Assembly: GCA_002280515.1 (NCBI GenBank)
Contig: NCEA01000026.1
Location: 1-49,658 of the forward strand
Length of the DNA stretch: 49,658 nt
From: Rhodobacterales bacterium 32-67-9
Lineage (GTDB): Bacteria; Pseudomonadota; Alphaproteobacteria; Rhodobacterales; Rhodobacteraceae
Direction: 5' to 3'
The first letter of the stretch is position 1. Every line of letters begins with the position of its first letter. Positions 1 to 49,658 of this stretch are shown in pieces. The translations under genes were made by a program, and so were the position numbers. The notes under the pieces are model-generated. The model was not told the DNA's origin. It ran no database searches and worked only from the letters and a program-made list of their open reading frames with translations.

Positions 1-85
1 GTTCAGGGCTTTGGACAAGGCTGGCTCCGCGATGTGCCGGTCCAAACTACCGCAGCCTTGATCTGCTGACAATCCTGTGCAACGG

Positions 86-97
86 TCTGTATACAGA
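86..97. promoter_or_regulatory. Palindromic operator-like site upstream of TPP-enzyme operon
   Basis: A perfect 12-bp palindrome, TCTGTATACAGA, ends 18 nt before the ATG of the first gene. Sites with a GTATAC core are typical of GntR-family (FadR/FCD-type) regulators. A TTGTATACAA palindrome with the same core lies at 24629-24638. The position so close to the start codon suits a repressor site. The regulator and transcription start are not visible, so the role is inferred. Confidence 0.45.
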
Positions 98-115
98 TTG
101 CGGGAAGGTCGCGGG

Positions 116-1807
116 ATGACGAATACACCGACCGGCGCCGATGCCATGGTGCGGATGCTGCAAGCCCACGGCGTCCGGCATGTCTTCGGCCTCTGCGGTG
201 ACACCAGCCTGCCACTTTATGACAGCCTGCTGCGGCTCGACCACGGCATCACCCATGTGCTGACCCGCGACGAACGCTCGGCGACCTACATGGCCGATGC
301 CTATGCCCGGGTGACCGGGCGGCCGGGGGTCTGCGAGGGGCCGTCGGGCGGCGGCGCGACCTATATCCTGCCGGGACTGATCGAGGCGCGGGAATCGAGC
401 TATGCACTCCTCGCCATCACCACCGACATCTCGGTCGCGAGCTACGGTAAGTATCCCCTGACCGAGGTCGATCAGGAGGCGCTGATGCGGCCCCTGACCA
501 AGTGGAACACGGTGATCCGCCGCGCCGACCATATCCCGCGCATGGTCCGCGCGGCGTTCCGCGCGATGACCACGGGTCGCCCCGGCTCGGCCCATATCGG
601 GCTACCTTACGACATCCAGTACGACGCCGTGGACCCCGACGACCTCTGGGCCGATCCCGCGTTGCAAAGCTTTCCCGCCTACCCCGCAGCCCCTGCGCCC
701 GGCGCGGCGGAGGCGGCGCTCGACGCGATCCTGTCGGCGAAGGCGCCGCTGATCGTCTGCGGCGGCGGCGTGGTGATCGCCGGCGCGATGGAGGAACTCG
801 ACCGGCTCGCCCGGCGCCTCGACATCCCGGTCGTCACCTCGATCTCGGGCCAGGGCGCGCTGGCCGAAACCCATCCGAACGCGGTCGGCGTCGTCGGCTC
901 GAACGGTGGCACGGACGAGACCTGGTCGGCGATTGAGGGGGCCGATCTGGTGGTCTTCATGGGCTGCCGCGCCGGATCGACCACCACCGCGCGGTGGGAG
1001 GCGCCGAAGCCCGGCGCGCGGATCGTGCATTTCGACAGCGACCCGATGGTGATCGGCGCGAACTATCCGACCGAGGTCGGCGTCGTCGCCGATCTCAGGC
1101 TGGCACTGGCCGAGGTCAACCGGCTGCTCGACGCCCGCAAGGACGGGTTCGGCGGGTTCGGCGGCGCAGACCTTGCCGCCGACATCCGCCAGCGCAAGTT
1201 CGACCGGTTCCGGACGCTGGCGGACAGCGATGCGCGCCCGATCCGACCCGAACGGGTGATCGCGGCTTTGCAGCGCACCTTGCCGGAGGAGGCGGTCATC
1301 CTCTCCGATCCGGGCACCAGTTGCCCCTATGTCTCGGCCTATTACCAGCTTCCCCGCGCGGGCCGGCATTTCATCACCAACCGGGCGCATGGCGCGCTTG
1401 GCTATGCGCTGCCGGCCTCGCTCGGCGCCTGGTACGGGCGGCCGGACGCCAAGGTCGTGGCGCTGATGGGCGACGGCTCCTTCGCCTTCTGTTGCGGCGA
1501 GCTGGAAACGATCTGCCGGGCGCGCGCCAATATCACCTTCGTGGTCTTTTCGAATTCAAGCTTCGGCTGGATCAAGGCAAGCCAGAAGGCCGACAAGGAG
1601 GCGCGCTATTACAACGTCGATTTCAACCGCACCGACCAGGCCGCCGTCGCCGCCGCCTTCGGGGTGAAAAGCTGGCGGGTCGAGGATCCGGCAAATCTGG
1701 AGGCGGTGCTGCGCGAGGTGCTGGCGCATGATGGGCCAACGCTGGTCGACATCGTGACCCAGCCGCTCGAGGAGGCCGCCGCCCCGGTCCGGAGGTGGAT
1801 GGGATGA
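116..1807 (+). CDS. Thiamine pyrophosphate-dependent enzyme, acetolactate synthase-like
   Basis: 563 residues with the three-domain layout of the acetolactate synthase/benzoylformate decarboxylase superfamily: N-terminal Pyr domain with the TPP-activating Glu about residue 53 (DERSATYMADAY), a central Rossmann-like domain, and a C-terminal PP domain with the GDGSFAF motif about residues 452-458 and the downstream Asn (FSNSSFG). The start at 116 follows GGGAAGG at 101-107; an upstream in-frame start would add 13 residues without support. The stop overlaps the next start (ATGA), so translation is coupled. The next gene encodes a DadA-like oxidoreductase, so this enzyme may decarboxylate or ligate the 2-oxo acid made by that partner. 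It lacks recognisable Xsc or IlvB signature stretches, so the substrate is unassigned. Confidence 0.85.
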   Translation: MTNTPTGADAMVRMLQAHGVRHVFGLCGDTSLPLYDSLLRLDHGITHVLTRDERSATYMADAYARVTGRPGVCEGPSGGGATYILPGLIEARESSYALLAITTDISVASYGKYPLTEVDQEALMRPLTKWNTVIRRADHIPRMVRAAFRAMTTGRPGSAHIGLPYDIQYDAVDPDDLWADPALQSFPAYPAAPAPGAAEAALDAILSAKAPLIVCGGGVVIAGAMEELDRLARRLDIPVVTSISGQGALAETHPNAVGVVGSNGGTDETWSAIEGADLVVFMGCRAGSTTTARWEAPKPGARIVHFDSDPMVIGANYPTEVGVVADLRLALAEVNRLLDARKDGFGGFGGADLAADIRQRKFDRFRTLADSDARPIRPERVIAALQRTLPEEAVILSDPGTSCPYVSAYYQLPRAGRHFITNRAHGALGYALPASLGAWYGRPDAKVVALMGDGSFAFCCGELETICRARANITFVVFSNSSFGWIKASQKADKEARYYNVDFNRTDQAAVAAAFGVKSWRVEDPANLEAVLREVLAHDGPTLVDIVTQPLEEAAAPVRRWMG

Positions 1808-3054
1808 GCGGCCCGGCGAAGACCGTCGCGATCATCGGCGCCGGGATCGTCGGGGTCTCGACGGCGATCTGGCTGCAACGGGCCGGGCACCGGGTCGTGC
1901 TGATCGACCGCAAGGGCCCCGGCGAGGGGACGAGCCACGGCAACGGCGGTGTGCTCGCCTCCTGCTCGATCGTGCCGGTGACGGTGCCGGGGCTGATGCG
2001 CAAGGTGCCGCGGATGCTCCTAGACCCGAACCAGCCGCTGTTCCTGAAATGGGGCTACCTGCCGAAGCTCGCGCCCTGGCTCATCCGGTATCTCGGCCAC
2101 GCCAATGCCGGGGCCGTCGAGCGTCGCGCAGCGGCGCTGATGCCGATCATCGGCGACAGCCTTGCCGAACACCAGGCGCTGGCGGCCGGGACCGGCGCCG
2201 AACGATGGCTGCACCCTTCGGACTACCTCTTCCTTTACAACGACCGCCGGCATTACGAGGGCGACGCCTTCGGCTGGTCGGTCCGGGCCGCGCACGGCTT
2301 TGAATGGGACGTCCTGGAAGGGGCCGATTTCCGCGCCTACGACCCGGCCTTCTCGCCCGCGATCGGCTGCGCCGCGCGGCTGAAGGACCACGGCCGCATC
2401 TCCGATCCCGGCCGCTACGTGAAAGACCTTGCCGCCCATGCCGAGGCCGGCGGCGCGCGGATCGTCATCGGCGAGGTGACCGATATCGCCCGCGAAAACG
2501 GCCGCGTCACCGGCGTCCGGGTCGGCGGCGAGACGCTGGCCTGCGATGCCGCCGTCCTCGCCGCCGGGGTCTGGTCAAAACCCCTGGCAGCCCGTCTCGG
2601 GATCTCGGTCCCGCTGGAGACGGAGCGCGGCTACCACCTGGAGCTTTGGGAACCGACCGTCATGCCCCGCTCGCCGGTCATGGTCGCCTCCGGCAAGTTC
2701 GTCGTCACGCCGATGGACGGGCGCCTCAGGCTTGCCGGGATCGTCGAGTTCGGCGGCCTCGACGCGGCCCCGTCGCGCGCGCCCTTCGCGCTGCTCGAAC
2801 GCAGCATCCGCGCCGCGATTCCCGGCATCTCGTGGAAGAAGACGGTGGAATGGATGGGCCACCGGCCATCGCTGAGCGATTCCACCCCCGTCATCGGGGC
2901 GGTTCCGGGGGTCGCGGGCGCCTGGCTCGGCTTCGGCCACGACCATGTCGGGCTGACCGGCGGGCCAAAGACCGGACGCATCCTTTCGCAGCTCATCGAC
3001 GGGACGGCGCCGAACATAAACCTTGCACCTTATGCCCCTGAACGATTTCAATGA
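1804..3054 (+). CDS. FAD-dependent oxidoreductase, D-amino acid dehydrogenase (DadA)-like
   Basis: 416 residues, the usual size for the DAO/DadA superfamily. The dinucleotide-binding GAGIVG motif is at residues 12-17, the GxSxGNGG segment that follows matches DadA/TauY-type proteins, and the C-terminal FAD-binding stretch (GFGHDHVGLTGGPKTGR) is present. The family oxidatively deaminates D-amino acids or related amines to oxo acids, passing electrons to quinone or oxygen. The ATG at 1804 overlaps the upstream stop by 4 nt and has GGAGGTGG at 1791-1798; an in-frame GTG at 1795 is less likely. The operon position suggests it feeds an oxo acid to the TPP enzyme from a substrate imported by the TRAP system. 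Substrate unknown. Confidence 0.85.
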   Translation: MSGPAKTVAIIGAGIVGVSTAIWLQRAGHRVVLIDRKGPGEGTSHGNGGVLASCSIVPVTVPGLMRKVPRMLLDPNQPLFLKWGYLPKLAPWLIRYLGHANAGAVERRAAALMPIIGDSLAEHQALAAGTGAERWLHPSDYLFLYNDRRHYEGDAFGWSVRAAHGFEWDVLEGADFRAYDPAFSPAIGCAARLKDHGRISDPGRYVKDLAAHAEAGGARIVIGEVTDIARENGRVTGVRVGGETLACDAAVLAAGVWSKPLAARLGISVPLETERGYHLELWEPTVMPRSPVMVASGKFVVTPMDGRLRLAGIVEFGGLDAAPSRAPFALLERSIRAAIPGISWKKTVEWMGHRPSLSDSTPVIGAVPGVAGAWLGFGHDHVGLTGGPKTGRILSQLIDGTAPNINLAPYAPERFQ

Positions 3055-3107
3055 GCGCGGACGAAGAAGCCAAGAAAACACCAAGCCAACCAACCTGGGA
3101 GAATGAC

Positions 3108-4073
3108 ATGAAGAAACTGACCTACCTGCTCGCCGCGACGGCGCTGAGCGCCACGGGCGCCTCTGCCGAGACCTGGGACATGCCGATGGCCTACCCGGCG
3201 ACCAACTACCACACCGAAAACGGCGTGGCCTTCGCCGAATGCGTGAAGGGGGCAACCAGCGGCGCGCTGGAGATCGTGGTTCATCCCAACGGTTCGCTCT
3301 TCTCCGGCAACGACATCAAGCGCGCGGTGCAGACCGGCCAGGCGCCGATCGGCGAGCGACTTCTGTCGGCCCATGCCAATGAAAACCCGCTGTTCGGGGT
3401 GGATTCGATCCCCTTCCTCGCGACCTCGTTCGACGACAGCGCCAAGCTGGCGGCGGCGGCGAAGGACGCGATCGTGGCGGCGCTCGACCAGCAGAACCTC
3501 GTCTTCGTCTACTCGGTGCCCTGGCCGCCGCAGGGGTTCTACTTCAAGAAGGAAGTGAACTCGGTCGCCGACATGGCCGGCGTCAAGTTCCGCGCCTACA
3601 ACGCGGCCACCGCGCGCATCGCCGAGCTTGCCGGCATGGTTCCGGTACAGATCGAGGCGGCCGAACTCAGCCAGGCGCTTGCCACCGGCGTCGCGGAAAG
3701 CTTCATCTCCTCGGGCTCCACCGGCGTCGACTCGAAAGTCTGGGAAAGCCTGACGAACTTTTATGACGTGCAGGCCTGGCTGCCGCGCAACACGGTCTTC
3801 GTGAACAAGGACAGCTACAACGCCCTTGATGACGCGGGCAAGGCGGCGATCATGGATTGCGGCGTCAAGGCGGGCGAAGCGGGCGCCGCGCGCGCGCAGG
3901 AACTGACCACCGGCTATCTCAAGACGCTTGCCGACAACGGGATGACCGTCACTGGGCCGTCGGACGAGCTCAAGGCGGGCCTTCAGGGCTTCGGCGCGAC
4001 GATGACCGAGGAGTGGATCGCCGCAGCGGGCGACACCGGCAAGGCCGTCGTCGACGCCTACAAGGCGCAATAA
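3108..4073 (+). CDS. dctP: TRAP transporter substrate-binding protein (DctP family)
   Basis: 321 residues. The signal peptide has a KK n-region, a hydrophobic core and an ASA cleavage site after residue 20, so the mature protein is periplasmic. The conserved DctP segment (KFRAYNAATARIAELAG, then GVAESFISSG) contains the Arg that in characterised family members contacts the substrate carboxylate. The start at 3108 gives a clean signal peptide; the upstream in-frame ATG at 3051 overlaps the previous gene and would bury it. It delivers a carboxylate-bearing substrate to the membrane subunits encoded next. Ligand unknown; the operon suggests an amino or organic acid. Confidence 0.9.
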   Translation: MKKLTYLLAATALSATGASAETWDMPMAYPATNYHTENGVAFAECVKGATSGALEIVVHPNGSLFSGNDIKRAVQTGQAPIGERLLSAHANENPLFGVDSIPFLATSFDDSAKLAAAAKDAIVAALDQQNLVFVYSVPWPPQGFYFKKEVNSVADMAGVKFRAYNAATARIAELAGMVPVQIEAAELSQALATGVAESFISSGSTGVDSKVWESLTNFYDVQAWLPRNTVFVNKDSYNALDDAGKAAIMDCGVKAGEAGAARAQELTTGYLKTLADNGMTVTGPSDELKAGLQGFGATMTEEWIAAAGDTGKAVVDAYKAQ

Positions 4074-4084
4074 CCAGCACCGGA

Positions 4085-4111
4085 GGGCGCGCGGCGACCG
4101 GTCGCGCGCCC
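4085..4111 (+). terminator. Intercistronic hairpin between TRAP binding-protein and membrane-subunit genes
   Basis: GGGCGCGCG (4085-4093) and CGCGCGCCC (4103-4111) form a perfect 9-bp stem around a 9-nt loop, 12 nt after the dctP stop and before the next ribosome binding site. There is no U tract. Such hairpins often stabilise or partly terminate the message so that the binding protein is made in excess of the permease; that role is inferred. Confidence 0.55.
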
Positions 4112-4134
4112 GACCGCAAGGAAGGGGATGCCCC

Positions 4135-4674
4135 ATGCAACAGGACAGCCGCCCCGGCGCCGTGCGCCGGGTGCTTGACCGTATCTATGCGGCCAGCACC
4201 GGCCTTGCCGCGCTCTGCCTCGTCGCCATGCTCGGCGTGATCGTCATGCAGATGATCGCGCGATGGTCTGCCTTCACCTTTCCCGGCGCCACCGATTACG
4301 CCGGCTACCTGATGGCGTCGGCCTCGTTCCTCGCCTTCGCCGGCGCCCTGAATTCCGGCGCCCATATCCGGGTGGGCCTGTTCCTGACCGCGCTCGGCCG
4401 GTTCAAGTTCTGGGGTGAGTTCTGGTGCCTCGCCATCGGTACCGCGGCAACCGGATACCTTGCCTGGTACGCCGTCCGGCTGGTCTACTGGTCGCGCAAG
4501 CTCGGCGATGTGAGCCAGGGCCAGGACGCGACCCCGCTCTGGATCGTGCAGACGCCCGTCGCCCTTGGGGCGACGCTGCTGGCCATCGCCTTCGCCGACA
4601 ACCTGATCACGCTGATCGCCACCGGCCGCGACAATATCCGCGACGATGTCGCAGCCCAGAGCCACGCGGAATAG
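4135..4674 (+). CDS. dctQ: TRAP transporter small permease (DctQ family)
   Basis: 179 residues, normal for DctQ, with four hydrophobic segments (about residues 18-38, 52-70, 94-114 and 136-158). The first ends in the typical MQMIARW stretch. The start follows a strong AAGGAAGGGG at 4119-4128. It partners the large permease encoded 10 nt downstream in a sodium-driven secondary transporter fed by the upstream binding protein. Confidence 0.9.
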   Translation: MQQDSRPGAVRRVLDRIYAASTGLAALCLVAMLGVIVMQMIARWSAFTFPGATDYAGYLMASASFLAFAGALNSGAHIRVGLFLTALGRFKFWGEFWCLAIGTAATGYLAWYAVRLVYWSRKLGDVSQGQDATPLWIVQTPVALGATLLAIAFADNLITLIATGRDNIRDDVAAQSHAE

Positions 4675-4683
4675 GACAGGGTC

Positions 4684-6000
4684 ATGGCGCATGAATTCTG
4701 GCCGCTGGCCATCTTCCTCTTCACCCTCTTCCTGCTTCTCGGCTCGGGTGTCTGGGTCGGCCTCGCGCTTCTCGGCGTCGCCTTCGTGGGGATGGAGCTT
4801 TTCACCACGAGACCGGCCGGCGACACGATGATGACGGTCATCTGGCGGTCCTCGTCCTCGTGGTCGCTGACCGCGCTGCCGCTCTTCATCTGGATGGGCG
4901 AAATCCTCTATCGAACCCGATTGTCCGAGGACATGTTCCGCGGCCTTTCGCCCTGGATGGCGCGGCTGCCGGGCGGGCTTTTGCACACCAACGTGGTCGG
5001 CTGCACCGTCTTCGCCGCCGTCTCCGGCTCCTCGGCGGCAACGCTCACCACGGTCGGCAAGATGTCGATCCCGGAACTGATGAAGCGCGACTACCCCGAG
5101 CAGATGGTGATCGGCACGCTCGCCGGCGCGGCGACGCTCGGGCTGATGATCCCGCCGTCGCTGACGCTGATCGTCTACGGGGTGACGATCAACGAGTCGA
5201 TCTCCAAGCTTTTCATGGCCGGGATCTTCCCGGGCCTCGTGCTCGCCGCGATGTTCATGGGCTATATCGCGATCTGGTCGCGGTTGTCGTCGAACTTCGA
5301 TCCGAAGCCGGAACCCGAGACCCGCTTCATGGACAAGCTCGTGAACTCGCGCTTCCTGATCCCGGTGATCCTGCTCATCACCCTCGTCATCGGCTCGATG
5401 TACCTCGGCTTCGCCACCGCGACCGAGGCGGCGAGCTTCGGGGTCCTCGGCGCGATGGCGCTGGCCGCGTTCCAGGGCTCGCTGACCTGGACGAGCCTCA
5501 AGGAAAGCCTGATGGGGGCCACCCGCACCTCGGCGATGATCGCGCTGATCCTCGCCGGGGCGGCGTTCCTGTCGCTGGCGATGGGCTTCACCGGGCTGCC
5601 GCGGGCGCTTGCCACCTGGATCGGCTCGCTCGGACTGACCAAGTTCCAGCTTCTCCTGGCGCTGCTCGGCTTCTACATCGTGCTCGGCTGCTTTCTCGAC
5701 GGCATCTCCTCGGTCGTGCTGACCATGGCGGTGGTGGAGCCGATGGTCCGGCAGGCGGGGATCGACATCATCTGGTTCGGCATCTTCATCGTGGTGGTGG
5801 TCGAGATGGCGCAGATCACGCCGCCCATCGGCTTCAACCTCTTCGTCCTGCAAGGCATGACCGGACACGAGATGAACTTCATCGCCAAGGCGGCGATCCC
5901 GATGTTCCTGATCATGGTGGTGATGGTCTTCGTCCTGATCGCCTTCCCCGGGCTGGCGACCTGGCTGCCCGAGAACATCATCCAGCGGCCGGGGGGATGA
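4684..6000 (+). CDS. dctM: TRAP transporter large permease (DctM family)
   Basis: 438 residues of almost continuous hydrophobic segments, matching DctM. Recognisable family stretches are VSGSSAATLTTVGKMSIPEL, LMIPPSLTLIVYG and QITPPIGFNLFVLQG. It forms the translocation path in the inner membrane and works with the dctP and dctQ products. It starts 10 nt after the dctQ stop with an AGGACAGGG-like site. The downstream permease gene begins 8 nt after its stop, indicating one long transcript. Confidence 0.92.
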   Translation: MAHEFWPLAIFLFTLFLLLGSGVWVGLALLGVAFVGMELFTTRPAGDTMMTVIWRSSSSWSLTALPLFIWMGEILYRTRLSEDMFRGLSPWMARLPGGLLHTNVVGCTVFAAVSGSSAATLTTVGKMSIPELMKRDYPEQMVIGTLAGAATLGLMIPPSLTLIVYGVTINESISKLFMAGIFPGLVLAAMFMGYIAIWSRLSSNFDPKPEPETRFMDKLVNSRFLIPVILLITLVIGSMYLGFATATEAASFGVLGAMALAAFQGSLTWTSLKESLMGATRTSAMIALILAGAAFLSLAMGFTGLPRALATWIGSLGLTKFQLLLALLGFYIVLGCFLDGISSVVLTMAVVEPMVRQAGIDIIWFGIFIVVVVEMAQITPPIGFNLFVLQGMTGHEMNFIAKAAIPMFLIMVVMVFVLIAFPGLATWLPENIIQRPGG

Positions 6001-6007
6001 CGCGGGA

Positions 6008-6751
6008 TTGCAGGGGTTTCTCGCCCATGTGACGGCCTCCCCGGCGCTGGCGGCGCTGGTCCTCGTCATCGTCTTCGCCGCCTCGCTGGTGCAGTTCGGG
6101 CTCGGCATGGGGTTCGGGCTGACGGCGGCGCCGCTCCTGGCGCTCATCGACCCGATGCTGGTTCCGGTGCCGGCGCTTTTCATCGGGTTTCTGACCTCGT
6201 CCTGGGGGGCCTGGCGCGAACGCGGCGCCATCCGCTGGGCCGAGGTCGTGCCAGCGGCGTTCGGGCGCCTCGTCGGGGTCGCGCTGGCGGCGGCGGTCCT
6301 GTCGGTCGCGATCACGCGCGAAGCGTTCTCGCTGGTCTTCGGGATCTTCGTCGGCCTCGCGGTGCTGCTTTCGGTCACCGGCTGGCGGCTGGACTTTTCC
6401 AGGCGCAACCTCGTGGCGATGGCGGTCGTGTCGGGGGTGATGGGGACGATCACCTCGGTCGGCGCGCCGCCGCTCGCCATCGTCTACCAGGCCCGGCCCG
6501 CGCGCGAGGCGCGCCCGACTCTCGCCGCCTTCTTCGCCATCGGCTGCGCGATCTCGCTCGCCGGACTCTTCGCCACCGGCTGGGCCACCGGGCGCGACGC
6601 CGGCCTCGCCCTGATGATGCTGCCGGGGGTTGTCGCGGGCGCCGTCGTGGCGCGGCGGATCGGCACCCGGCTCGACAGCCGCTACCGGCCGCTGCTTCTT
6701 ACGGTCGCGGGCCTCGCCTCGGCGCTCCTGATCCTGAGGGGGGTGGCGTGA
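6008..6751 (+). CDS. TauE/SafE family permease (putative anion/sulfite exporter)
   Basis: About 247 residues with seven or eight hydrophobic segments and two related halves, as in TauE/SafE proteins; the motif GLGMGFGLTAAPLL near residue 31 is typical. No ATG exists in frame near the start. TTG at 6008 follows a G-rich stretch at 5991-5996, and GTG at 6029 is an alternative. The gene lies between dctM and a second permease with overlapping or near-touching ends, so it belongs to the operon. The family exports sulfite, sulfoacetate or other organic anions, which may hint at an anionic by-product of the pathway, but the substrate cannot be read from sequence. Confidence 0.75.
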   Translation: MQGFLAHVTASPALAALVLVIVFAASLVQFGLGMGFGLTAAPLLALIDPMLVPVPALFIGFLTSSWGAWRERGAIRWAEVVPAAFGRLVGVALAAAVLSVAITREAFSLVFGIFVGLAVLLSVTGWRLDFSRRNLVAMAVVSGVMGTITSVGAPPLAIVYQARPAREARPTLAAFFAIGCAISLAGLFATGWATGRDAGLALMMLPGVVAGAVVARRIGTRLDSRYRPLLLTVAGLASALLILRGVA

Positions 6752-7689
6752 ACCGGCTTCTGGACGGCCTCGTCCTTGCCGCGGCGCAGGGGCGGCTCCT
6801 CCTCGTCCTCGGCCTCGTCGCGGGGGTCCTGCTCCCCGGTCTCGCGCAGGCGATGAAGCCCTGGTTGCAGGAACTGGTGGCGTTCCTGCTGTTTCTCGCG
6901 GCACTCAGGGTGGGTCCGGGGCGGGCGGCGGGGTCGCTGCGGGGCGCGCTGCCGACGCTCGGCCTCACGCTTCTCTACCAGTTTGCCCTTCCGCTTGGCG
7001 CGGCCGCAATCGTCACCACCGCCGGCATCGCCGACACGCCGGGCGCGATCGCCATCGTCCTGATGCTCGCCGCCTCGCCGATCTCGGGCGGCCCGAACAT
7101 CGCCATCCTTTCCGGGGCCGACCCCGCCCCCGCTTTTCGCCTGCTGATCCTCGGCACCGCGCTCCTGCCGCTGACGGTGATCCCGGTCTTCCAGGCGATG
7201 CCGACGCTGGGAGAGGGCACGGCGGTCTTTCTCGCCGCGGGGCGGCTTCTCGGCGTCATCGCGTCCGCCGCGGCGGCGGCCTTTCTGCTCAGGCGGACGC
7301 TGCTCCGCGATCTCGGCAGGACCGGCGTGGCCGCACTTGACGGTGTCTCGGCGATCGCGATGGCAATCGTCGTCATCGGCCTGATGTCCGCCGTCGGACC
7401 TGCCCTGCGGTCGGTGCCGGAGGTACTGTTCGGCTGGCTCGCCCTCGCCTTCGCGGCGAATTTCGGCGTCCAGATCATCGCGGCGACCCTTCTGCGGCGG
7501 GTCCGCGCCGGGCCGGCGTTGCCGGCCGAGGCGATCGTCGCCGGCAACCGCAACATCGCGCTCTTTCTGGTGGCGCTGCCCGCGACAACGACCGACCAGA
7601 TCCTGATGTTCATCGGCTGCTACCAGATCCCGATGTACCTGACGCCGCTCATCCTAGCCGGGTTCTACCGCCGGCGGGTTTCCGGATAG
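6748..7689 (+). CDS. Bile acid:sodium symporter (BASS)-like membrane protein
   Basis: 313 residues with nine to ten hydrophobic segments. ASPISGGPNIAIL near residue 114 and EAIVAGNRNIAL near residue 265 resemble the conserved crossing helices of the BASS/arsenite-permease fold. The GTG start at 6748 overlaps the upstream stop (GTGA), so it is translationally coupled and ends the operon. It may move an organic anion or metabolite linked to the same pathway. The assignment is to a fold, not a function. It ends 19 nt from the convergent cyclase gene. Confidence 0.65.
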   Translation: MNRLLDGLVLAAAQGRLLLVLGLVAGVLLPGLAQAMKPWLQELVAFLLFLAALRVGPGRAAGSLRGALPTLGLTLLYQFALPLGAAAIVTTAGIADTPGAIAIVLMLAASPISGGPNIAILSGADPAPAFRLLILGTALLPLTVIPVFQAMPTLGEGTAVFLAAGRLLGVIASAAAAAFLLRRTLLRDLGRTGVAALDGVSAIAMAIVVIGLMSAVGPALRSVPEVLFGWLALAFAANFGVQIIAATLLRRVRAGPALPAEAIVAGNRNIALFLVALPATTTDQILMFIGCYQIPMYLTPLILAGFYRRRVSG

Positions 7690-7708
7690 GCCAGGCCAGT
7701 GATCGCCC

Positions 7709-8761
7709 TCAGCGCCCGTCCGGCACGGCGCGCTTGTCCTCAGGCAGGTGCCGGCCCGGGGCGTGGATCGTATACTGCGCCCGGCCGCGCCGCTTGGAGA
7801 CATAGAGCGCGGCATCGGCATCGCTCAGCATCCGGTCGGCGTCGGGCCGGTCGTAATGCGTCGACAGGGTCGCGCCGATGCTGCCGGAAATCCGGCAGGG
7901 CTTGCCCTTGAACGTCACCGGCACTTCCAGTTCGGAAATGATCCGGTGCGAGATCGTGGTGATCATCGCCTCGTCGACCGGACCGGGCAGGATCATCACG
8001 AACTCGTCGCCGCCGACGCGTGCGACGGTATCCTGCTTGCGCGTCGCGCGCCGCAGGACCGAGGCCACATGGGTCAGCACAAGATCGCCGGCCGCATGGC
8101 CGAGCGTGTCGTTCACCGCCTTGAAGAAATCGAGGTCGAGATGCAGGAGCGCGAAGCCCTTGCCACCCCATGCCACCGCATCAAGAACCCGGCCGAGCGC
8201 AGCGTCGAGCGCCCGGCGGTTGGCAAGTCCGGTCAGGGCGTCGGTCAGCGCCTGCTCCTCCGCCGCGCGCTGCGCGGTGCGGAGCCGCATGTTCAGCGCC
8301 GCCAGTTCCCCCATCACCGCCGCCTTGACCTCGGTCAGATACAAAAGCTCGACTGTCAGGTCGGTCGGTGCGAAATCGGCGTCGGTCAGCGCATGGTCGC
8401 GCACCGCCTCGGCGGCGGCGATCCCGAAGGAAAGGTTGACGATCACCCCCTGCCCGTCCTGCAACGGCACGACCAGCCCGCGCAGCGCGGTATGCGGCGG
8501 CTCGCGCAAGCCCAGATGCAGCCTCTGCCCGGCCAGCAGGCGCACTTCGTCCATGGTCCGGGCCCGCTGCGGCTTGCGGATCTGGAACAGATCGAGAAAG
8601 CGCAGGCCGACGAGAACGACCCCGTCGCAGAGCTTGGCGAGCGTCGGCCCGACCGCGCGGATATGGCCGGTGGGCGCCACCCAGAGGAACATCGGCATCA
8701 GCCGGCCCAGATCGGCCACGTCGATCAGCGCCGGGTCGCCGTGGGGATTGCCGTCCATCAT
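7709..8761 (-). CDS. Diguanylate cyclase with N-terminal H-NOX-associated (HNOBA) domain
   Basis: 350 residues. Residues about 18-150 match the HNOBA PAS-like domain that follows H-NOX in soluble guanylate cyclases; alignable blocks include MPMFLWVAPTGHI and the region TDADFAPTDLTVELLYLTEV. A short helical linker (about 145-172) leads to a complete GGDEF domain: DALTGLANRR at about 174-183, HLDLDFFKAVND, and the active-site GGDEF at 250-254. R241-D244 (RKQD), five residues upstream, fits the c-di-GMP inhibitory I-site. No transmembrane segment, so cytoplasmic. The start overlaps the stop of the H-NOX gene by 4 nt, so the two are co-translated and probably form a sensor/cyclase complex controlling c-di-GMP. 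A second ATG at 8758 is possible. Confidence 0.88.
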   Translation of the reverse strand: MMDGNPHGDPALIDVADLGRLMPMFLWVAPTGHIRAVGPTLAKLCDGVVLVGLRFLDLFQIRKPQRARTMDEVRLLAGQRLHLGLREPPHTALRGLVVPLQDGQGVIVNLSFGIAAAEAVRDHALTDADFAPTDLTVELLYLTEVKAAVMGELAALNMRLRTAQRAAEEQALTDALTGLANRRALDAALGRVLDAVAWGGKGFALLHLDLDFFKAVNDTLGHAAGDLVLTHVASVLRRATRKQDTVARVGGDEFVMILPGPVDEAMITTISHRIISELEVPVTFKGKPCRISGSIGATLSTHYDRPDADRMLSDADAALYVSKRRGRAQYTIHAPGRHLPEDKRAVPDGR

Positions 8762-9336
8762 GCCCCCTCGGGCCGGGCAAGGTCGAACCGGCGCCCGGTG
8801 GCGAACTGCGCCTCCAGAAGCTCGATCCCGACGGTTTCCGCGCCGCCCTTGCCGCCCGCCTCGATCAGCACCAGCGCGCCGTAATCGTCGGCCATCGCCC
8901 GCAGGATGCCGGCAAAGACCGCGCCGAACCCGTCATGATCGGCGGCGCAGATCAGCGTGTACCGCCCCGGCCCGGTTGTCTTCAATTCCAGCCCCGGCAT
9001 GTCGAGCTCCGGCACGGCGAGGTGCACCCGGTCCGGCAGTTCGTCGAGCGATTGCAGGAAATCGGCATAATCGACCCCGCCGAAACGCAGGAGCCGGCGC
9101 AGCGGCTCCAGCCCGACGAGGTAGATCCCGATATCTTCCAGCAGTGCTTCGCGCGGCTTGCCCAATTGTCGCGCGGCGGCGTCGATCATCGCATCGGTCA
9201 GCCCGTCGTCATAGACCAGCAGCGCCTCGAACCCGTTCGGATCGATCCCGGCCGCTTCGGCGACAGAGGTCCAGAGCGCGACGCCATAGGTGTCGCGCAG
9301 GAACCACTGTACCGACCGGTTGACGAGCCCGTGCAT
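8758..9336 (-). CDS. H-NOX (heme NO/oxygen-binding) domain protein lacking heme-ligand residues
   Basis: 192 residues, a stand-alone H-NOX. The N-terminus MHGLVNRSVQWFLRDTYG and the segment FLQSLDELPDRVHL align without gaps to bacterial H-NOX and soluble guanylate cyclase beta. The proximal heme His expected in the pattern H-D-x-[IV]-H-L is Pro101 here, while the second His (H105) is kept. The YxSxR heme-propionate motif is replaced by C130-A-A132-D-H134. Ordinary heme binding is therefore doubtful although the fold seems intact. The start is preceded by GGAAGG. It lies upstream of and overlaps the HNOBA-GGDEF gene, the usual partner type for H-NOX. A rewired or heme-independent sensor is the inference. 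Confidence 0.85.
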   Translation of the reverse strand: MHGLVNRSVQWFLRDTYGVALWTSVAEAAGIDPNGFEALLVYDDGLTDAMIDAAARQLGKPREALLEDIGIYLVGLEPLRRLLRFGGVDYADFLQSLDELPDRVHLAVPELDMPGLELKTTGPGRYTLICAADHDGFGAVFAGILRAMADDYGALVLIEAGGKGGAETVGIELLEAQFATGRRFDLARPEGA

Positions 9337-9411
9337 CTGACCTTCCGCTTGCGCGCAGCAAGCCTAGGCCGGACCGCGTTAAGAAAGGGCAAAACCCGGC
9401 CGGGGCGCCGA

Positions 9412-10965
9412 TCAGAAATCGGTGGGCGCGCCGCCCTCTTCCTTGCGCCGCGCGACGAAGGCCTGCAATTCCTCGCGGATGGCCTCCTCCATCGGGGGCG
9501 CCTCGAAATCGGCGAGGATTGCCTTGGCGATGCGGTGGGCGCGTTCCGCCGTCCAGACCGACCCGTCGAGTTGCCAGGCCTCGTAATTGCGCCAGTCCGA
9601 GACAATCGGCGCATAGAAGGCATTGGCGTAGCGGTCCTGGGTGTGCTGGCAGCCGAAGTAATGCCCTTCCGGTCCGACTTCGCGGATCGTGTCGATGGCG
9701 ATGTCCTCGGGCGTCGTCGACCAGGTGGCGGGCTCCATGTAGCGTTGGAGCATCTGCAGGACCTCGCAGTCCATCACGAACTTCTCGGGGCTGGCGATCA
9801 GCCCGCCCTCCAGCCAGCCGGCGGCGTGATAGACCATGTTGGTCCCCGACTGCATCGCCGCCCAGAGCGAATTCGACGTCTCCCACATCGCCTGGCCGTC
9901 CGGCACATTGGCCGCGCAGACGCCCGAGGAGCGCAGGGGAAGCCCGTAGAACCGCGCCATCTGGCCGGTCATCTGGGTCGCGCGCATGTATTCGGGGGTG
10001 CCGAAGGCGGGCGCGCCCGACTTCATGTCGACGTTCGAGGTGAAGGTGCCGATCATCGAGGGCGATCCCGGTGCGACATATTGCAGAAGCGCGATCGCCG
10101 CCAGCGCCTCGGCCACCGACAGGGTCACCGCGCCGGCCATCGTCACCGGCGCCATCGCGCCGGCGAGCGTGAACGGCGTCACGACGACAAGCTGCCCCGC
10201 CCGCGCCAGCCGCAGCGCCCCGTCGATCATCGGGAAATCGTGCTTCAGCGGCGAGACCGAGTTGATGTTGGTGTACATGCGCGGCTTGGCGCGGAACTCC
10301 TCATGGCTGAGCCCGCCGGCGATGCGGACCATCTCCATCGCGTCCTCGACCCGCTCCTTGCCCAGCGCATAGGCGTGGCAGACCTTGTCGGTCAGCGTCA
10401 GCTTCTCATAGAGGCAGTCGAGGTGGCGGACCGAGGGGTGGATGTCGATCGGCTCCACCGGGTAGCCGCCGGCGAAGTGGATGCAGTTGAAATATTGCGT
10501 CAGCTTGATGAAGTCGCGAAAGCCATCCATGAAGCCCGAGACCTTGCCCCGCGCGAGGTCCCAGTAGTTCGGCGGCGAAGAGACGTTGCCGAAAAGGATG
10601 TGCTGGCCGCCGAAGGGCAGCACCCGTTCGGGGTTGCGCGGCGTGACGGTGAACTGCCGGGGCGCGCGCGCCACCATCTCCATGACGAAATCCTCGTCCA
10701 TGAAGACCGTCTCGCCCTCGACCTTGACCCCCGCCGCGCGGAAGATCGCCAGCGCCTCTTCGTTGAGAAACCGGATGCCGATGTCGCTGAGTATGCGCAT
10801 CGCGCCCTTGTGGATCGCCTGGACGCCCTCGGGGCCGAGCGGTTCGATCGGGCGGTCGGGATTGACCGGAATCCGCCACGGCATCTGGTCGATGGCCTTG
10901 ACGCCCGCGCGTTCCGCGTGGCCGGCCCGTCCGCCCGCGCGCTTGCGCCTGAGTTCGCTTCCCAT
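9412..10965 (-). CDS. Trimethylamine methyltransferase (MttB) family protein, non-pyrrolysine type
   Basis: 517 residues of the MttB superfamily, TIM-barrel methyltransferases that move a methyl group from methylamines or betaines to a corrinoid protein. Typical stretches are GPEGVQAIHKGAMRILSDIG at the N-terminus, MYTNINSVSPLKHD and PDGQAMWETSNSLWAAMQSG. There is no in-frame UAG, so it is of the glycine-betaine-type (MtgB-like) rather than the pyrrolysine subgroup. ATG at 10965 is chosen because GGAGGA lies 7 nt upstream. No corrinoid protein or reductive activator lies nearby, so partners would be elsewhere. The substrate is unknown. A HAD phosphatase gene lies 100 nt upstream on the same strand. 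Confidence 0.85.
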   Translation of the reverse strand: MGSELRRKRAGGRAGHAERAGVKAIDQMPWRIPVNPDRPIEPLGPEGVQAIHKGAMRILSDIGIRFLNEEALAIFRAAGVKVEGETVFMDEDFVMEMVARAPRQFTVTPRNPERVLPFGGQHILFGNVSSPPNYWDLARGKVSGFMDGFRDFIKLTQYFNCIHFAGGYPVEPIDIHPSVRHLDCLYEKLTLTDKVCHAYALGKERVEDAMEMVRIAGGLSHEEFRAKPRMYTNINSVSPLKHDFPMIDGALRLARAGQLVVVTPFTLAGAMAPVTMAGAVTLSVAEALAAIALLQYVAPGSPSMIGTFTSNVDMKSGAPAFGTPEYMRATQMTGQMARFYGLPLRSSGVCAANVPDGQAMWETSNSLWAAMQSGTNMVYHAAGWLEGGLIASPEKFVMDCEVLQMLQRYMEPATWSTTPEDIAIDTIREVGPEGHYFGCQHTQDRYANAFYAPIVSDWRNYEAWQLDGSVWTAERAHRIAKAILADFEAPPMEEAIREELQAFVARRKEEGGAPTDF

Positions 10966-11065
10966 GCCGGTTCCTCCGATGCAGGTCGGCTCAAGAATGC
11001 GGCGCCACGGGATCGCTTCGCCGCCCTTCGCGACGTGAAAGCGTCGTTTTTTGATCTTCGCCGGC

Positions 11066-11785
11066 TCAGCCGGCCGGCGCCACTCCCGCCGCCCCTGCCG
11101 CGATCCAGCCCGGCAGGTGGCCGATATCGGGCAGCACCACATCGGCGAAGGGGCGGAGTTCCTCGGCCTCGGCGATGCCGGTCAGCACTGCGACGGTGCG
11201 CATGCCCGCCGCGCGACCGGCAACGAGGTCATGGCGGCTGTCGCCGACCATCGCCACCGTGCCCGGCGCCAGCCCCTCGGCGCGCGCGAAGGCCAGGAGC
11301 GGGCCGGGGTCGGGCTTGGCGCCGTGGCCCGAGTCGAAGCCCGAGACGAAATGGAAATAGCGCGCGATCCCCGCTGATCGCAGATGGGCATGGGCCGGTT
11401 CCTCGGCATCGTTGGTGGCAAGCCCGATCTTCAGCCCGCTTGCCGCGAACCCGGCGAAGAGCGGCACCAGCGGCACCGCCTCCACCAGTTCCGTCACCGC
11501 AGCAAGCGCGTTCATCCGCGCCACGAGAACCGCGTGATCGGCGCCCGGCAGATGCGGCAGCAGATGCGTGGCGATCTCGGGCGCGGTATGGGCGATAACC
11601 GGGCTGTCGGGTTCGAAATGGCCCGAGACGAGGTCGAAGCCGATCGCCCGCCCGAGCCGTTCGGCCAGGCCGGCCGATCCGCCGGCCAGCTCCTCCAGCA
11701 TCCGCCGCGACCAGCCGCCCCAGGTGGCGCGGAAATCGAAAAGCGTGCCGTCCTTGTCGAAGACGAGACCGTGGATGTCGTTCAT
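11066..11785 (-). CDS. HAD-family hydrolase, phosphoglycolate phosphatase-like
   Basis: 239 residues with all four HAD motifs: DKDGTLFD at residues 10-17 (nucleophile Asp10, acid Asp12), the Thr of LATND near 124, the Lys of GAKPDP near 156, and VGDSRHD near 180. The helical cap between motifs I and II is class C1. Such proteins hydrolyse small phosphate esters; the sequence is closest in pattern to Gph-like phosphatases, but the substrate is not determined. It could be cotranscribed with the MttB-family gene 100 nt downstream. Confidence 0.85.
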   Translation of the reverse strand: MNDIHGLVFDKDGTLFDFRATWGGWSRRMLEELAGGSAGLAERLGRAIGFDLVSGHFEPDSPVIAHTAPEIATHLLPHLPGADHAVLVARMNALAAVTELVEAVPLVPLFAGFAASGLKIGLATNDAEEPAHAHLRSAGIARYFHFVSGFDSGHGAKPDPGPLLAFARAEGLAPGTVAMVGDSRHDLVAGRAAGMRTVAVLTGIAEAEELRPFADVVLPDIGHLPGWIAAGAAGVAPAG

Positions 11786-11857
11786 GATTCCTTCTCTCGG
11801 CCCGTGGCGGGCCCGGCTCCGGCGAAATTGGCCAGTTTCAACAGGGAAGGCAACGCC

Positions 11858-12154
11858 TCAGGTCCAGTGGGCTTCCTCTCCGCCGGGCAAGGCGTGGCGC
11901 GCCGATCTCGGCAGGGTGTAGTCGAACCCTTCGGCATCGCAAAAGGCGATCACCCAGGCATCGTCCATCAGCACGAAATCCAGCACGGAAATCAGGAAAT
12001 CCGGCTCTGCGGCGCGCAATCTCAGCTCAACCGGCGCGGTCCCGGTCGCGCCGAGGAAGACCGGCAGCAAATCCTCCTGCCCCACCAGCCAGCCAAGCGC
12101 CTTCAGCGCCACGGTATCGGCAAATTCCTGCCCGCCCGTCGACCTCTTTGTCAT
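11858..12154 (-). CDS. DUF3572 family protein
   Basis: 98 residues, acidic, with no signal peptide or membrane segment. The N-terminal region (ALKALGWLVGQEDLLPVFLGATG) and the end of the conserved block (LMDDAWVIAFCDAEG) match DUF3572, a small alphaproteobacterial family of unknown function. It diverges from pleD, with about 90 nt between them that should hold both promoters. The neighbourhood with pleD recurs in related genomes from general knowledge, suggesting but not proving a link to cell-cycle or c-di-GMP signalling. Confidence 0.8.
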   Translation of the reverse strand: MTKRSTGGQEFADTVALKALGWLVGQEDLLPVFLGATGTAPVELRLRAAEPDFLISVLDFVLMDDAWVIAFCDAEGFDYTLPRSARHALPGGEEAHWT

Positions 12155-12243
12155 TCCTTACCCGCTTGGAAAGCATTTCTTAACCATTCCGAACAAAGGA
12201 TGAGCGGAAGGGACGCACAAGTAAAGCGAACGGAGTGCCTCGC

Positions 12244-13594
12244 GTGGGCGGCAAGATCCTCATAGTCGACGACGTCGCGACGAATCGCATCGTGCTGAAG
12301 GTCAAGCTTGCCTCGGCCTACTACGAGACGGTTCAGGCCGCCGGCGGGGTCGAGGCGTTGCGCCTGGCGCGGCAGATGCGGCTCGACCTCGTGCTGCTCG
12401 ACGTCGAATTGCCCGACATGAACGGGATCGAGGTTTGCCGGCAACTGAAGGCCGACCCCGCGACCCGCGACATTCCGGTGGTGATGATCACCGCCTTCCA
12501 CGACGTGGCCCGCAAGATGGAGGCGCTTCAGGCCGGCGCCGAGGAAGTGTTCTGGAAACCGCTCGACGAGATGGTGCTGCTCGCGCGGCTGCGCAGCCTG
12601 CTCCGCGCGCGCGAGACGGCCGAACAGCTTGGCCTGCGCGACGGCACCTACCGCGAACTCGGGTTCGCCGAGGCGGCGCAACCCTTCGGCGATCAGGCGC
12701 TCGTGGGGCTGGTGGCCGGGCGGATGGAAACCGCGCTCGCCTGGAAGCGGGAGGTTCAGCCACATCTGTCCGACCGCATCCTGGTTCTCGACCGCGAGGC
12801 GGCTCTCGGCGATTTCGCGAGTGGCAAGGTGCCGGATGTCTTCGTCGTCGCCACCGACCTCACGCGGCCCGGCGACGGGTTGCGGCTGATGTCCGAACTC
12901 CGCTCGCGCGCCGCGACGCGCTTTTCCGCGGTCTGCGTGATGCTGCCGGCCGAGGCGCGGGAAACCGCCGCCGTGGCGCTCGACCTCGGCGCCTCCGACC
13001 TGATCGAGGCGCAGGCCGACCCGGCCGAGATGGCGCTCCGGATCCGCACCCAGATCGCCCGCAAGCGCCAGTCCGACCGGCTGCGGACCTCGCTCGCTGA
13101 CGGGCTGCGTCTGGCGATGACCGATCCGCTGACCGGGCTTCACAACCGCCGCTACGCGCTGCCGCATCTGGCGCGCATCGCCGAACGCGCGGCCTCGGCC
13201 GGGCGGCAATTCGCGGTGATGGTGCTCGATCTCGACCGGTTCAAGTCGATCAACGACACCTTCGGCCACGGCGCCGGCGACGCGGTGCTGATCGAGGTCG
13301 CGGAACGGCTGAAATCGAACCTCCGCGCCGTCGACCTCATCGCCCGGATCGGCGGCGAGGATCGACGCCGCCCAGGCCACCGCCGAACGGCTGCGCCGGG
13401 TGGTCGGGGATCGTCCGGTAAAGCTGCCGGCCGGCGCCCGCAGCATTCCGGTGACATTGTCGATCGGCCTTGCGATCGGCTCCGGCCCGGCCGGCGGGAC
13501 GGTCGAGGATCTGATCGGCCTTGCCGACCGGGCGCTTCTCGGCTCGAAGGCCGACGGGCGCAATCAGGTGACCGTCGGCCGCACCGCCGCCTGA
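12244..13594 (+). pseudogene. pleD: PleD-type response regulator/diguanylate cyclase, frameshifted within GGEEF
   Basis: First receiver domain is intact: acidic pair in ILIVDDVATNR, phosphoacceptor Asp in LLDVELPDMNG, Thr in MITA and Lys in FWKPLD. A second, degenerate receiver follows, then a GGDEF domain (TDPLTGLHNRRYALPHL, LDLDRFKSINDTFGHGAGD). At 13351-13361 the frame reads GGE and then shifts; the rest of the domain (IDAAQATAERLRR to the stop at 13592-13594) continues in the +2 frame. The missing length must be 2 modulo 3. A loss of 23 nt would restore exactly the eight residues normally found there, including the second Glu and Phe of GGEEF. Both flanks are well conserved, so this is either a recent inactivating deletion or an assembly error. 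The start may be GTG at 12244 (GGAG 8 nt upstream) or GTG at 12235. Confidence 0.8.
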
Positions 13595-13619
13595 GACGGG
13601 ATGCCCCGGCAGGCTGTTG

Positions 13620-13971
13620 TCATTTCTTCCGCCAGCCCCGTGCCGCCGCTGCCTCGATCCGGTCGGCAAGCGCCGCCCGCGCCTCCGGCGTCATCGCCGA
13701 CAGCCGTTCGAGGAGGAGCCGGCGGCCCAGGTCGAGCCGTTCGGCGGTGCGCGTGCCCTGTTCGGCCAGCACCGCCTCGGTCGCCGCCCGGTCCCAGGGC
13801 TCGGCGCGGAGCGAGGTGACGAGGCGGGCGAAATCCGCCTCCGCCTCGCGCCGCCTGTCGCGGAAATCCGGGGCCGCCGCGATGAAGGCATCGCGCAGCG
13901 CGGCGCGGTCCTCGCGCGTCAGCGCCTCGGTGAAGGGCCCGAAGCCCACGTCTCACGTCGGATTCCGACAT
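13620..13971 (-). pseudogene. Periplasmic heavy-metal sensor (Spy/CpxP-like), N-terminus lost or frameshifted
   Basis: Residues readable from GTG 13949 to the stop at 13620 (109 aa) match the C-terminal helical part of periplasmic heavy-metal sensor proteins: VGFGPFTEALTREDRAALR, then Arg/Glu-rich helices and RLSAMTPEARAALADRIE. The GTG at 13949 has no ribosome binding site. The proper start is ATG 13971, which follows GGAGGGGTGAGG and lies 2 nt after the upstream stop, but that frame (MSESDV) leaves the family sequence after six codons. The usual N-terminal membrane anchor, about 40-60 residues, is absent. The sequence GACGTGAGACGTGG at the join contains a direct GACGTG repeat, consistent with deletion between short repeats. 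It is the last gene of the ECF sigma cluster. Confidence 0.6.
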
Positions 13972-13973
13972 CC

Positions 13974-14369
13974 TCACCCCTCCCATCCGGTTGCGAGCGC
14001 GAAGACCTCCGCCCCCGGCATCAATTCGACCGTCGCGGCGGCCTCGTCGGCGGGCCAGATCCCGCCGCTCAGAAACCCGGCGTCAGCGCCCCCCGCATAG
14101 CCGAGCCAGAGCCCGGCCACGGTCGCCGTGGCCAGCCCGCCGATGCCGCGCCAGCCGCCGACGGCGGCCGCGATCCACGACAGGGTACCAGCGCCACCGC
14201 CGGCCGGTCGCGTCACGGGCATCGGCTCCGGCGCGCGTGGCATTTCGGCCTCCGCATCGGCGAGGATGCGTGCCATCAAGGCCTCGGACGGCTCCGGCCG
14301 CGCATCGCGCGCGGCACGGAAGAAGCCTTCGAGGAATTCGTCGTCCCGATCCGGATCAGTCATCGCCAT
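13974..14369 (-). CDS. Putative anti-sigma-like membrane protein of ECF sigma cluster
   Basis: 131 residues. The N-terminal acidic, helical part (DDEFLEGFFRAARDARPEPSEALMARILADA) is followed by one hydrophobic segment at about residues 75-93 and a short C-terminal part. The start overlaps the end of the ECF sigma gene by 14 nt and the stop is 2 nt before the next start, so the three genes are translationally linked. A small one-pass protein directly downstream of an ECF sigma gene is commonly its anti-sigma factor; no zinc-binding HxxxCxxC motif is seen, so this role is inferred from position and topology. Confidence 0.65.
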   Translation of the reverse strand: MAMTDPDRDDEFLEGFFRAARDARPEPSEALMARILADAEAEMPRAPEPMPVTRPAGGGAGTLSWIAAAVGGWRGIGGLATATVAGLWLGYAGGADAGFLSGGIWPADEAAATVELMPGAEVFALATGWEG

Positions 14370-14940
14370 ACCCCAGTTCCTCGCGCCGTCCCGCCAGCGC
14401 CTGTGTCAACCCGCGCTTGCCGCGCGCCGTCAGACTTTCCACCGCCTCGACGCCGATCCCCATGATCTCTGCGATCTCGGGGTTGGTCAGCCCTTCGAGG
14501 TGGCGCAGCACCACCGCCTCGCGCTGCCGTTCGGGCAGCGTCATCAGTGCCGCGTCGAGGGCCGCGGCGCGGTCGGCCGCGATCAGCCCCGCCTCAGCAC
14601 CCGGCCGGCCGTCTTCCGGCTCCGGCGCCGCATCGAGCGGCACCGGCCTGCGCCGGCGCAGCCGGTCGGTGCAGAGGTTCGCCACGACCCGGTAGAGCCA
14701 GGTCGAAACCTTCGCCGTGCCCGCCTGCCAGCCCGGCGCCGCGCGCCAGAGCCTCAGCATCGCCTCCTGCGCCACATCCTCCGCCTCGGCCGGGTCGGCG
14801 AGCATTCGCCTCGCCACCCGGACGGCAATCGGCGCGAGCCGATCGGCCAGGGCCCGCGCAGCCACCCTGTCGCCCTGCCCGTAAAGGGCGAGAAGCGTAT
14901 CGTCGGAGCGGTCATCCTGCGCGTCGAGGGCCATGGCCAT
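14356..14940 (-). CDS. ECF-type RNA polymerase sigma factor
   Basis: 194 residues. Sigma region 2 is at about residues 18-85 (RRMLADPAEAEDVAQEAMLRLWR, WLYRVVANLCTDRLRRRR) and region 4 about 125-180 (LPERQREAVVLRHLEGLTNPEIAEIMGIGVEAVESLTARGKRGL). There is no region 1.1 or 3, as expected for ECF sigmas. ATG at 14940 or 14934 both follow a GGAA-type site. It heads sigma/anti-sigma/heavy-metal-sensor genes and lies just downstream of an EF-hand gene on the same strand, suggesting control of a metal or envelope stress response. The target promoter motif was not established. Confidence 0.9.
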   Translation of the reverse strand: MAMALDAQDDRSDDTLLALYGQGDRVAARALADRLAPIAVRVARRMLADPAEAEDVAQEAMLRLWRAAPGWQAGTAKVSTWLYRVVANLCTDRLRRRRPVPLDAAPEPEDGRPGAEAGLIAADRAAALDAALMTLPERQREAVVLRHLEGLTNPEIAEIMGIGVEAVESLTARGKRGLTQALAGRREELGYGDD

Positions 14941-15044
14941 TGTTCCAAAGGCCTAAACCGGAAGGCCATGCGCGACAAAGGGAAAAGTGCCGGGACGGCC
15001 GGGCGCATCCGCCCCGCCCGCCCCGGTGCCGGACGGGTGCGGCG

Positions 15045-15773
15045 TCACTCGGTCGCCCCATCCCCGTCGTCCCAGCCGAACCAGCCGCCGGAATGGCCCA
15101 TGTGGCCGCCCATCTGGCCACCCATGTGGCCGTGGTCATGACCGTGACCTTGACCGCCCATGCGCCCCTGCCGGGCGCCCATCCGGCCACCCATCTGCCC
15201 GCCCTTCCGGTCGGCCATGGCGCCCATCCGCTCGCGCATCGCGTCGATCTCGGCCTCGCTCACCGCGCCGTCACCGTCGGTATCGAGCCGTTCGAAAAGC
15301 CGTCCGGCCATCGGCGGGGCCAGAAGTTCCTCGACGTTGAGCTTGCCGTCGCCGTTGGTATCCTGCGCTTCGATCCGGGCCTTGGCCATCGCGTCCGCCC
15401 GCGCCTGCATCTGCGCCATCATCCGCGCCGAAAGCTCCTCGGCCGAAATCATGCCGTCGCCATCGGCATCGACGCCGGCGACATGCGACTGGCGAAAGGC
15501 GGAGAGTTCGGCCGCGGTGATCTTGCCGTCGCCATCGGTATCCACAGCGGCAAAGTCGAAGCCGGCCATGGGCCCATCCATCACGCCACCCATGCCACCC
15601 ATGCCACCCATGCCGCCCATCATGCCGCCCATCATCTGACCGCCCATCATGCCGTCCATCATCTGACCGCCCATCCGGCCGTTCCGGTCGAAGGCGGAGA
15701 GCGCCGTCGGCGCCGCAAGCGCCGTGGCACCAAGCGTGAGGGCAAGTGCCGCGAGAAGAGAGTTCGAAGCCAT
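15045..15773 (-). CDS. Exported EF-hand protein with Met/Gly- and His-rich segments
   Basis: 242 residues. An N-terminal hydrophobic stretch (LLAALALTLGATALA) acts as a signal peptide. A Met/Gly-rich segment spans about residues 34-66 (GGQMMGGMMGG-type repeats). Four canonical EF-hand loops follow at about 78-89, 102-113, 138-149 and 164-175, each with DxDGDG or DxNGDG ligands. The C-terminus from about 191 is Gly/Met/His-rich (QGHGHDHGHMGGQMGGHMGH). EF-hands bind calcium; the Met and His runs could bind copper or other soft metals. It sits upstream of the ECF sigma cluster, so a periplasmic metal-sensing or buffering role is plausible. Repetitive Met/Gly codons should be checked for length variation. 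Confidence 0.85.
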   Translation of the reverse strand: MASNSLLAALALTLGATALAAPTALSAFDRNGRMGGQMMDGMMGGQMMGGMMGGMGGMGGMGGVMDGPMAGFDFAAVDTDGDGKITAAELSAFRQSHVAGVDADGDGMISAEELSARMMAQMQARADAMAKARIEAQDTNGDGKLNVEELLAPPMAGRLFERLDTDGDGAVSEAEIDAMRERMGAMADRKGGQMGGRMGARQGRMGGQGHGHDHGHMGGQMGGHMGHSGGWFGWDDGDGATE

Positions 15774-15949
15774 GGTGTCGTCCTTTCGGTTTCATCTGCG
15801 GCGGACCGCCCGCCATCTGACCGTTGAACGCAGGTCCCCTCCGGTTCCGTCGCTCCTGACGGAAAAATCGCGCCATATTCGCAATTCCTCCCGGCCGGCC
15901 TTTGCCAGAGGGCCAATCGATGCTACATCGCCGCGACGAGGAGACGCCC

Positions 15950-16348
15950 ATGACCGATGTCACATATTCCGCCGAAGATGACCGCCCCATGCGCCCCGCC
16001 ATGTGGCGCGGCTGGCGCCGGCGCTGCCCGTCCTGCGGCGAGGGGGCGCTCCTCAAGGGCTACCTGAAGGTGCGCGACGCCTGCCCGGCCTGCGGCGAGG
16101 ATCTGTCGCACCACCGCGCGGACGACGGGCCGGCCTATCTCACCATCCTCATCGTCGGGCACCTGATGGCGCCGCTGATCATGTGGGCCTTCGTCACCTG
16201 GCGCCCCGATCCGCTGGTCCTGTCGGGGACCTTCGCGGCCGGCTGCGTGGCGCTGTCGCTCTTCCTCCTGCCACGGCTCAAGGGGATGATCGTGGCGATC
16301 CAGTGGGCCAAGCGGATGCACGGCTTCGGCGGCGTCCGCAATGGCTGA
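15950..16348 (+). CDS. DUF983 family membrane protein
   Basis: 132 residues from ATG 15950, preceded by GAGGAG at 15938-15943. Two CPxCGE knuckles (CPSCGE about residue 26, CPACGE about 46) form a likely zinc ribbon, followed by HHRADDGPAYLTI and two transmembrane helices. This is the DUF983 pattern, whose function is unknown. Its end overlaps the NUDIX gene by 8 nt, so the pair is coupled; the DUF983-NUDIX order is common in Rhodobacterales. Confidence 0.85.
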   Translation: MTDVTYSAEDDRPMRPAMWRGWRRRCPSCGEGALLKGYLKVRDACPACGEDLSHHRADDGPAYLTILIVGHLMAPLIMWAFVTWRPDPLVLSGTFAAGCVALSLFLLPRLKGMIVAIQWAKRMHGFGGVRNG

Positions 16349-17027
16349 GACGGCGCTGGCGGCAACGCCGGTCCGCGACGCCGCGACGATCCTGCTCGTC
16401 CGCCACGATGCCGGCGCTCCGGCGATCCTGATGGGACAGCGCGGCGCCGGCGCTGCCTTTATGCCGAACAAATACGTCTTTCCCGGCGGCGCCATCGACC
16501 CCTGCGACGCCGAGGTTCCGCTTGCGGCCCCGCTCGCGCCCGATTGCGTCCGGCGCCTCGGCAACGCCGCCGCGTCCGGACTCGCGCCGGCGCTGGCCGC
16601 CGGCGCGATCCGCGAGCTTTGGGAAGAGACGGGGCTGCTCCTCGGCGCCCCCGGCGCCTGGCCGGTCCCGGTGCCGGAGGCCTGGCGCGACTTCGCGGCG
16701 ACCGGGCACCGGCCGACCGCGGCGCCGCTCGCCTTCGTCTTCCGCGCGATCACGCCGCCCGGCCGGCCGCGCCGCTTCGACGCGCGGTTCTTCCTCGCCG
16801 ACGCCGCCGACCTTTCCGGCGACCCGGACGATTTCAGCCGCGCCTCGGACGAACTCAGCCACCTCCACTGGGTGCCGATGGCCGAGGCGCGGCGGCTGAA
16901 CCTGCCGTTCATCACCGAGGTCGTCCTCGGCGAAGTCGCGGCCCTCATGGCGCGCGGAGAACCACCCGGTCCGGTGCCGTTCTTCGACAATTCGGGACCC
17001 GAACCGATCTTCCGCCGCCTCGACTGA
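16341..17027 (+). CDS. NUDIX hydrolase
   Basis: 228 residues. The Nudix box is split by an insertion: GGAIDPCDAEVPL near residues 49-61, then AIRELWEETGLLL about 92-104 carrying the catalytic REXXEE helix. Long insertions before the helix are typical of the ADP-ribose/CoA-pyrophosphatase-like branch found beside DUF983. The family hydrolyses nucleoside diphosphates linked to another moiety; the substrate is not predictable here. Translation is coupled to DUF983 by an 8-nt overlap. Confidence 0.85.
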   Translation: MAETALAATPVRDAATILLVRHDAGAPAILMGQRGAGAAFMPNKYVFPGGAIDPCDAEVPLAAPLAPDCVRRLGNAAASGLAPALAAGAIRELWEETGLLLGAPGAWPVPVPEAWRDFAATGHRPTAAPLAFVFRAITPPGRPRRFDARFFLADAADLSGDPDDFSRASDELSHLHWVPMAEARRLNLPFITEVVLGEVAALMARGEPPGPVPFFDNSGPEPIFRRLD

Positions 17028-17045
17028 ACGCAGGGTGATCCGCCG

Positions 17046-17072
17046 GCGCGCGCGTGCGCGCGCACAGTTTTT
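17046..17072 (+). terminator. Probable intrinsic terminator after NUDIX gene
   Basis: A GC-alternating, nearly self-complementary run (GCGCGCGCGTGCGCGCGC at about 17046-17063) is followed by five T at 17068-17072, about 20 nt after the NUDIX stop. The stem plus T run fits a rho-independent terminator. The alternating purine/pyrimidine tract might also adopt Z-DNA under supercoiling. Confidence 0.55.
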
Positions 17073-17108
17073 ATCTCGCCGCCTTCGTTGCCACGAAGGC
17101 CGCTCGGG

Positions 17109-17190
17109 TGCCTCCGGCGGAGGTGTTTCGGAACAGAAGAAATCGTGCGCGCTTTCATCTTCTGTTCTCAAATACCTCCCGCGCGGAGCG
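17109..17190. repeat. Long imperfect inverted repeat between convergent genes
   Basis: The left arm at about 17109-17141 (containing CTCCGGCGGAGGTGTTT and GAACAGAAGA) is complementary, with a few mismatches, to the right arm at about 17158-17190 (TCTTCTGTTC, AAATACCTCC, GCGGAG). About 30 bp can pair around a 16-nt loop. The left arm also contains the smaller palindrome CCTCCGGCGGAGG. It lies between the convergent NUDIX and EamA genes and may act as a bidirectional terminator; the motif resembles a dispersed intergenic repeat. Confidence 0.6.
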
Positions 17191-17250
17191 CAAATCCGCA
17201 CGCAGTGCCAGAAAGCGTGCGCGCGCCAGCGCGCTCCTTCGAATGACCGC

Positions 17251-18144
17251 TCAGCCGAAGCTGAGGACGATTACCACCACCGCCGCCACGACGAGGGCGA
17301 TGCCGAGACCCTCGCGCAGCGCCAGCCTTTCGCGGAAGACCAGTGCCGAGGCGAGGAGCGTGAAGACGATCTCGACCTGGCCGAGCGCGCGGACATAGGC
17401 GGCGTTCTGCAGCGAGAAGGCCGTGAACCAGCCGAGCGAGCCGAGCATGCCGGTGAGGCCGACGAACGCCGTCCGGCGCCAGCGCGCCAGCACCCGGCCG
17501 ATCTCTCCGGGTTCGCGCCAGATCAGCCAGAGCCCCATGGCGGCGGTCTGAAAGACCGTCGCCGCCGCCAGTGCGAGTAGCGCGCGGAGGAAGAAGGGCA
17601 GCGGCATCAGCGCCAGCGTCGCGCCCCGGTAGCCGATCGCCGAAAGCCCGAAGAGACCGCCGGCCAGCACGCCGTAGACGGCGGCGCGGCCGAAGAGGTT
17701 CGCCCCCGCCTCGGTTCCCCGCGACAGCAAGAGGACACCGGCAAGGCCGATGCCGATCGCGAGCCAGCCGAGCGGGCTCACCGTCTCGCCGAGGAGCACG
17801 GCGGAAAAGAGCGCGACCTGCACCGTCTCGGACTTGGTGAAGGCGACGCCCACCGCGAAGTTGCGCATCGAGAAGAGCGCGACGGTCAGGAAGGTCGCGA
17901 CGATCTGGCCGGTGGCGCCAAGCGTGACATGAGCCCAGAAGCCAGGCCCCGGCACCGGCGGCGCGGTGCCGGTCGCGACGAGCACCAGCGCCGCCAGCGC
18001 AGAGGCAATGGGCGCCGCGAAAAGAAACCGCGAGAAGGTCGCGCCGCCGGTCGACAGCCCGACGCCCTTCAGCTGCTTTTGAAGCATGAAGCGCACGGTC
18101 TGCATGGCCGCGGCAGCCAGCGTGAAGATCACCCAGAGGCTCAT
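17251..18144 (-). CDS. EamA/DMT-family transporter
   Basis: 297 residues with ten predicted transmembrane helices in two EamA halves (about 3-135 and 150-295), the drug/metabolite transporter layout. KSETVQVALFSAVLLGE and LGQVEIVFTLLASALVFRE are the paired end-of-repeat motifs. It is an inner-membrane transporter, usually an exporter; substrate unknown. It lies 37 nt downstream of the desaturase gene on the same strand and is probably the last gene of that transcript. Confidence 0.8.
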   Translation of the reverse strand: MSLWVIFTLAAAAMQTVRFMLQKQLKGVGLSTGGATFSRFLFAAPIASALAALVLVATGTAPPVPGPGFWAHVTLGATGQIVATFLTVALFSMRNFAVGVAFTKSETVQVALFSAVLLGETVSPLGWLAIGIGLAGVLLLSRGTEAGANLFGRAAVYGVLAGGLFGLSAIGYRGATLALMPLPFFLRALLALAAATVFQTAAMGLWLIWREPGEIGRVLARWRRTAFVGLTGMLGSLGWFTAFSLQNAAYVRALGQVEIVFTLLASALVFRERLALREGLGIALVVAAVVVIVLSFG

Positions 18145-18181
18145 CCGCCCCTTCTGTCACGCGGCGGTCAGAGAGGGAAGC

Positions 18182-19078
18182 TCAGTTCCCCGGACGCAGG
18201 GGATGCGGCACCGGATCCTTGGGTTTCAGGAAATACCGGCGGAAGACCTCGGCGTAGGAGGCGTAGCGATAGCCCTCGTTGCGGCGCAGGAACTCGTCGC
18301 GGTTCGCGGCGTAAAGGCCGGGCAGCCGGTACCAGGCCACGCCCGGCTTGGCATGGTGAACTACATGGAAGTTGTTGTTGAGAAAGAGCAAGGCGAGCGG
18401 CCCGCGATCCTCGACGATGACAGTGCGGCCGCGCGCGAGGTCATGGGCGCGGTGTTCGAGGAAGGTGCGGATCTTCAGGATCGACATCCCGGCATAGGCC
18501 GAGAGGAGATAGGCCCAGACCGGCATCTCCGCCCCGGCGATCCAGAGCCCGACCGGCACCAGCCCCGCCGCGTGCAGCGCCCAGTCGCGGGCGATGGCGC
18601 GGTCGCCGCCGAGGATCGCCCGCGCGTCGCCGCGCAGGACCGCGACGATCGAGATCGCCGGGCCGATGGCCATCCGGCCGAGGAGCGTGTTGTTGGCCCG
18701 CAGCACGAGTCGCAGCCAACCCGGCAGCCGCGCCCAGACCTTCGGGTCGAGATAGTTCGACTCCGGATCGTCATAGGGGTCGGTCAGGTTCTCGTCGCTG
18801 TGATGCGCGAGGTGAAGGTCGCGAAACCTTCCGTAGGGGAAGAAGAGCCCGACGGGAAGGAACACCAGCGCCTCGTTGAGCATCCGTGACCGGAACGGAT
18901 GGCCATGCAGCACCTCATGCTGAAGCGAGGAATGCAGCGCAACCGACAGGATCAGAACCGCCATGCCGAGGGGCAGCCAGAGCGATGAGAGGACCGTCGT
19001 CGCCAGCGCCCAGACCGCGTAGCAACCGGCGATCAGCAGGAGGGTCGGCCATTCGACAGCGCGGCGCCCCTCAGCCAT
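18182..19078 (-). CDS. Membrane fatty acid desaturase/hydroxylase family protein
   Basis: 298 residues. Three histidine boxes bind the di-iron centre: HSSLQHE with HGH (residues 49-60), HLAHH (89-93) and HVVHH (238-242). Hydrophobic segments flank the boxes at about 12-48, 68-82 and 170-200. The family inserts double bonds or hydroxyl groups in acyl chains at the inner membrane. The start overlaps the upstream DUF2061 gene by 8 nt. The divergent XRE regulator with an AT-rich intergenic region is a plausible local regulator. Confidence 0.85.
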   Translation of the reverse strand: MAEGRRAVEWPTLLLIAGCYAVWALATTVLSSLWLPLGMAVLILSVALHSSLQHEVLHGHPFRSRMLNEALVFLPVGLFFPYGRFRDLHLAHHSDENLTDPYDDPESNYLDPKVWARLPGWLRLVLRANNTLLGRMAIGPAISIVAVLRGDARAILGGDRAIARDWALHAAGLVPVGLWIAGAEMPVWAYLLSAYAGMSILKIRTFLEHRAHDLARGRTVIVEDRGPLALLFLNNNFHVVHHAKPGVAWYRLPGLYAANRDEFLRRNEGYRYASYAEVFRRYFLKPKDPVPHPLRPGN

Positions 19079-19277
19079 GCGACCGCCCCCAGGAGATCCG
19101 CGCCCAGAGCCGCTCGTAGAGGATATAGCTCGTCAGGCCGACCGCGGTGTTGACGACCGCTATCGCCCCGCCGGCGGCGAGCGAGCCGGTCATCAGAAAT
19201 CCAACGAGGCACATCGAGGCAAGCCCGAGGGCATTCCACAAAATCGCCTTCAAAATCGTCCGTTTACCCGTGTCCAT
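19071..19277 (-). CDS. DUF2061 small membrane protein
   Basis: 68 residues with two hydrophobic helices (about 17-32 and 34-55). The pattern RTILKAILWNALGL ... YILYERLWARISWG is that of DUF2061, a small predicted membrane family of unknown function. It overlaps the desaturase gene by 8 nt and is the first gene of the leftward transcript, divergent from the XRE regulator. Confidence 0.82.
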   Translation of the reverse strand: MDTGKRTILKAILWNALGLASMCLVGFLMTGSLAAGGAIAVVNTAVGLTSYILYERLWARISWGRSHG

Positions 19278-19334
19278 TCAGATTCCATTCCCCTGCCGTC
19301 AGCTAACGCGGACGGGGCGGGATTGCGAATTCCG

Positions 19335-19375
19335 AATATGATTAACATTTATCAGCAAATATGATTTTATTAACA
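19335..19375. promoter_or_regulatory. AT-rich divergent promoter with direct repeats before XRE regulator
   Basis: The direct repeat AATATGATT occurs at 19335-19343 and 19358-19366, each followed by TTAAC a few bases on. A TGAT...ATCA dyad spans 19339-19354. This AT-rich segment contrasts with the GC-rich flanks and lies within 45 nt of the XRE start and about 60 nt from the DUF2061 start. It is a candidate shared promoter/operator. Confidence 0.4.
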
Positions 19376-19377
19376 GT

Positions 19378-20241
19378 ATGAGTGGAAATATCGACAAGCG
19401 CGACCGCGCCGGCCTGTTCCGCGACCGGCTGAGCCAGGCGATGGCGGAAAAATCCGTGACCCAGAGCGGCCTGGCGCGCGAGGTGGGGGTGGACCGTTCG
19501 ACCGTTTCGCAGCTTCTGACCGGTCAGGGTGCGCGGCTGCCGAACGCGCAGGTCGTGGCGGAATGCGCCGCGGCGCTCGGGGTGTCGGCCGACTGGCTTC
19601 TGGGCCTCACCGAACGACCCGAGCGGCTCGCCGACCTTCTCGCCACCTCGCTGACGATGACCGAGGCGCCCCGCGCCCTCATCGACGAGACGATCTTCGG
19701 CTGGCACCAGGAGGCGGCGGGCTACAAGATCCGCCATGTGCCGGCGACCCTGCCCGACATGCTGAAGACCCGCGACATGCTGCGCTGGGAATACGAGCCG
19801 CAGCTTGGCCGCACCGCCGAACAGGCGATCGGCGCCTCCGAGGACCGGCTCGGCCTGATGGCCCGGTCCGGGTCGGATTACGAGATCGCCCTGCCCCGCC
19901 ACGAGATCGAAGCCTTCGTGCGCGGCGAAGGCTATTACCGCGACCTGCCCGCCGAGGTCCGCGCCGAACAGATCGCGCGGCTCCGTGCCCTTTACCGCCA
20001 GCTTTATCCGGCGCTGCGCATCTACGTCTTCGACGCGCGCCGGGTGTTTTCCTCGCCGGTCACGATCTTCGGCCCGCTTCTCGCCGTGCTCTACCTCGGG
20101 CGCCATTACATCGCCTTCCGCGACAGCGCGCGGGTCACGGGGTTTTCGTCGCATTTCGACTGGCTGGTGCGCGAGGCCGAGCTTGGCGCGCGGGATTTCC
20201 CGACGTTCCTCGACGATCTGGCGCGCCAAAGCGGGTTGTAG
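19378..20241 (+). CDS. XRE-family transcriptional regulator
   Basis: 287 residues. The helix-turn-helix is at about residues 26-60 (VTQSGLAREVGVDRSTVSQLLTG, then AAALGVSADWLLGL), typical of Cro/CI-type domains. The remaining 200 residues form a predicted soluble sensor domain I cannot name, with IRHVPATLPDMLKTRDMLRWEYEP and a C-terminal block around VFSSPVTIFGPLLAVLYLG. No clear Shine-Dalgarno precedes the ATG. Divergence from the desaturase operon suggests control of that operon and itself, perhaps through the AT-rich repeats. Confidence 0.82.
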   Translation: MSGNIDKRDRAGLFRDRLSQAMAEKSVTQSGLAREVGVDRSTVSQLLTGQGARLPNAQVVAECAAALGVSADWLLGLTERPERLADLLATSLTMTEAPRALIDETIFGWHQEAAGYKIRHVPATLPDMLKTRDMLRWEYEPQLGRTAEQAIGASEDRLGLMARSGSDYEIALPRHEIEAFVRGEGYYRDLPAEVRAEQIARLRALYRQLYPALRIYVFDARRVFSSPVTIFGPLLAVLYLGRHYIAFRDSARVTGFSSHFDWLVREAELGARDFPTFLDDLARQSGL

Positions 20242-20727
20242 GCTATGCGGCCGGCCCGTTCCGGGCGACCGGGTTGCCAGGACGTCGCGGGTCAGGTGCC
20301 GGTTATCGCAAGGCCGGCCAGTCCGAATGCCAGTCCGACCACGAAGAACAGGGCGGGAAAGAGGTCGATGTCCTGAATGATGTCGGCAAGGGATTTTGGC
20401 TCCGCCCCGTCAATGTCGCAGGGCGGAGCCAACTCCGGAAATACATTTGAACTCTTCAAAATTTCGGACACTCTGGACACTCTCAAATCAACTGACACCA
20501 GTATGGCCCTACTCGCCTTTCGGTGGAACCTGTCTAGTTGGACAAGTCCAAATCATTGTTTGAAAACAATCGGAAGGCGCCTGTCCCGATTGATCTGAAA
20601 AGCCCGGAGAATTGCCCAAACAAAGGCCATTTTTCGGTCGGAAACCTGTCGCGATTTCGCCACGGCCCGCACCGGACCGAGGCGAGTCCCGGGGCGATTC
20701 GTCCGTGGCCCCGCCCCTGCGCCCTCG
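20242..20727. other. 486-bp convergent intergenic region with AT-rich patch and three inverted repeats
   Basis: It lies between the converging stops of the XRE and aminotransferase genes. It holds GGCTCCGCCC/GGGCGGAGCC (20398-20407 and 20421-20430), TTGGACAAGTCCAA (20538-20551) and ATTGTTT/AAACAAT (20555-20570), plus the tandem GGACACTCT at about 20466-20483. GC content drops sharply from about 20430 to 20640 relative to surroundings. One weak small open frame (20292-20498, minus) is listed separately. No other gene is convincing. Confidence 0.6.
20292..20498 (-). CDS. Possible small membrane protein, unrecognised
   Basis: 68 codons from a GTG start with no clear ribosome binding site. The C-terminal 25 residues (DLFPALFFVVGLAFGLAGLA) make one convincing transmembrane helix; the N-terminal half is less protein-like and crosses the 10-bp inverted repeat at 20398-20430. 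A shorter start inside is possible. I do not recognise a family. It may be a real small protein or chance in a gene-poor stretch. Confidence 0.3.
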   Translation of the reverse strand: MSVDLRVSRVSEILKSSNVFPELAPPCDIDGAEPKSLADIIQDIDLFPALFFVVGLAFGLAGLAITGT

Positions 20728-22101
20728 TCATCCCAGCACTGTCTTGACCGCCCGCGCGGTCGCGGCGACGACCGTGTCGGCCTCGGCCTTCGTCAGGCAG
20801 AAGGGCGGCGCGAAACCGAGGATGTCGCCCTGCGGCATGGCCCGCGCAATGACCTTGTCCTGCGCCAGAAGGGTCGCCGAGACCTGCGGGCCGATCTTCC
20901 TGGCCGGATCGAAGAAGCGGCGGCTCGCCTTGTCCTCGACGAACTCCACCGCGCAGAGCATCCCCTCGCCCCGGATGTCGCCAACATGGGGATGGTTCCC
21001 AAGCGCGTCGGTCATGGTCTTTTTCAGATAGGCCCCGACCTCGCCCGCGTTCTTCACCAGTCCCAGATCGTCGATCAGCTTCAGGTTCGCGACGCCCGCC
21101 GCCGCCCCGATGGGATGCGCCGAATAGGTCCAGCCGTGGCCGATGGCACCGTTCTCGTCGGTGCCCTGCTCCAGCACCTTCCACACCTTGTCGGAGATGA
21201 TCGAACCCGAGAGCGGCGCGTAGGCCGAGGTCAGGCCCTTGGCGATGGTGATGATGTCGGCCTCGATCCCGAAGTGATCGGAGCCGAACATGGTGCCGAG
21301 GCGGCCGAAGCCGGTGACGACCTCGTCCACGATGAGCAGGATATCATGGCGCCGAAGAACCGCCTGGATCGCCGCCCAGTAGCCCGCCGGCGGCGGCACG
21401 ATGCCGCCGGTGCCCAGCACCGGCTCGCCGATGAAGGCGGCGATGGTATCCGCGCCCTCGCGCTCGATCAGCGCCTCAAGCTCGGCCACGCAATGCGCGA
21501 CGAACTCGGCCTCGGACTGCCCGAGGTCGGCGCGGCGGAAGTAATAGGGCGCCTCGGTATGGATCACCTGCTGAAGCGGCAGGTCGAACTTCTTGTGGAA
21601 AAGCTCCAGCCCGGTCAGCGAGCCGGTCATCAGGCCCGAACCGTGATAGCCGCGCCAGCGCGAGATGATCTTCTTCTTTTCCGGCCGGCCAAGGATGTTG
21701 TTGTAATACCAGACCAGCTTGACGTTGGTCTCGTTGGCGTCCGAACCGCCAAGGCCGAAGTAGACCTTCGACATGTTCGCCGGCGCCCGGTCGAGGATCA
21801 TCTTGGCGAGCGTGATCGAAGCCTCTGTCCCATGCCCGACATAGGAATGGTAATAGGCCAGTTCCCGGGCCTGCGCCGCGATGGCCTCGGCGATCTCCTG
21901 ACGGCCATAGCCCACGTTGACGCAGTAAAGCCCGGCGAAAGCGTCAAGCAGGCGGTTGCCGTCGCGGTCCTCGATATGGACACCCGAGGCGGTCTTGATG
22001 ACCCGGTTCGGGCTTTCGCCCCGCGCATGCTGGGCGAGATGGGTCGAGGGGTGGAAAAAGTTCTCGCGGTCCCACTGGTCGAGTTGATCGTTCTTCAGCA
22101 T
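20728..22101 (-). CDS. Class III PLP-dependent aminotransferase, DoeD-like
   Basis: 457 residues, normal for the class III omega-aminotransferase family. The PLP-binding Lys is K288 ([12 protein letters not shown]), with D259 in [13 protein letters not shown] contacting the pyridine nitrogen and the [12 protein letters not shown] phosphate-binding stretch at about 118-129. Members use putrescine, taurine, GABA or diaminobutyrate with pyruvate or 2-oxoglutarate. It lies 16 nt from the aldehyde dehydrogenase gene downstream of the Lrp regulator. With the M24/M20 genes opposite, this fits DoeD, the diaminobutyrate aminotransferase of ectoine breakdown. GABA or putrescine catabolism is the alternative. 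Confidence 0.88.
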
Positions 22102-22117
22102 TTCTTGGTCCTTCCTC

Positions 22118-23593
22118 TCATGCCCAGTCGCGGCAGACGTACTTGATTTCAGTGAATTCCTCCATCCCGAGACGCGCCCCTTCGCGCCCGAGGCCGGATT
22201 GCTTCATGCCCCCGAAGGGGATCGGCGCGCCGGTCACCTTGGTCCGGTTGACCGCCACCATACCGAACTGGAGCGCGCGGGAGAGCCGGTAGATCCGGCG
22301 CGGGTCCTGCGTGTGGATATAGGCGACAAGCCCGTATTCGGTGGCATTGGCCCTTGCGATCACCGCCTCTTCGGTCTCGAAGGGCAGGATCGCCGCGACC
22401 GGGCCGAAGGTCTCCTCGGAGAGGATCTTCGCATCCTCGGGTACGTCGGTCAGCACGGTGGCCACGTAGAACAAGGGCCCGAGCGCGTGGCGCTTGCCGC
22501 CGCAGGCAAGCTTCGCGCCCTTGGCCAGCGCATCCGCCACATGCTCCTCCTGCTTGGCCACGGCCTTTTCGTTCATCAGGGGGCCGAGATCGCAATTCTC
22601 GATCCCCGGCCCGATGCTCAGCGCCTTTGTCGCTTCGGTGAAGCGGGCGCAGAACGCCTCATAGATCGGGCGTTCGACATAGATCCGGTTGGCGCCAAGG
22701 CAATCCTGCCCGGTGGTCGCCCATTTCGCCTTCATCACCTCCGCCACCGCCTTGTCGAGATCGGCATCGGCAAAGACCAGAACCGGCGCATGGCCGCCAA
22801 GCTCCATCACCAGCCGCTTCACGGTATCGGCCGACTGGCGGTAGAGGAGCTTTCCCACCTCGGTCGAGCCGGTGAACGACAGCGCGCGGACGCGGGTGTC
22901 CCTGGTCCAGGGTTCCACGATGTCCGGCGCATGTCCGGTGACGACGTTGAAGACGCCCGCCGGAAGGCCCGCGCGTTCGGCCAGTTCGGCCAGCGCCAGC
23001 GCCGAGAACGGGGTTTCGGCCGAGGGGTGGCAGACCACGGTGCAGCCGGCGGCCAGCGCCGCGGCGGCCTTGCGGGTCAGCATCGCCGAGGGGAAGTTCC
23101 ACGGCGTGATCAGCGCCGCGACGCCGACCGGCTCGCGCCAGAGCTCGACCTCGGCATCGGCAAGGTGGCTCGTCACGCCCTCGATATTCGGCCGCTTCGC
23201 CTCCTCGGCGTAGAACTCGACGAAGGCGGCGCCATAGTCGATCTCGCCCCGCGCCTCCGACAAGGGCTTGCCCTGCTCGGCCACCATGATCCGGGCGAGG
23301 TCCTCCTTGTGGGCAAGCATCAGGTCGAACCAGCGCCGGAGACAGGCCGACCGTTCCTGCGGCAGAAGCCCCGACCAGCCGGGGAACGCGGCCTCCGCGG
23401 CATCGACGGCGCGGGTCGCATCCCCGACCGAAAGTCGCGCCACCTCGCCGATCGTGCCGCCCGTCGCGGGGTCGGTGACGGCGATGGTGTCGCCGGAGGT
23501 GCCGGCGCACCACTTGCCGCCGACATAGGCGAAGCTGCGGACGAGTTTCCGGTCGGCGATCCTGAGACCGGTCGTGGCAATCGTGTCAGGCAT
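22118..23593 (-). CDS. NAD(P)-dependent aldehyde dehydrogenase (succinate/aspartate-semialdehyde type), DoeC-like
   Basis: 491 residues. Catalytic residues are N166 (TPWNFP), E264 (MELGGHAP) and C298 ([10 protein letters not shown]), with the cofactor motif FTGSTEVGK at 240-248. The pattern is that of succinate-semialdehyde dehydrogenases. ATG 23593 follows GGGGAGGACAGG; the long upstream open stretch lacks support. Coupled to an aminotransferase, it would oxidise the semialdehyde made by that enzyme. In ectoine degradation the same pair converts diaminobutyrate to aspartate semialdehyde and then aspartate (DoeD, DoeC). Confidence 0.9.
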
Positions 23594-23936
23594 CCTGTCC
23601 TCCCCGGGAAGCGTCGGTGCGACTGTCGCGTGGCGCCGGCAGGGGAAGGGGCTGTATTTCGCCGCAATGGCAGAGGATTCCTCTGCCCGAGAGGCGGTCG
23701 GCAGACCGGAGGGGGCGCCGCGCTGTCCACCCGCCTTGGCCCGGGCGACCAGCCCGGGCCGCGCCCGACCCTCCCCCCGGGAGGGCGCATTGCGACGCTG
23801 GTCCCACAAAAGACGTTGGAGGAACGTGGCACGATAAAGCGCGCCGCTCAGCCGATACGAAGCGCCCACCCAAGGGTCGGGCGCGTCCCTCCGCGCGTCG
23901 TTCGCAAATGCTCGCCAACGCCGCTCGCACCATGCC
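23594..23936. other. 343-bp intergenic region between Lrp regulator and aldehyde dehydrogenase genes
   Basis: No convincing gene. It contains several short inverted repeats: GGCAGAGGA-T-TCCTCTGCC (23669-23687), GGCCCGGGC/GCCCGGGCC around 23748-23770 and CCCTCCC/GGGAGGG around 23770-23786. These could be regulatory sites for the downstream dehydrogenase gene or structures ending the leftward Lrp transcript. Confidence 0.5.
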
Positions 23937-24413
23937 TCACGACCCGAGCAGAACCTCGAACGGCGGCGCCCCGCCGCCCTTGACCGGCTTCGTCACGATA
24001 TAGGTGAAATAGCGCGCGAGGCCGATGCGGGCGTCGAGCATGGCGTCGATCAGCCGCTGATAGGCGTCGATATCGCGGGTCACGATCTGCATGAGGTAGT
24101 CGAACCCGCCGCCAAGCGCCCAGCAGGCCACGACCTCGTCATAGCGCATCACCGCCGCCTCGAAGGCGCGAAAGCTCGGGCCGGTATGGTCGGCAAGCTC
24201 GGCCGCGACGAAGACCGTGACATGGGGTGCGATCTTCTTCAGCGCGATCTCGGCCCGGTAGCCTTCGATCAGCCCCGCCTGTTCCAGCTTTTTCAGCCGC
24301 TCCCAGGCGGGGGTCGGCGACAGGCCGATGCGTTCGGCCAGCGCGGTCTTGGTGATCCGCCCTTCGGTCGAGAGGATGCACAGGATGGCGATGTCGCGGT
24401 CGTCGAGGCGCAT
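23937..24413 (-). CDS. Lrp/AsnC-family transcriptional regulator, DoeX/AsnC-like
   Basis: 158 residues from ATG 24413; an ATG at 24464 would add 17 non-family residues. Helix-turn-helix at about 18-40 (ITKTALAERIGLSPTPAWERLKKLEQAGLI), followed by the RAM/ligand-binding domain (VTVFVAAELAD, ALGGGFDYLMQIVTRDIDAYQRLI). The WALGGGFDY stretch corresponds to the Lrp effector-binding region. It sits between the divergent halves of an ectoine-type cluster, the usual place of AsnC/DoeX. In other bacteria ectoine pathway intermediates act as inducers, so a similar role is inferred. Confidence 0.85.
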   Translation of the reverse strand: MRLDDRDIAILCILSTEGRITKTALAERIGLSPTPAWERLKKLEQAGLIEGYRAEIALKKIAPHVTVFVAAELADHTGPSFRAFEAAVMRYDEVVACWALGGGFDYLMQIVTRDIDAYQRLIDAMLDARIGLARYFTYIVTKPVKGGGAPPFEVLLGS

Positions 24414-24628
24414 GGGCTCAGGCCCGGACCGGCGTGCCGAGACCGGGATCGGCCTTGCGGACATAGGTGGCGGGATAGATCATGGGCGGATGCGTCTTCG
24501 ATGAGAACCAGTGTTGTGCACATCACCACGGCAACATGGGTCGCGTCAACTCATCGCGGGCGGATGTAGCGATGTTTTTCGTCTCGGGTGGCGGCTCCCC
24601 TTGTCATGCCACCCCGACCGTCTTAGAG

Positions 24629-24638
24629 TTGTATACAA
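24629..24638. promoter_or_regulatory. TTGTATACAA palindrome upstream of M24 gene
   Basis: A perfect 10-bp palindrome 29 nt before the M24 start. GTATAC-centred palindromes are typical operators of FadR-type GntR regulators, and a GntR gene is the fourth gene of this transcript (27916-28599), suggesting autoregulation. It matches the core of the palindrome at 86-97. Confidence 0.5.
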
Positions 24639-24667
24639 ATCTGCTTCCGACTCAGAAAGGGTTCCCG

Positions 24668-25852
24668 ATGGGACAGTCGAACGCTCCCTTCAGCACCGCC
24701 GAATACGCCCGCCGCGTCGCCAAGACCCGCGCCGCGATGGAGAAGGCCGGTCTCGACGCGATCTTCGTCACCGACCCGTCGAATCAGGCCTGGCTGACTG
24801 GTTATGACGGCTGGTCCTTCTACGTCCACCAGGGCGTGATCCTGACGATGGAGGGCGAGCCGGTCTGGTGGGGCCGCTACATGGACAGCATCGGCGCCCA
24901 GCGCACCTGCTGGATCGGCGCCGGCTCGATCCACGGCTATGCCGACCATTACGTGCAATCCACGGTGCGCCACCCGATGCAGGACCTCGCCGGCCATCTC
25001 CGCGCGCTCGGCCTTGCCAAGGCCCGGATCGGGGTGGAGATGGAGAACTACTATTATTCCGCCAAGGCACATGCGGTGCTGACCGCCGAACTGCCCGACG
25101 CGCGGTTCAGCGATGCCACGGCGCTGGTGAACTGGCAACGGCTGGTGAAATCGGGCGAAGAGATCGCCTTCATCCGCAACGCCGCGAATATCTCCGAAAA
25201 GATCGTCCGCACCGCCATCGACAAGGCCGAGCCGGGGCTGCGGAAGAACGACCTCGTGGCCGAGATCTATCATGCCGCGATCACCGGCGTCGGCGATCTC
25301 TGGGGCGACTATCCCGCCATCGTGCCGCTGACGCCCTCGGGGCTCGACGCGACGGCGGCGCACCTGACCTGGAACGGCGCCCCGATGCGTTCCGGCGAGG
25401 CGACGTTCTTCGAGCTTTCCGGCTGTTACCGGCGCTACCATGCCCCGCTTTGCCGCACCGTCTTTCTCGGCACCCCGCCGCAGGAGATGCTGGAGGCCGA
25501 GAAGGCCCAGATCGAGGGAATCGAGGCCGGACTCGACGCCGCACGCGCCGGCAACCGGACCTGCGACATCGCCAATGCCTTCCTCGGCGTCCTCAAGGAA
25601 TACGGCATCAAGCGCGAGGGCCGCATGGGCTATCCGATCGGTCTCTCCTACCCGCCCGACTGGGGCGAACGCACCGCCTCGATCCGCACCGAGGACGAGA
25701 CGGTGCTGGAACCCGGCATGGTCTTCCACTTCATGCCGGCGCTCTGGATGGAAAGCTGGGGGCTTGAGACCACCGAGACGATCCTCATCACCGAGAGCGG
25801 TGCGGCCGAGGCATTCTGCAATGTCGACCGAAAACTCTTCGTGAAGGGATGA
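24668..25852 (+). CDS. M24-family (creatinase-fold) hydrolase, ectoine hydrolase (DoeA/EutD)-like
   Basis: 394 residues. N-terminal creatinase-like domain (VTDPSNQAWLTGYDGWSFYVHQ) and C-terminal pita-bread domain. In metal-dependent M24 peptidases the core carries two Asp ligands; here that segment reads FFELSGCYRRYHAPLCRT, so the ligands are replaced. A His (AHLTW) and Glu residues (FFELSG, LETTE) remain, as in metal-free creatinase and ectoine hydrolase. The DPSNxAWLTGYDGWSFYVHQ, HYVQSTxRHP and YPIGLSYPPDWGERT blocks closely resemble what I know of DoeA/EutD, which opens ectoine to N-acetyl-diaminobutyrate. ATG 24668 follows AGAAAGGG. Its end overlaps the M20 gene by 4 nt. Confidence 0.85.
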   Translation: MGQSNAPFSTAEYARRVAKTRAAMEKAGLDAIFVTDPSNQAWLTGYDGWSFYVHQGVILTMEGEPVWWGRYMDSIGAQRTCWIGAGSIHGYADHYVQSTVRHPMQDLAGHLRALGLAKARIGVEMENYYYSAKAHAVLTAELPDARFSDATALVNWQRLVKSGEEIAFIRNAANISEKIVRTAIDKAEPGLRKNDLVAEIYHAAITGVGDLWGDYPAIVPLTPSGLDATAAHLTWNGAPMRSGEATFFELSGCYRRYHAPLCRTVFLGTPPQEMLEAEKAQIEGIEAGLDAARAGNRTCDIANAFLGVLKEYGIKREGRMGYPIGLSYPPDWGERTASIRTEDETVLEPGMVFHFMPALWMESWGLETTETILITESGAAEAFCNVDRKLFVKG

Positions 25853-27012
25853 ACGTGAACGCCCTCGATGACACCAGGGCGCTCCTGCGCCAGCTCATCG
25901 CGTTTCCGACGATCTCGACCGACAGCAACCGGGCGATGATCGACTTCATCGCCGAGCGGCTCGGGGCGCTCGGCGCGCGGGTCGAGGTGCATGCCGACCC
26001 GAGCGGCACCAAGGCCAACCTCTTCGCCACGCTCGGACCGGAGGGCGACGGCGGGATCGTCCTTTCGGGCCATTCCGACGTGGTGCCGGTCGCCGATCAG
26101 GACTGGAGCACCGACCCCTTCGAGATGGTCGAACGCGACGGCAGGCTCTACGGCCGCGGCACCTGCGACATGAAGGGCTTCATCGCCGCGACGCTGGCGC
26201 TTGCCCCGCTTTACGCCGAACGGGCCACCGCGCGGCCGCTGCATTTCGCCTTCACCCACGACGAGGAGACCGGCTGCCTCGGCGCGCAGGCGCTGGCGCA
26301 GGTGCTGCGCGCCCAAGGCGTGCGCCCCGCCGTCGCTATCATCGGAGAGCCGACCTCGATGCGGGTCATCGAGGGCCACAAGGGCTGCTACGAATACACC
26401 ACCCATTTCACCGGGATCGAAGGCCACGGCTCCGGCCCCGACCGGGGCGTCAATGCCGTCGAATACGCGGTGCGCTACGTCGCGCGGCTGCTCGACCTCA
26501 AGGAACGGCTGAAGTCCCGCGCGCCGAAGAACAGCCGGTTCGAACCGCCCTGGACCACGATCAACACCGGCGCGCTTGTCGGCGGCGTCGCGCACAACGT
26601 CATCCCCGGCAAGGCGCGGGTCGATTGGGAAATGCGCCCGGTCCAGCATTCCGACGCCGATTTCGTCAAGGACGACCTTCGCCGCTACTGCGCCGAGACG
26701 CTGCTGCCGGCGATGCGCGCCGTCTCGCCCGAGGCCGACATCGTCACCGACATCGTCGGCGAGGTCGACGGGCTGATCCCGGCCGACGTGAACGAGGCCA
26801 AGGCCATCGTGATGGAACTGACCGGGGCGAACGGCGCCGATACCGTGCCCTTCGGCACCGAGGCGGGCATCTTCCAGTCGCTCGGCATGTCCGCCGTCGT
26901 CTGCGGTCCGGGCTCCATCGAGCAGGCCCACAAGCCCGACGAATATGTCGAGATCGACCAGTTGTCCCAATGCCTCGCCATGCTCGAAAAGCTGGCGGGA
27001 CAGCTCGGCTAG
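25849..27012 (+). CDS. M20-family deacetylase, acetylornithine deacetylase (ArgE)-like
   Basis: 387 residues with all M20 metal and catalytic features: GHSDVVPV (His, Asp) near residue 76, GRGTCDMKG (bridging Asp) near 102, HDEETGC (catalytic Glu pair) near 137, IGEPTSM near 165 and the C-terminal QAHKPDEY His. ArgE-type enzymes remove N-acetyl groups from ornithine. Overlap with the M24 gene (ATGA) indicates stoichiometric production with it. In this context it would deacetylate N-acetyl-diaminobutyrate, the product of ectoine hydrolase, a step done in most described clusters by the unrelated DoeB/EutE (AstE/AspA family). Substrate inferred. Confidence 0.88.
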   Translation: MNVNALDDTRALLRQLIAFPTISTDSNRAMIDFIAERLGALGARVEVHADPSGTKANLFATLGPEGDGGIVLSGHSDVVPVADQDWSTDPFEMVERDGRLYGRGTCDMKGFIAATLALAPLYAERATARPLHFAFTHDEETGCLGAQALAQVLRAQGVRPAVAIIGEPTSMRVIEGHKGCYEYTTHFTGIEGHGSGPDRGVNAVEYAVRYVARLLDLKERLKSRAPKNSRFEPPWTTINTGALVGGVAHNVIPGKARVDWEMRPVQHSDADFVKDDLRRYCAETLLPAMRAVSPEADIVTDIVGEVDGLIPADVNEAKAIVMELTGANGADTVPFGTEAGIFQSLGMSAVVCGPGSIEQAHKPDEYVEIDQLSQCLAMLEKLAGQLG

Positions 27013-27016
27013 CGCG

Positions 27017-27919
27017 GTGGAGGCGGTCACCTCCCCCGAGACGCCGCTTGCCCGCAGCTTCTGGCGGGCGGCGCCCTTCATCTTCGTCCTCTTCTGGTCG
27101 GGCGGCTACAGCTTCGCCAAGCTCGGCCTGCCGCATACCGAGCCACTGACGATGCTGACCCTGCGCTACGGGCTGGCGGTGCTTTTGCTGTCGCCGTTTC
27201 TTCTCCGCCGGGCGGCGCGCTGGCCCCGGGCGGCGCGGCACTGGGCGGCGCTGGCGCTGACCGGGTTCCTGATCCAGTGCGTCTATTTCGGCCTCGCCTA
27301 TCAGGCGATGAAGCTTGGCATGAACGCCGGCACCACCGCCATCGTGATGGCGCTGCAACCGATCCTCGTCGCCACGCTCTCGCCCCTCGTCACCGGCCGG
27401 CCGGGCGGAGGCAAGCTCCTGTGGATCGGCCTTGTTCTCGGCTTCGCCGGGGTTCTGACCGTGATCCTCTCGGGCGACAGCCTCGGCCCCAGCCCGTGGG
27501 GGGCGGCCCTTCTGGCGCTGGCGGCCCTTCTCGGCATCACGCTCGCCACGCTGTTCGAGAAGGCCCACGGGATGAAGACCGACCCGGCCGTGGGCGGGGT
27601 GATGCAATACCTCGTCGGCTATGCAATCCTCGCCCCGGCCGCATGGCTGACCGAGACGATGCAGATCGACTGGGCGCCCGAATTCATCATCTCCCTCGCC
27701 TATCTGGTGATCGCGAATTCGATCGTCTCCGTAGGGCTTTACATCGCGCTCCTCCAGCGCGGCGACGCCACCCGCATCTCGTCCCTCATGTATCTCGTGC
27801 CGCCGCTCGCCCTCCTTGTCGCCTGGGCGATCCTCGGCGAACCGATCACCGCCTTCACCCTGCTTGGCTTCGCGCTGTCGGTCGCCGGGGTCTGGCTGGT
27901 CAGCAGGCAGAAGTCGTGA
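27017..27919 (+). CDS. EamA/DMT-family transporter
   Basis: 300 residues from GTG 27017, 5 nt after the M20 stop; upstream in-frame codons lie inside that gene. Ten transmembrane helices in two EamA repeats (WSGGYSFAKLGLPHTEPLTML at the start of repeat one, SSLMYLVPPLALLVAWAILGEPI in repeat two). No canonical ectoine importer (TRAP UehABC or ABC EhuABCD) lies in the cluster. Most DMT proteins export, so this one could export an intermediate or amino acid. The stop overlaps the GntR start. Confidence 0.82.
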   Translation: MEAVTSPETPLARSFWRAAPFIFVLFWSGGYSFAKLGLPHTEPLTMLTLRYGLAVLLLSPFLLRRAARWPRAARHWAALALTGFLIQCVYFGLAYQAMKLGMNAGTTAIVMALQPILVATLSPLVTGRPGGGKLLWIGLVLGFAGVLTVILSGDSLGPSPWGAALLALAALLGITLATLFEKAHGMKTDPAVGGVMQYLVGYAILAPAAWLTETMQIDWAPEFIISLAYLVIANSIVSVGLYIALLQRGDATRISSLMYLVPPLALLVAWAILGEPITAFTLLGFALSVAGVWLVSRQKS

Positions 27920-28599
27920 CCCATCCGCCCAGCGCAAGGGACCGCTTCGAGCGGCTCCACACCGTGCTTCGCGACCGCATCTGTCTGCTCGACTACGCGC
28001 CCGGCACACGGCTGTCGGAAGAGGCGCTGGCGGCCGAGTTCGGCGTCAGCCGCACGCCGCTCCGCCGCGTCCTCGGCCGGCTCGAGACCGAGGGGCTGGT
28101 ACAATCGGTCCACGGGGTCGGCACCTTCGTCACCGACGTCGAGATCGGCGAACTGGCCCAGACCTACCAGCTTCGGCTCGAACTGGCCGAGCTTGCCGGC
28201 CGGCTGTCGCCGCAGCCGCCCGATGCCGCGTTGATGGCCGAGTTTCGCACCTTGTCCGACCGTGCGCGGGCACTGACCGACGCGCCCGATCCGCGCACCT
28301 TTACCCAGCTCAACATGGACTTCTTCCTCGCGCGGCTCCGGCTGACAGGCAACGAGCCGCTGCGCGAGATCGCCGAACGGCTCTATGTCCGCACCGCGCG
28401 GATCTGGATGAAATCGGTCTTCGCCAGCCGCGTCGACCTGCGCGAGGAATCCGAGATCTTCCGGCGCGAGATCGAGGATATCCTCGCCGCCCTCGCCATC
28501 GGCGATTTTCACGCCGCATCGCTGATCCAGCGCGCGCATCTGTCGATGAGCTTCGAGCGGCTGAAAGCCGGAGGCCGCGACGGCACCGCGCACCCCTGA
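27916..28599 (+). CDS. GntR-family transcriptional regulator (FCD-like)
   Basis: 227 residues from GTG 27916, which overlaps the EamA stop (GTGA). Winged helix at about 20-72 (GTRLSEEALAAEFGVSRTPLRRVLGRLETEGLV, GVGTFV). The C-terminal helical domain is FCD-like, but usual metal-binding His positions look substituted: MDFFLAR stands where NxxFH is expected. Only the final His (RAHLSMSF) is clear, so effector binding may not need a metal. As last gene of the M24-M20-EamA transcript it may repress the operon through TTGTATACAA at 24629. Confidence 0.82.
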   Translation: MTHPPSARDRFERLHTVLRDRICLLDYAPGTRLSEEALAAEFGVSRTPLRRVLGRLETEGLVQSVHGVGTFVTDVEIGELAQTYQLRLELAELAGRLSPQPPDAALMAEFRTLSDRARALTDAPDPRTFTQLNMDFFLARLRLTGNEPLREIAERLYVRTARIWMKSVFASRVDLREESEIFRREIEDILAALAIGDFHAASLIQRAHLSMSFERLKAGGRDGTAHP

Positions 28600-28674
28600 C
28601 GGCTTTCCCCCGCCCGCCGCTGCCCCTATAGTCGAGGCAATTCCGTCGCGACCGGAACCAGCGGCAGATCGGGC

Positions 28675-29679
28675 ATGACAGCAGACGACGGCACCACGCA
28701 ACAGGTCTTCAACCTCCTCTGCATCGGGCAGGCGGGGCGGCTCGGCTACGAGGCGGTGGTGCTTGCTGCCAGCCTGCGCGCCACCAACCCCGACTTCCCC
28801 GGACGGTTCATCGTTCTCGAACCGCAGCCCGGCCCGCTCTGGTCCGGCGATCCGCGCCTTGCCGGCCCGGTGCGCGCGCTTCTGGAAGGTTTCGGGGCCG
28901 AGATCCTGCCCTTCGAGAACCGTCACTTCGGCGAAAGCTACCCCTACGGCAACAAGATCGAGGGGCTTCTGGCCGCGCCTGAAGGGGAGCCGTTCCTCTT
29001 TCTCGACACCGACACGCTCCTGACCGGGCCGCTCGCCTCCGTCGGCTTCGACTTCGACCGCCCCGCCGCCTCGATGCGCCGCGAAGGCACCTGGCCGGAG
29101 ATCGAGCTTTACGGGCCGGGCTACGGCGAGATCTGGAAATCGCTCTACGACAAGTTCGGGCTCGACTTCGCGGCGACGCTCGACCTTGGCCAGCCCGACG
29201 AATACTGGGAACGCTACCTCTATTTCAACGCCGGCTGGTTCTTCCATCGCTGCCCCCGCGTTTTCGGCCAGCGCTTCCTCGACACGGCGCTGGCGATCCG
29301 CGACGACGGGCCCGAAACGCTCGTCTGCCAATCGCTCGACCCCTGGCTCGATCAGGTGGCGCTGCCGCTGGTGATCCACGCCTTCGGAGGCGGCCGGCCG
29401 GGGCCCGAGCTTGCCGGCCTCGACGGCGAGGTGACCTGCCATTACCGGCTCTTCCCGCTGCTCTACGCCCGCGAAAGCGATCGGGCGGTGGCGGTGCTGG
29501 AGGACGCCATCGCGCCCAATCCGGTCAAGAAGGTGCTGAAGGAATACGAGCCTCTGAAGAAGATCGTCTATCAGCGCAAGGGCGCGAAGATCCGCGCGAT
29601 GTTCGACCGCACTGACCTGCCCCGGCGCGAACAGGTGATCCGCAACACGATCAAGCGCGCCGGCCTCTGGCTGCGGTAA
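28675..29679 (+). CDS. Glycosyltransferase-like (GT-A fold) protein
   Basis: 334 residues without signal peptide or membrane segment. A DxD-type metal/nucleotide-sugar motif (FLFLDTDTLL) lies near residue 118, preceded by YPYGNKIEGLLAAPEGEPF, an arrangement seen in GT-A fold transferases. YLYFNAGWFFHRCPRVFGQRFLD near 182 resembles the acceptor-side FNAGV motif of GT8-like enzymes. The C-terminal 60 residues are basic. No exact family is recognised. It is an isolated plus-strand gene between the GntR and protease genes. Confidence 0.6.
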   Translation: MTADDGTTQQVFNLLCIGQAGRLGYEAVVLAASLRATNPDFPGRFIVLEPQPGPLWSGDPRLAGPVRALLEGFGAEILPFENRHFGESYPYGNKIEGLLAAPEGEPFLFLDTDTLLTGPLASVGFDFDRPAASMRREGTWPEIELYGPGYGEIWKSLYDKFGLDFAATLDLGQPDEYWERYLYFNAGWFFHRCPRVFGQRFLDTALAIRDDGPETLVCQSLDPWLDQVALPLVIHAFGGGRPGPELAGLDGEVTCHYRLFPLLYARESDRAVAVLEDAIAPNPVKKVLKEYEPLKKIVYQRKGAKIRAMFDRTDLPRREQVIRNTIKRAGLWLR

Positions 29680-29860
29680 GGCGCCGCGCGGGACCTCGGA
29701 GGGTCTTGAAATCGGGCCGCAACGACGCGAGGTATGGCTTTTCGGGGCCCGCGTGGACCAGGAACCCGGCCTTTTCCCGTTCGGGATCCGATGTTTGAGG
29801 TCCAGGCATGACCCCGAGCCGCTTTTGATCGCGACTGCACGACACCGAAAGGATGCTGCC

Positions 29861-31249
<1,389 letters not shown>

Positions 31250-31335
31250 GCCACCAACTTTCCGATCACGGCGGACTGTCCGGCATTTGATTTCCCGGTG
31301 ATCGCCCCCACCCCTGGGATCGGGAGGAGGGACGC

Positions 31336-31496
31336 ATGAAGATATCGGGAAATCACACCATGAAGTTCCTGCTTGCCCTGACCCTCGCGCCTTCGCCACG
31401 AGCCTTCTGGCCGCGTGCCAGGTGTCGTCGACGCACGGCGCCGCAACCTCCAATCCGTTCCTTGACCGGCACCACGGCAAGGGCCGCGACGACTGA
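31336..31496 (+). pseudogene. Small lipoprotein with frameshift
   Basis: ATG 31336 (after GGAGGAGGG) or ATG 31360 opens MKFLLALTLA, a typical lipoprotein signal start. At about 31390 the frame leaves the pattern. One base further on, the sequence reads FATSLLAACQVSSTHG, with a textbook lipobox (LLAAC), and ends NPFLDRHHGKGRDD at the stop 31494-31496. One missing base (or two extra) near 31389-31391 joins them into a lipoprotein of about 45-54 residues. It is either a true frameshift or a sequencing indel. No family recognised. Confidence 0.6.
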
Positions 31497-31600
31497 CGGA
31501 GATCCGGCCATCCTGACCCGATACCGGGGCGCCTCACGGCCCGTTGTGCGCCGCGCCGGCTTGCCCTAACCTCGCCTCGGACCAGCCGAGGGAGATTGAA

Positions 31601-32887
31601 ATGGCCAGGACCTATGGTTTCGACACGCTTCAGATCCACGCCGGCGCCCGGCCGGATCCGGCGACCGGCGCGCGGCAGGTGCCGATCTACCAGACCACAG
31701 CCTATGTCTTCCGCGACGCGGACCACGCGGCCGCGCTCTTCAACCTTCAGGAAGTGGGCTACATCTATTCGCGGCTGACCAACCCGACTGTCGCCGCACT
31801 CGGTGAGCGCATCGCGACGCTCGAAGGCGGCGCGGGCGGCGTCTGCTGCTCCTCGGGGCACGCGGCGCAGATCATGGCGCTCTTCCCGCTGATGGGGCCG
31901 GGGCGAAATATCATTGCGTCGACAAGGCTTTACGGCGGGACCGTGACGCAGTTCAGCCAGTCGATCAAACGCTTCGGCTGGTCGGCGAAATTCGTCGATT
32001 TCGACGACCTCGCAGCGCTCGAGGCCGCCGTCGACGATGACACGCGGGCGATCTTCTGCGAATCGATCGCCAATCCCGGCGGCTATGTCACCGACCTGCC
32101 CGCCGTCGCGGCGGTCGCCGACAAGGTCGGCCTGCCGCTCATCGTCGACAATACCTCGGCCACGCCTTTCCTCTGCCGGCCGATTGAGATGGGCGCGACG
32201 CTGGTCGTGCACTCGACGACGAAATACCTCACCGGGAACGGCACCGTGACCGGCGGGGCGATCGTCGATTCCGGCAAGTTCGACTGGTCGGCGTCGGGCA
32301 AGTTCCCGTCGCTCAGCGAACCGGAGCCGGCCTATCACGGGCTGAAGTTCCACGAGACCTTCGGCCCCCTCGCCTTCACCTTCCACTCCATCGCCATCGG
32401 GCTTCGCGATCTCGGCATGACGATGAACCCGCAAGGCGCGCATTACACGCTGTTGGGGATCGAGACGCTGTCGCTGCGGATGGAGCGGCACGTGGCGAAC
32501 GCGAAGAAAGTCGCGGCCTGGCTCGAAGCCGATCCGCGCGTCGACTTCGTCACCTATGCCGGCCTGCCGTCCTCGCCCTATGCCGAACGGGCGGCGCGGG
32601 TCTATCCGAAAGGTGCCGGCGCGCTTTTCACCTTCGCGGTCAAAGGCGGCTACGAGGCCTGCATCAAGCTCGTCGATTCGCTCGAACTTTTCAGCCATGT
32701 CGCCAACCTTGGCGATACGCGGTCGCTGATCATCCATTCGGCCTCGACCACGCACCGGCAGTTGTCGCCGGAGCAACAGAAGGCCGCCGGGGCGGCGCCG
32801 AACATGGTGCGGGTGTCGATCGGGATCGAGGACGCGGACGACATCATCGCCGATCTCGACCAGGCGCTGGCCAAGGCCACGGCCTGA
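31601..32887 (+). CDS. metY: O-acetylhomoserine aminocarboxypropyltransferase (MetY-type sulfhydrylase)
   Basis: 428 residues, Cys/Met metabolism PLP-enzyme family. PLP Lys is K208 (VHSTTKYLTGNG), with Y56-R58 (YIYSRLTNPT), D183 (IVDNTSATPF) and the C-terminal SIGIED block. The length of about 430 and the region FHETFGPLAFTFHS favour MetY (direct sulfhydrylation of O-acetylhomoserine to homocysteine) over MetB/MetC. ATG 31601 follows GGGAGATTGAA. No SAM riboswitch was recognised in the 100 nt upstream. Confidence 0.9.
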   Translation: MARTYGFDTLQIHAGARPDPATGARQVPIYQTTAYVFRDADHAAALFNLQEVGYIYSRLTNPTVAALGERIATLEGGAGGVCCSSGHAAQIMALFPLMGPGRNIIASTRLYGGTVTQFSQSIKRFGWSAKFVDFDDLAALEAAVDDDTRAIFCESIANPGGYVTDLPAVAAVADKVGLPLIVDNTSATPFLCRPIEMGATLVVHSTTKYLTGNGTVTGGAIVDSGKFDWSASGKFPSLSEPEPAYHGLKFHETFGPLAFTFHSIAIGLRDLGMTMNPQGAHYTLLGIETLSLRMERHVANAKKVAAWLEADPRVDFVTYAGLPSSPYAERAARVYPKGAGALFTFAVKGGYEACIKLVDSLELFSHVANLGDTRSLIIHSASTTHRQLSPEQQKAAGAAPNMVRVSIGIEDADDIIADLDQALAKATA

Positions 32888-32892
32888 CGCGA

Positions 32893-32928
32893 ATCTTGCA
32901 AGGCGAGGTCAACCTCGCCTTGCAAGAT
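32893..32928. terminator. Perfect 17-bp hairpin between convergent metY and SIMPL genes
   Basis: ATCTTGCAAGGCGAGGT (32893-32909) and its exact complement (32912-32928) pair around a 2-nt gap (effectively a 4-base loop). It lies 6 nt after the metY stop and just beyond the stop of the opposing gene, so it can end both transcripts. T runs are weak. Confidence 0.65.
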
Positions 32929-32935
32929 ACTGACT

Positions 32936-33625
32936 TTAATTCGCTATCTCGTAGACAATCGCCACCGACGCGGTGAGGCTGACCTCGCCCGATGCGACCG
33001 GCACGTCGGCACTTTTCGCATAGCCCGCCTCTGCCATCATCACCGGCTGACGATAGCCGCCCTGCTCGCTGATCGACAGCACCCGGCCCAGCGACACGCC
33101 GGCCGCCTCAGCGTAAAGCTTGGCCTTGCGCGCGGCATCGGCGACGGCGCGGCCCCGCGCCTCGTCCATCACCGCCTGGTCCTCGGCGATTCCGAAGCTC
33201 AGGCCGTTGAGCGTGTTGGCGCCGTCCGTCACCACGCCGTCGAGAACCGATCCCAGCGTGTCGAGCGCCCGCACCCGGACCGTCACCATGTTCGACGCGG
33301 TATAGCCGACGATCGTCGGCGGAGTGCCGTCCGACTTTTGGTAATCGTAGCGCGGGCCGAGCGACAGCCCCGAGGTCTGGATGTCGCGGCCCTCGATTCC
33401 GGCCGCCTTCAGCCGTTCCAACACCCCGCGCACCCCGTCCGAATTCGCGGCCATTGCCGCGCCGGCGGTCTCCGCATCGGTGGTTACGCCAAGCGAGACC
33501 GTCGCCATGTCGGGCGCCGCATCGACCCGTCCCTCGCCGGTCACCGAAATCGTCGCGGGCGCGTCGTCCGCGAAGGCCGGCCCCGCGAGCAGAAGAACCG
33601 TGGCGAAAATACTGAGAATGCGCAT
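32936..33625 (-). CDS. SIMPL (DUF541) domain periplasmic protein
   Basis: 229 residues. Signal peptide with AFA cleavage near residue 19, then the SIMPL domain: ISVTGEGRVDAAPDMATVSLGV, the GRDIQTSGLSLGPRYDY segment and ARGRAVADAARKAKLYAEAAGVSLG. The family is linked to interleukin-1 receptor kinase signalling in animals; bacterial members are periplasmic with unclear roles, some oligomeric. ATG 33625 follows GGAGGG. It is convergent with metY and divergent from the large GspL/GspC-like gene. Confidence 0.85.
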   Translation of the reverse strand: MRILSIFATVLLLAGPAFADDAPATISVTGEGRVDAAPDMATVSLGVTTDAETAGAAMAANSDGVRGVLERLKAAGIEGRDIQTSGLSLGPRYDYQKSDGTPPTIVGYTASNMVTVRVRALDTLGSVLDGVVTDGANTLNGLSFGIAEDQAVMDEARGRAVADAARKAKLYAEAAGVSLGRVLSISEQGGYRQPVMMAEAGYAKSADVPVASGEVSLTASVAIVYEIAN

Positions 33626-33784
33626 GAAACCCTCCATCTGGTGGCGCCGATCATCAGATCTTTGACGCGCCCCGCAAGGCAATCCTTGGCCCGGCGGCTT
33701 TCCATGCGCGAAAATCTGCTTTAGGACGGTCAGCGACACCTTGGCGGCTATGGTGAGGGCCGCGGACATGCTACCTGCCCCGGA

Positions 33785-36472
33785 ATGAAACCTGGTTTCG
33801 CGCTCAACCTTTCGCAGAACGGTATCGGTCTTCTGCACCGCTTGGCCGATGGCTGGGCGGAGCTTGGCCATGCCGCCTTCGACGATGCCGAGTTCGAGGC
33901 CCGGCTCGACGGGTTGCGGGCCGAGGCCGCCAGCCTTTCGCCGAAGGGGTTCACGACCAAGCTGATCCTGCCCGCCTCGCAGATCCTCTATTGCGAGATC
34001 GACGCCCCCGGCCCCGACCGTGCCAGCCGCCGCGCCCAGGTCGCCGCAGCGCTCGAAGGGCGCACGCCCTATGCGGTCAGCGACCTTGCCTTCGACTGGT
34101 CCGGCCGCGACCGCATCCTGAGCGTCGCCGTGGTCGCGAAACTGACGCTTGACGAAGCCGAAGACTTCGCCGAACGCCACGGTTTCAACCCGGTGTCCTT
34201 CGTCGGCCTGCCCGAGGCCGGCCAGTTCACCGGCGAGCCGTTTTTCGGCACGACCCGCAGGAGTGCCCGTTACCTGCCCAAGGGCGAGCAGCTTACCCGC
34301 GATCAGGACCCGGTCCGCATCGTCGCTGCCCCGCCCGCCAAACTGGGCGAAACCGAACCGCCGCAGGACGAATCGGGCGCGGTTGACGGCGACAGCTTGC
34401 CGGAACCGAACATTCCAGCGGTCGCCGATGCCGCCCCGGTGCCGGACGACTTGGTCTCGGTGATCGAACCGGCCGTTGCGGCGCCGGCCGAAGGCGAGGC
34501 CCCGTTCATCGCCCTTGACGACATTCCCGATCCCGAGATGGAGCCGGAAGCCGAGACCGCGGCGCCAGACGAAACGGCGCTCGCCTTTGCCTCGCGCCGG
34601 TCCACGCCGGGCGACCTGAAAGAGCTTGCGCCGGAGGCCGAGGGTCCGGCCGACGACGGGCCGGGCACTGCCGAAAGTCGGCTGCACCTTGCCGCCGACC
34701 CGCTCGCGCCGCCGCCCGGTCCGGCGGCGATCCTGATCGAGGAAGCCGATATCACGGCGCCGGTCCTGAAGATTCCGGTGGGCCAGGATGCGGACGAGGG
34801 TGGTCGCGACGGCGGCGCGCGGCGGCCGAGGTCCGGGCTGGGCCGCGCGCTGATGAACACGCTTCCCGAAGCGAAGCATGGCACGCAGGCGCAGCAGAAG
34901 GAACGCCGCGGCGCCAGCATCGGGGCGGCCGAGCCCGGCGTCTTTGGCGCGGCGCGACAGGTACGCCAAATGCCGCCGGCGCGGATCCGGCTGGGACTGA
35001 TCCTTGCCGCCGTCCTCGTGCTGCTCCTCGGCGCGGTCGCGCTATGGTCGGCCTGGTTCGCCGCGGACCCCGCGTCGCAGGGTGAGGCGCCGGCGGCGCA
35101 GACCACGCCGACCGATATCGCCGCCAGCCCGCAGCCCGCGCCAGAGCCCGCGCCAGAGCCGGCACCGGAGCCCGCGCCTGAGACAACTGCGGTCGTGACG
35201 GCCCCTGCCGCCGCCGAGGCCGAGGCACCGGGCACCGAACCGGCCCCGGAAGACGTGGCCGCCGCGCCGGCACTGCCCGGGGGGGAGGTCGCACCGGAGC
35301 CTCAGCCGGTCACGGATACCGCCGCGGATGCACCCGCCGCTCCTCTGCCCGATCCCGGCCCCGCCGCGCCGGATGCGGCGACCCTCTGGGACGCGGCGCC
35401 CTCAACTGCGCCCGGACCCGAGGCCGACGCGCCGGGCGCGCCGACAGTCACCACGGCCGCGCCCGTGCCGGAGGTGCCGGCCCCCGACGCCACGGCCCTG
35501 CCGGCCCCGGCGACACTGGCCGCCGACGATCAGCCGCAATTGCAGCCGCTGCCTCCGCCCTACGGCACCGAGATCGAGTTCGGCCCCGACGGGCTGATCC
35601 TCGCCACTCCGGACGGCGTGGTGACGCCCGACGGATTCACGCTGATTTCCGGCCGGCCGCCCGTCGCCCCGGCGCCGGCACCGCGCGCCGATCCCGCCCC
35701 TGCCGCCGCCCCCGCGACCGCGCCCGACGCCGCCCCCGGCGCGACCGGTGAGCAATCCGGCACCGCCCCGGCGGCGGACGGCGACGCCCCCGCCGGTCTC
35801 GCCGCCGATGCCGCCGCCAGCGCGGTGGCCGAGGCGATGGCCGCCCTGCCTGCTCCGGTCGATCCCGCCCATGCGGCGCGCAAGCCTCGTGCGCGCCCGG
35901 CCGCCGTCGTGCAACGGGCCGAAGCCACCCGCGCCCAGGCCGCCGCCATCGCCGCCGCGGCCGCAGCCGCCGCGCGGGCCGAAGCCGAGGCGCTCGCCTC
36001 CGCGACAGCGGCAGCCGTCGCCTCCTCGCGACGGCCGGTGGAGCGGCCATCGAGCCTTGCCAAGGCGGTCGAGGCGGCGATCTCGGATGCCGTAACTGCC
36101 GCGGTGACCGAGGCGGTTTCCGCTCCGGCGCCCGCAACGGCACAGGTCGCAGCGCAGGCGCCCAGCGCCGCACCCGAAGAGATCGACGAACCGGAACCGA
36201 TTCCGTCGATGCCGGACATTCCGACAACGGTGACCGTGGCCAAGCAGGCGACGGTGGCCAATGCCATCGACCTCGGCAAGATCAACCTCATCGGGGTCTA
36301 CGGTTCCTCGGCCAGCCGCCGCGCGCTGGTCAGGATGCCGACCGGGCGGCTGATCAAGGTCAAGATTGGCGACCGGCTCGACGGCGGCAAGGTCGCTGCC
36401 ATCGGCGACAGCGAACTCACCTATGTGAAGAACGGCCGCAGCTACGTGCTGAAGATGGTCGACAAGGGCTAG
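33785..36472 (+). CDS. Large Pro/Ala-rich single-pass protein with GspL-like N-terminus and GspC/PilP-like C-terminus
   Basis: 895 residues. About 1-155 form a compact domain; LILPASQILYCEIDAP, RAQVAAALEGRTPYAVSDLAFDW and ILSVAVVAKLTLDEAEDFAERHGF mirror the cytoplasmic actin-like half of GspL/PilM. About 160-395 is an acidic, disordered linker. A single transmembrane helix lies at about 400-425 (GLILAAVLVLLLGAVALW). About 426-830 is a Pro/Ala/Glu linker with PAPEPAPE repeats and an Ala-rich helix at about 715-765. The C-terminal 63 residues (INLIGVYGSSASRRALVRM, VKIGDRLDGGKVAAI) resemble the HR/PilP domain of GspC. The last four bases overlap the hpd stop (CTAG). No other secretion genes are near. 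Domain calls are by eye. Confidence 0.7.
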   Translation: MKPGFALNLSQNGIGLLHRLADGWAELGHAAFDDAEFEARLDGLRAEAASLSPKGFTTKLILPASQILYCEIDAPGPDRASRRAQVAAALEGRTPYAVSDLAFDWSGRDRILSVAVVAKLTLDEAEDFAERHGFNPVSFVGLPEAGQFTGEPFFGTTRRSARYLPKGEQLTRDQDPVRIVAAPPAKLGETEPPQDESGAVDGDSLPEPNIPAVADAAPVPDDLVSVIEPAVAAPAEGEAPFIALDDIPDPEMEPEAETAAPDETALAFASRRSTPGDLKELAPEAEGPADDGPGTAESRLHLAADPLAPPPGPAAILIEEADITAPVLKIPVGQDADEGGRDGGARRPRSGLGRALMNTLPEAKHGTQAQQKERRGASIGAAEPGVFGAARQVRQMPPARIRLGLILAAVLVLLLGAVALWSAWFAADPASQGEAPAAQTTPTDIAASPQPAPEPAPEPAPEPAPETTAVVTAPAAAEAEAPGTEPAPEDVAAAPALPGGEVAPEPQPVTDTAADAPAAPLPDPGPAAPDAATLWDAAPSTAPGPEADAPGAPTVTTAAPVPEVPAPDATALPAPATLAADDQPQLQPLPPPYGTEIEFGPDGLILATPDGVVTPDGFTLISGRPPVAPAPAPRADPAPAAAPATAPDAAPGATGEQSGTAPAADGDAPAGLAADAAASAVAEAMAALPAPVDPAHAARKPRARPAAVVQRAEATRAQAAAIAAAAAAAARAEAEALASATAAAVASSRRPVERPSSLAKAVEAAISDAVTAAVTEAVSAPAPATAQVAAQAPSAAPEEIDEPEPIPSMPDIPTTVTVAKQATVANAIDLGKINLIGVYGSSASRRALVRMPTGRLIKVKIGDRLDGGKVAAIGDSELTYVKNGRSYVLKMVDKG

Positions 36473-37581
36473 CGGCCGGACGCCGCCTCGCTCCCCGTAA
36501 GCACGCCCCGCGCGATCTGGTCGGCCTCGATCGATTCGAAGAGCGCCTTGAAATTGCCCTCGCCGAAGCCGTCGTCGCCCTTCCTCTGGATGAACTCGAA
36601 GAAGATCGGGCCGATCACCGTGCGCGAGAAGATCTGCAGCAGCACCTTGGTCTCGCCGCCGCCGACCACGCCCTCGCCGTCGATCAGGATCCCGTGCTTC
36701 GCCATCCGGTCGAGCGGCTCCTCGTGGCCGACCACGCGCTCGCCGCTCAGTTCGTAGTAGGCCATCGGCGGCTTCGGCATGAAGCGCAGGCCACGGTCGT
36801 GGATCTCGTCGGTGGCGCCGTAGATATCCTCGGTCCCGACCGCGATGTGCTGGATGCCCTCGCCCTTGTAGCGGCGCAGGTATTCGACGATCTGGCCGGT
36901 CTCTCCGCGATCCTCGTTGATCGGGATGCGGATGCGGCCGCAGGGCGAGGTCAGGGCGCGGCTGAGCAGCCCGGTATACTTGCCCTCGATGTCGAAGAAG
37001 CGGATTTCGCGGAAATTGAAGAGATCGCTGTAAAACCGGGTCCACTTGTCCATGTTGCCCTTGTGGACGTTATGGGTCAGGTGATCGAGATAGTAGAAGC
37101 CGACGCCCGCCGGCTTCGGCTTGGCGAGCCAGTCGAACGCGGCGTCATAGGGCTCGGTGTCCTGATAGCGGTCGACGAAATAGAGCAGCGATCCGCCGAT
37201 CCCCCTGATCGCCGGGGCGTCGATCACCCGGTCCTTGCCCTCGTAGGGCTCCGCGCCCTTGGCGACGGCATGGTCGACGGCCTGTTTCGCATCGACGACC
37301 CGCCAGCACATCGACGGCGCGCAGGGACCGTGCTCGGCCACGAAACGGGCGGCGAAGCTCTCGGGGTCGGCATTGAGAAGATAGGAGATGTCGCCCTGCT
37401 GCCAAAGCTCGACATCCTTTTCGCGGTGACGGGCCACGAGCGTATAGCCCATGCGGGCGAAAAGCTGCCGAAGCACCTCGGGCTCGGGATGGGCGAATTC
37501 GACGAATTCGAACCCGTTGGTGCCGACCGGATTGGCGGCCGAGATCACGGGTTTCGGGGCGGAATGGGGAAACGGACCCAT
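36469..37581 (-). CDS. hpd: 4-hydroxyphenylpyruvate dioxygenase
   Basis: 370 residues, normal for the family. The non-heme iron ligands are H167 (LDHLTHNV), H245 (IQHIAVGT) and E329 (FFEFIQRKGDDGFGEGNFKALFESIE, the diagnostic C-terminal stretch). It converts 4-hydroxyphenylpyruvate to homogentisate in tyrosine breakdown. ATG 37581 follows GAGGAGGT. It is divergent from an Lrp-type gene, probably its regulator, across a 119-nt region rich in palindromes. No homogentisate dioxygenase is in the window. Confidence 0.95.
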   Translation of the reverse strand: MGPFPHSAPKPVISAANPVGTNGFEFVEFAHPEPEVLRQLFARMGYTLVARHREKDVELWQQGDISYLLNADPESFAARFVAEHGPCAPSMCWRVVDAKQAVDHAVAKGAEPYEGKDRVIDAPAIRGIGGSLLYFVDRYQDTEPYDAAFDWLAKPKPAGVGFYYLDHLTHNVHKGNMDKWTRFYSDLFNFREIRFFDIEGKYTGLLSRALTSPCGRIRIPINEDRGETGQIVEYLRRYKGEGIQHIAVGTEDIYGATDEIHDRGLRFMPKPPMAYYELSGERVVGHEEPLDRMAKHGILIDGEGVVGGGETKVLLQIFSRTVIGPIFFEFIQRKGDDGFGEGNFKALFESIEADQIARGVLTGSEAASGR

Positions 37582-37617
37582 AGGACGGACCTCCTCTGTT
37601 CGCGGTGGCCCATTTTC

Positions 37618-37648
37618 GCGCATATTTCGCGCGAATGTTGCGCAATTG
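37618..37648. promoter_or_regulatory. Cluster of palindromes in the hpd/Lrp divergent promoter
   Basis: TTCGCGCGAA (37626-37635) and TTGCGCAA (37638-37645, overlapping CAATTG 37643-37648) are perfect palindromes 2 nt apart, with a third CGCGC at 37617-37621. Arrays of short palindromes are typical for Lrp/AsnC octamers. They lie about 40 nt from hpd and 55 nt from the regulator gene, so this is the best candidate operator. Confidence 0.5.
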
Positions 37649-37700
37649 AAACAGAGATTTGATGTGTAGATGCGCGTTCAGAGCGGTAATGTGAGAATAC

Positions 37701-38174
37701 ATGCACGATTCACGCATCCCTCTCGACGAAACCGACTCGCGGCTTCTGGCGGCGCTGCAGCGCAATGCGCACCTGACCGCGCAGGAGCTTGGCGAGGCGC
37801 TCAACCTGTCGCCGAGCCAGGCCGGGCGGCGCCGGCAACGGCTCGAGGCCGAGGGGCTGATCGCGGGCTATTTCGCCCGGCTCGATCCCATCCGGCTCGG
37901 TCTTTCGGTGCAGGCCTTCGTGCAGGTGGAAATGGCGCGCCACGGGGCCGAGACGGCGGCGGCATTTTCCCGCCTCGTCGCCACCCGGCCCGAGATTACC
38001 AGCGCCTGGACCCTGACCGGGGAATCCGACTACCTCCTCCGGGTCTATTGCGAAGACCTCTCCAGCCTCAACACATTGATTCACCAGGTACTTCTGGCCC
38101 ATCCGACGGTCGCACGGGTCCACAGCCAGATCGTCATGGACCAGTTCAAACCCGACGCCCCCTTGCCGACATGA
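37701..38174 (+). CDS. Lrp/AsnC-family transcriptional regulator
   Basis: 157 residues. Helix-turn-helix at about 25-50 (LTAQELGEALNLSPSQAGRRRQRLEAEGLI), then the RAM domain (LSVQAFVQVEMA, AWTLTGESDYLLRVYCEDLSSLNTLI). The TGESDYLL stretch is the effector-binding signature of the family. Divergent from hpd, so a tyrosine/phenylalanine-responsive regulator of hpd is likely. The antiporter gene starts 8 nt downstream, so they may be cotranscribed. Confidence 0.88.
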   Translation: MHDSRIPLDETDSRLLAALQRNAHLTAQELGEALNLSPSQAGRRRQRLEAEGLIAGYFARLDPIRLGLSVQAFVQVEMARHGAETAAAFSRLVATRPEITSAWTLTGESDYLLRVYCEDLSSLNTLIHQVLLAHPTVARVHSQIVMDQFKPDAPLPT

Positions 38175-38182
38175 AAGCATAG

Positions 38183-40066
38183 ATGGAAAGTTTTCTCTTT
38201 CAGGCCTCGCTCTACCTCATCGCCGCGGTCGTCGCGGTTCCGATCGCCTCGCGGCTCGGGCTCGGCTCGGTTCTCGGCTATCTCGTCGCGGGGATCGTGA
38301 TCGGGCCGGTCCTCGGGCTGGTCGGGTCCGAGACCAAGGACCTTCAGCATTTCGCCGAATTCGGCGTGGTGATGATGCTGTTCCTGATCGGGCTCGAACT
38401 GGAGCCGAAGGCGCTCTGGGCGATGCGCGACCGGCTTCTGGGGCTTGGCGGGCTTCAGATCGTGGTGACCGCGCTCGTCGTGACGCTCGGCGTTCTGGCG
38501 CTTGGCTACAGCTGGCGGATCGCGCTGACGCTCGGGGTGATCCTGTCGCTGTCCTCAACCGCGATCGTGCTGCAAACGCTCTCCGAAAAGCAACTGATGC
38601 CGACGGCTGGCGGGCGGAGTGCGTTTTCCGTCCTCTTGATGCAGGACATCGCGGTCATTCCGATCCTCGCCTTCCTGCCGCTCCTGGCGCTGCCCGGTGC
38701 ACGGGCGCTCGCCAAGGCGCAGGCGGCCGAGGCCCATGCGACGATGAGCTTCCTTCAGGAACTGCCGGCCTGGGGCGTCACGCTCGTCACCCTCGGCGCG
38801 GTCGCGGCGGTGGCGCTGGCCGGCCATTACCTGGTGCGGCCGCTCTATACCTACGTCCACCGGGCGCGGCTGCGCGAGGTGAACACCGCGCTCGCGCTGA
38901 TGATCGTCGTCACTATCGCCTCGCTGATGCTGCTCGTCGGGCTTTCCCCGGCGCTCGGCGCGTTCCTTGCCGGGGTTGTGCTCGCCAACTCCGAATTCAA
39001 GCATGAGATCGAATCCGACATCGCGCCCTTCAAGGGTCTCCTCCTCGGGCTGTTCTTCATTACCGTCGGCGCCGGTATCGACGTGGAGGTGTTCCTGCGC
39101 CAGCCCTTCACGCTTCTTGGCCTGACGCTCGGGCTGATGGTGGCCAAGGGCGGCGTGCTCTACGCGCTCGGGCGGCTCTTCAAGCTCAGGGGCCGCAACC
39201 AGTGGCTCTTCACCCTCGGGCTTGCCCAGGCCGGCGAATTCGGCTTCGTCCTGACCTCGTTCTCGCTCAAGCAGCGCATCCTTCCCGACACGCTGGCGCA
39301 GTCGCTCCTTCTGGTGATCGCGCTCTCGATGTTCCTCACGCCGCTCTTCTTCATCCTGCATGACATCCTCGCGAAGCGCATGGGCGAAGAGGGCGAGACG
39401 CAGGAGGCGGACGAGATCGACGAACAGCAGCCCATCATCATCGCCGGGGTCGGACGCTTCGGCCAGGTGGTGAACCGGATGGTGACGATGTCGGGCTTCC
39501 GCACCACCGTGCTCGACCACGACCTCAACGTGATCCAGCTTCTGAGGAAGTTCGGCTTCAAGGGCTATGTCGGCGATCCGACCCGGCCCGAGCTTCTGCG
39601 CGCGGCCGGACTGGCGCAGGCACGGGTTCTGGTCGTCTGCCTCGACGACCGGGCGGCGACGACGCGGCTCGTCGCCTATGCGCGGCGCCAGCGCGAGGAT
39701 CTCCACATCATCGTCCGGGCGCGCGACCGCGAGCATGTATTCGAGCTTTATCGCGCCGGCGCCAACGACATCGTCCGCGAGTATTTCGACTCGAGCCTCA
39801 GGGCCGCGCGCTACGTCCTCGAAAACGCCGGCCTGTCGGATTACGAGGCGCACGAGGTGGAAAGGACCTTCTTCCGGATGGATCGCGCGGCGGTGCGCGA
39901 CCTTGCCGAGCTTTGGAACCCCGACGTGCCGACCGAGAAGAACGCCGCCTACATCGCCCGCGCCCGCGCGCTTAACCGCGAACTGGAGGCGGCGCTCGTC
40001 AGCCAGTTTTCGGAATCCAAGGCCGACGGCAAGGCCGTTGCCAAGGAAGAGACGGCCGCGGAATAA
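38183..40066 (+). CDS. CPA2-family monovalent cation:proton antiporter (KefB/KefC-like)
   Basis: 627 residues. About 1-385 hold 12-13 transmembrane helices of the Na+/H+ exchanger fold, including LMQDIAVIPILAFLPLLAL with the ion-site Asp and GLSPALGAFLAGVVLANSEF. About 413-530 is an RCK/TrkA-N NAD-binding domain (IIIAGVGRFGQVV, DHDLNVIQLLRKFGFKGYVGDPTRPELL), followed by a C-terminal helical tail. Such proteins expel potassium in exchange for protons under regulation by nucleotides or glutathione adducts. No KefF/KefG partner gene is adjacent. It ends 25 nt before the convergent DUF1467 gene. Confidence 0.88.
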   Translation: MESFLFQASLYLIAAVVAVPIASRLGLGSVLGYLVAGIVIGPVLGLVGSETKDLQHFAEFGVVMMLFLIGLELEPKALWAMRDRLLGLGGLQIVVTALVVTLGVLALGYSWRIALTLGVILSLSSTAIVLQTLSEKQLMPTAGGRSAFSVLLMQDIAVIPILAFLPLLALPGARALAKAQAAEAHATMSFLQELPAWGVTLVTLGAVAAVALAGHYLVRPLYTYVHRARLREVNTALALMIVVTIASLMLLVGLSPALGAFLAGVVLANSEFKHEIESDIAPFKGLLLGLFFITVGAGIDVEVFLRQPFTLLGLTLGLMVAKGGVLYALGRLFKLRGRNQWLFTLGLAQAGEFGFVLTSFSLKQRILPDTLAQSLLLVIALSMFLTPLFFILHDILAKRMGEEGETQEADEIDEQQPIIIAGVGRFGQVVNRMVTMSGFRTTVLDHDLNVIQLLRKFGFKGYVGDPTRPELLRAAGLAQARVLVVCLDDRAATTRLVAYARRQREDLHIIVRARDREHVFELYRAGANDIVREYFDSSLRAARYVLENAGLSDYEAHEVERTFFRMDRAAVRDLAELWNPDVPTEKNAAYIARARALNRELEAALVSQFSESKADGKAVAKEETAAE

Positions 40067-40091
40067 GGCGCAGAGTAACGCGCGGCGGCCG

Positions 40092-40382
40092 TTACTGCCC
40101 CGCCGCCGGTGCCTCGGGCGGGAGATGCCCGAACCAGTCGATGTCGCGCAAGGTGAACACGCCAGACAGGATCACGCTGGCAATCACCGACCAGATCACG
40201 ATCGCGATCATCGTCGTCGCCACGACCTTGCGCTTCAACTGGAAATTGGCCGGCGCGCCCGCGGGCGTACCGGGCACGATCTCGCCGGCGTCGGCCTGGC
40301 TCTTCGGACGAATTTGCAAGGCGACGAAGAAGGTCAGGAACCAGATCACCGCGAAAAGGACGATGCCGCCGGTCAGGTTCAT
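40092..40382 (-). CDS. DUF1467 family membrane protein
   Basis: 96 residues with two transmembrane helices (about 5-21 and 58-78), a GEIVPGTPAGAPA loop and an acidic C-terminal tail. The pattern LFAVIWFLTFFVALQIRPKSQADAGE is typical of DUF1467, found next to methylmalonyl-CoA epimerase in many alphaproteobacteria. The start overlaps the mce stop by one base (TGATG). Function unknown. Confidence 0.85.
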   Translation of the reverse strand: MNLTGGIVLFAVIWFLTFFVALQIRPKSQADAGEIVPGTPAGAPANFQLKRKVVATTMIAIVIWSVIASVILSGVFTLRDIDWFGHLPPEAPAAGQ

Positions 40383-40786
40383 CAGACCTGCTCCAGCTCG
40401 ACGAGGCAGCCGTTGAAATCCTTCGGGTGGAGGAAGAGCACCGGCTTGCCATGCGCGCCGATCTTCGGCTCGCCGCTGCCGAGCACCCGTGCCCCGGACG
40501 CCTTCAGCCGGTCGCGGGCGGCGAGGATGTCGTCGACCTCGTAGCAGATGTGGTGGATGCCGCCCGCCGGGTTCTTGTCGAGGAACCCCCGGATCGGTGA
40601 ATTCTCGCCCAACGGGTAGAGAAGCTCGATCTTGGTGTTCGGCAATTCTATGAAGATCACCGTGACCCCGTGATCCGGTTCGTCCTGCGGTGCGCCGACA
40701 CGGGCGCCGAGCGTGCCGCGATACTGCGCGGCGGCGGCGTCGAGGTCCGGCACCGCGATGGCGACATGGTTCAGGCGTCCGATCAT
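40382..40786 (-). CDS. mce: Methylmalonyl-CoA epimerase
   Basis: 134 residues of the vicinal-oxygen-chelate (glyoxalase) fold. Metal ligands are the His of LNHVAIAV near residue 7, the His of GGIHHICYEV near 77 and the Glu of the C-terminal VELEQV. ELLYPLGENSPIRGFLDKNPAGGIHH is diagnostic. It interconverts (R)- and (S)-methylmalonyl-CoA in propionyl-CoA assimilation or the ethylmalonyl-CoA pathway. DUF1467 is encoded directly downstream. Confidence 0.92.
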   Translation of the reverse strand: MIGRLNHVAIAVPDLDAAAAQYRGTLGARVGAPQDEPDHGVTVIFIELPNTKIELLYPLGENSPIRGFLDKNPAGGIHHICYEVDDILAARDRLKASGARVLGSGEPKIGAHGKPVLFLHPKDFNGCLVELEQV

Positions 40787-40940
40787 GATTTCCCCCGGTG
40801 GTTGCGCTCGATCCGGTTATGCGGCGGCGGCTCGGGCCGTGCAAGCGCGCGCTTGGCCGCAGGCCGATTTACGTCCCGTTAGGCAATGCCTGTCTTACTC
40901 GGGCCGACCCATCCGGCCCGGAACGACAGGAGACGATGCG

Positions 40941-41663
40941 ATGGCCGACGACCTGCCCGATTTCCTCGCAACCCGCGAACCCAGCGCGCAGCGTCCGCTT
41001 CTGGGGCTGACCGTGCTTGTCGTGGAGGACAGCCGCTTCGCCTGCGAGGCGATGCGCCTTCTCTGCCTGCGCTCCGGCGCGCGGATCAGGCGGGCCGATT
41101 GCCTCGCCTCGGCGCGGCGTCACCTCATGTCCTACCGGCCGACGGTGGTGATCGTCGATCTCGGCCTGCCCGACGGCTCCGGTCTCGATCTCATCCGCGA
41201 AATCGCGGGGCGCAGCCCGCGCGTGCCGGCGCTGCTTGGCACCAGCGGCGACAGCGGGGCCGAGGCGGCAACCCTCGCGGCCGGGGCGGACGGGTTCCTT
41301 GCGAAGCCGATCGAAAGCCTTTCGGCTTTCCAGACCGCGGTGCTGGCGGCCCTGCCGGCAACCCCGCGCCCGATCTCGGCCGGCAGCGGAGAGACGGAGG
41401 ACCGGGTGGCGCCGGACCTTCTGGCGCTGCGCGACGACCTTGCCCATGCCGCCGACATGCTCGGCCACCGCCCGGCGGGCGAAGACCTCGACTATCTGGC
41501 ACAGTTCCTCGCCGGCGTCGCGCGCTCCGCCCATGACGCGCCGTTGCAGGCGGCGGCCGAGGCACTGGCGCGCGACCGGCTGGCCGGCCGTGGCACGGGG
41601 ACGCCGGTTTCGCGGATCAGCGGGCTGGTGCGCGACCGCCTGGCATCGGGGACGGCGTTCTGA
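40941..41663 (+). CDS. Single-receiver response regulator with uncharacterised C-terminal domain
   Basis: 240 residues from ATG 40941 after AGGAGA. The receiver domain is at about 22-140: acidic pair E29-D30 (VVEDSR), phosphoacceptor D73 (IVDLGLPDGSGL), T101/S102 and K122 (LAKPIES). The last 85 residues are helical (ALRDDLAHAADMLGHRPAGEDLDYLAQFLAGVARSAHD) and resemble no output domain I recognise. No histidine kinase is adjacent, so it is an orphan. Confidence 0.82.
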   Translation: MADDLPDFLATREPSAQRPLLGLTVLVVEDSRFACEAMRLLCLRSGARIRRADCLASARRHLMSYRPTVVIVDLGLPDGSGLDLIREIAGRSPRVPALLGTSGDSGAEAATLAAGADGFLAKPIESLSAFQTAVLAALPATPRPISAGSGETEDRVAPDLLALRDDLAHAADMLGHRPAGEDLDYLAQFLAGVARSAHDAPLQAAAEALARDRLAGRGTGTPVSRISGLVRDRLASGTAF

Positions 41664-41704
41664 TGCCGGCGCCCGTCGCCCCGGTCGCGGCCTTCGCCGG
41701 GCCG

Positions 41705-42421
41705 TCAGACCAGCGCCGGATCGCGCGCCACGAGAATCGGCCGGGTAAGATCGGCAAGCCGTTGCCGCTGGCGCCCGTCGGCATCGAAATTCGCCGGGTC
41801 GAGCCAGGCCTGATAGGCCGCCTTCAGCGCCGGCCACTCGCTGTCGATCGCCGCGAACCAGGTGGTGTCGCGGTTGCGCCCCTTGACCACCGTCGCCTGC
41901 CGGAACGTGCCTTCATGGCTGAAGCCATACCGCTCGGCCGCCCGCCGCGAGCCGAGGTTGAGGGCGTTGCACTTCCATTCGTAGCGGCGATAGCCGGCGC
42001 CAAAGGCCCAGTCCATCATCAGGAACATCGCCTCGGTCGCCGCCCGCGTGCGCTGAAGCCGGGGGGCAAGGTTGATGTGGCCGACCTCGATGGAGCCGGC
42101 GGCGGGATCAATGCGCAGATAACTCGCGACACCGCCGGCCCGGCCGGTCTCCCGGTCGATGAGCGCCACGAACCACGGGTCGTCGCGCCCGGCCATGCCG
42201 TCGGCCCAGTTGCGATAGTCGGGCAGGCTGGCGAAGGGGCCATAGGGCAGGAAATCCCAGATCGCGTCGCTCGCGCGGTTGGCCTCGTGCAGGTCGGCGG
42301 CATGGCGCGCCGGGTCAAACCGTTCGAGCCGCACGTAACGTCCCTCCAGCCGGTCCCAGTCGGGGCGCCGTGGCGGCACCCATCCGGACACTGGCCTGCC
42401 GAGCCTCTGATCCGCGTCCAT
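41705..42421 (-). CDS. GNAT-family N-acetyltransferase (RimJ/RimL type)
   Basis: 238 residues. The GNAT core spans about 28-190, with the beta4/acetyl-CoA-binding region LQRTRAATEAMFLMMDWAF and the RimJ/L-type motif RRYEWKCNALNLGSRRAAERYGFSHEG. It transfers acetyl from acetyl-CoA to an amine; the protein or small-molecule target is unknown. ATG 42421 follows GGAGGTGGCGGAG. Confidence 0.85.
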   Translation of the reverse strand: MDADQRLGRPVSGWVPPRRPDWDRLEGRYVRLERFDPARHAADLHEANRASDAIWDFLPYGPFASLPDYRNWADGMAGRDDPWFVALIDRETGRAGGVASYLRIDPAAGSIEVGHINLAPRLQRTRAATEAMFLMMDWAFGAGYRRYEWKCNALNLGSRRAAERYGFSHEGTFRQATVVKGRNRDTTWFAAIDSEWPALKAAYQAWLDPANFDADGRQRQRLADLTRPILVARDPALV

Positions 42422-42611
42422 CTCCGCCACCTCCTCCGCTTCGCCCGCCCCATCATAGGGCGGGACATGACGGCGGCAAGGCTCGGAACGTCGCCAAATG
42501 GGTCCGGAATTGCCGCGGAGCCGTCCCGGCCTTTCCGCATTCCTGCCGCATTCCGGGTCGAGATTCAGGGTCAGAGTTTTACGAGTTTCCGCTGCTGAAG
42601 GGGATGAGATC

Positions 42612-42740
42612 ATGGCGAAGAACATCATTCGCATCGCGACCAACGAAAAGCTGACACGCGCCGCCCACTGGACGGTGTTCTCGATCGGCCTTCTGTCGCT
42701 GACCTTCTCGATCGCCGCGACCGCCGCTTCGGCGCTCTGA
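42612..42740 (+). CDS. 42-residue single-pass membrane peptide
   Basis: Starts MAKNIIRIATNEKLTRAAHW, a basic amphipathic segment, followed by one hydrophobic helix (TVFSIGLLSLTFSIAATAASAL). ATG 42612 follows AAGGGG at a good distance and the gene is followed by a strong terminator, which together support expression. No family recognised; function unknown. Confidence 0.6.
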   Translation: MAKNIIRIATNEKLTRAAHWTVFSIGLLSLTFSIAATAASAL

Positions 42741-42768
42741 CCGCCGACGCCGGCGCGCCGCAGGAAAG

Positions 42769-42797
42769 AGCCGCGCCCCATGGGGCGCGGCTTTTCG
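42769..42797. terminator. Strong intrinsic terminator between small peptide gene and aspS
   Basis: AGCCGCGCCCCA at 42769-42780 is followed by its exact complement at 42781-42792, a perfect 24-bp palindrome, then TTTCG on the plus strand. It can end the small-peptide transcript and, from the opposite side, aspS. Confidence 0.8.
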
Positions 42798-42828
42798 TTT
42801 CCCGGGGCTCAGGATCCGATGCGCCCCG

Positions 42829-44607
42829 TCACTCCTTCGGAATGACGCGGAGCCTCAGTTCACGAAGCTGTTCGTTCATCGGCTCGGACGGTGCGCCCAT
42901 CATCAGGTCCTCGGCCCGCTGGTTCATCGGGAACATGATGACCTCGCGGATGTTCTGCTCGTCGGCCAGCAGCATCACGATGCGGTCGATGCCGGCCGCG
43001 CAGCCGCCGTGCGGGGGGGCGCCGTACTTGAACGCCTTGACCATGCCGCCGAAGCGCTTCTCGACCTCTTCCTTGCCATAACCGGCAAGTTCGAAGGCCT
43101 TGAACATGATCTCCGGCTTGTGGTTGCGGATCGCGCCCGAGACAAGCTCATAGCCGTTGCAGGCAAGGTCGTACTGGTAACCGAGCACCTTCAGCGGGTC
43201 GCCGTTCAGCGCCTCCATCCCGCCCTGCGGCATCGAGAACGGGTTGTGCGAAAAGTCGATCTTGCCCTCGTCGTCCTTCTCGTACATCGGGAAATCGACG
43301 ATCCAGGCGAAGCGGAAGGCGTTCTCTTCGGTCAGCCCCAACTCGCGCCCGATCTCGTTCCGCGCCCGCCCGGCGACGGATTCGAACTGATCCGGCCGGC
43401 CACCGAGGAAGAAGGCCGCGTCGCCCTTGTTGAGCTTCAACTGCTGGCGGATCGCCTCGGTGCGCTCGGGCCCGATGTTCTTGGCAAGCGGCCCGGCCGC
43501 CTCCATGCCCGACCCGTCCTCGGCCTCGCGCCAGAAGATATAGCCCATCCCCGGCAGGCCCTGGGCTTGCGCGAAGGCGTTCATCCGGTCGCAGAACTTG
43601 CGGCTGCCGCCGCCCGGCGCCGGGATGGCGCGGATCTCGGTGCCCTCGTTCTCCAGCAGTTTCGCGAAGATCGCGAAGCCGGAGCCTGCGAAATGTTCGC
43701 TGACGCGTTGCATCTTGATCGGGTTCCGGAGGTCCGGCTTGTCGGTCCCGTACCAGAGCGCGGAATCGGCATAGGAAATCCGCGGCCAGACCGCGTCGAC
43801 CTTATGGCCGCCGCCGAACTCCTCGAAGATGCCCTGGATCACCGGCTGGATCGCGGTGAAGACATCCTCCTGCTCGACGAACGACATCTCGAGGTCGAGC
43901 TGGTAGAAATCGGTGGGCGAGCGGTCGGCGCGCGGGTCCTCGTCGCGAAAGCAGGGCGCGATCTGGAAATAGCGGTCGAAGCCCGCCACCATGATCAGCT
44001 GCTTGAACTGCTGCGGCGCCTGCGGCAGGGCGTAGAACTTGCCCGGATGCAGACGCGACGGCACGAGGAAGTCGCGCGCGCCCTCGGGGCTCGACGCGGT
44101 GATGATCGGGGTCTGGAACTCGGTGAAGCCCGCGTCCCACATCCGGTTGCGGATCGAGCGCACGACGTTCGAGCGCAGCATCATATTCTGATGCAGCCCC
44201 TCGCGGCGCAGGTCGAGGAAGCGGTAGGTGAGCCGCGTCTCCTCCGGGTAGTCCTGCTCGCCGAAGACCGGCAGCGGCAGTTCCTCGGCCGGGCCGAGCA
44301 CTTCGAGATCGGTGACGTAGACCTCGATCTCGCCGGTCGGGATCTTCGGGTTGACCAGCGCCGAATCGCGCGCCTTGACCCGGCCGTCGACCCGCACCAC
44401 CGTCTCGGCCCGCAGCTTTTCGATGGCGGCGAAGGCCGGACTGTCGCTGTCGGCCAGCACCTGGGTCATGCCGTAATGATCGCGCAGGTCAATGAAGAGC
44501 ACCCCGCCGTGATCGCGCACCCGGTGCACCCAACCCGAGAGCCGCACGGTCGCGCCGGCATGGGACTTGTTCAGATCGGCGCAGGTATGGCTGCGATAGG
44601 CGTGCAT
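42829..44607 (-). CDS. aspS: Aspartyl-tRNA synthetase
   Basis: 592 residues, the full bacterial-type length. N-terminal OB-fold ([31 protein letters not shown]), then class II catalytic core: motif 1 near [20 protein letters not shown], motif 2 [24 protein letters not shown], motif 3 [22 protein letters not shown], with the bacterial GAD insertion (about 300-400). It charges tRNA-Asp; alphaproteobacterial enzymes of this type are often non-discriminating when GatCAB is used, which cannot be judged here. Confidence 0.96.
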
Positions 44608-44748
44608 CCTCGTCCCCTTTCAAGAGGCGGTAACGGTGGTTCGCGCCGATACACCCCGGGACGGGGATGAAGTCAAGGGCAAGCGCCCGCCGGGCTTTTC
44701 AAACGCTCTCCGCGCGGTTAGCGTCGCAACGCGACGAAGGATACCGCG

Positions 44749-46035
44749 ATGCGTCAGACCGCACTCCCCCGACACCAGACCGCATTTTCATCCCAGAGCG
44801 ACCTCAGGCTTTCGGTCGCCTTTCTGGCCTTCTGGGTCGCGGTCGCGCTTTGGCAGCAATGGGGGCATTGGGCCGAGGATCTTTCGGCGGTGTATATCGC
44901 CGGCTGGCTCTGGCAGAATGGCCAGCCGGATCTCATCTACGCCGCCCCCCCCGCCTTCTTCGGCGGGGCGGCCGAAAGCTGGACGCCGGCGCTGGAGGCG
45001 CTGGGGATCGCCGACCGCACGATCTTTCCCTATGTCTACCCTCCGCTCTGGGCGGTGCTCATCGCACCGCTGACGACAATTCTCGGGCCACAGGGGTTCG
45101 CCAATGCCGTCGCCCTGATCCAGATCCCGATGCTCGCGGCCTCCGTCCTGCTCGCCGCGCGACTGGTGAAGCCAAACGGCATGCCGCTTTTCCTGTGGAC
45201 CCTGATCGGCATCCTCGTGCTGGCCCTCAGCGTGCAGTCCTATCTGGCGCTCCAGCACAATCAGCCGACGATCACCGCGGGCTTCCTCATCCTTCTCTCG
45301 TTCGAACGGCTGGGCGCCGGACGGCCCGTGGCCGCCGGTGCCGCACTGGCATTCGCCGCCGCGATCAAACTGTCGCCAGCGGCGTTCGCGCTGATCTTTC
45401 TGGTCGACCGGCAAACCAGGGCGGCGGCGTCCTTCGCGATCATCGGAGGCGCGCTTGGCCTGTTGTCGATCCTTCTTGCCGGCTGGCCCGCCCATGTCGA
45501 TTTCCTCACGAGCCTCGATCGCGTCGCGGGTGTGGCCTACCTCATCGCGATCAACGTCTCGCTGAAGCCGGCGCTTCTTGCGGCGGGGGCGGCCCTCGGG
45601 CTCCTTCCGGCCGTCGATCCTGCGATCAAGCGCTTCGTCTTTGGCGATCTTCCCGGCTGGATCGGACCGGCCCTGTCGATCGCCGCAATCGCGCTCCTTC
45701 TGGGCTTCGGCCGGGTACTCGCCCCGCTTGACGGACGCTTGCGCCGTGGCATCGGGGTTTTCGCCTGCTCCCTGATCCTCGCGCTCTTCGGCCCGCTTGG
45801 CTGGCTGCATTATTACCTGCTGCCGATGCTGCTCCTGCCCGGACTCCCGGGACTTTTGCCGCGTGGCCCCGCCCTCGCCCTCATGGCCCCGATCGCCGTG
45901 CTGTCGCTCACCCAGGCCATGGCCTTCATCGACTTCCTGCCCTGGCCCATCGCCAACTACACCTGGATCATGTGCGCGGCCTGGCTTGCCGTCCTCGCCG
46001 GGCTTTACGCGGCCGCCCTGCGCGCCGCGCCCTGA
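44749..46035 (+). CDS. GT87/DUF2029-like membrane glycosyltransferase
   Basis: 428 residues with about ten transmembrane helices. An acidic residue pair in the first extracytoplasmic loop (WAEDLSAVYIAGWLW) and the FPYVYPPLWAVLIAPL block are typical of polyprenyl-phosphate-mannose-dependent GT87 (DUF2029) enzymes, which add mannose on the outer face of the inner membrane. The FAAAIKLSPAAFALIFL stretch is a family hallmark. The acceptor is unknown. It lies 67 nt before carB. Confidence 0.78.
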   Translation: MRQTALPRHQTAFSSQSDLRLSVAFLAFWVAVALWQQWGHWAEDLSAVYIAGWLWQNGQPDLIYAAPPAFFGGAAESWTPALEALGIADRTIFPYVYPPLWAVLIAPLTTILGPQGFANAVALIQIPMLAASVLLAARLVKPNGMPLFLWTLIGILVLALSVQSYLALQHNQPTITAGFLILLSFERLGAGRPVAAGAALAFAAAIKLSPAAFALIFLVDRQTRAAASFAIIGGALGLLSILLAGWPAHVDFLTSLDRVAGVAYLIAINVSLKPALLAAGAALGLLPAVDPAIKRFVFGDLPGWIGPALSIAAIALLLGFGRVLAPLDGRLRRGIGVFACSLILALFGPLGWLHYYLLPMLLLPGLPGLLPRGPALALMAPIAVLSLTQAMAFIDFLPWPIANYTWIMCAAWLAVLAGLYAAALRAAP

Positions 46036-46102
46036 TCCGCCCTTGCACCCCGGCCCGTCTTGACTATAACCCCGTTCAATTTGCGCAAGGGGGTCCGGGG
46101 TC

Positions 46103-49100
46103 ATGCCGAAAAGAACCGATATCAAGTCGATCATGATCATCGGAGCCGGCCCCATCGTCATCGGACAGGCCTGCGAGTTCGACTATTCCGGCGCCCAGGC
46201 CTGCAAGGCTTTGCGCGAGGAAGGCTACCGGGTCATCCTGGTGAACTCCAACCCCGCGACGATCATGACCGACCCCGGCATGGCAGACGCCACCTATATC
46301 GAGCCGATCACCCCCGAGATCGTCGCCAAGATCATCGAGAAGGAACGCCCCGACGCGCTCCTGCCGACGATGGGCGGGCAGACCGGCCTCAACACCTCTC
46401 TGGCGCTGGCCGACATGGGCGTTCTCGACAAGTTTAACGTTGAACTGATTGGCGCAAACCGCCAGGCCATTGAAATGGCCGAGGATCGCAAGCTCTTCCG
46501 CGAGGCGATGGACCGGATCGGGCTGGAAAACCCCAAGGCCACCATCATCGCCGCGCCGAAGAAGGACAACGGCCGCTACGACATCAACGCCGGCGTCGCC
46601 GAGGCGATGGAGGCCCTGGAAGAGATCGGCCTGCCCGCGATCATCCGCCCCGCCTTTACCCTCGGCGGCACCGGCGGCGGCGTCGCCTACAACCGGGATG
46701 ATTACGAGCGCATCTGCCGCTCCGGCCTCGACGCCTCGCCGATGGCGCAGATCCTCGTCGACGAGTCGCTCCTCGGCTGGAAGGAGTTCGAGATGGAGGT
46801 GGTCCGCGACAAGGCGGACAACGCGATCATCGTCTGCGCCATCGAGAACGTCGATCCGATGGGCGTCCATACCGGCGATTCGATCACCGTGGCCCCGGCG
46901 CTGACGCTGACCGACAAGGAATACCAGATCATGCGCAACGGCTCGATCGCCGTGCTGCGCGAGATCGGGGTGGAAACCGGCGGCTCCAACGTGCAGTGGG
47001 CGATCAACCCGGCCGACGGCCGCATGGTGGTGATCGAGATGAACCCGCGCGTCTCGCGCTCCTCGGCGCTGGCGTCGAAGGCCACCGGCTTTCCCATCGC
47101 CAAGATCGCCGCCAAGCTCGCCATAGGCTACACGCTCGACGAGCTCGACAACGATATCACCAAGGTGACCCCGGCGAGCTTCGAGCCGACCATCGACTAT
47201 GTCGTCACCAAGATCCCGCGCTTCGCCTTCGAGAAGTTCCCGGGCTCCAAGGCGGAGCTTACCACCGCGATGAAATCGGTGGGCGAGGCGATGGCCGTCG
47301 GCCGCACCATCCACGAGTCCCTGCAAAAGGCGCTCGCCTCGATGGAGACCGGCCTGACCGGCTTTGACGAGATCGCCATCGAGGGTGCGCCCGAACGCTC
47401 GGCGGTGATCCGCGCGATTTCCGCCCAGACGCCGGACCGCATCCGGCTCATCGCGCAGGCGATGCGCCACGGGCTTACGGATGACGAAATCCAACATGCG
47501 ACGGCCTTCGACCCGTGGTTCCTTGCCCGGATTCGCGAAATAATCGAACAAGAGGCCGAGATCCGCAAAACCGGCCTTCCGGTCACCGAAGACGGTCTGC
47601 GCCGGCTCAAGATGATGGGCTTCACCGATGCGCGGCTGGCCAATCTCACCGGGCGCGACGAAGGCCAGGTCCGCCGCGCGCGCCTGCGGCTCGGCGTGCG
47701 GGCGGTCTTCAAGCGCATCGACACCTGCGGCGCCGAGTTCGAGGCGCAGACGCCCTACATGTATTCGACCTACGAGGCCCCGGCGATGGGCGATGTCGAA
47801 TGCGAGGCGCGGCCGACCAACGCGAAGAAGGTCGTCATCCTCGGCGGCGGCCCGAACCGCATCGGCCAGGGGATCGAGTTCGACTACTGCTGCTGCCACG
47901 CCTGTTTCGCGCTGACCGATGCCGGCTATGAGACGATCATGGTCAACTGCAACCCGGAAACGGTCTCGACCGACTACGACACCTCCGACCGGCTCTATTT
48001 CGAGCCGCTGACGCTGGAACACGTCCTCGAAATCCTGCGGGTGGAACAGGAAAACGGCACGCTTCACGGCGTCATCGTCCAGTTCGGCGGCCAGACGCCG
48101 CTGAAGCTCGCCCAGGCGCTGAAGGACGAGGGCATCCCGATCCTCGGCACCACGCCCGACGCCATCGACCTCGCCGAGGACCGCGAGCGGTTCCAGCAGC
48201 TTCTGCAACGGCTCGGCCTCCGCCAGCCGGTCAACGGCATCGCCTCGTCCGACGAGCAGGCCTTCGCCATCGCCGACCGCGTCGGCTTCCCGCTGGTGAT
48301 CCGCCCCTCCTACGTCCTCGGCGGCCGCGCGATGGAGATCGTGCGCGACATGGACCACCTCCGGCGCTACATCACCCACGCCGTCGACGTCTCCGGCAAG
48401 AACCCGGTCCTCTTGGACAGCTACCTTTCGGGCGCGATCGAGGTCGATGTCGATGCGCTTTCCGACGGCAGCAATGTCCACGTCGCCGGCATCATGGAAC
48501 ATATCGAGGAGGCGGGCGTGCATTCCGGCGACAGCGCCTGCTGCCTGCCGCCGCATTCGCTGACCCCCGAGACGGTGGAGGAGCTGAAGCGCCAGACCGT
48601 CGCGATGGCCCTCGCGCTCGAGGTCAAGGGCCTGATGAACGTCCAGTTCGCGATCAAGGACGGCGAGATCTACGTGCTTGAGGTCAACCCCCGCGCCTCC
48701 CGCACCGTGCCCTTCGTCGCCAAGGCCACGGACTCAGCGATTGCCTCCATCGCCGCCCGCCTCATGGCCGGGGAGCCCCTGTCGAACTTCCCGCTCCGCG
48801 CCCCCTATGCGCAAGGCGTCGGCCCCGACACCGACCTTCCTTACGCCGATCCGATGACGCTGGCCGATCCGATCATGCCGTGGTTCTCGGTGAAGGAGGC
48901 GGTGATGCCCTTCGCCCGCTTCCCTGGCGTCGACACGATCCTGGGGCCCGAGATGCGCTCGACCGGAGAGGTCATGGGCTGGGACCGCACCTTCGCGCTC
49001 GCCTTCCTCAAGGCGCAGATGGGGGCCGGCACCCACCTGCCCGAGGCCGGCCGGGTCTTCATCTCGATCAAGGACATGGACAAGACGCCCGAGATGGCCG

Positions 49101-49444
49101 AGGCCGCCCGCGACCTGCGTGCCATGGGCTTCGACCTCATCGCCACCCGCGGCACCGCCGCCTTCCTCACCGAAAACGGGATCGAGGCCGAGACCGTGAA
49201 CAAGGTCTACGAGGGTCGGCAGGAGGGCAAGCTGCACATCGTCGACCGGCTGAAGAACGGCGAGATCGTCCTTCTCTTCAACACCACCGAGGGCCAGCAG
49301 GCCATCGACGACAGCCGCTCGATCCGAGCCGTGGCGCTTTACGACAAGATCCCCTACTTCACCACGGCAGCGGCGAGCGTCGCGGCGGTGCAGGCGATGA
49401 AGGCGCGCGGCGAGGGGATCGGGGTTCGCACTCTCCAAGGCTGA
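46103..49444 (+). CDS. carB: Carbamoyl-phosphate synthase large subunit
   Basis: 1113 residues, two homologous ATP-grasp halves. The first begins [21 protein letters not shown] near residue 11, the second [20 protein letters not shown] near 577; ATP-binding loops ([14 protein letters not shown] and the matching second-half [12 protein letters not shown]) are present. The last about 150 residues are the MGS-like allosteric domain. It makes carbamoyl phosphate from bicarbonate, ATP and ammonia for pyrimidines and arginine; the carA partner is not in the window. Start follows AAGGGGG. A hairpin terminator lies 45 nt after the stop. Confidence 0.97.
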
Positions 49445-49489
49445 CCTGTCCACAGCCCGAACGCACAGATTTCAAGCGGAACAGAGGGT

Positions 49490-49548
49490 AGCGCCCGAAC
49501 CGAGGGGTGGGCGAGAAGCGCCCGCCCCGTGGGGGCGGTTCGGGCGCT
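49490..49548 (+). terminator. Long nested hairpin downstream of carB
   Basis: AGCGCCCGAACCG (49490-49502) is the exact complement of CGGTTCGGGCGCT (49536-49548), 13 bp. Inside, GGGGTGGGCG and CGCCCGCCCC pair around AGAA with one wobble, giving a nested stem. No T run follows, so a rho-assisted or processing role is possible. Confidence 0.65.
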
Positions 49549-49560
49549 GCCCGGTCCGCT

Positions 49561-49658
49561 AGGCCGTGTTGACAAAAGGGATTCACAGGGCGGGCTGAAC
49601 GTGATTCAAACTGGTATCTGCAATGGAGACCAGCTTGGCACGAGACCTGATGTCGGAC
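49561..49658 (+). mobile_element. Left end of IS5-family (IS427-type) insertion sequence, truncated by window edge
   Basis: After CTAG (49559-49562) begins GGCCGTGTTGACAAAAGG, which matches the terminal inverted repeat of IS5/IS427-group elements common in Rhodobacteraceae; a TA/CTAG target is typical. A transposase start follows 60 nt later. Only the left end is in the window, so completeness is unknown. It inserted just after the carB terminator hairpin. Confidence 0.75.
49623..49658 (+). CDS. IS5-family transposase, N-terminal fragment (runs off window)
   Basis: Twelve codons from ATG 49623 read METSLARDLMSD, resembling the ARDLMSDxEWxFF N-terminus of IS5-family transposases. Only the start is visible, so function and integrity beyond the edge cannot be judged. 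Confidence 0.5.
   Translation, partial: METSLARDLMSD

Follow-up and report, generated by a model that had tools for sequence, protein, structure and literature searches.

The hnoX-like gene of Rhodobacterales bacterium 32-67-9 encodes an H-NOX protein that lacks the heme-ligating histidine and the YxSxR motif, and this loss belongs to an orthologous group that is maintained under purifying selection beside a diguanylate cyclase gene. We consider that the proteins of this group, which correspond to Group 5 H-NOX, act as regulatory subunits that restrain the adjacent PAS/HNOBA-GGDEF diguanylate cyclase in response to an input other than heme-bound NO, and we put the probability of this reading at roughly 0.58. 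The DNA studied, referred to here as the window, comprises positions 1-49,658 (49,658 nucleotides) of contig NCEA01000026.1 (GCA_002280515.1) from this member of Rhodobacteraceae. An earlier note on the window had pointed out an H-NOX without the histidine and YxSxR, and had interpreted it as a heme-free or re-purposed sensor; the observation as a whole goes beyond chance, with the histidine found in 0/21 orthologues of the genus versus 42/43 other H-NOX proteins, and the interpretation as a whole is partly supported. The features of the protein are as follows.

8758..9336, minus strand: hnoX-like gene for a 192-residue H-NOX (HNOB) protein without the heme-ligating histidine (open reading frame, Pfam, alignment, AlphaFold2, Foldseek)
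9034..9036, minus strand: codon CCG of Pro101, at the position of the proximal heme-ligating histidine of Nostoc H-NOX (alignment)
8935..8949, minus strand: C130-A-A132-D-H134, at the position of the YxSxR motif (alignment)

The protein matches HNOB (PF07700) with an E-value of 2.1e-19 and 70.5 bits against a cut-off of 25.5, while no NCBIfam family was matched at E up to 0.1 and a search of a phage collection gave no match. On alignment to Nostoc Alr2278 H-NOX, the histidine of LDNLHARV, which we take to be the heme ligand, falls on Pro101 of LDELPDRV, and YQSTR, presumably the propionate motif, falls on C130-A-A132-D-H134, in which C130 is the sole cysteine of the protein. Both features of heme-sensor H-NOX proteins are absent from the window protein, replaced by proline and by C-A-A-D-H just as the earlier note had read them. 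The window protein is nevertheless confidently predicted to fold as an H-NOX: the AlphaFold2 model has a pLDDT of 90.7 and a pTM of 0.85 and places Pro101 within a predicted helix spanning residues 90-107, and the best PDB matches of the model in Foldseek are Nostoc H-NOX structures (E 1.7e-13, TM 0.79/0.83). The window protein thus shares its fold and HNOB match with canonical H-NOX, without the histidine and without YxSxR. We infer from the sequence that it is heme-free.

The loss is not peculiar to this genome or genus, a limitation that is ruled out by its presence across the genus and at most family loci. An orthologue occurs in 21/22 genomes of the genus, and site 101 in these 21 proteins, the window's included, is Pro in 17, Ala in 2, Thr in 1, Ser in 1 and His in none. 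HNOB matches were found in 296/394 family genomes, nearly all of them one genome per genus, and in 14/289 genomes of a class sample, four of those from the same family. We read 199 family loci (one place being entered twice), and this set is not purely random: it comprises the 30 best HNOB scores, none of which belongs to the orthologous group, 108 further listed places, of which 106 belong, 60 of about 161 genomes that fell below the limit of the list, of which 59 belong, and the one repeat. The repeated place (L118 and L221, genome G121) holds a canonical-type H-NOX with the histidine, outside the group. In all, 165 loci lie within the group and 34 outside, and site 101 in the 165 is Pro in 117, His in 18 (10.9%, slightly above the published Group 5 figure of <10%), Gln in 7, Arg in 6, Asn in 5, Gly in 3 and another residue in 9. 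If most orthologues had kept the histidine, the earlier suggestion of a re-purposed domain would have fallen; the orthologue search shows the opposite. Extrapolating from 165/199 loci, about two-thirds of the 394 family genomes searched may carry a member of the group.

When the 21 loci of the genus are added, together with the best 80 of the 572 named loci from GTDB, the full set has 266 loci and 250 unique sequences, and because the named loci partly overlap other genomes sampled, unique sequences are the better count. In these 250, site 101 is Pro in 185, His in 20 (8%), Gln in 13, Arg in 8 and another residue in 24, and Tyr130 and Ser132 occur together in 0/250. A partial sequence (L146) and L153 are counted in the 165, the 266 and the 250, and are left out of the tree. 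L153 (genome G291, contig C24) is a group orthologue with an in-frame TAA, whose open piece has His at the ligand site. All 77 members of alignment A2 match PF07700. For comparison, we examined 44 H-NOX loci outside the group from the family and class samples, one of which turned out to be a group member; the remaining 43 retain the ligand histidine in 42 cases and the Tyr, Ser and Arg of YxSxR in 43, 42 and 41 cases, respectively. Loss of the histidine and of YxSxR is therefore, in this sample, a property of the orthologous group. Separately, a canonical-type H-NOX (L054, genome G106) has Gln at the ligand site, a histidine four residues later and the Tyr, Ser and Arg of YxSxR, and has, as far as alignment tells, lost or shifted its ligand independently. 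The earlier expectation that P101, C130 and H134 would be conserved across a clade holds for the loss of the histidine; the trio itself is not a conserved signature, because H134 is His in only 46/266 loci.

The second element of the main reading is the partner, which is encoded immediately downstream.

7709..8761, minus strand: gene for a 350-residue diguanylate cyclase whose N-terminus is HNOBA/PAS-like and whose GGDEF domain carries the GGDEF motif and an RxxD I-site (Pfam, AlphaFold, Foldseek)
8390..8722, minus strand: N-terminal part of the cyclase, HNOBA/PAS-like, residues ~14-124 (HNOBA match; boundary at residue 124 taken from the model)
8758..8761, minus strand: 4-nt ATGA overlap of the hnoX-like gene and the GGDEF gene (open reading frames)

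The GGDEF domain of this cyclase is a strong match (E 9.9e-42), with RxxD five residues ahead of the motif. HNOBA is matched over residues 14-74 at 15.8 bits, below the cut-off of 23.4, although at E up to 1 the match is found in 28/35 partner proteins scanned, with a best value of 3.6e-9. The 4-nt overlap and the GGDEF domain of the HNOBA-GGDEF cyclase described in the earlier note are confirmed, and its HNOBA assignment stays sub-threshold in the window cyclase. In the AlphaFold model (pLDDT 89.5), a strand-helix region at the N-terminus leads into a long helix spanning residues 132-173, after which comes the GGDEF domain, and the closest structures in Foldseek are PAS-GGDEF proteins and GGDEF domains, with chains of soluble guanylate cyclase also matching. 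In soluble guanylate cyclase, the alpha-subunit H-NOX domain carries no heme and works within the cyclase complex beside the heme-bearing beta subunit. The window genome differs in having a single HNOB match.

This arrangement is nearly invariant. The hnoX stop codon and 700 or more bases of downstream sequence were available at 261/266 loci, and a GGDEF gene is adjacent in 260 of these, the sole exception (L184) having only 715 bases left downstream. The partner start codon lies at -4 in 169/260 loci, the GGDEF motif is present in 260/260 partners and RxxD in 257/260. The partner is present irrespective of the residue at site 101, at 21/21 His loci, 192/197 Pro loci and 47/48 loci with other residues, where the loci counted as lacking it are, except for L184, short or cut downstream.

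Upstream of hnoX on the same strand lie a trimethylamine methyltransferase-like (MTTB) gene identified by a profile match (9412-11142) and a HAD-like hydrolase gene judged by eye (11066-11785), and the resulting order HAD - MTTB - H-NOX - GGDEF is also that annotated in a record of Phaeobacter sp. G2. In the latter (L316), the block is on a 120-kb plasmid, CP104104.1, typed as non-mobilizable, which shows that the module is not confined to chromosomes. In a record of P. ferrooxidans, a relative of P. denitrificans, the upstream neighbor is a ComEC family gene, unlike the MTTB gene of the window. Further along the window, on the plus strand at ~12235-13660, is a response-regulator/GGDEF gene, PleD-like by eye, whose frame leaves the GGDEF profile at 62/161 positions (where the query ended); domain-like sequence continues in another frame, which reflects either misassembly or a genuine lesion. 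A putative promoter precedes hnoX.

9364..9382, minus strand: promoter-like element TTAACGCGGTCCGGCCTAG, ~50 nt before hnoX (TTAA-N10/N11-CTAG pattern upstream of other orthologues)

TTAA-N10 or N11-CTAG occurs in 67/244 orthologue upstream stretches, the reversed order in none at these spacings, and TTAAC in 115/244 against 18.6 expected from first-order shuffles. The full CtrA site TTAA-N7-TTAA was found in 2/244 stretches (0.45 expected), and a scan of 7300-12300 for E. coli-type sigma-70 promoters gave no site. We take the element to resemble an alphaproteobacterial housekeeping promoter with a possible CtrA half-site at -35. The hnox gene of D. shibae is reported to be in the CtrA regulon (PMC7232146).

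The central observation is not new, because ligand loss has been published both for P. denitrificans and for Group 5, and the "new class" envisaged in the earlier note is already in print. Group 5 is a large cluster, assembled with P. denitrificans H-NOX as the starting point, in which <10% of members are described as having the proximal histidine, most having Pro, with no conserved Cys (Lee-Lopez and Yukl, 2022; PMC8738867). The window protein falls in this cluster by tblastn identity to a P. denitrificans record (43.3% over 97%, strain HAMBI_2443), and nothing clear separates it from Group 5. The adjacent GGDEF gene is shared, and the 8% His among our unique sequences fits the published figure. 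Cys at position 130 (159/266 loci) is frequent rather than conserved, and the window protein has no other Cys. The neighborhood legend of that paper, which covers all five groups, includes GGDEF, MTTB and HAD families. The P. denitrificans pathway is treated there as likely NO sensing, and how such proteins sense is posed as a question. The section on Group 5 contains neither YxSxR nor a coupling of site 101 with other sites, and the name Dinoroseobacter has 0 occurrences in the paper.

The P. denitrificans pair (Pden_3719/Pden_3720) provides in vivo evidence. Its H-NOX, an orthologue of 43% identity with Pro at the ligand site as in the window, was noted to lack the axial histidine, like R. 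sphaeroides H-NOX, and its hnoX gene overlaps a GGDEF gene whose product has an N-terminal region of unassigned function (Kumar and Spiro, 2017; PMC5588039). According to the same report, the hnoX mutant is partly biofilm-deficient, with BapA missing, and the dgcAB mutant overproduces biofilm, from which the authors suggest that H-NOX inhibits DgcA. Deletion of hnoX in this Pro-type organism shifts biofilm the way that inhibition of DgcA by H-NOX would predict. However, later proteomics at OD 2.0 showed no differential abundance of BapA in the hnox mutant (PMC12582929), which weakens one strand of this evidence. Kumar and Spiro also propose P. denitrificans H-NOX as a route of NO action, which stands against our main reading; NirS-derived NO is reported to stimulate biofilm even in hnoX and dgc mutants (PMC5588039).

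Taken stepwise, the main reading is that an H-NOX fold with no protein ligand for heme iron and no YxSxR would form a heme-free subunit dedicated to the adjacent cyclase, probably through direct contact with the cyclase N-terminal region. This contact would hold down c-di-GMP synthesis, in the window organism as in P. denitrificans, and the restraint would be independent of canonical Fe(II)-heme NO binding, with the input being something other than NO.

Among the alternatives, one that is conceivable but unlikely is a re-purposed sensor: the emptied pocket would accommodate a different ligand (a small or hydrophobic molecule, or a tetrapyrrole held without iron ligation), to which the protein would respond by switching the cyclase. 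Such a sensor would be in keeping with a conserved and, as predicted, well-folded domain, with the retained cyclase neighbor, and with the retention of Gly70 and Pro114, as in other H-NOX, and of Gly143 within the group, which is consistent with retained sensor mechanics. Positions 132 and 134, however, are highly variable in the group, contrary to what would be expected if its members had a single new ligand site in common where YxSxR used to be, and we know of no such ligand.

We regard as distinctly improbable that heme is still bound through a substitute ligand (C130, H134 or H105, the last lying one helical turn further along) and that NO sensing has been retained. All three residues exist in the window protein, a D. 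shibae member of the group is reported to be a heme NO sensor (PMC8846402), and the NO proposal for P. denitrificans cited above would also fit. Across the group, however, position 105 is His in only 20/266 loci, so that neither this residue nor H134, with the count given above, finds support as substitute, and position 130 is Cys in 159/266; moreover, YxSxR is lost as well, and the protein inferred to be that of D. shibae has the canonical histidine.

A thiol redox sensor, as suggested in the earlier note through C130, has very little to recommend it, although heme-free oxidative activation is described for Vibrio cholerae H-NOX (PMC7108781; PMC8738867) and position 130 is Cys in 18/21 genus members. 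In contrast to the V. cholerae type, with its several zinc-ligating cysteines, a single Cys in the window H-NOX permits neither an intramolecular disulfide nor a multi-Cys zinc site, and Cys130 is lacking from two-fifths of the 266 loci, so that redox through C130 is set aside as the main reading. Group 5 is also described as having no conserved Cys (Lee-Lopez and Yukl, 2022). Finally, a decaying, functionless gene, which loss of the family-defining cofactor site and the one family copy with an in-frame stop (genome G291) might suggest, is highly improbable on the grounds that dN/dS is 0.10-0.18 in eight orthologue pairs, which speaks against a pseudogene, that the gene is kept in 21/22 genus genomes, and that its overlapping or adjacent cyclase partner is kept. 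The earlier note was thus right that this is not random decay, the loss being common to the genus and to most family loci; the group even has conserved stretches of its own, LRRLLRFGG and AMADDYGAL.

The orthologous group is not uniformly heme-free, since the orthologue inferred to be that of D. shibae keeps the histidine (LDDLHDRARL), with CIWHR, and thus W132, at the place of YxSxR. This differs from the Pro of both the window protein and P. denitrificans. D. shibae H-NOX (Dshi_2815) is described as an NO-responsive heme sensor that inhibits Dgc1 (Bedrunka, 2018, as cited in PMC7232146 and PMC8846402). At the inferred D. shibae locus, a GGDEF gene lies downstream, as in the window, and MTTB-like and HAD-like genes lie upstream, with a large membrane-protein-like ORF between the MTTB-like gene and H-NOX, these upstream genes all being judged by eye. 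The window cyclase shares with the D. shibae type an HNOBA-like region (sub-threshold), an intact GGDEF motif and the I-site.

On gene trees that draw on 206 of these 250 sequences after dereplication at 74% identity, and that have the weak branches of one short protein, site 101 has undergone at least 14-15 changes between His and non-His, and its state is therefore labile. The group root is His in a quick tree (posterior 0.95) and non-His in FastTree (posterior of His 0.08), and disallowing regain of His gives a far poorer fit on either tree (lnL -76.1 vs -54.4 and -72.6 vs -57.1). Trp or His at position 132, residue classes chosen post hoc, accompanies His101 in 14/18 rows versus 17/188 others (Fisher p 3e-10, which ignores kinship), and a Pagel-type correlated model of the two gives an LR of 30.1, the largest of 23 simulated nulls being 5.6; branch-disjoint pairs (treekit) supply only 3 and 4 supported pairs. 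When 189 columns were scanned against site 101, position 132 ranked first by mutual information and second by z after position 115, which is Arg, Gln or Lys in 13/18 His101 rows versus 47/188 others. This coupling hints at a heme site that still works in the His-bearing members but is built differently. The literature searched, consisting of article text other than figures and most subscription papers, mentions neither that the group has lost YxSxR nor that D. shibae contrasts with it, nor does it describe the coupling, and the His contrast within the group and the covariation of His101 with Trp/His132 are apparently new.

These results lead us to a tentative proposal, for which we would offer less than even odds, that the orthologous group toggles in evolution between dependence on the cofactor and independence of it, so that one H-NOX/cyclase module serves either as a heme NO sensor or as a heme-free, NO-blind regulator with its partner unchanged. 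As parts of this same joint claim, the sensor state would be marked by His101 together with Trp/His132, often joined by Arg/Gln/Lys115, and the heme-free state, found in most species, by Pro101, mostly without Trp/His132, with repeated switches between the two.

Overall, a ligand-less H-NOX is under selection next to its cyclase partner throughout a bacterial family, and such proteins have already been published. Two annotated orthologue records are labelled heme NO-binding, and if most members cannot ligate heme, this annotation misleads for a widespread c-di-GMP switch. Because the group is mixed, containing both the D. shibae protein, reported to bear heme, and the ligand-less P. denitrificans protein with its deletion phenotype, the question is directly testable on two orthologues. 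If the toggle holds, neither NO-sensor annotations nor the D. shibae result would carry over to the bulk of the family, and the state of a given species could be predicted in part from residues 132 and 115.
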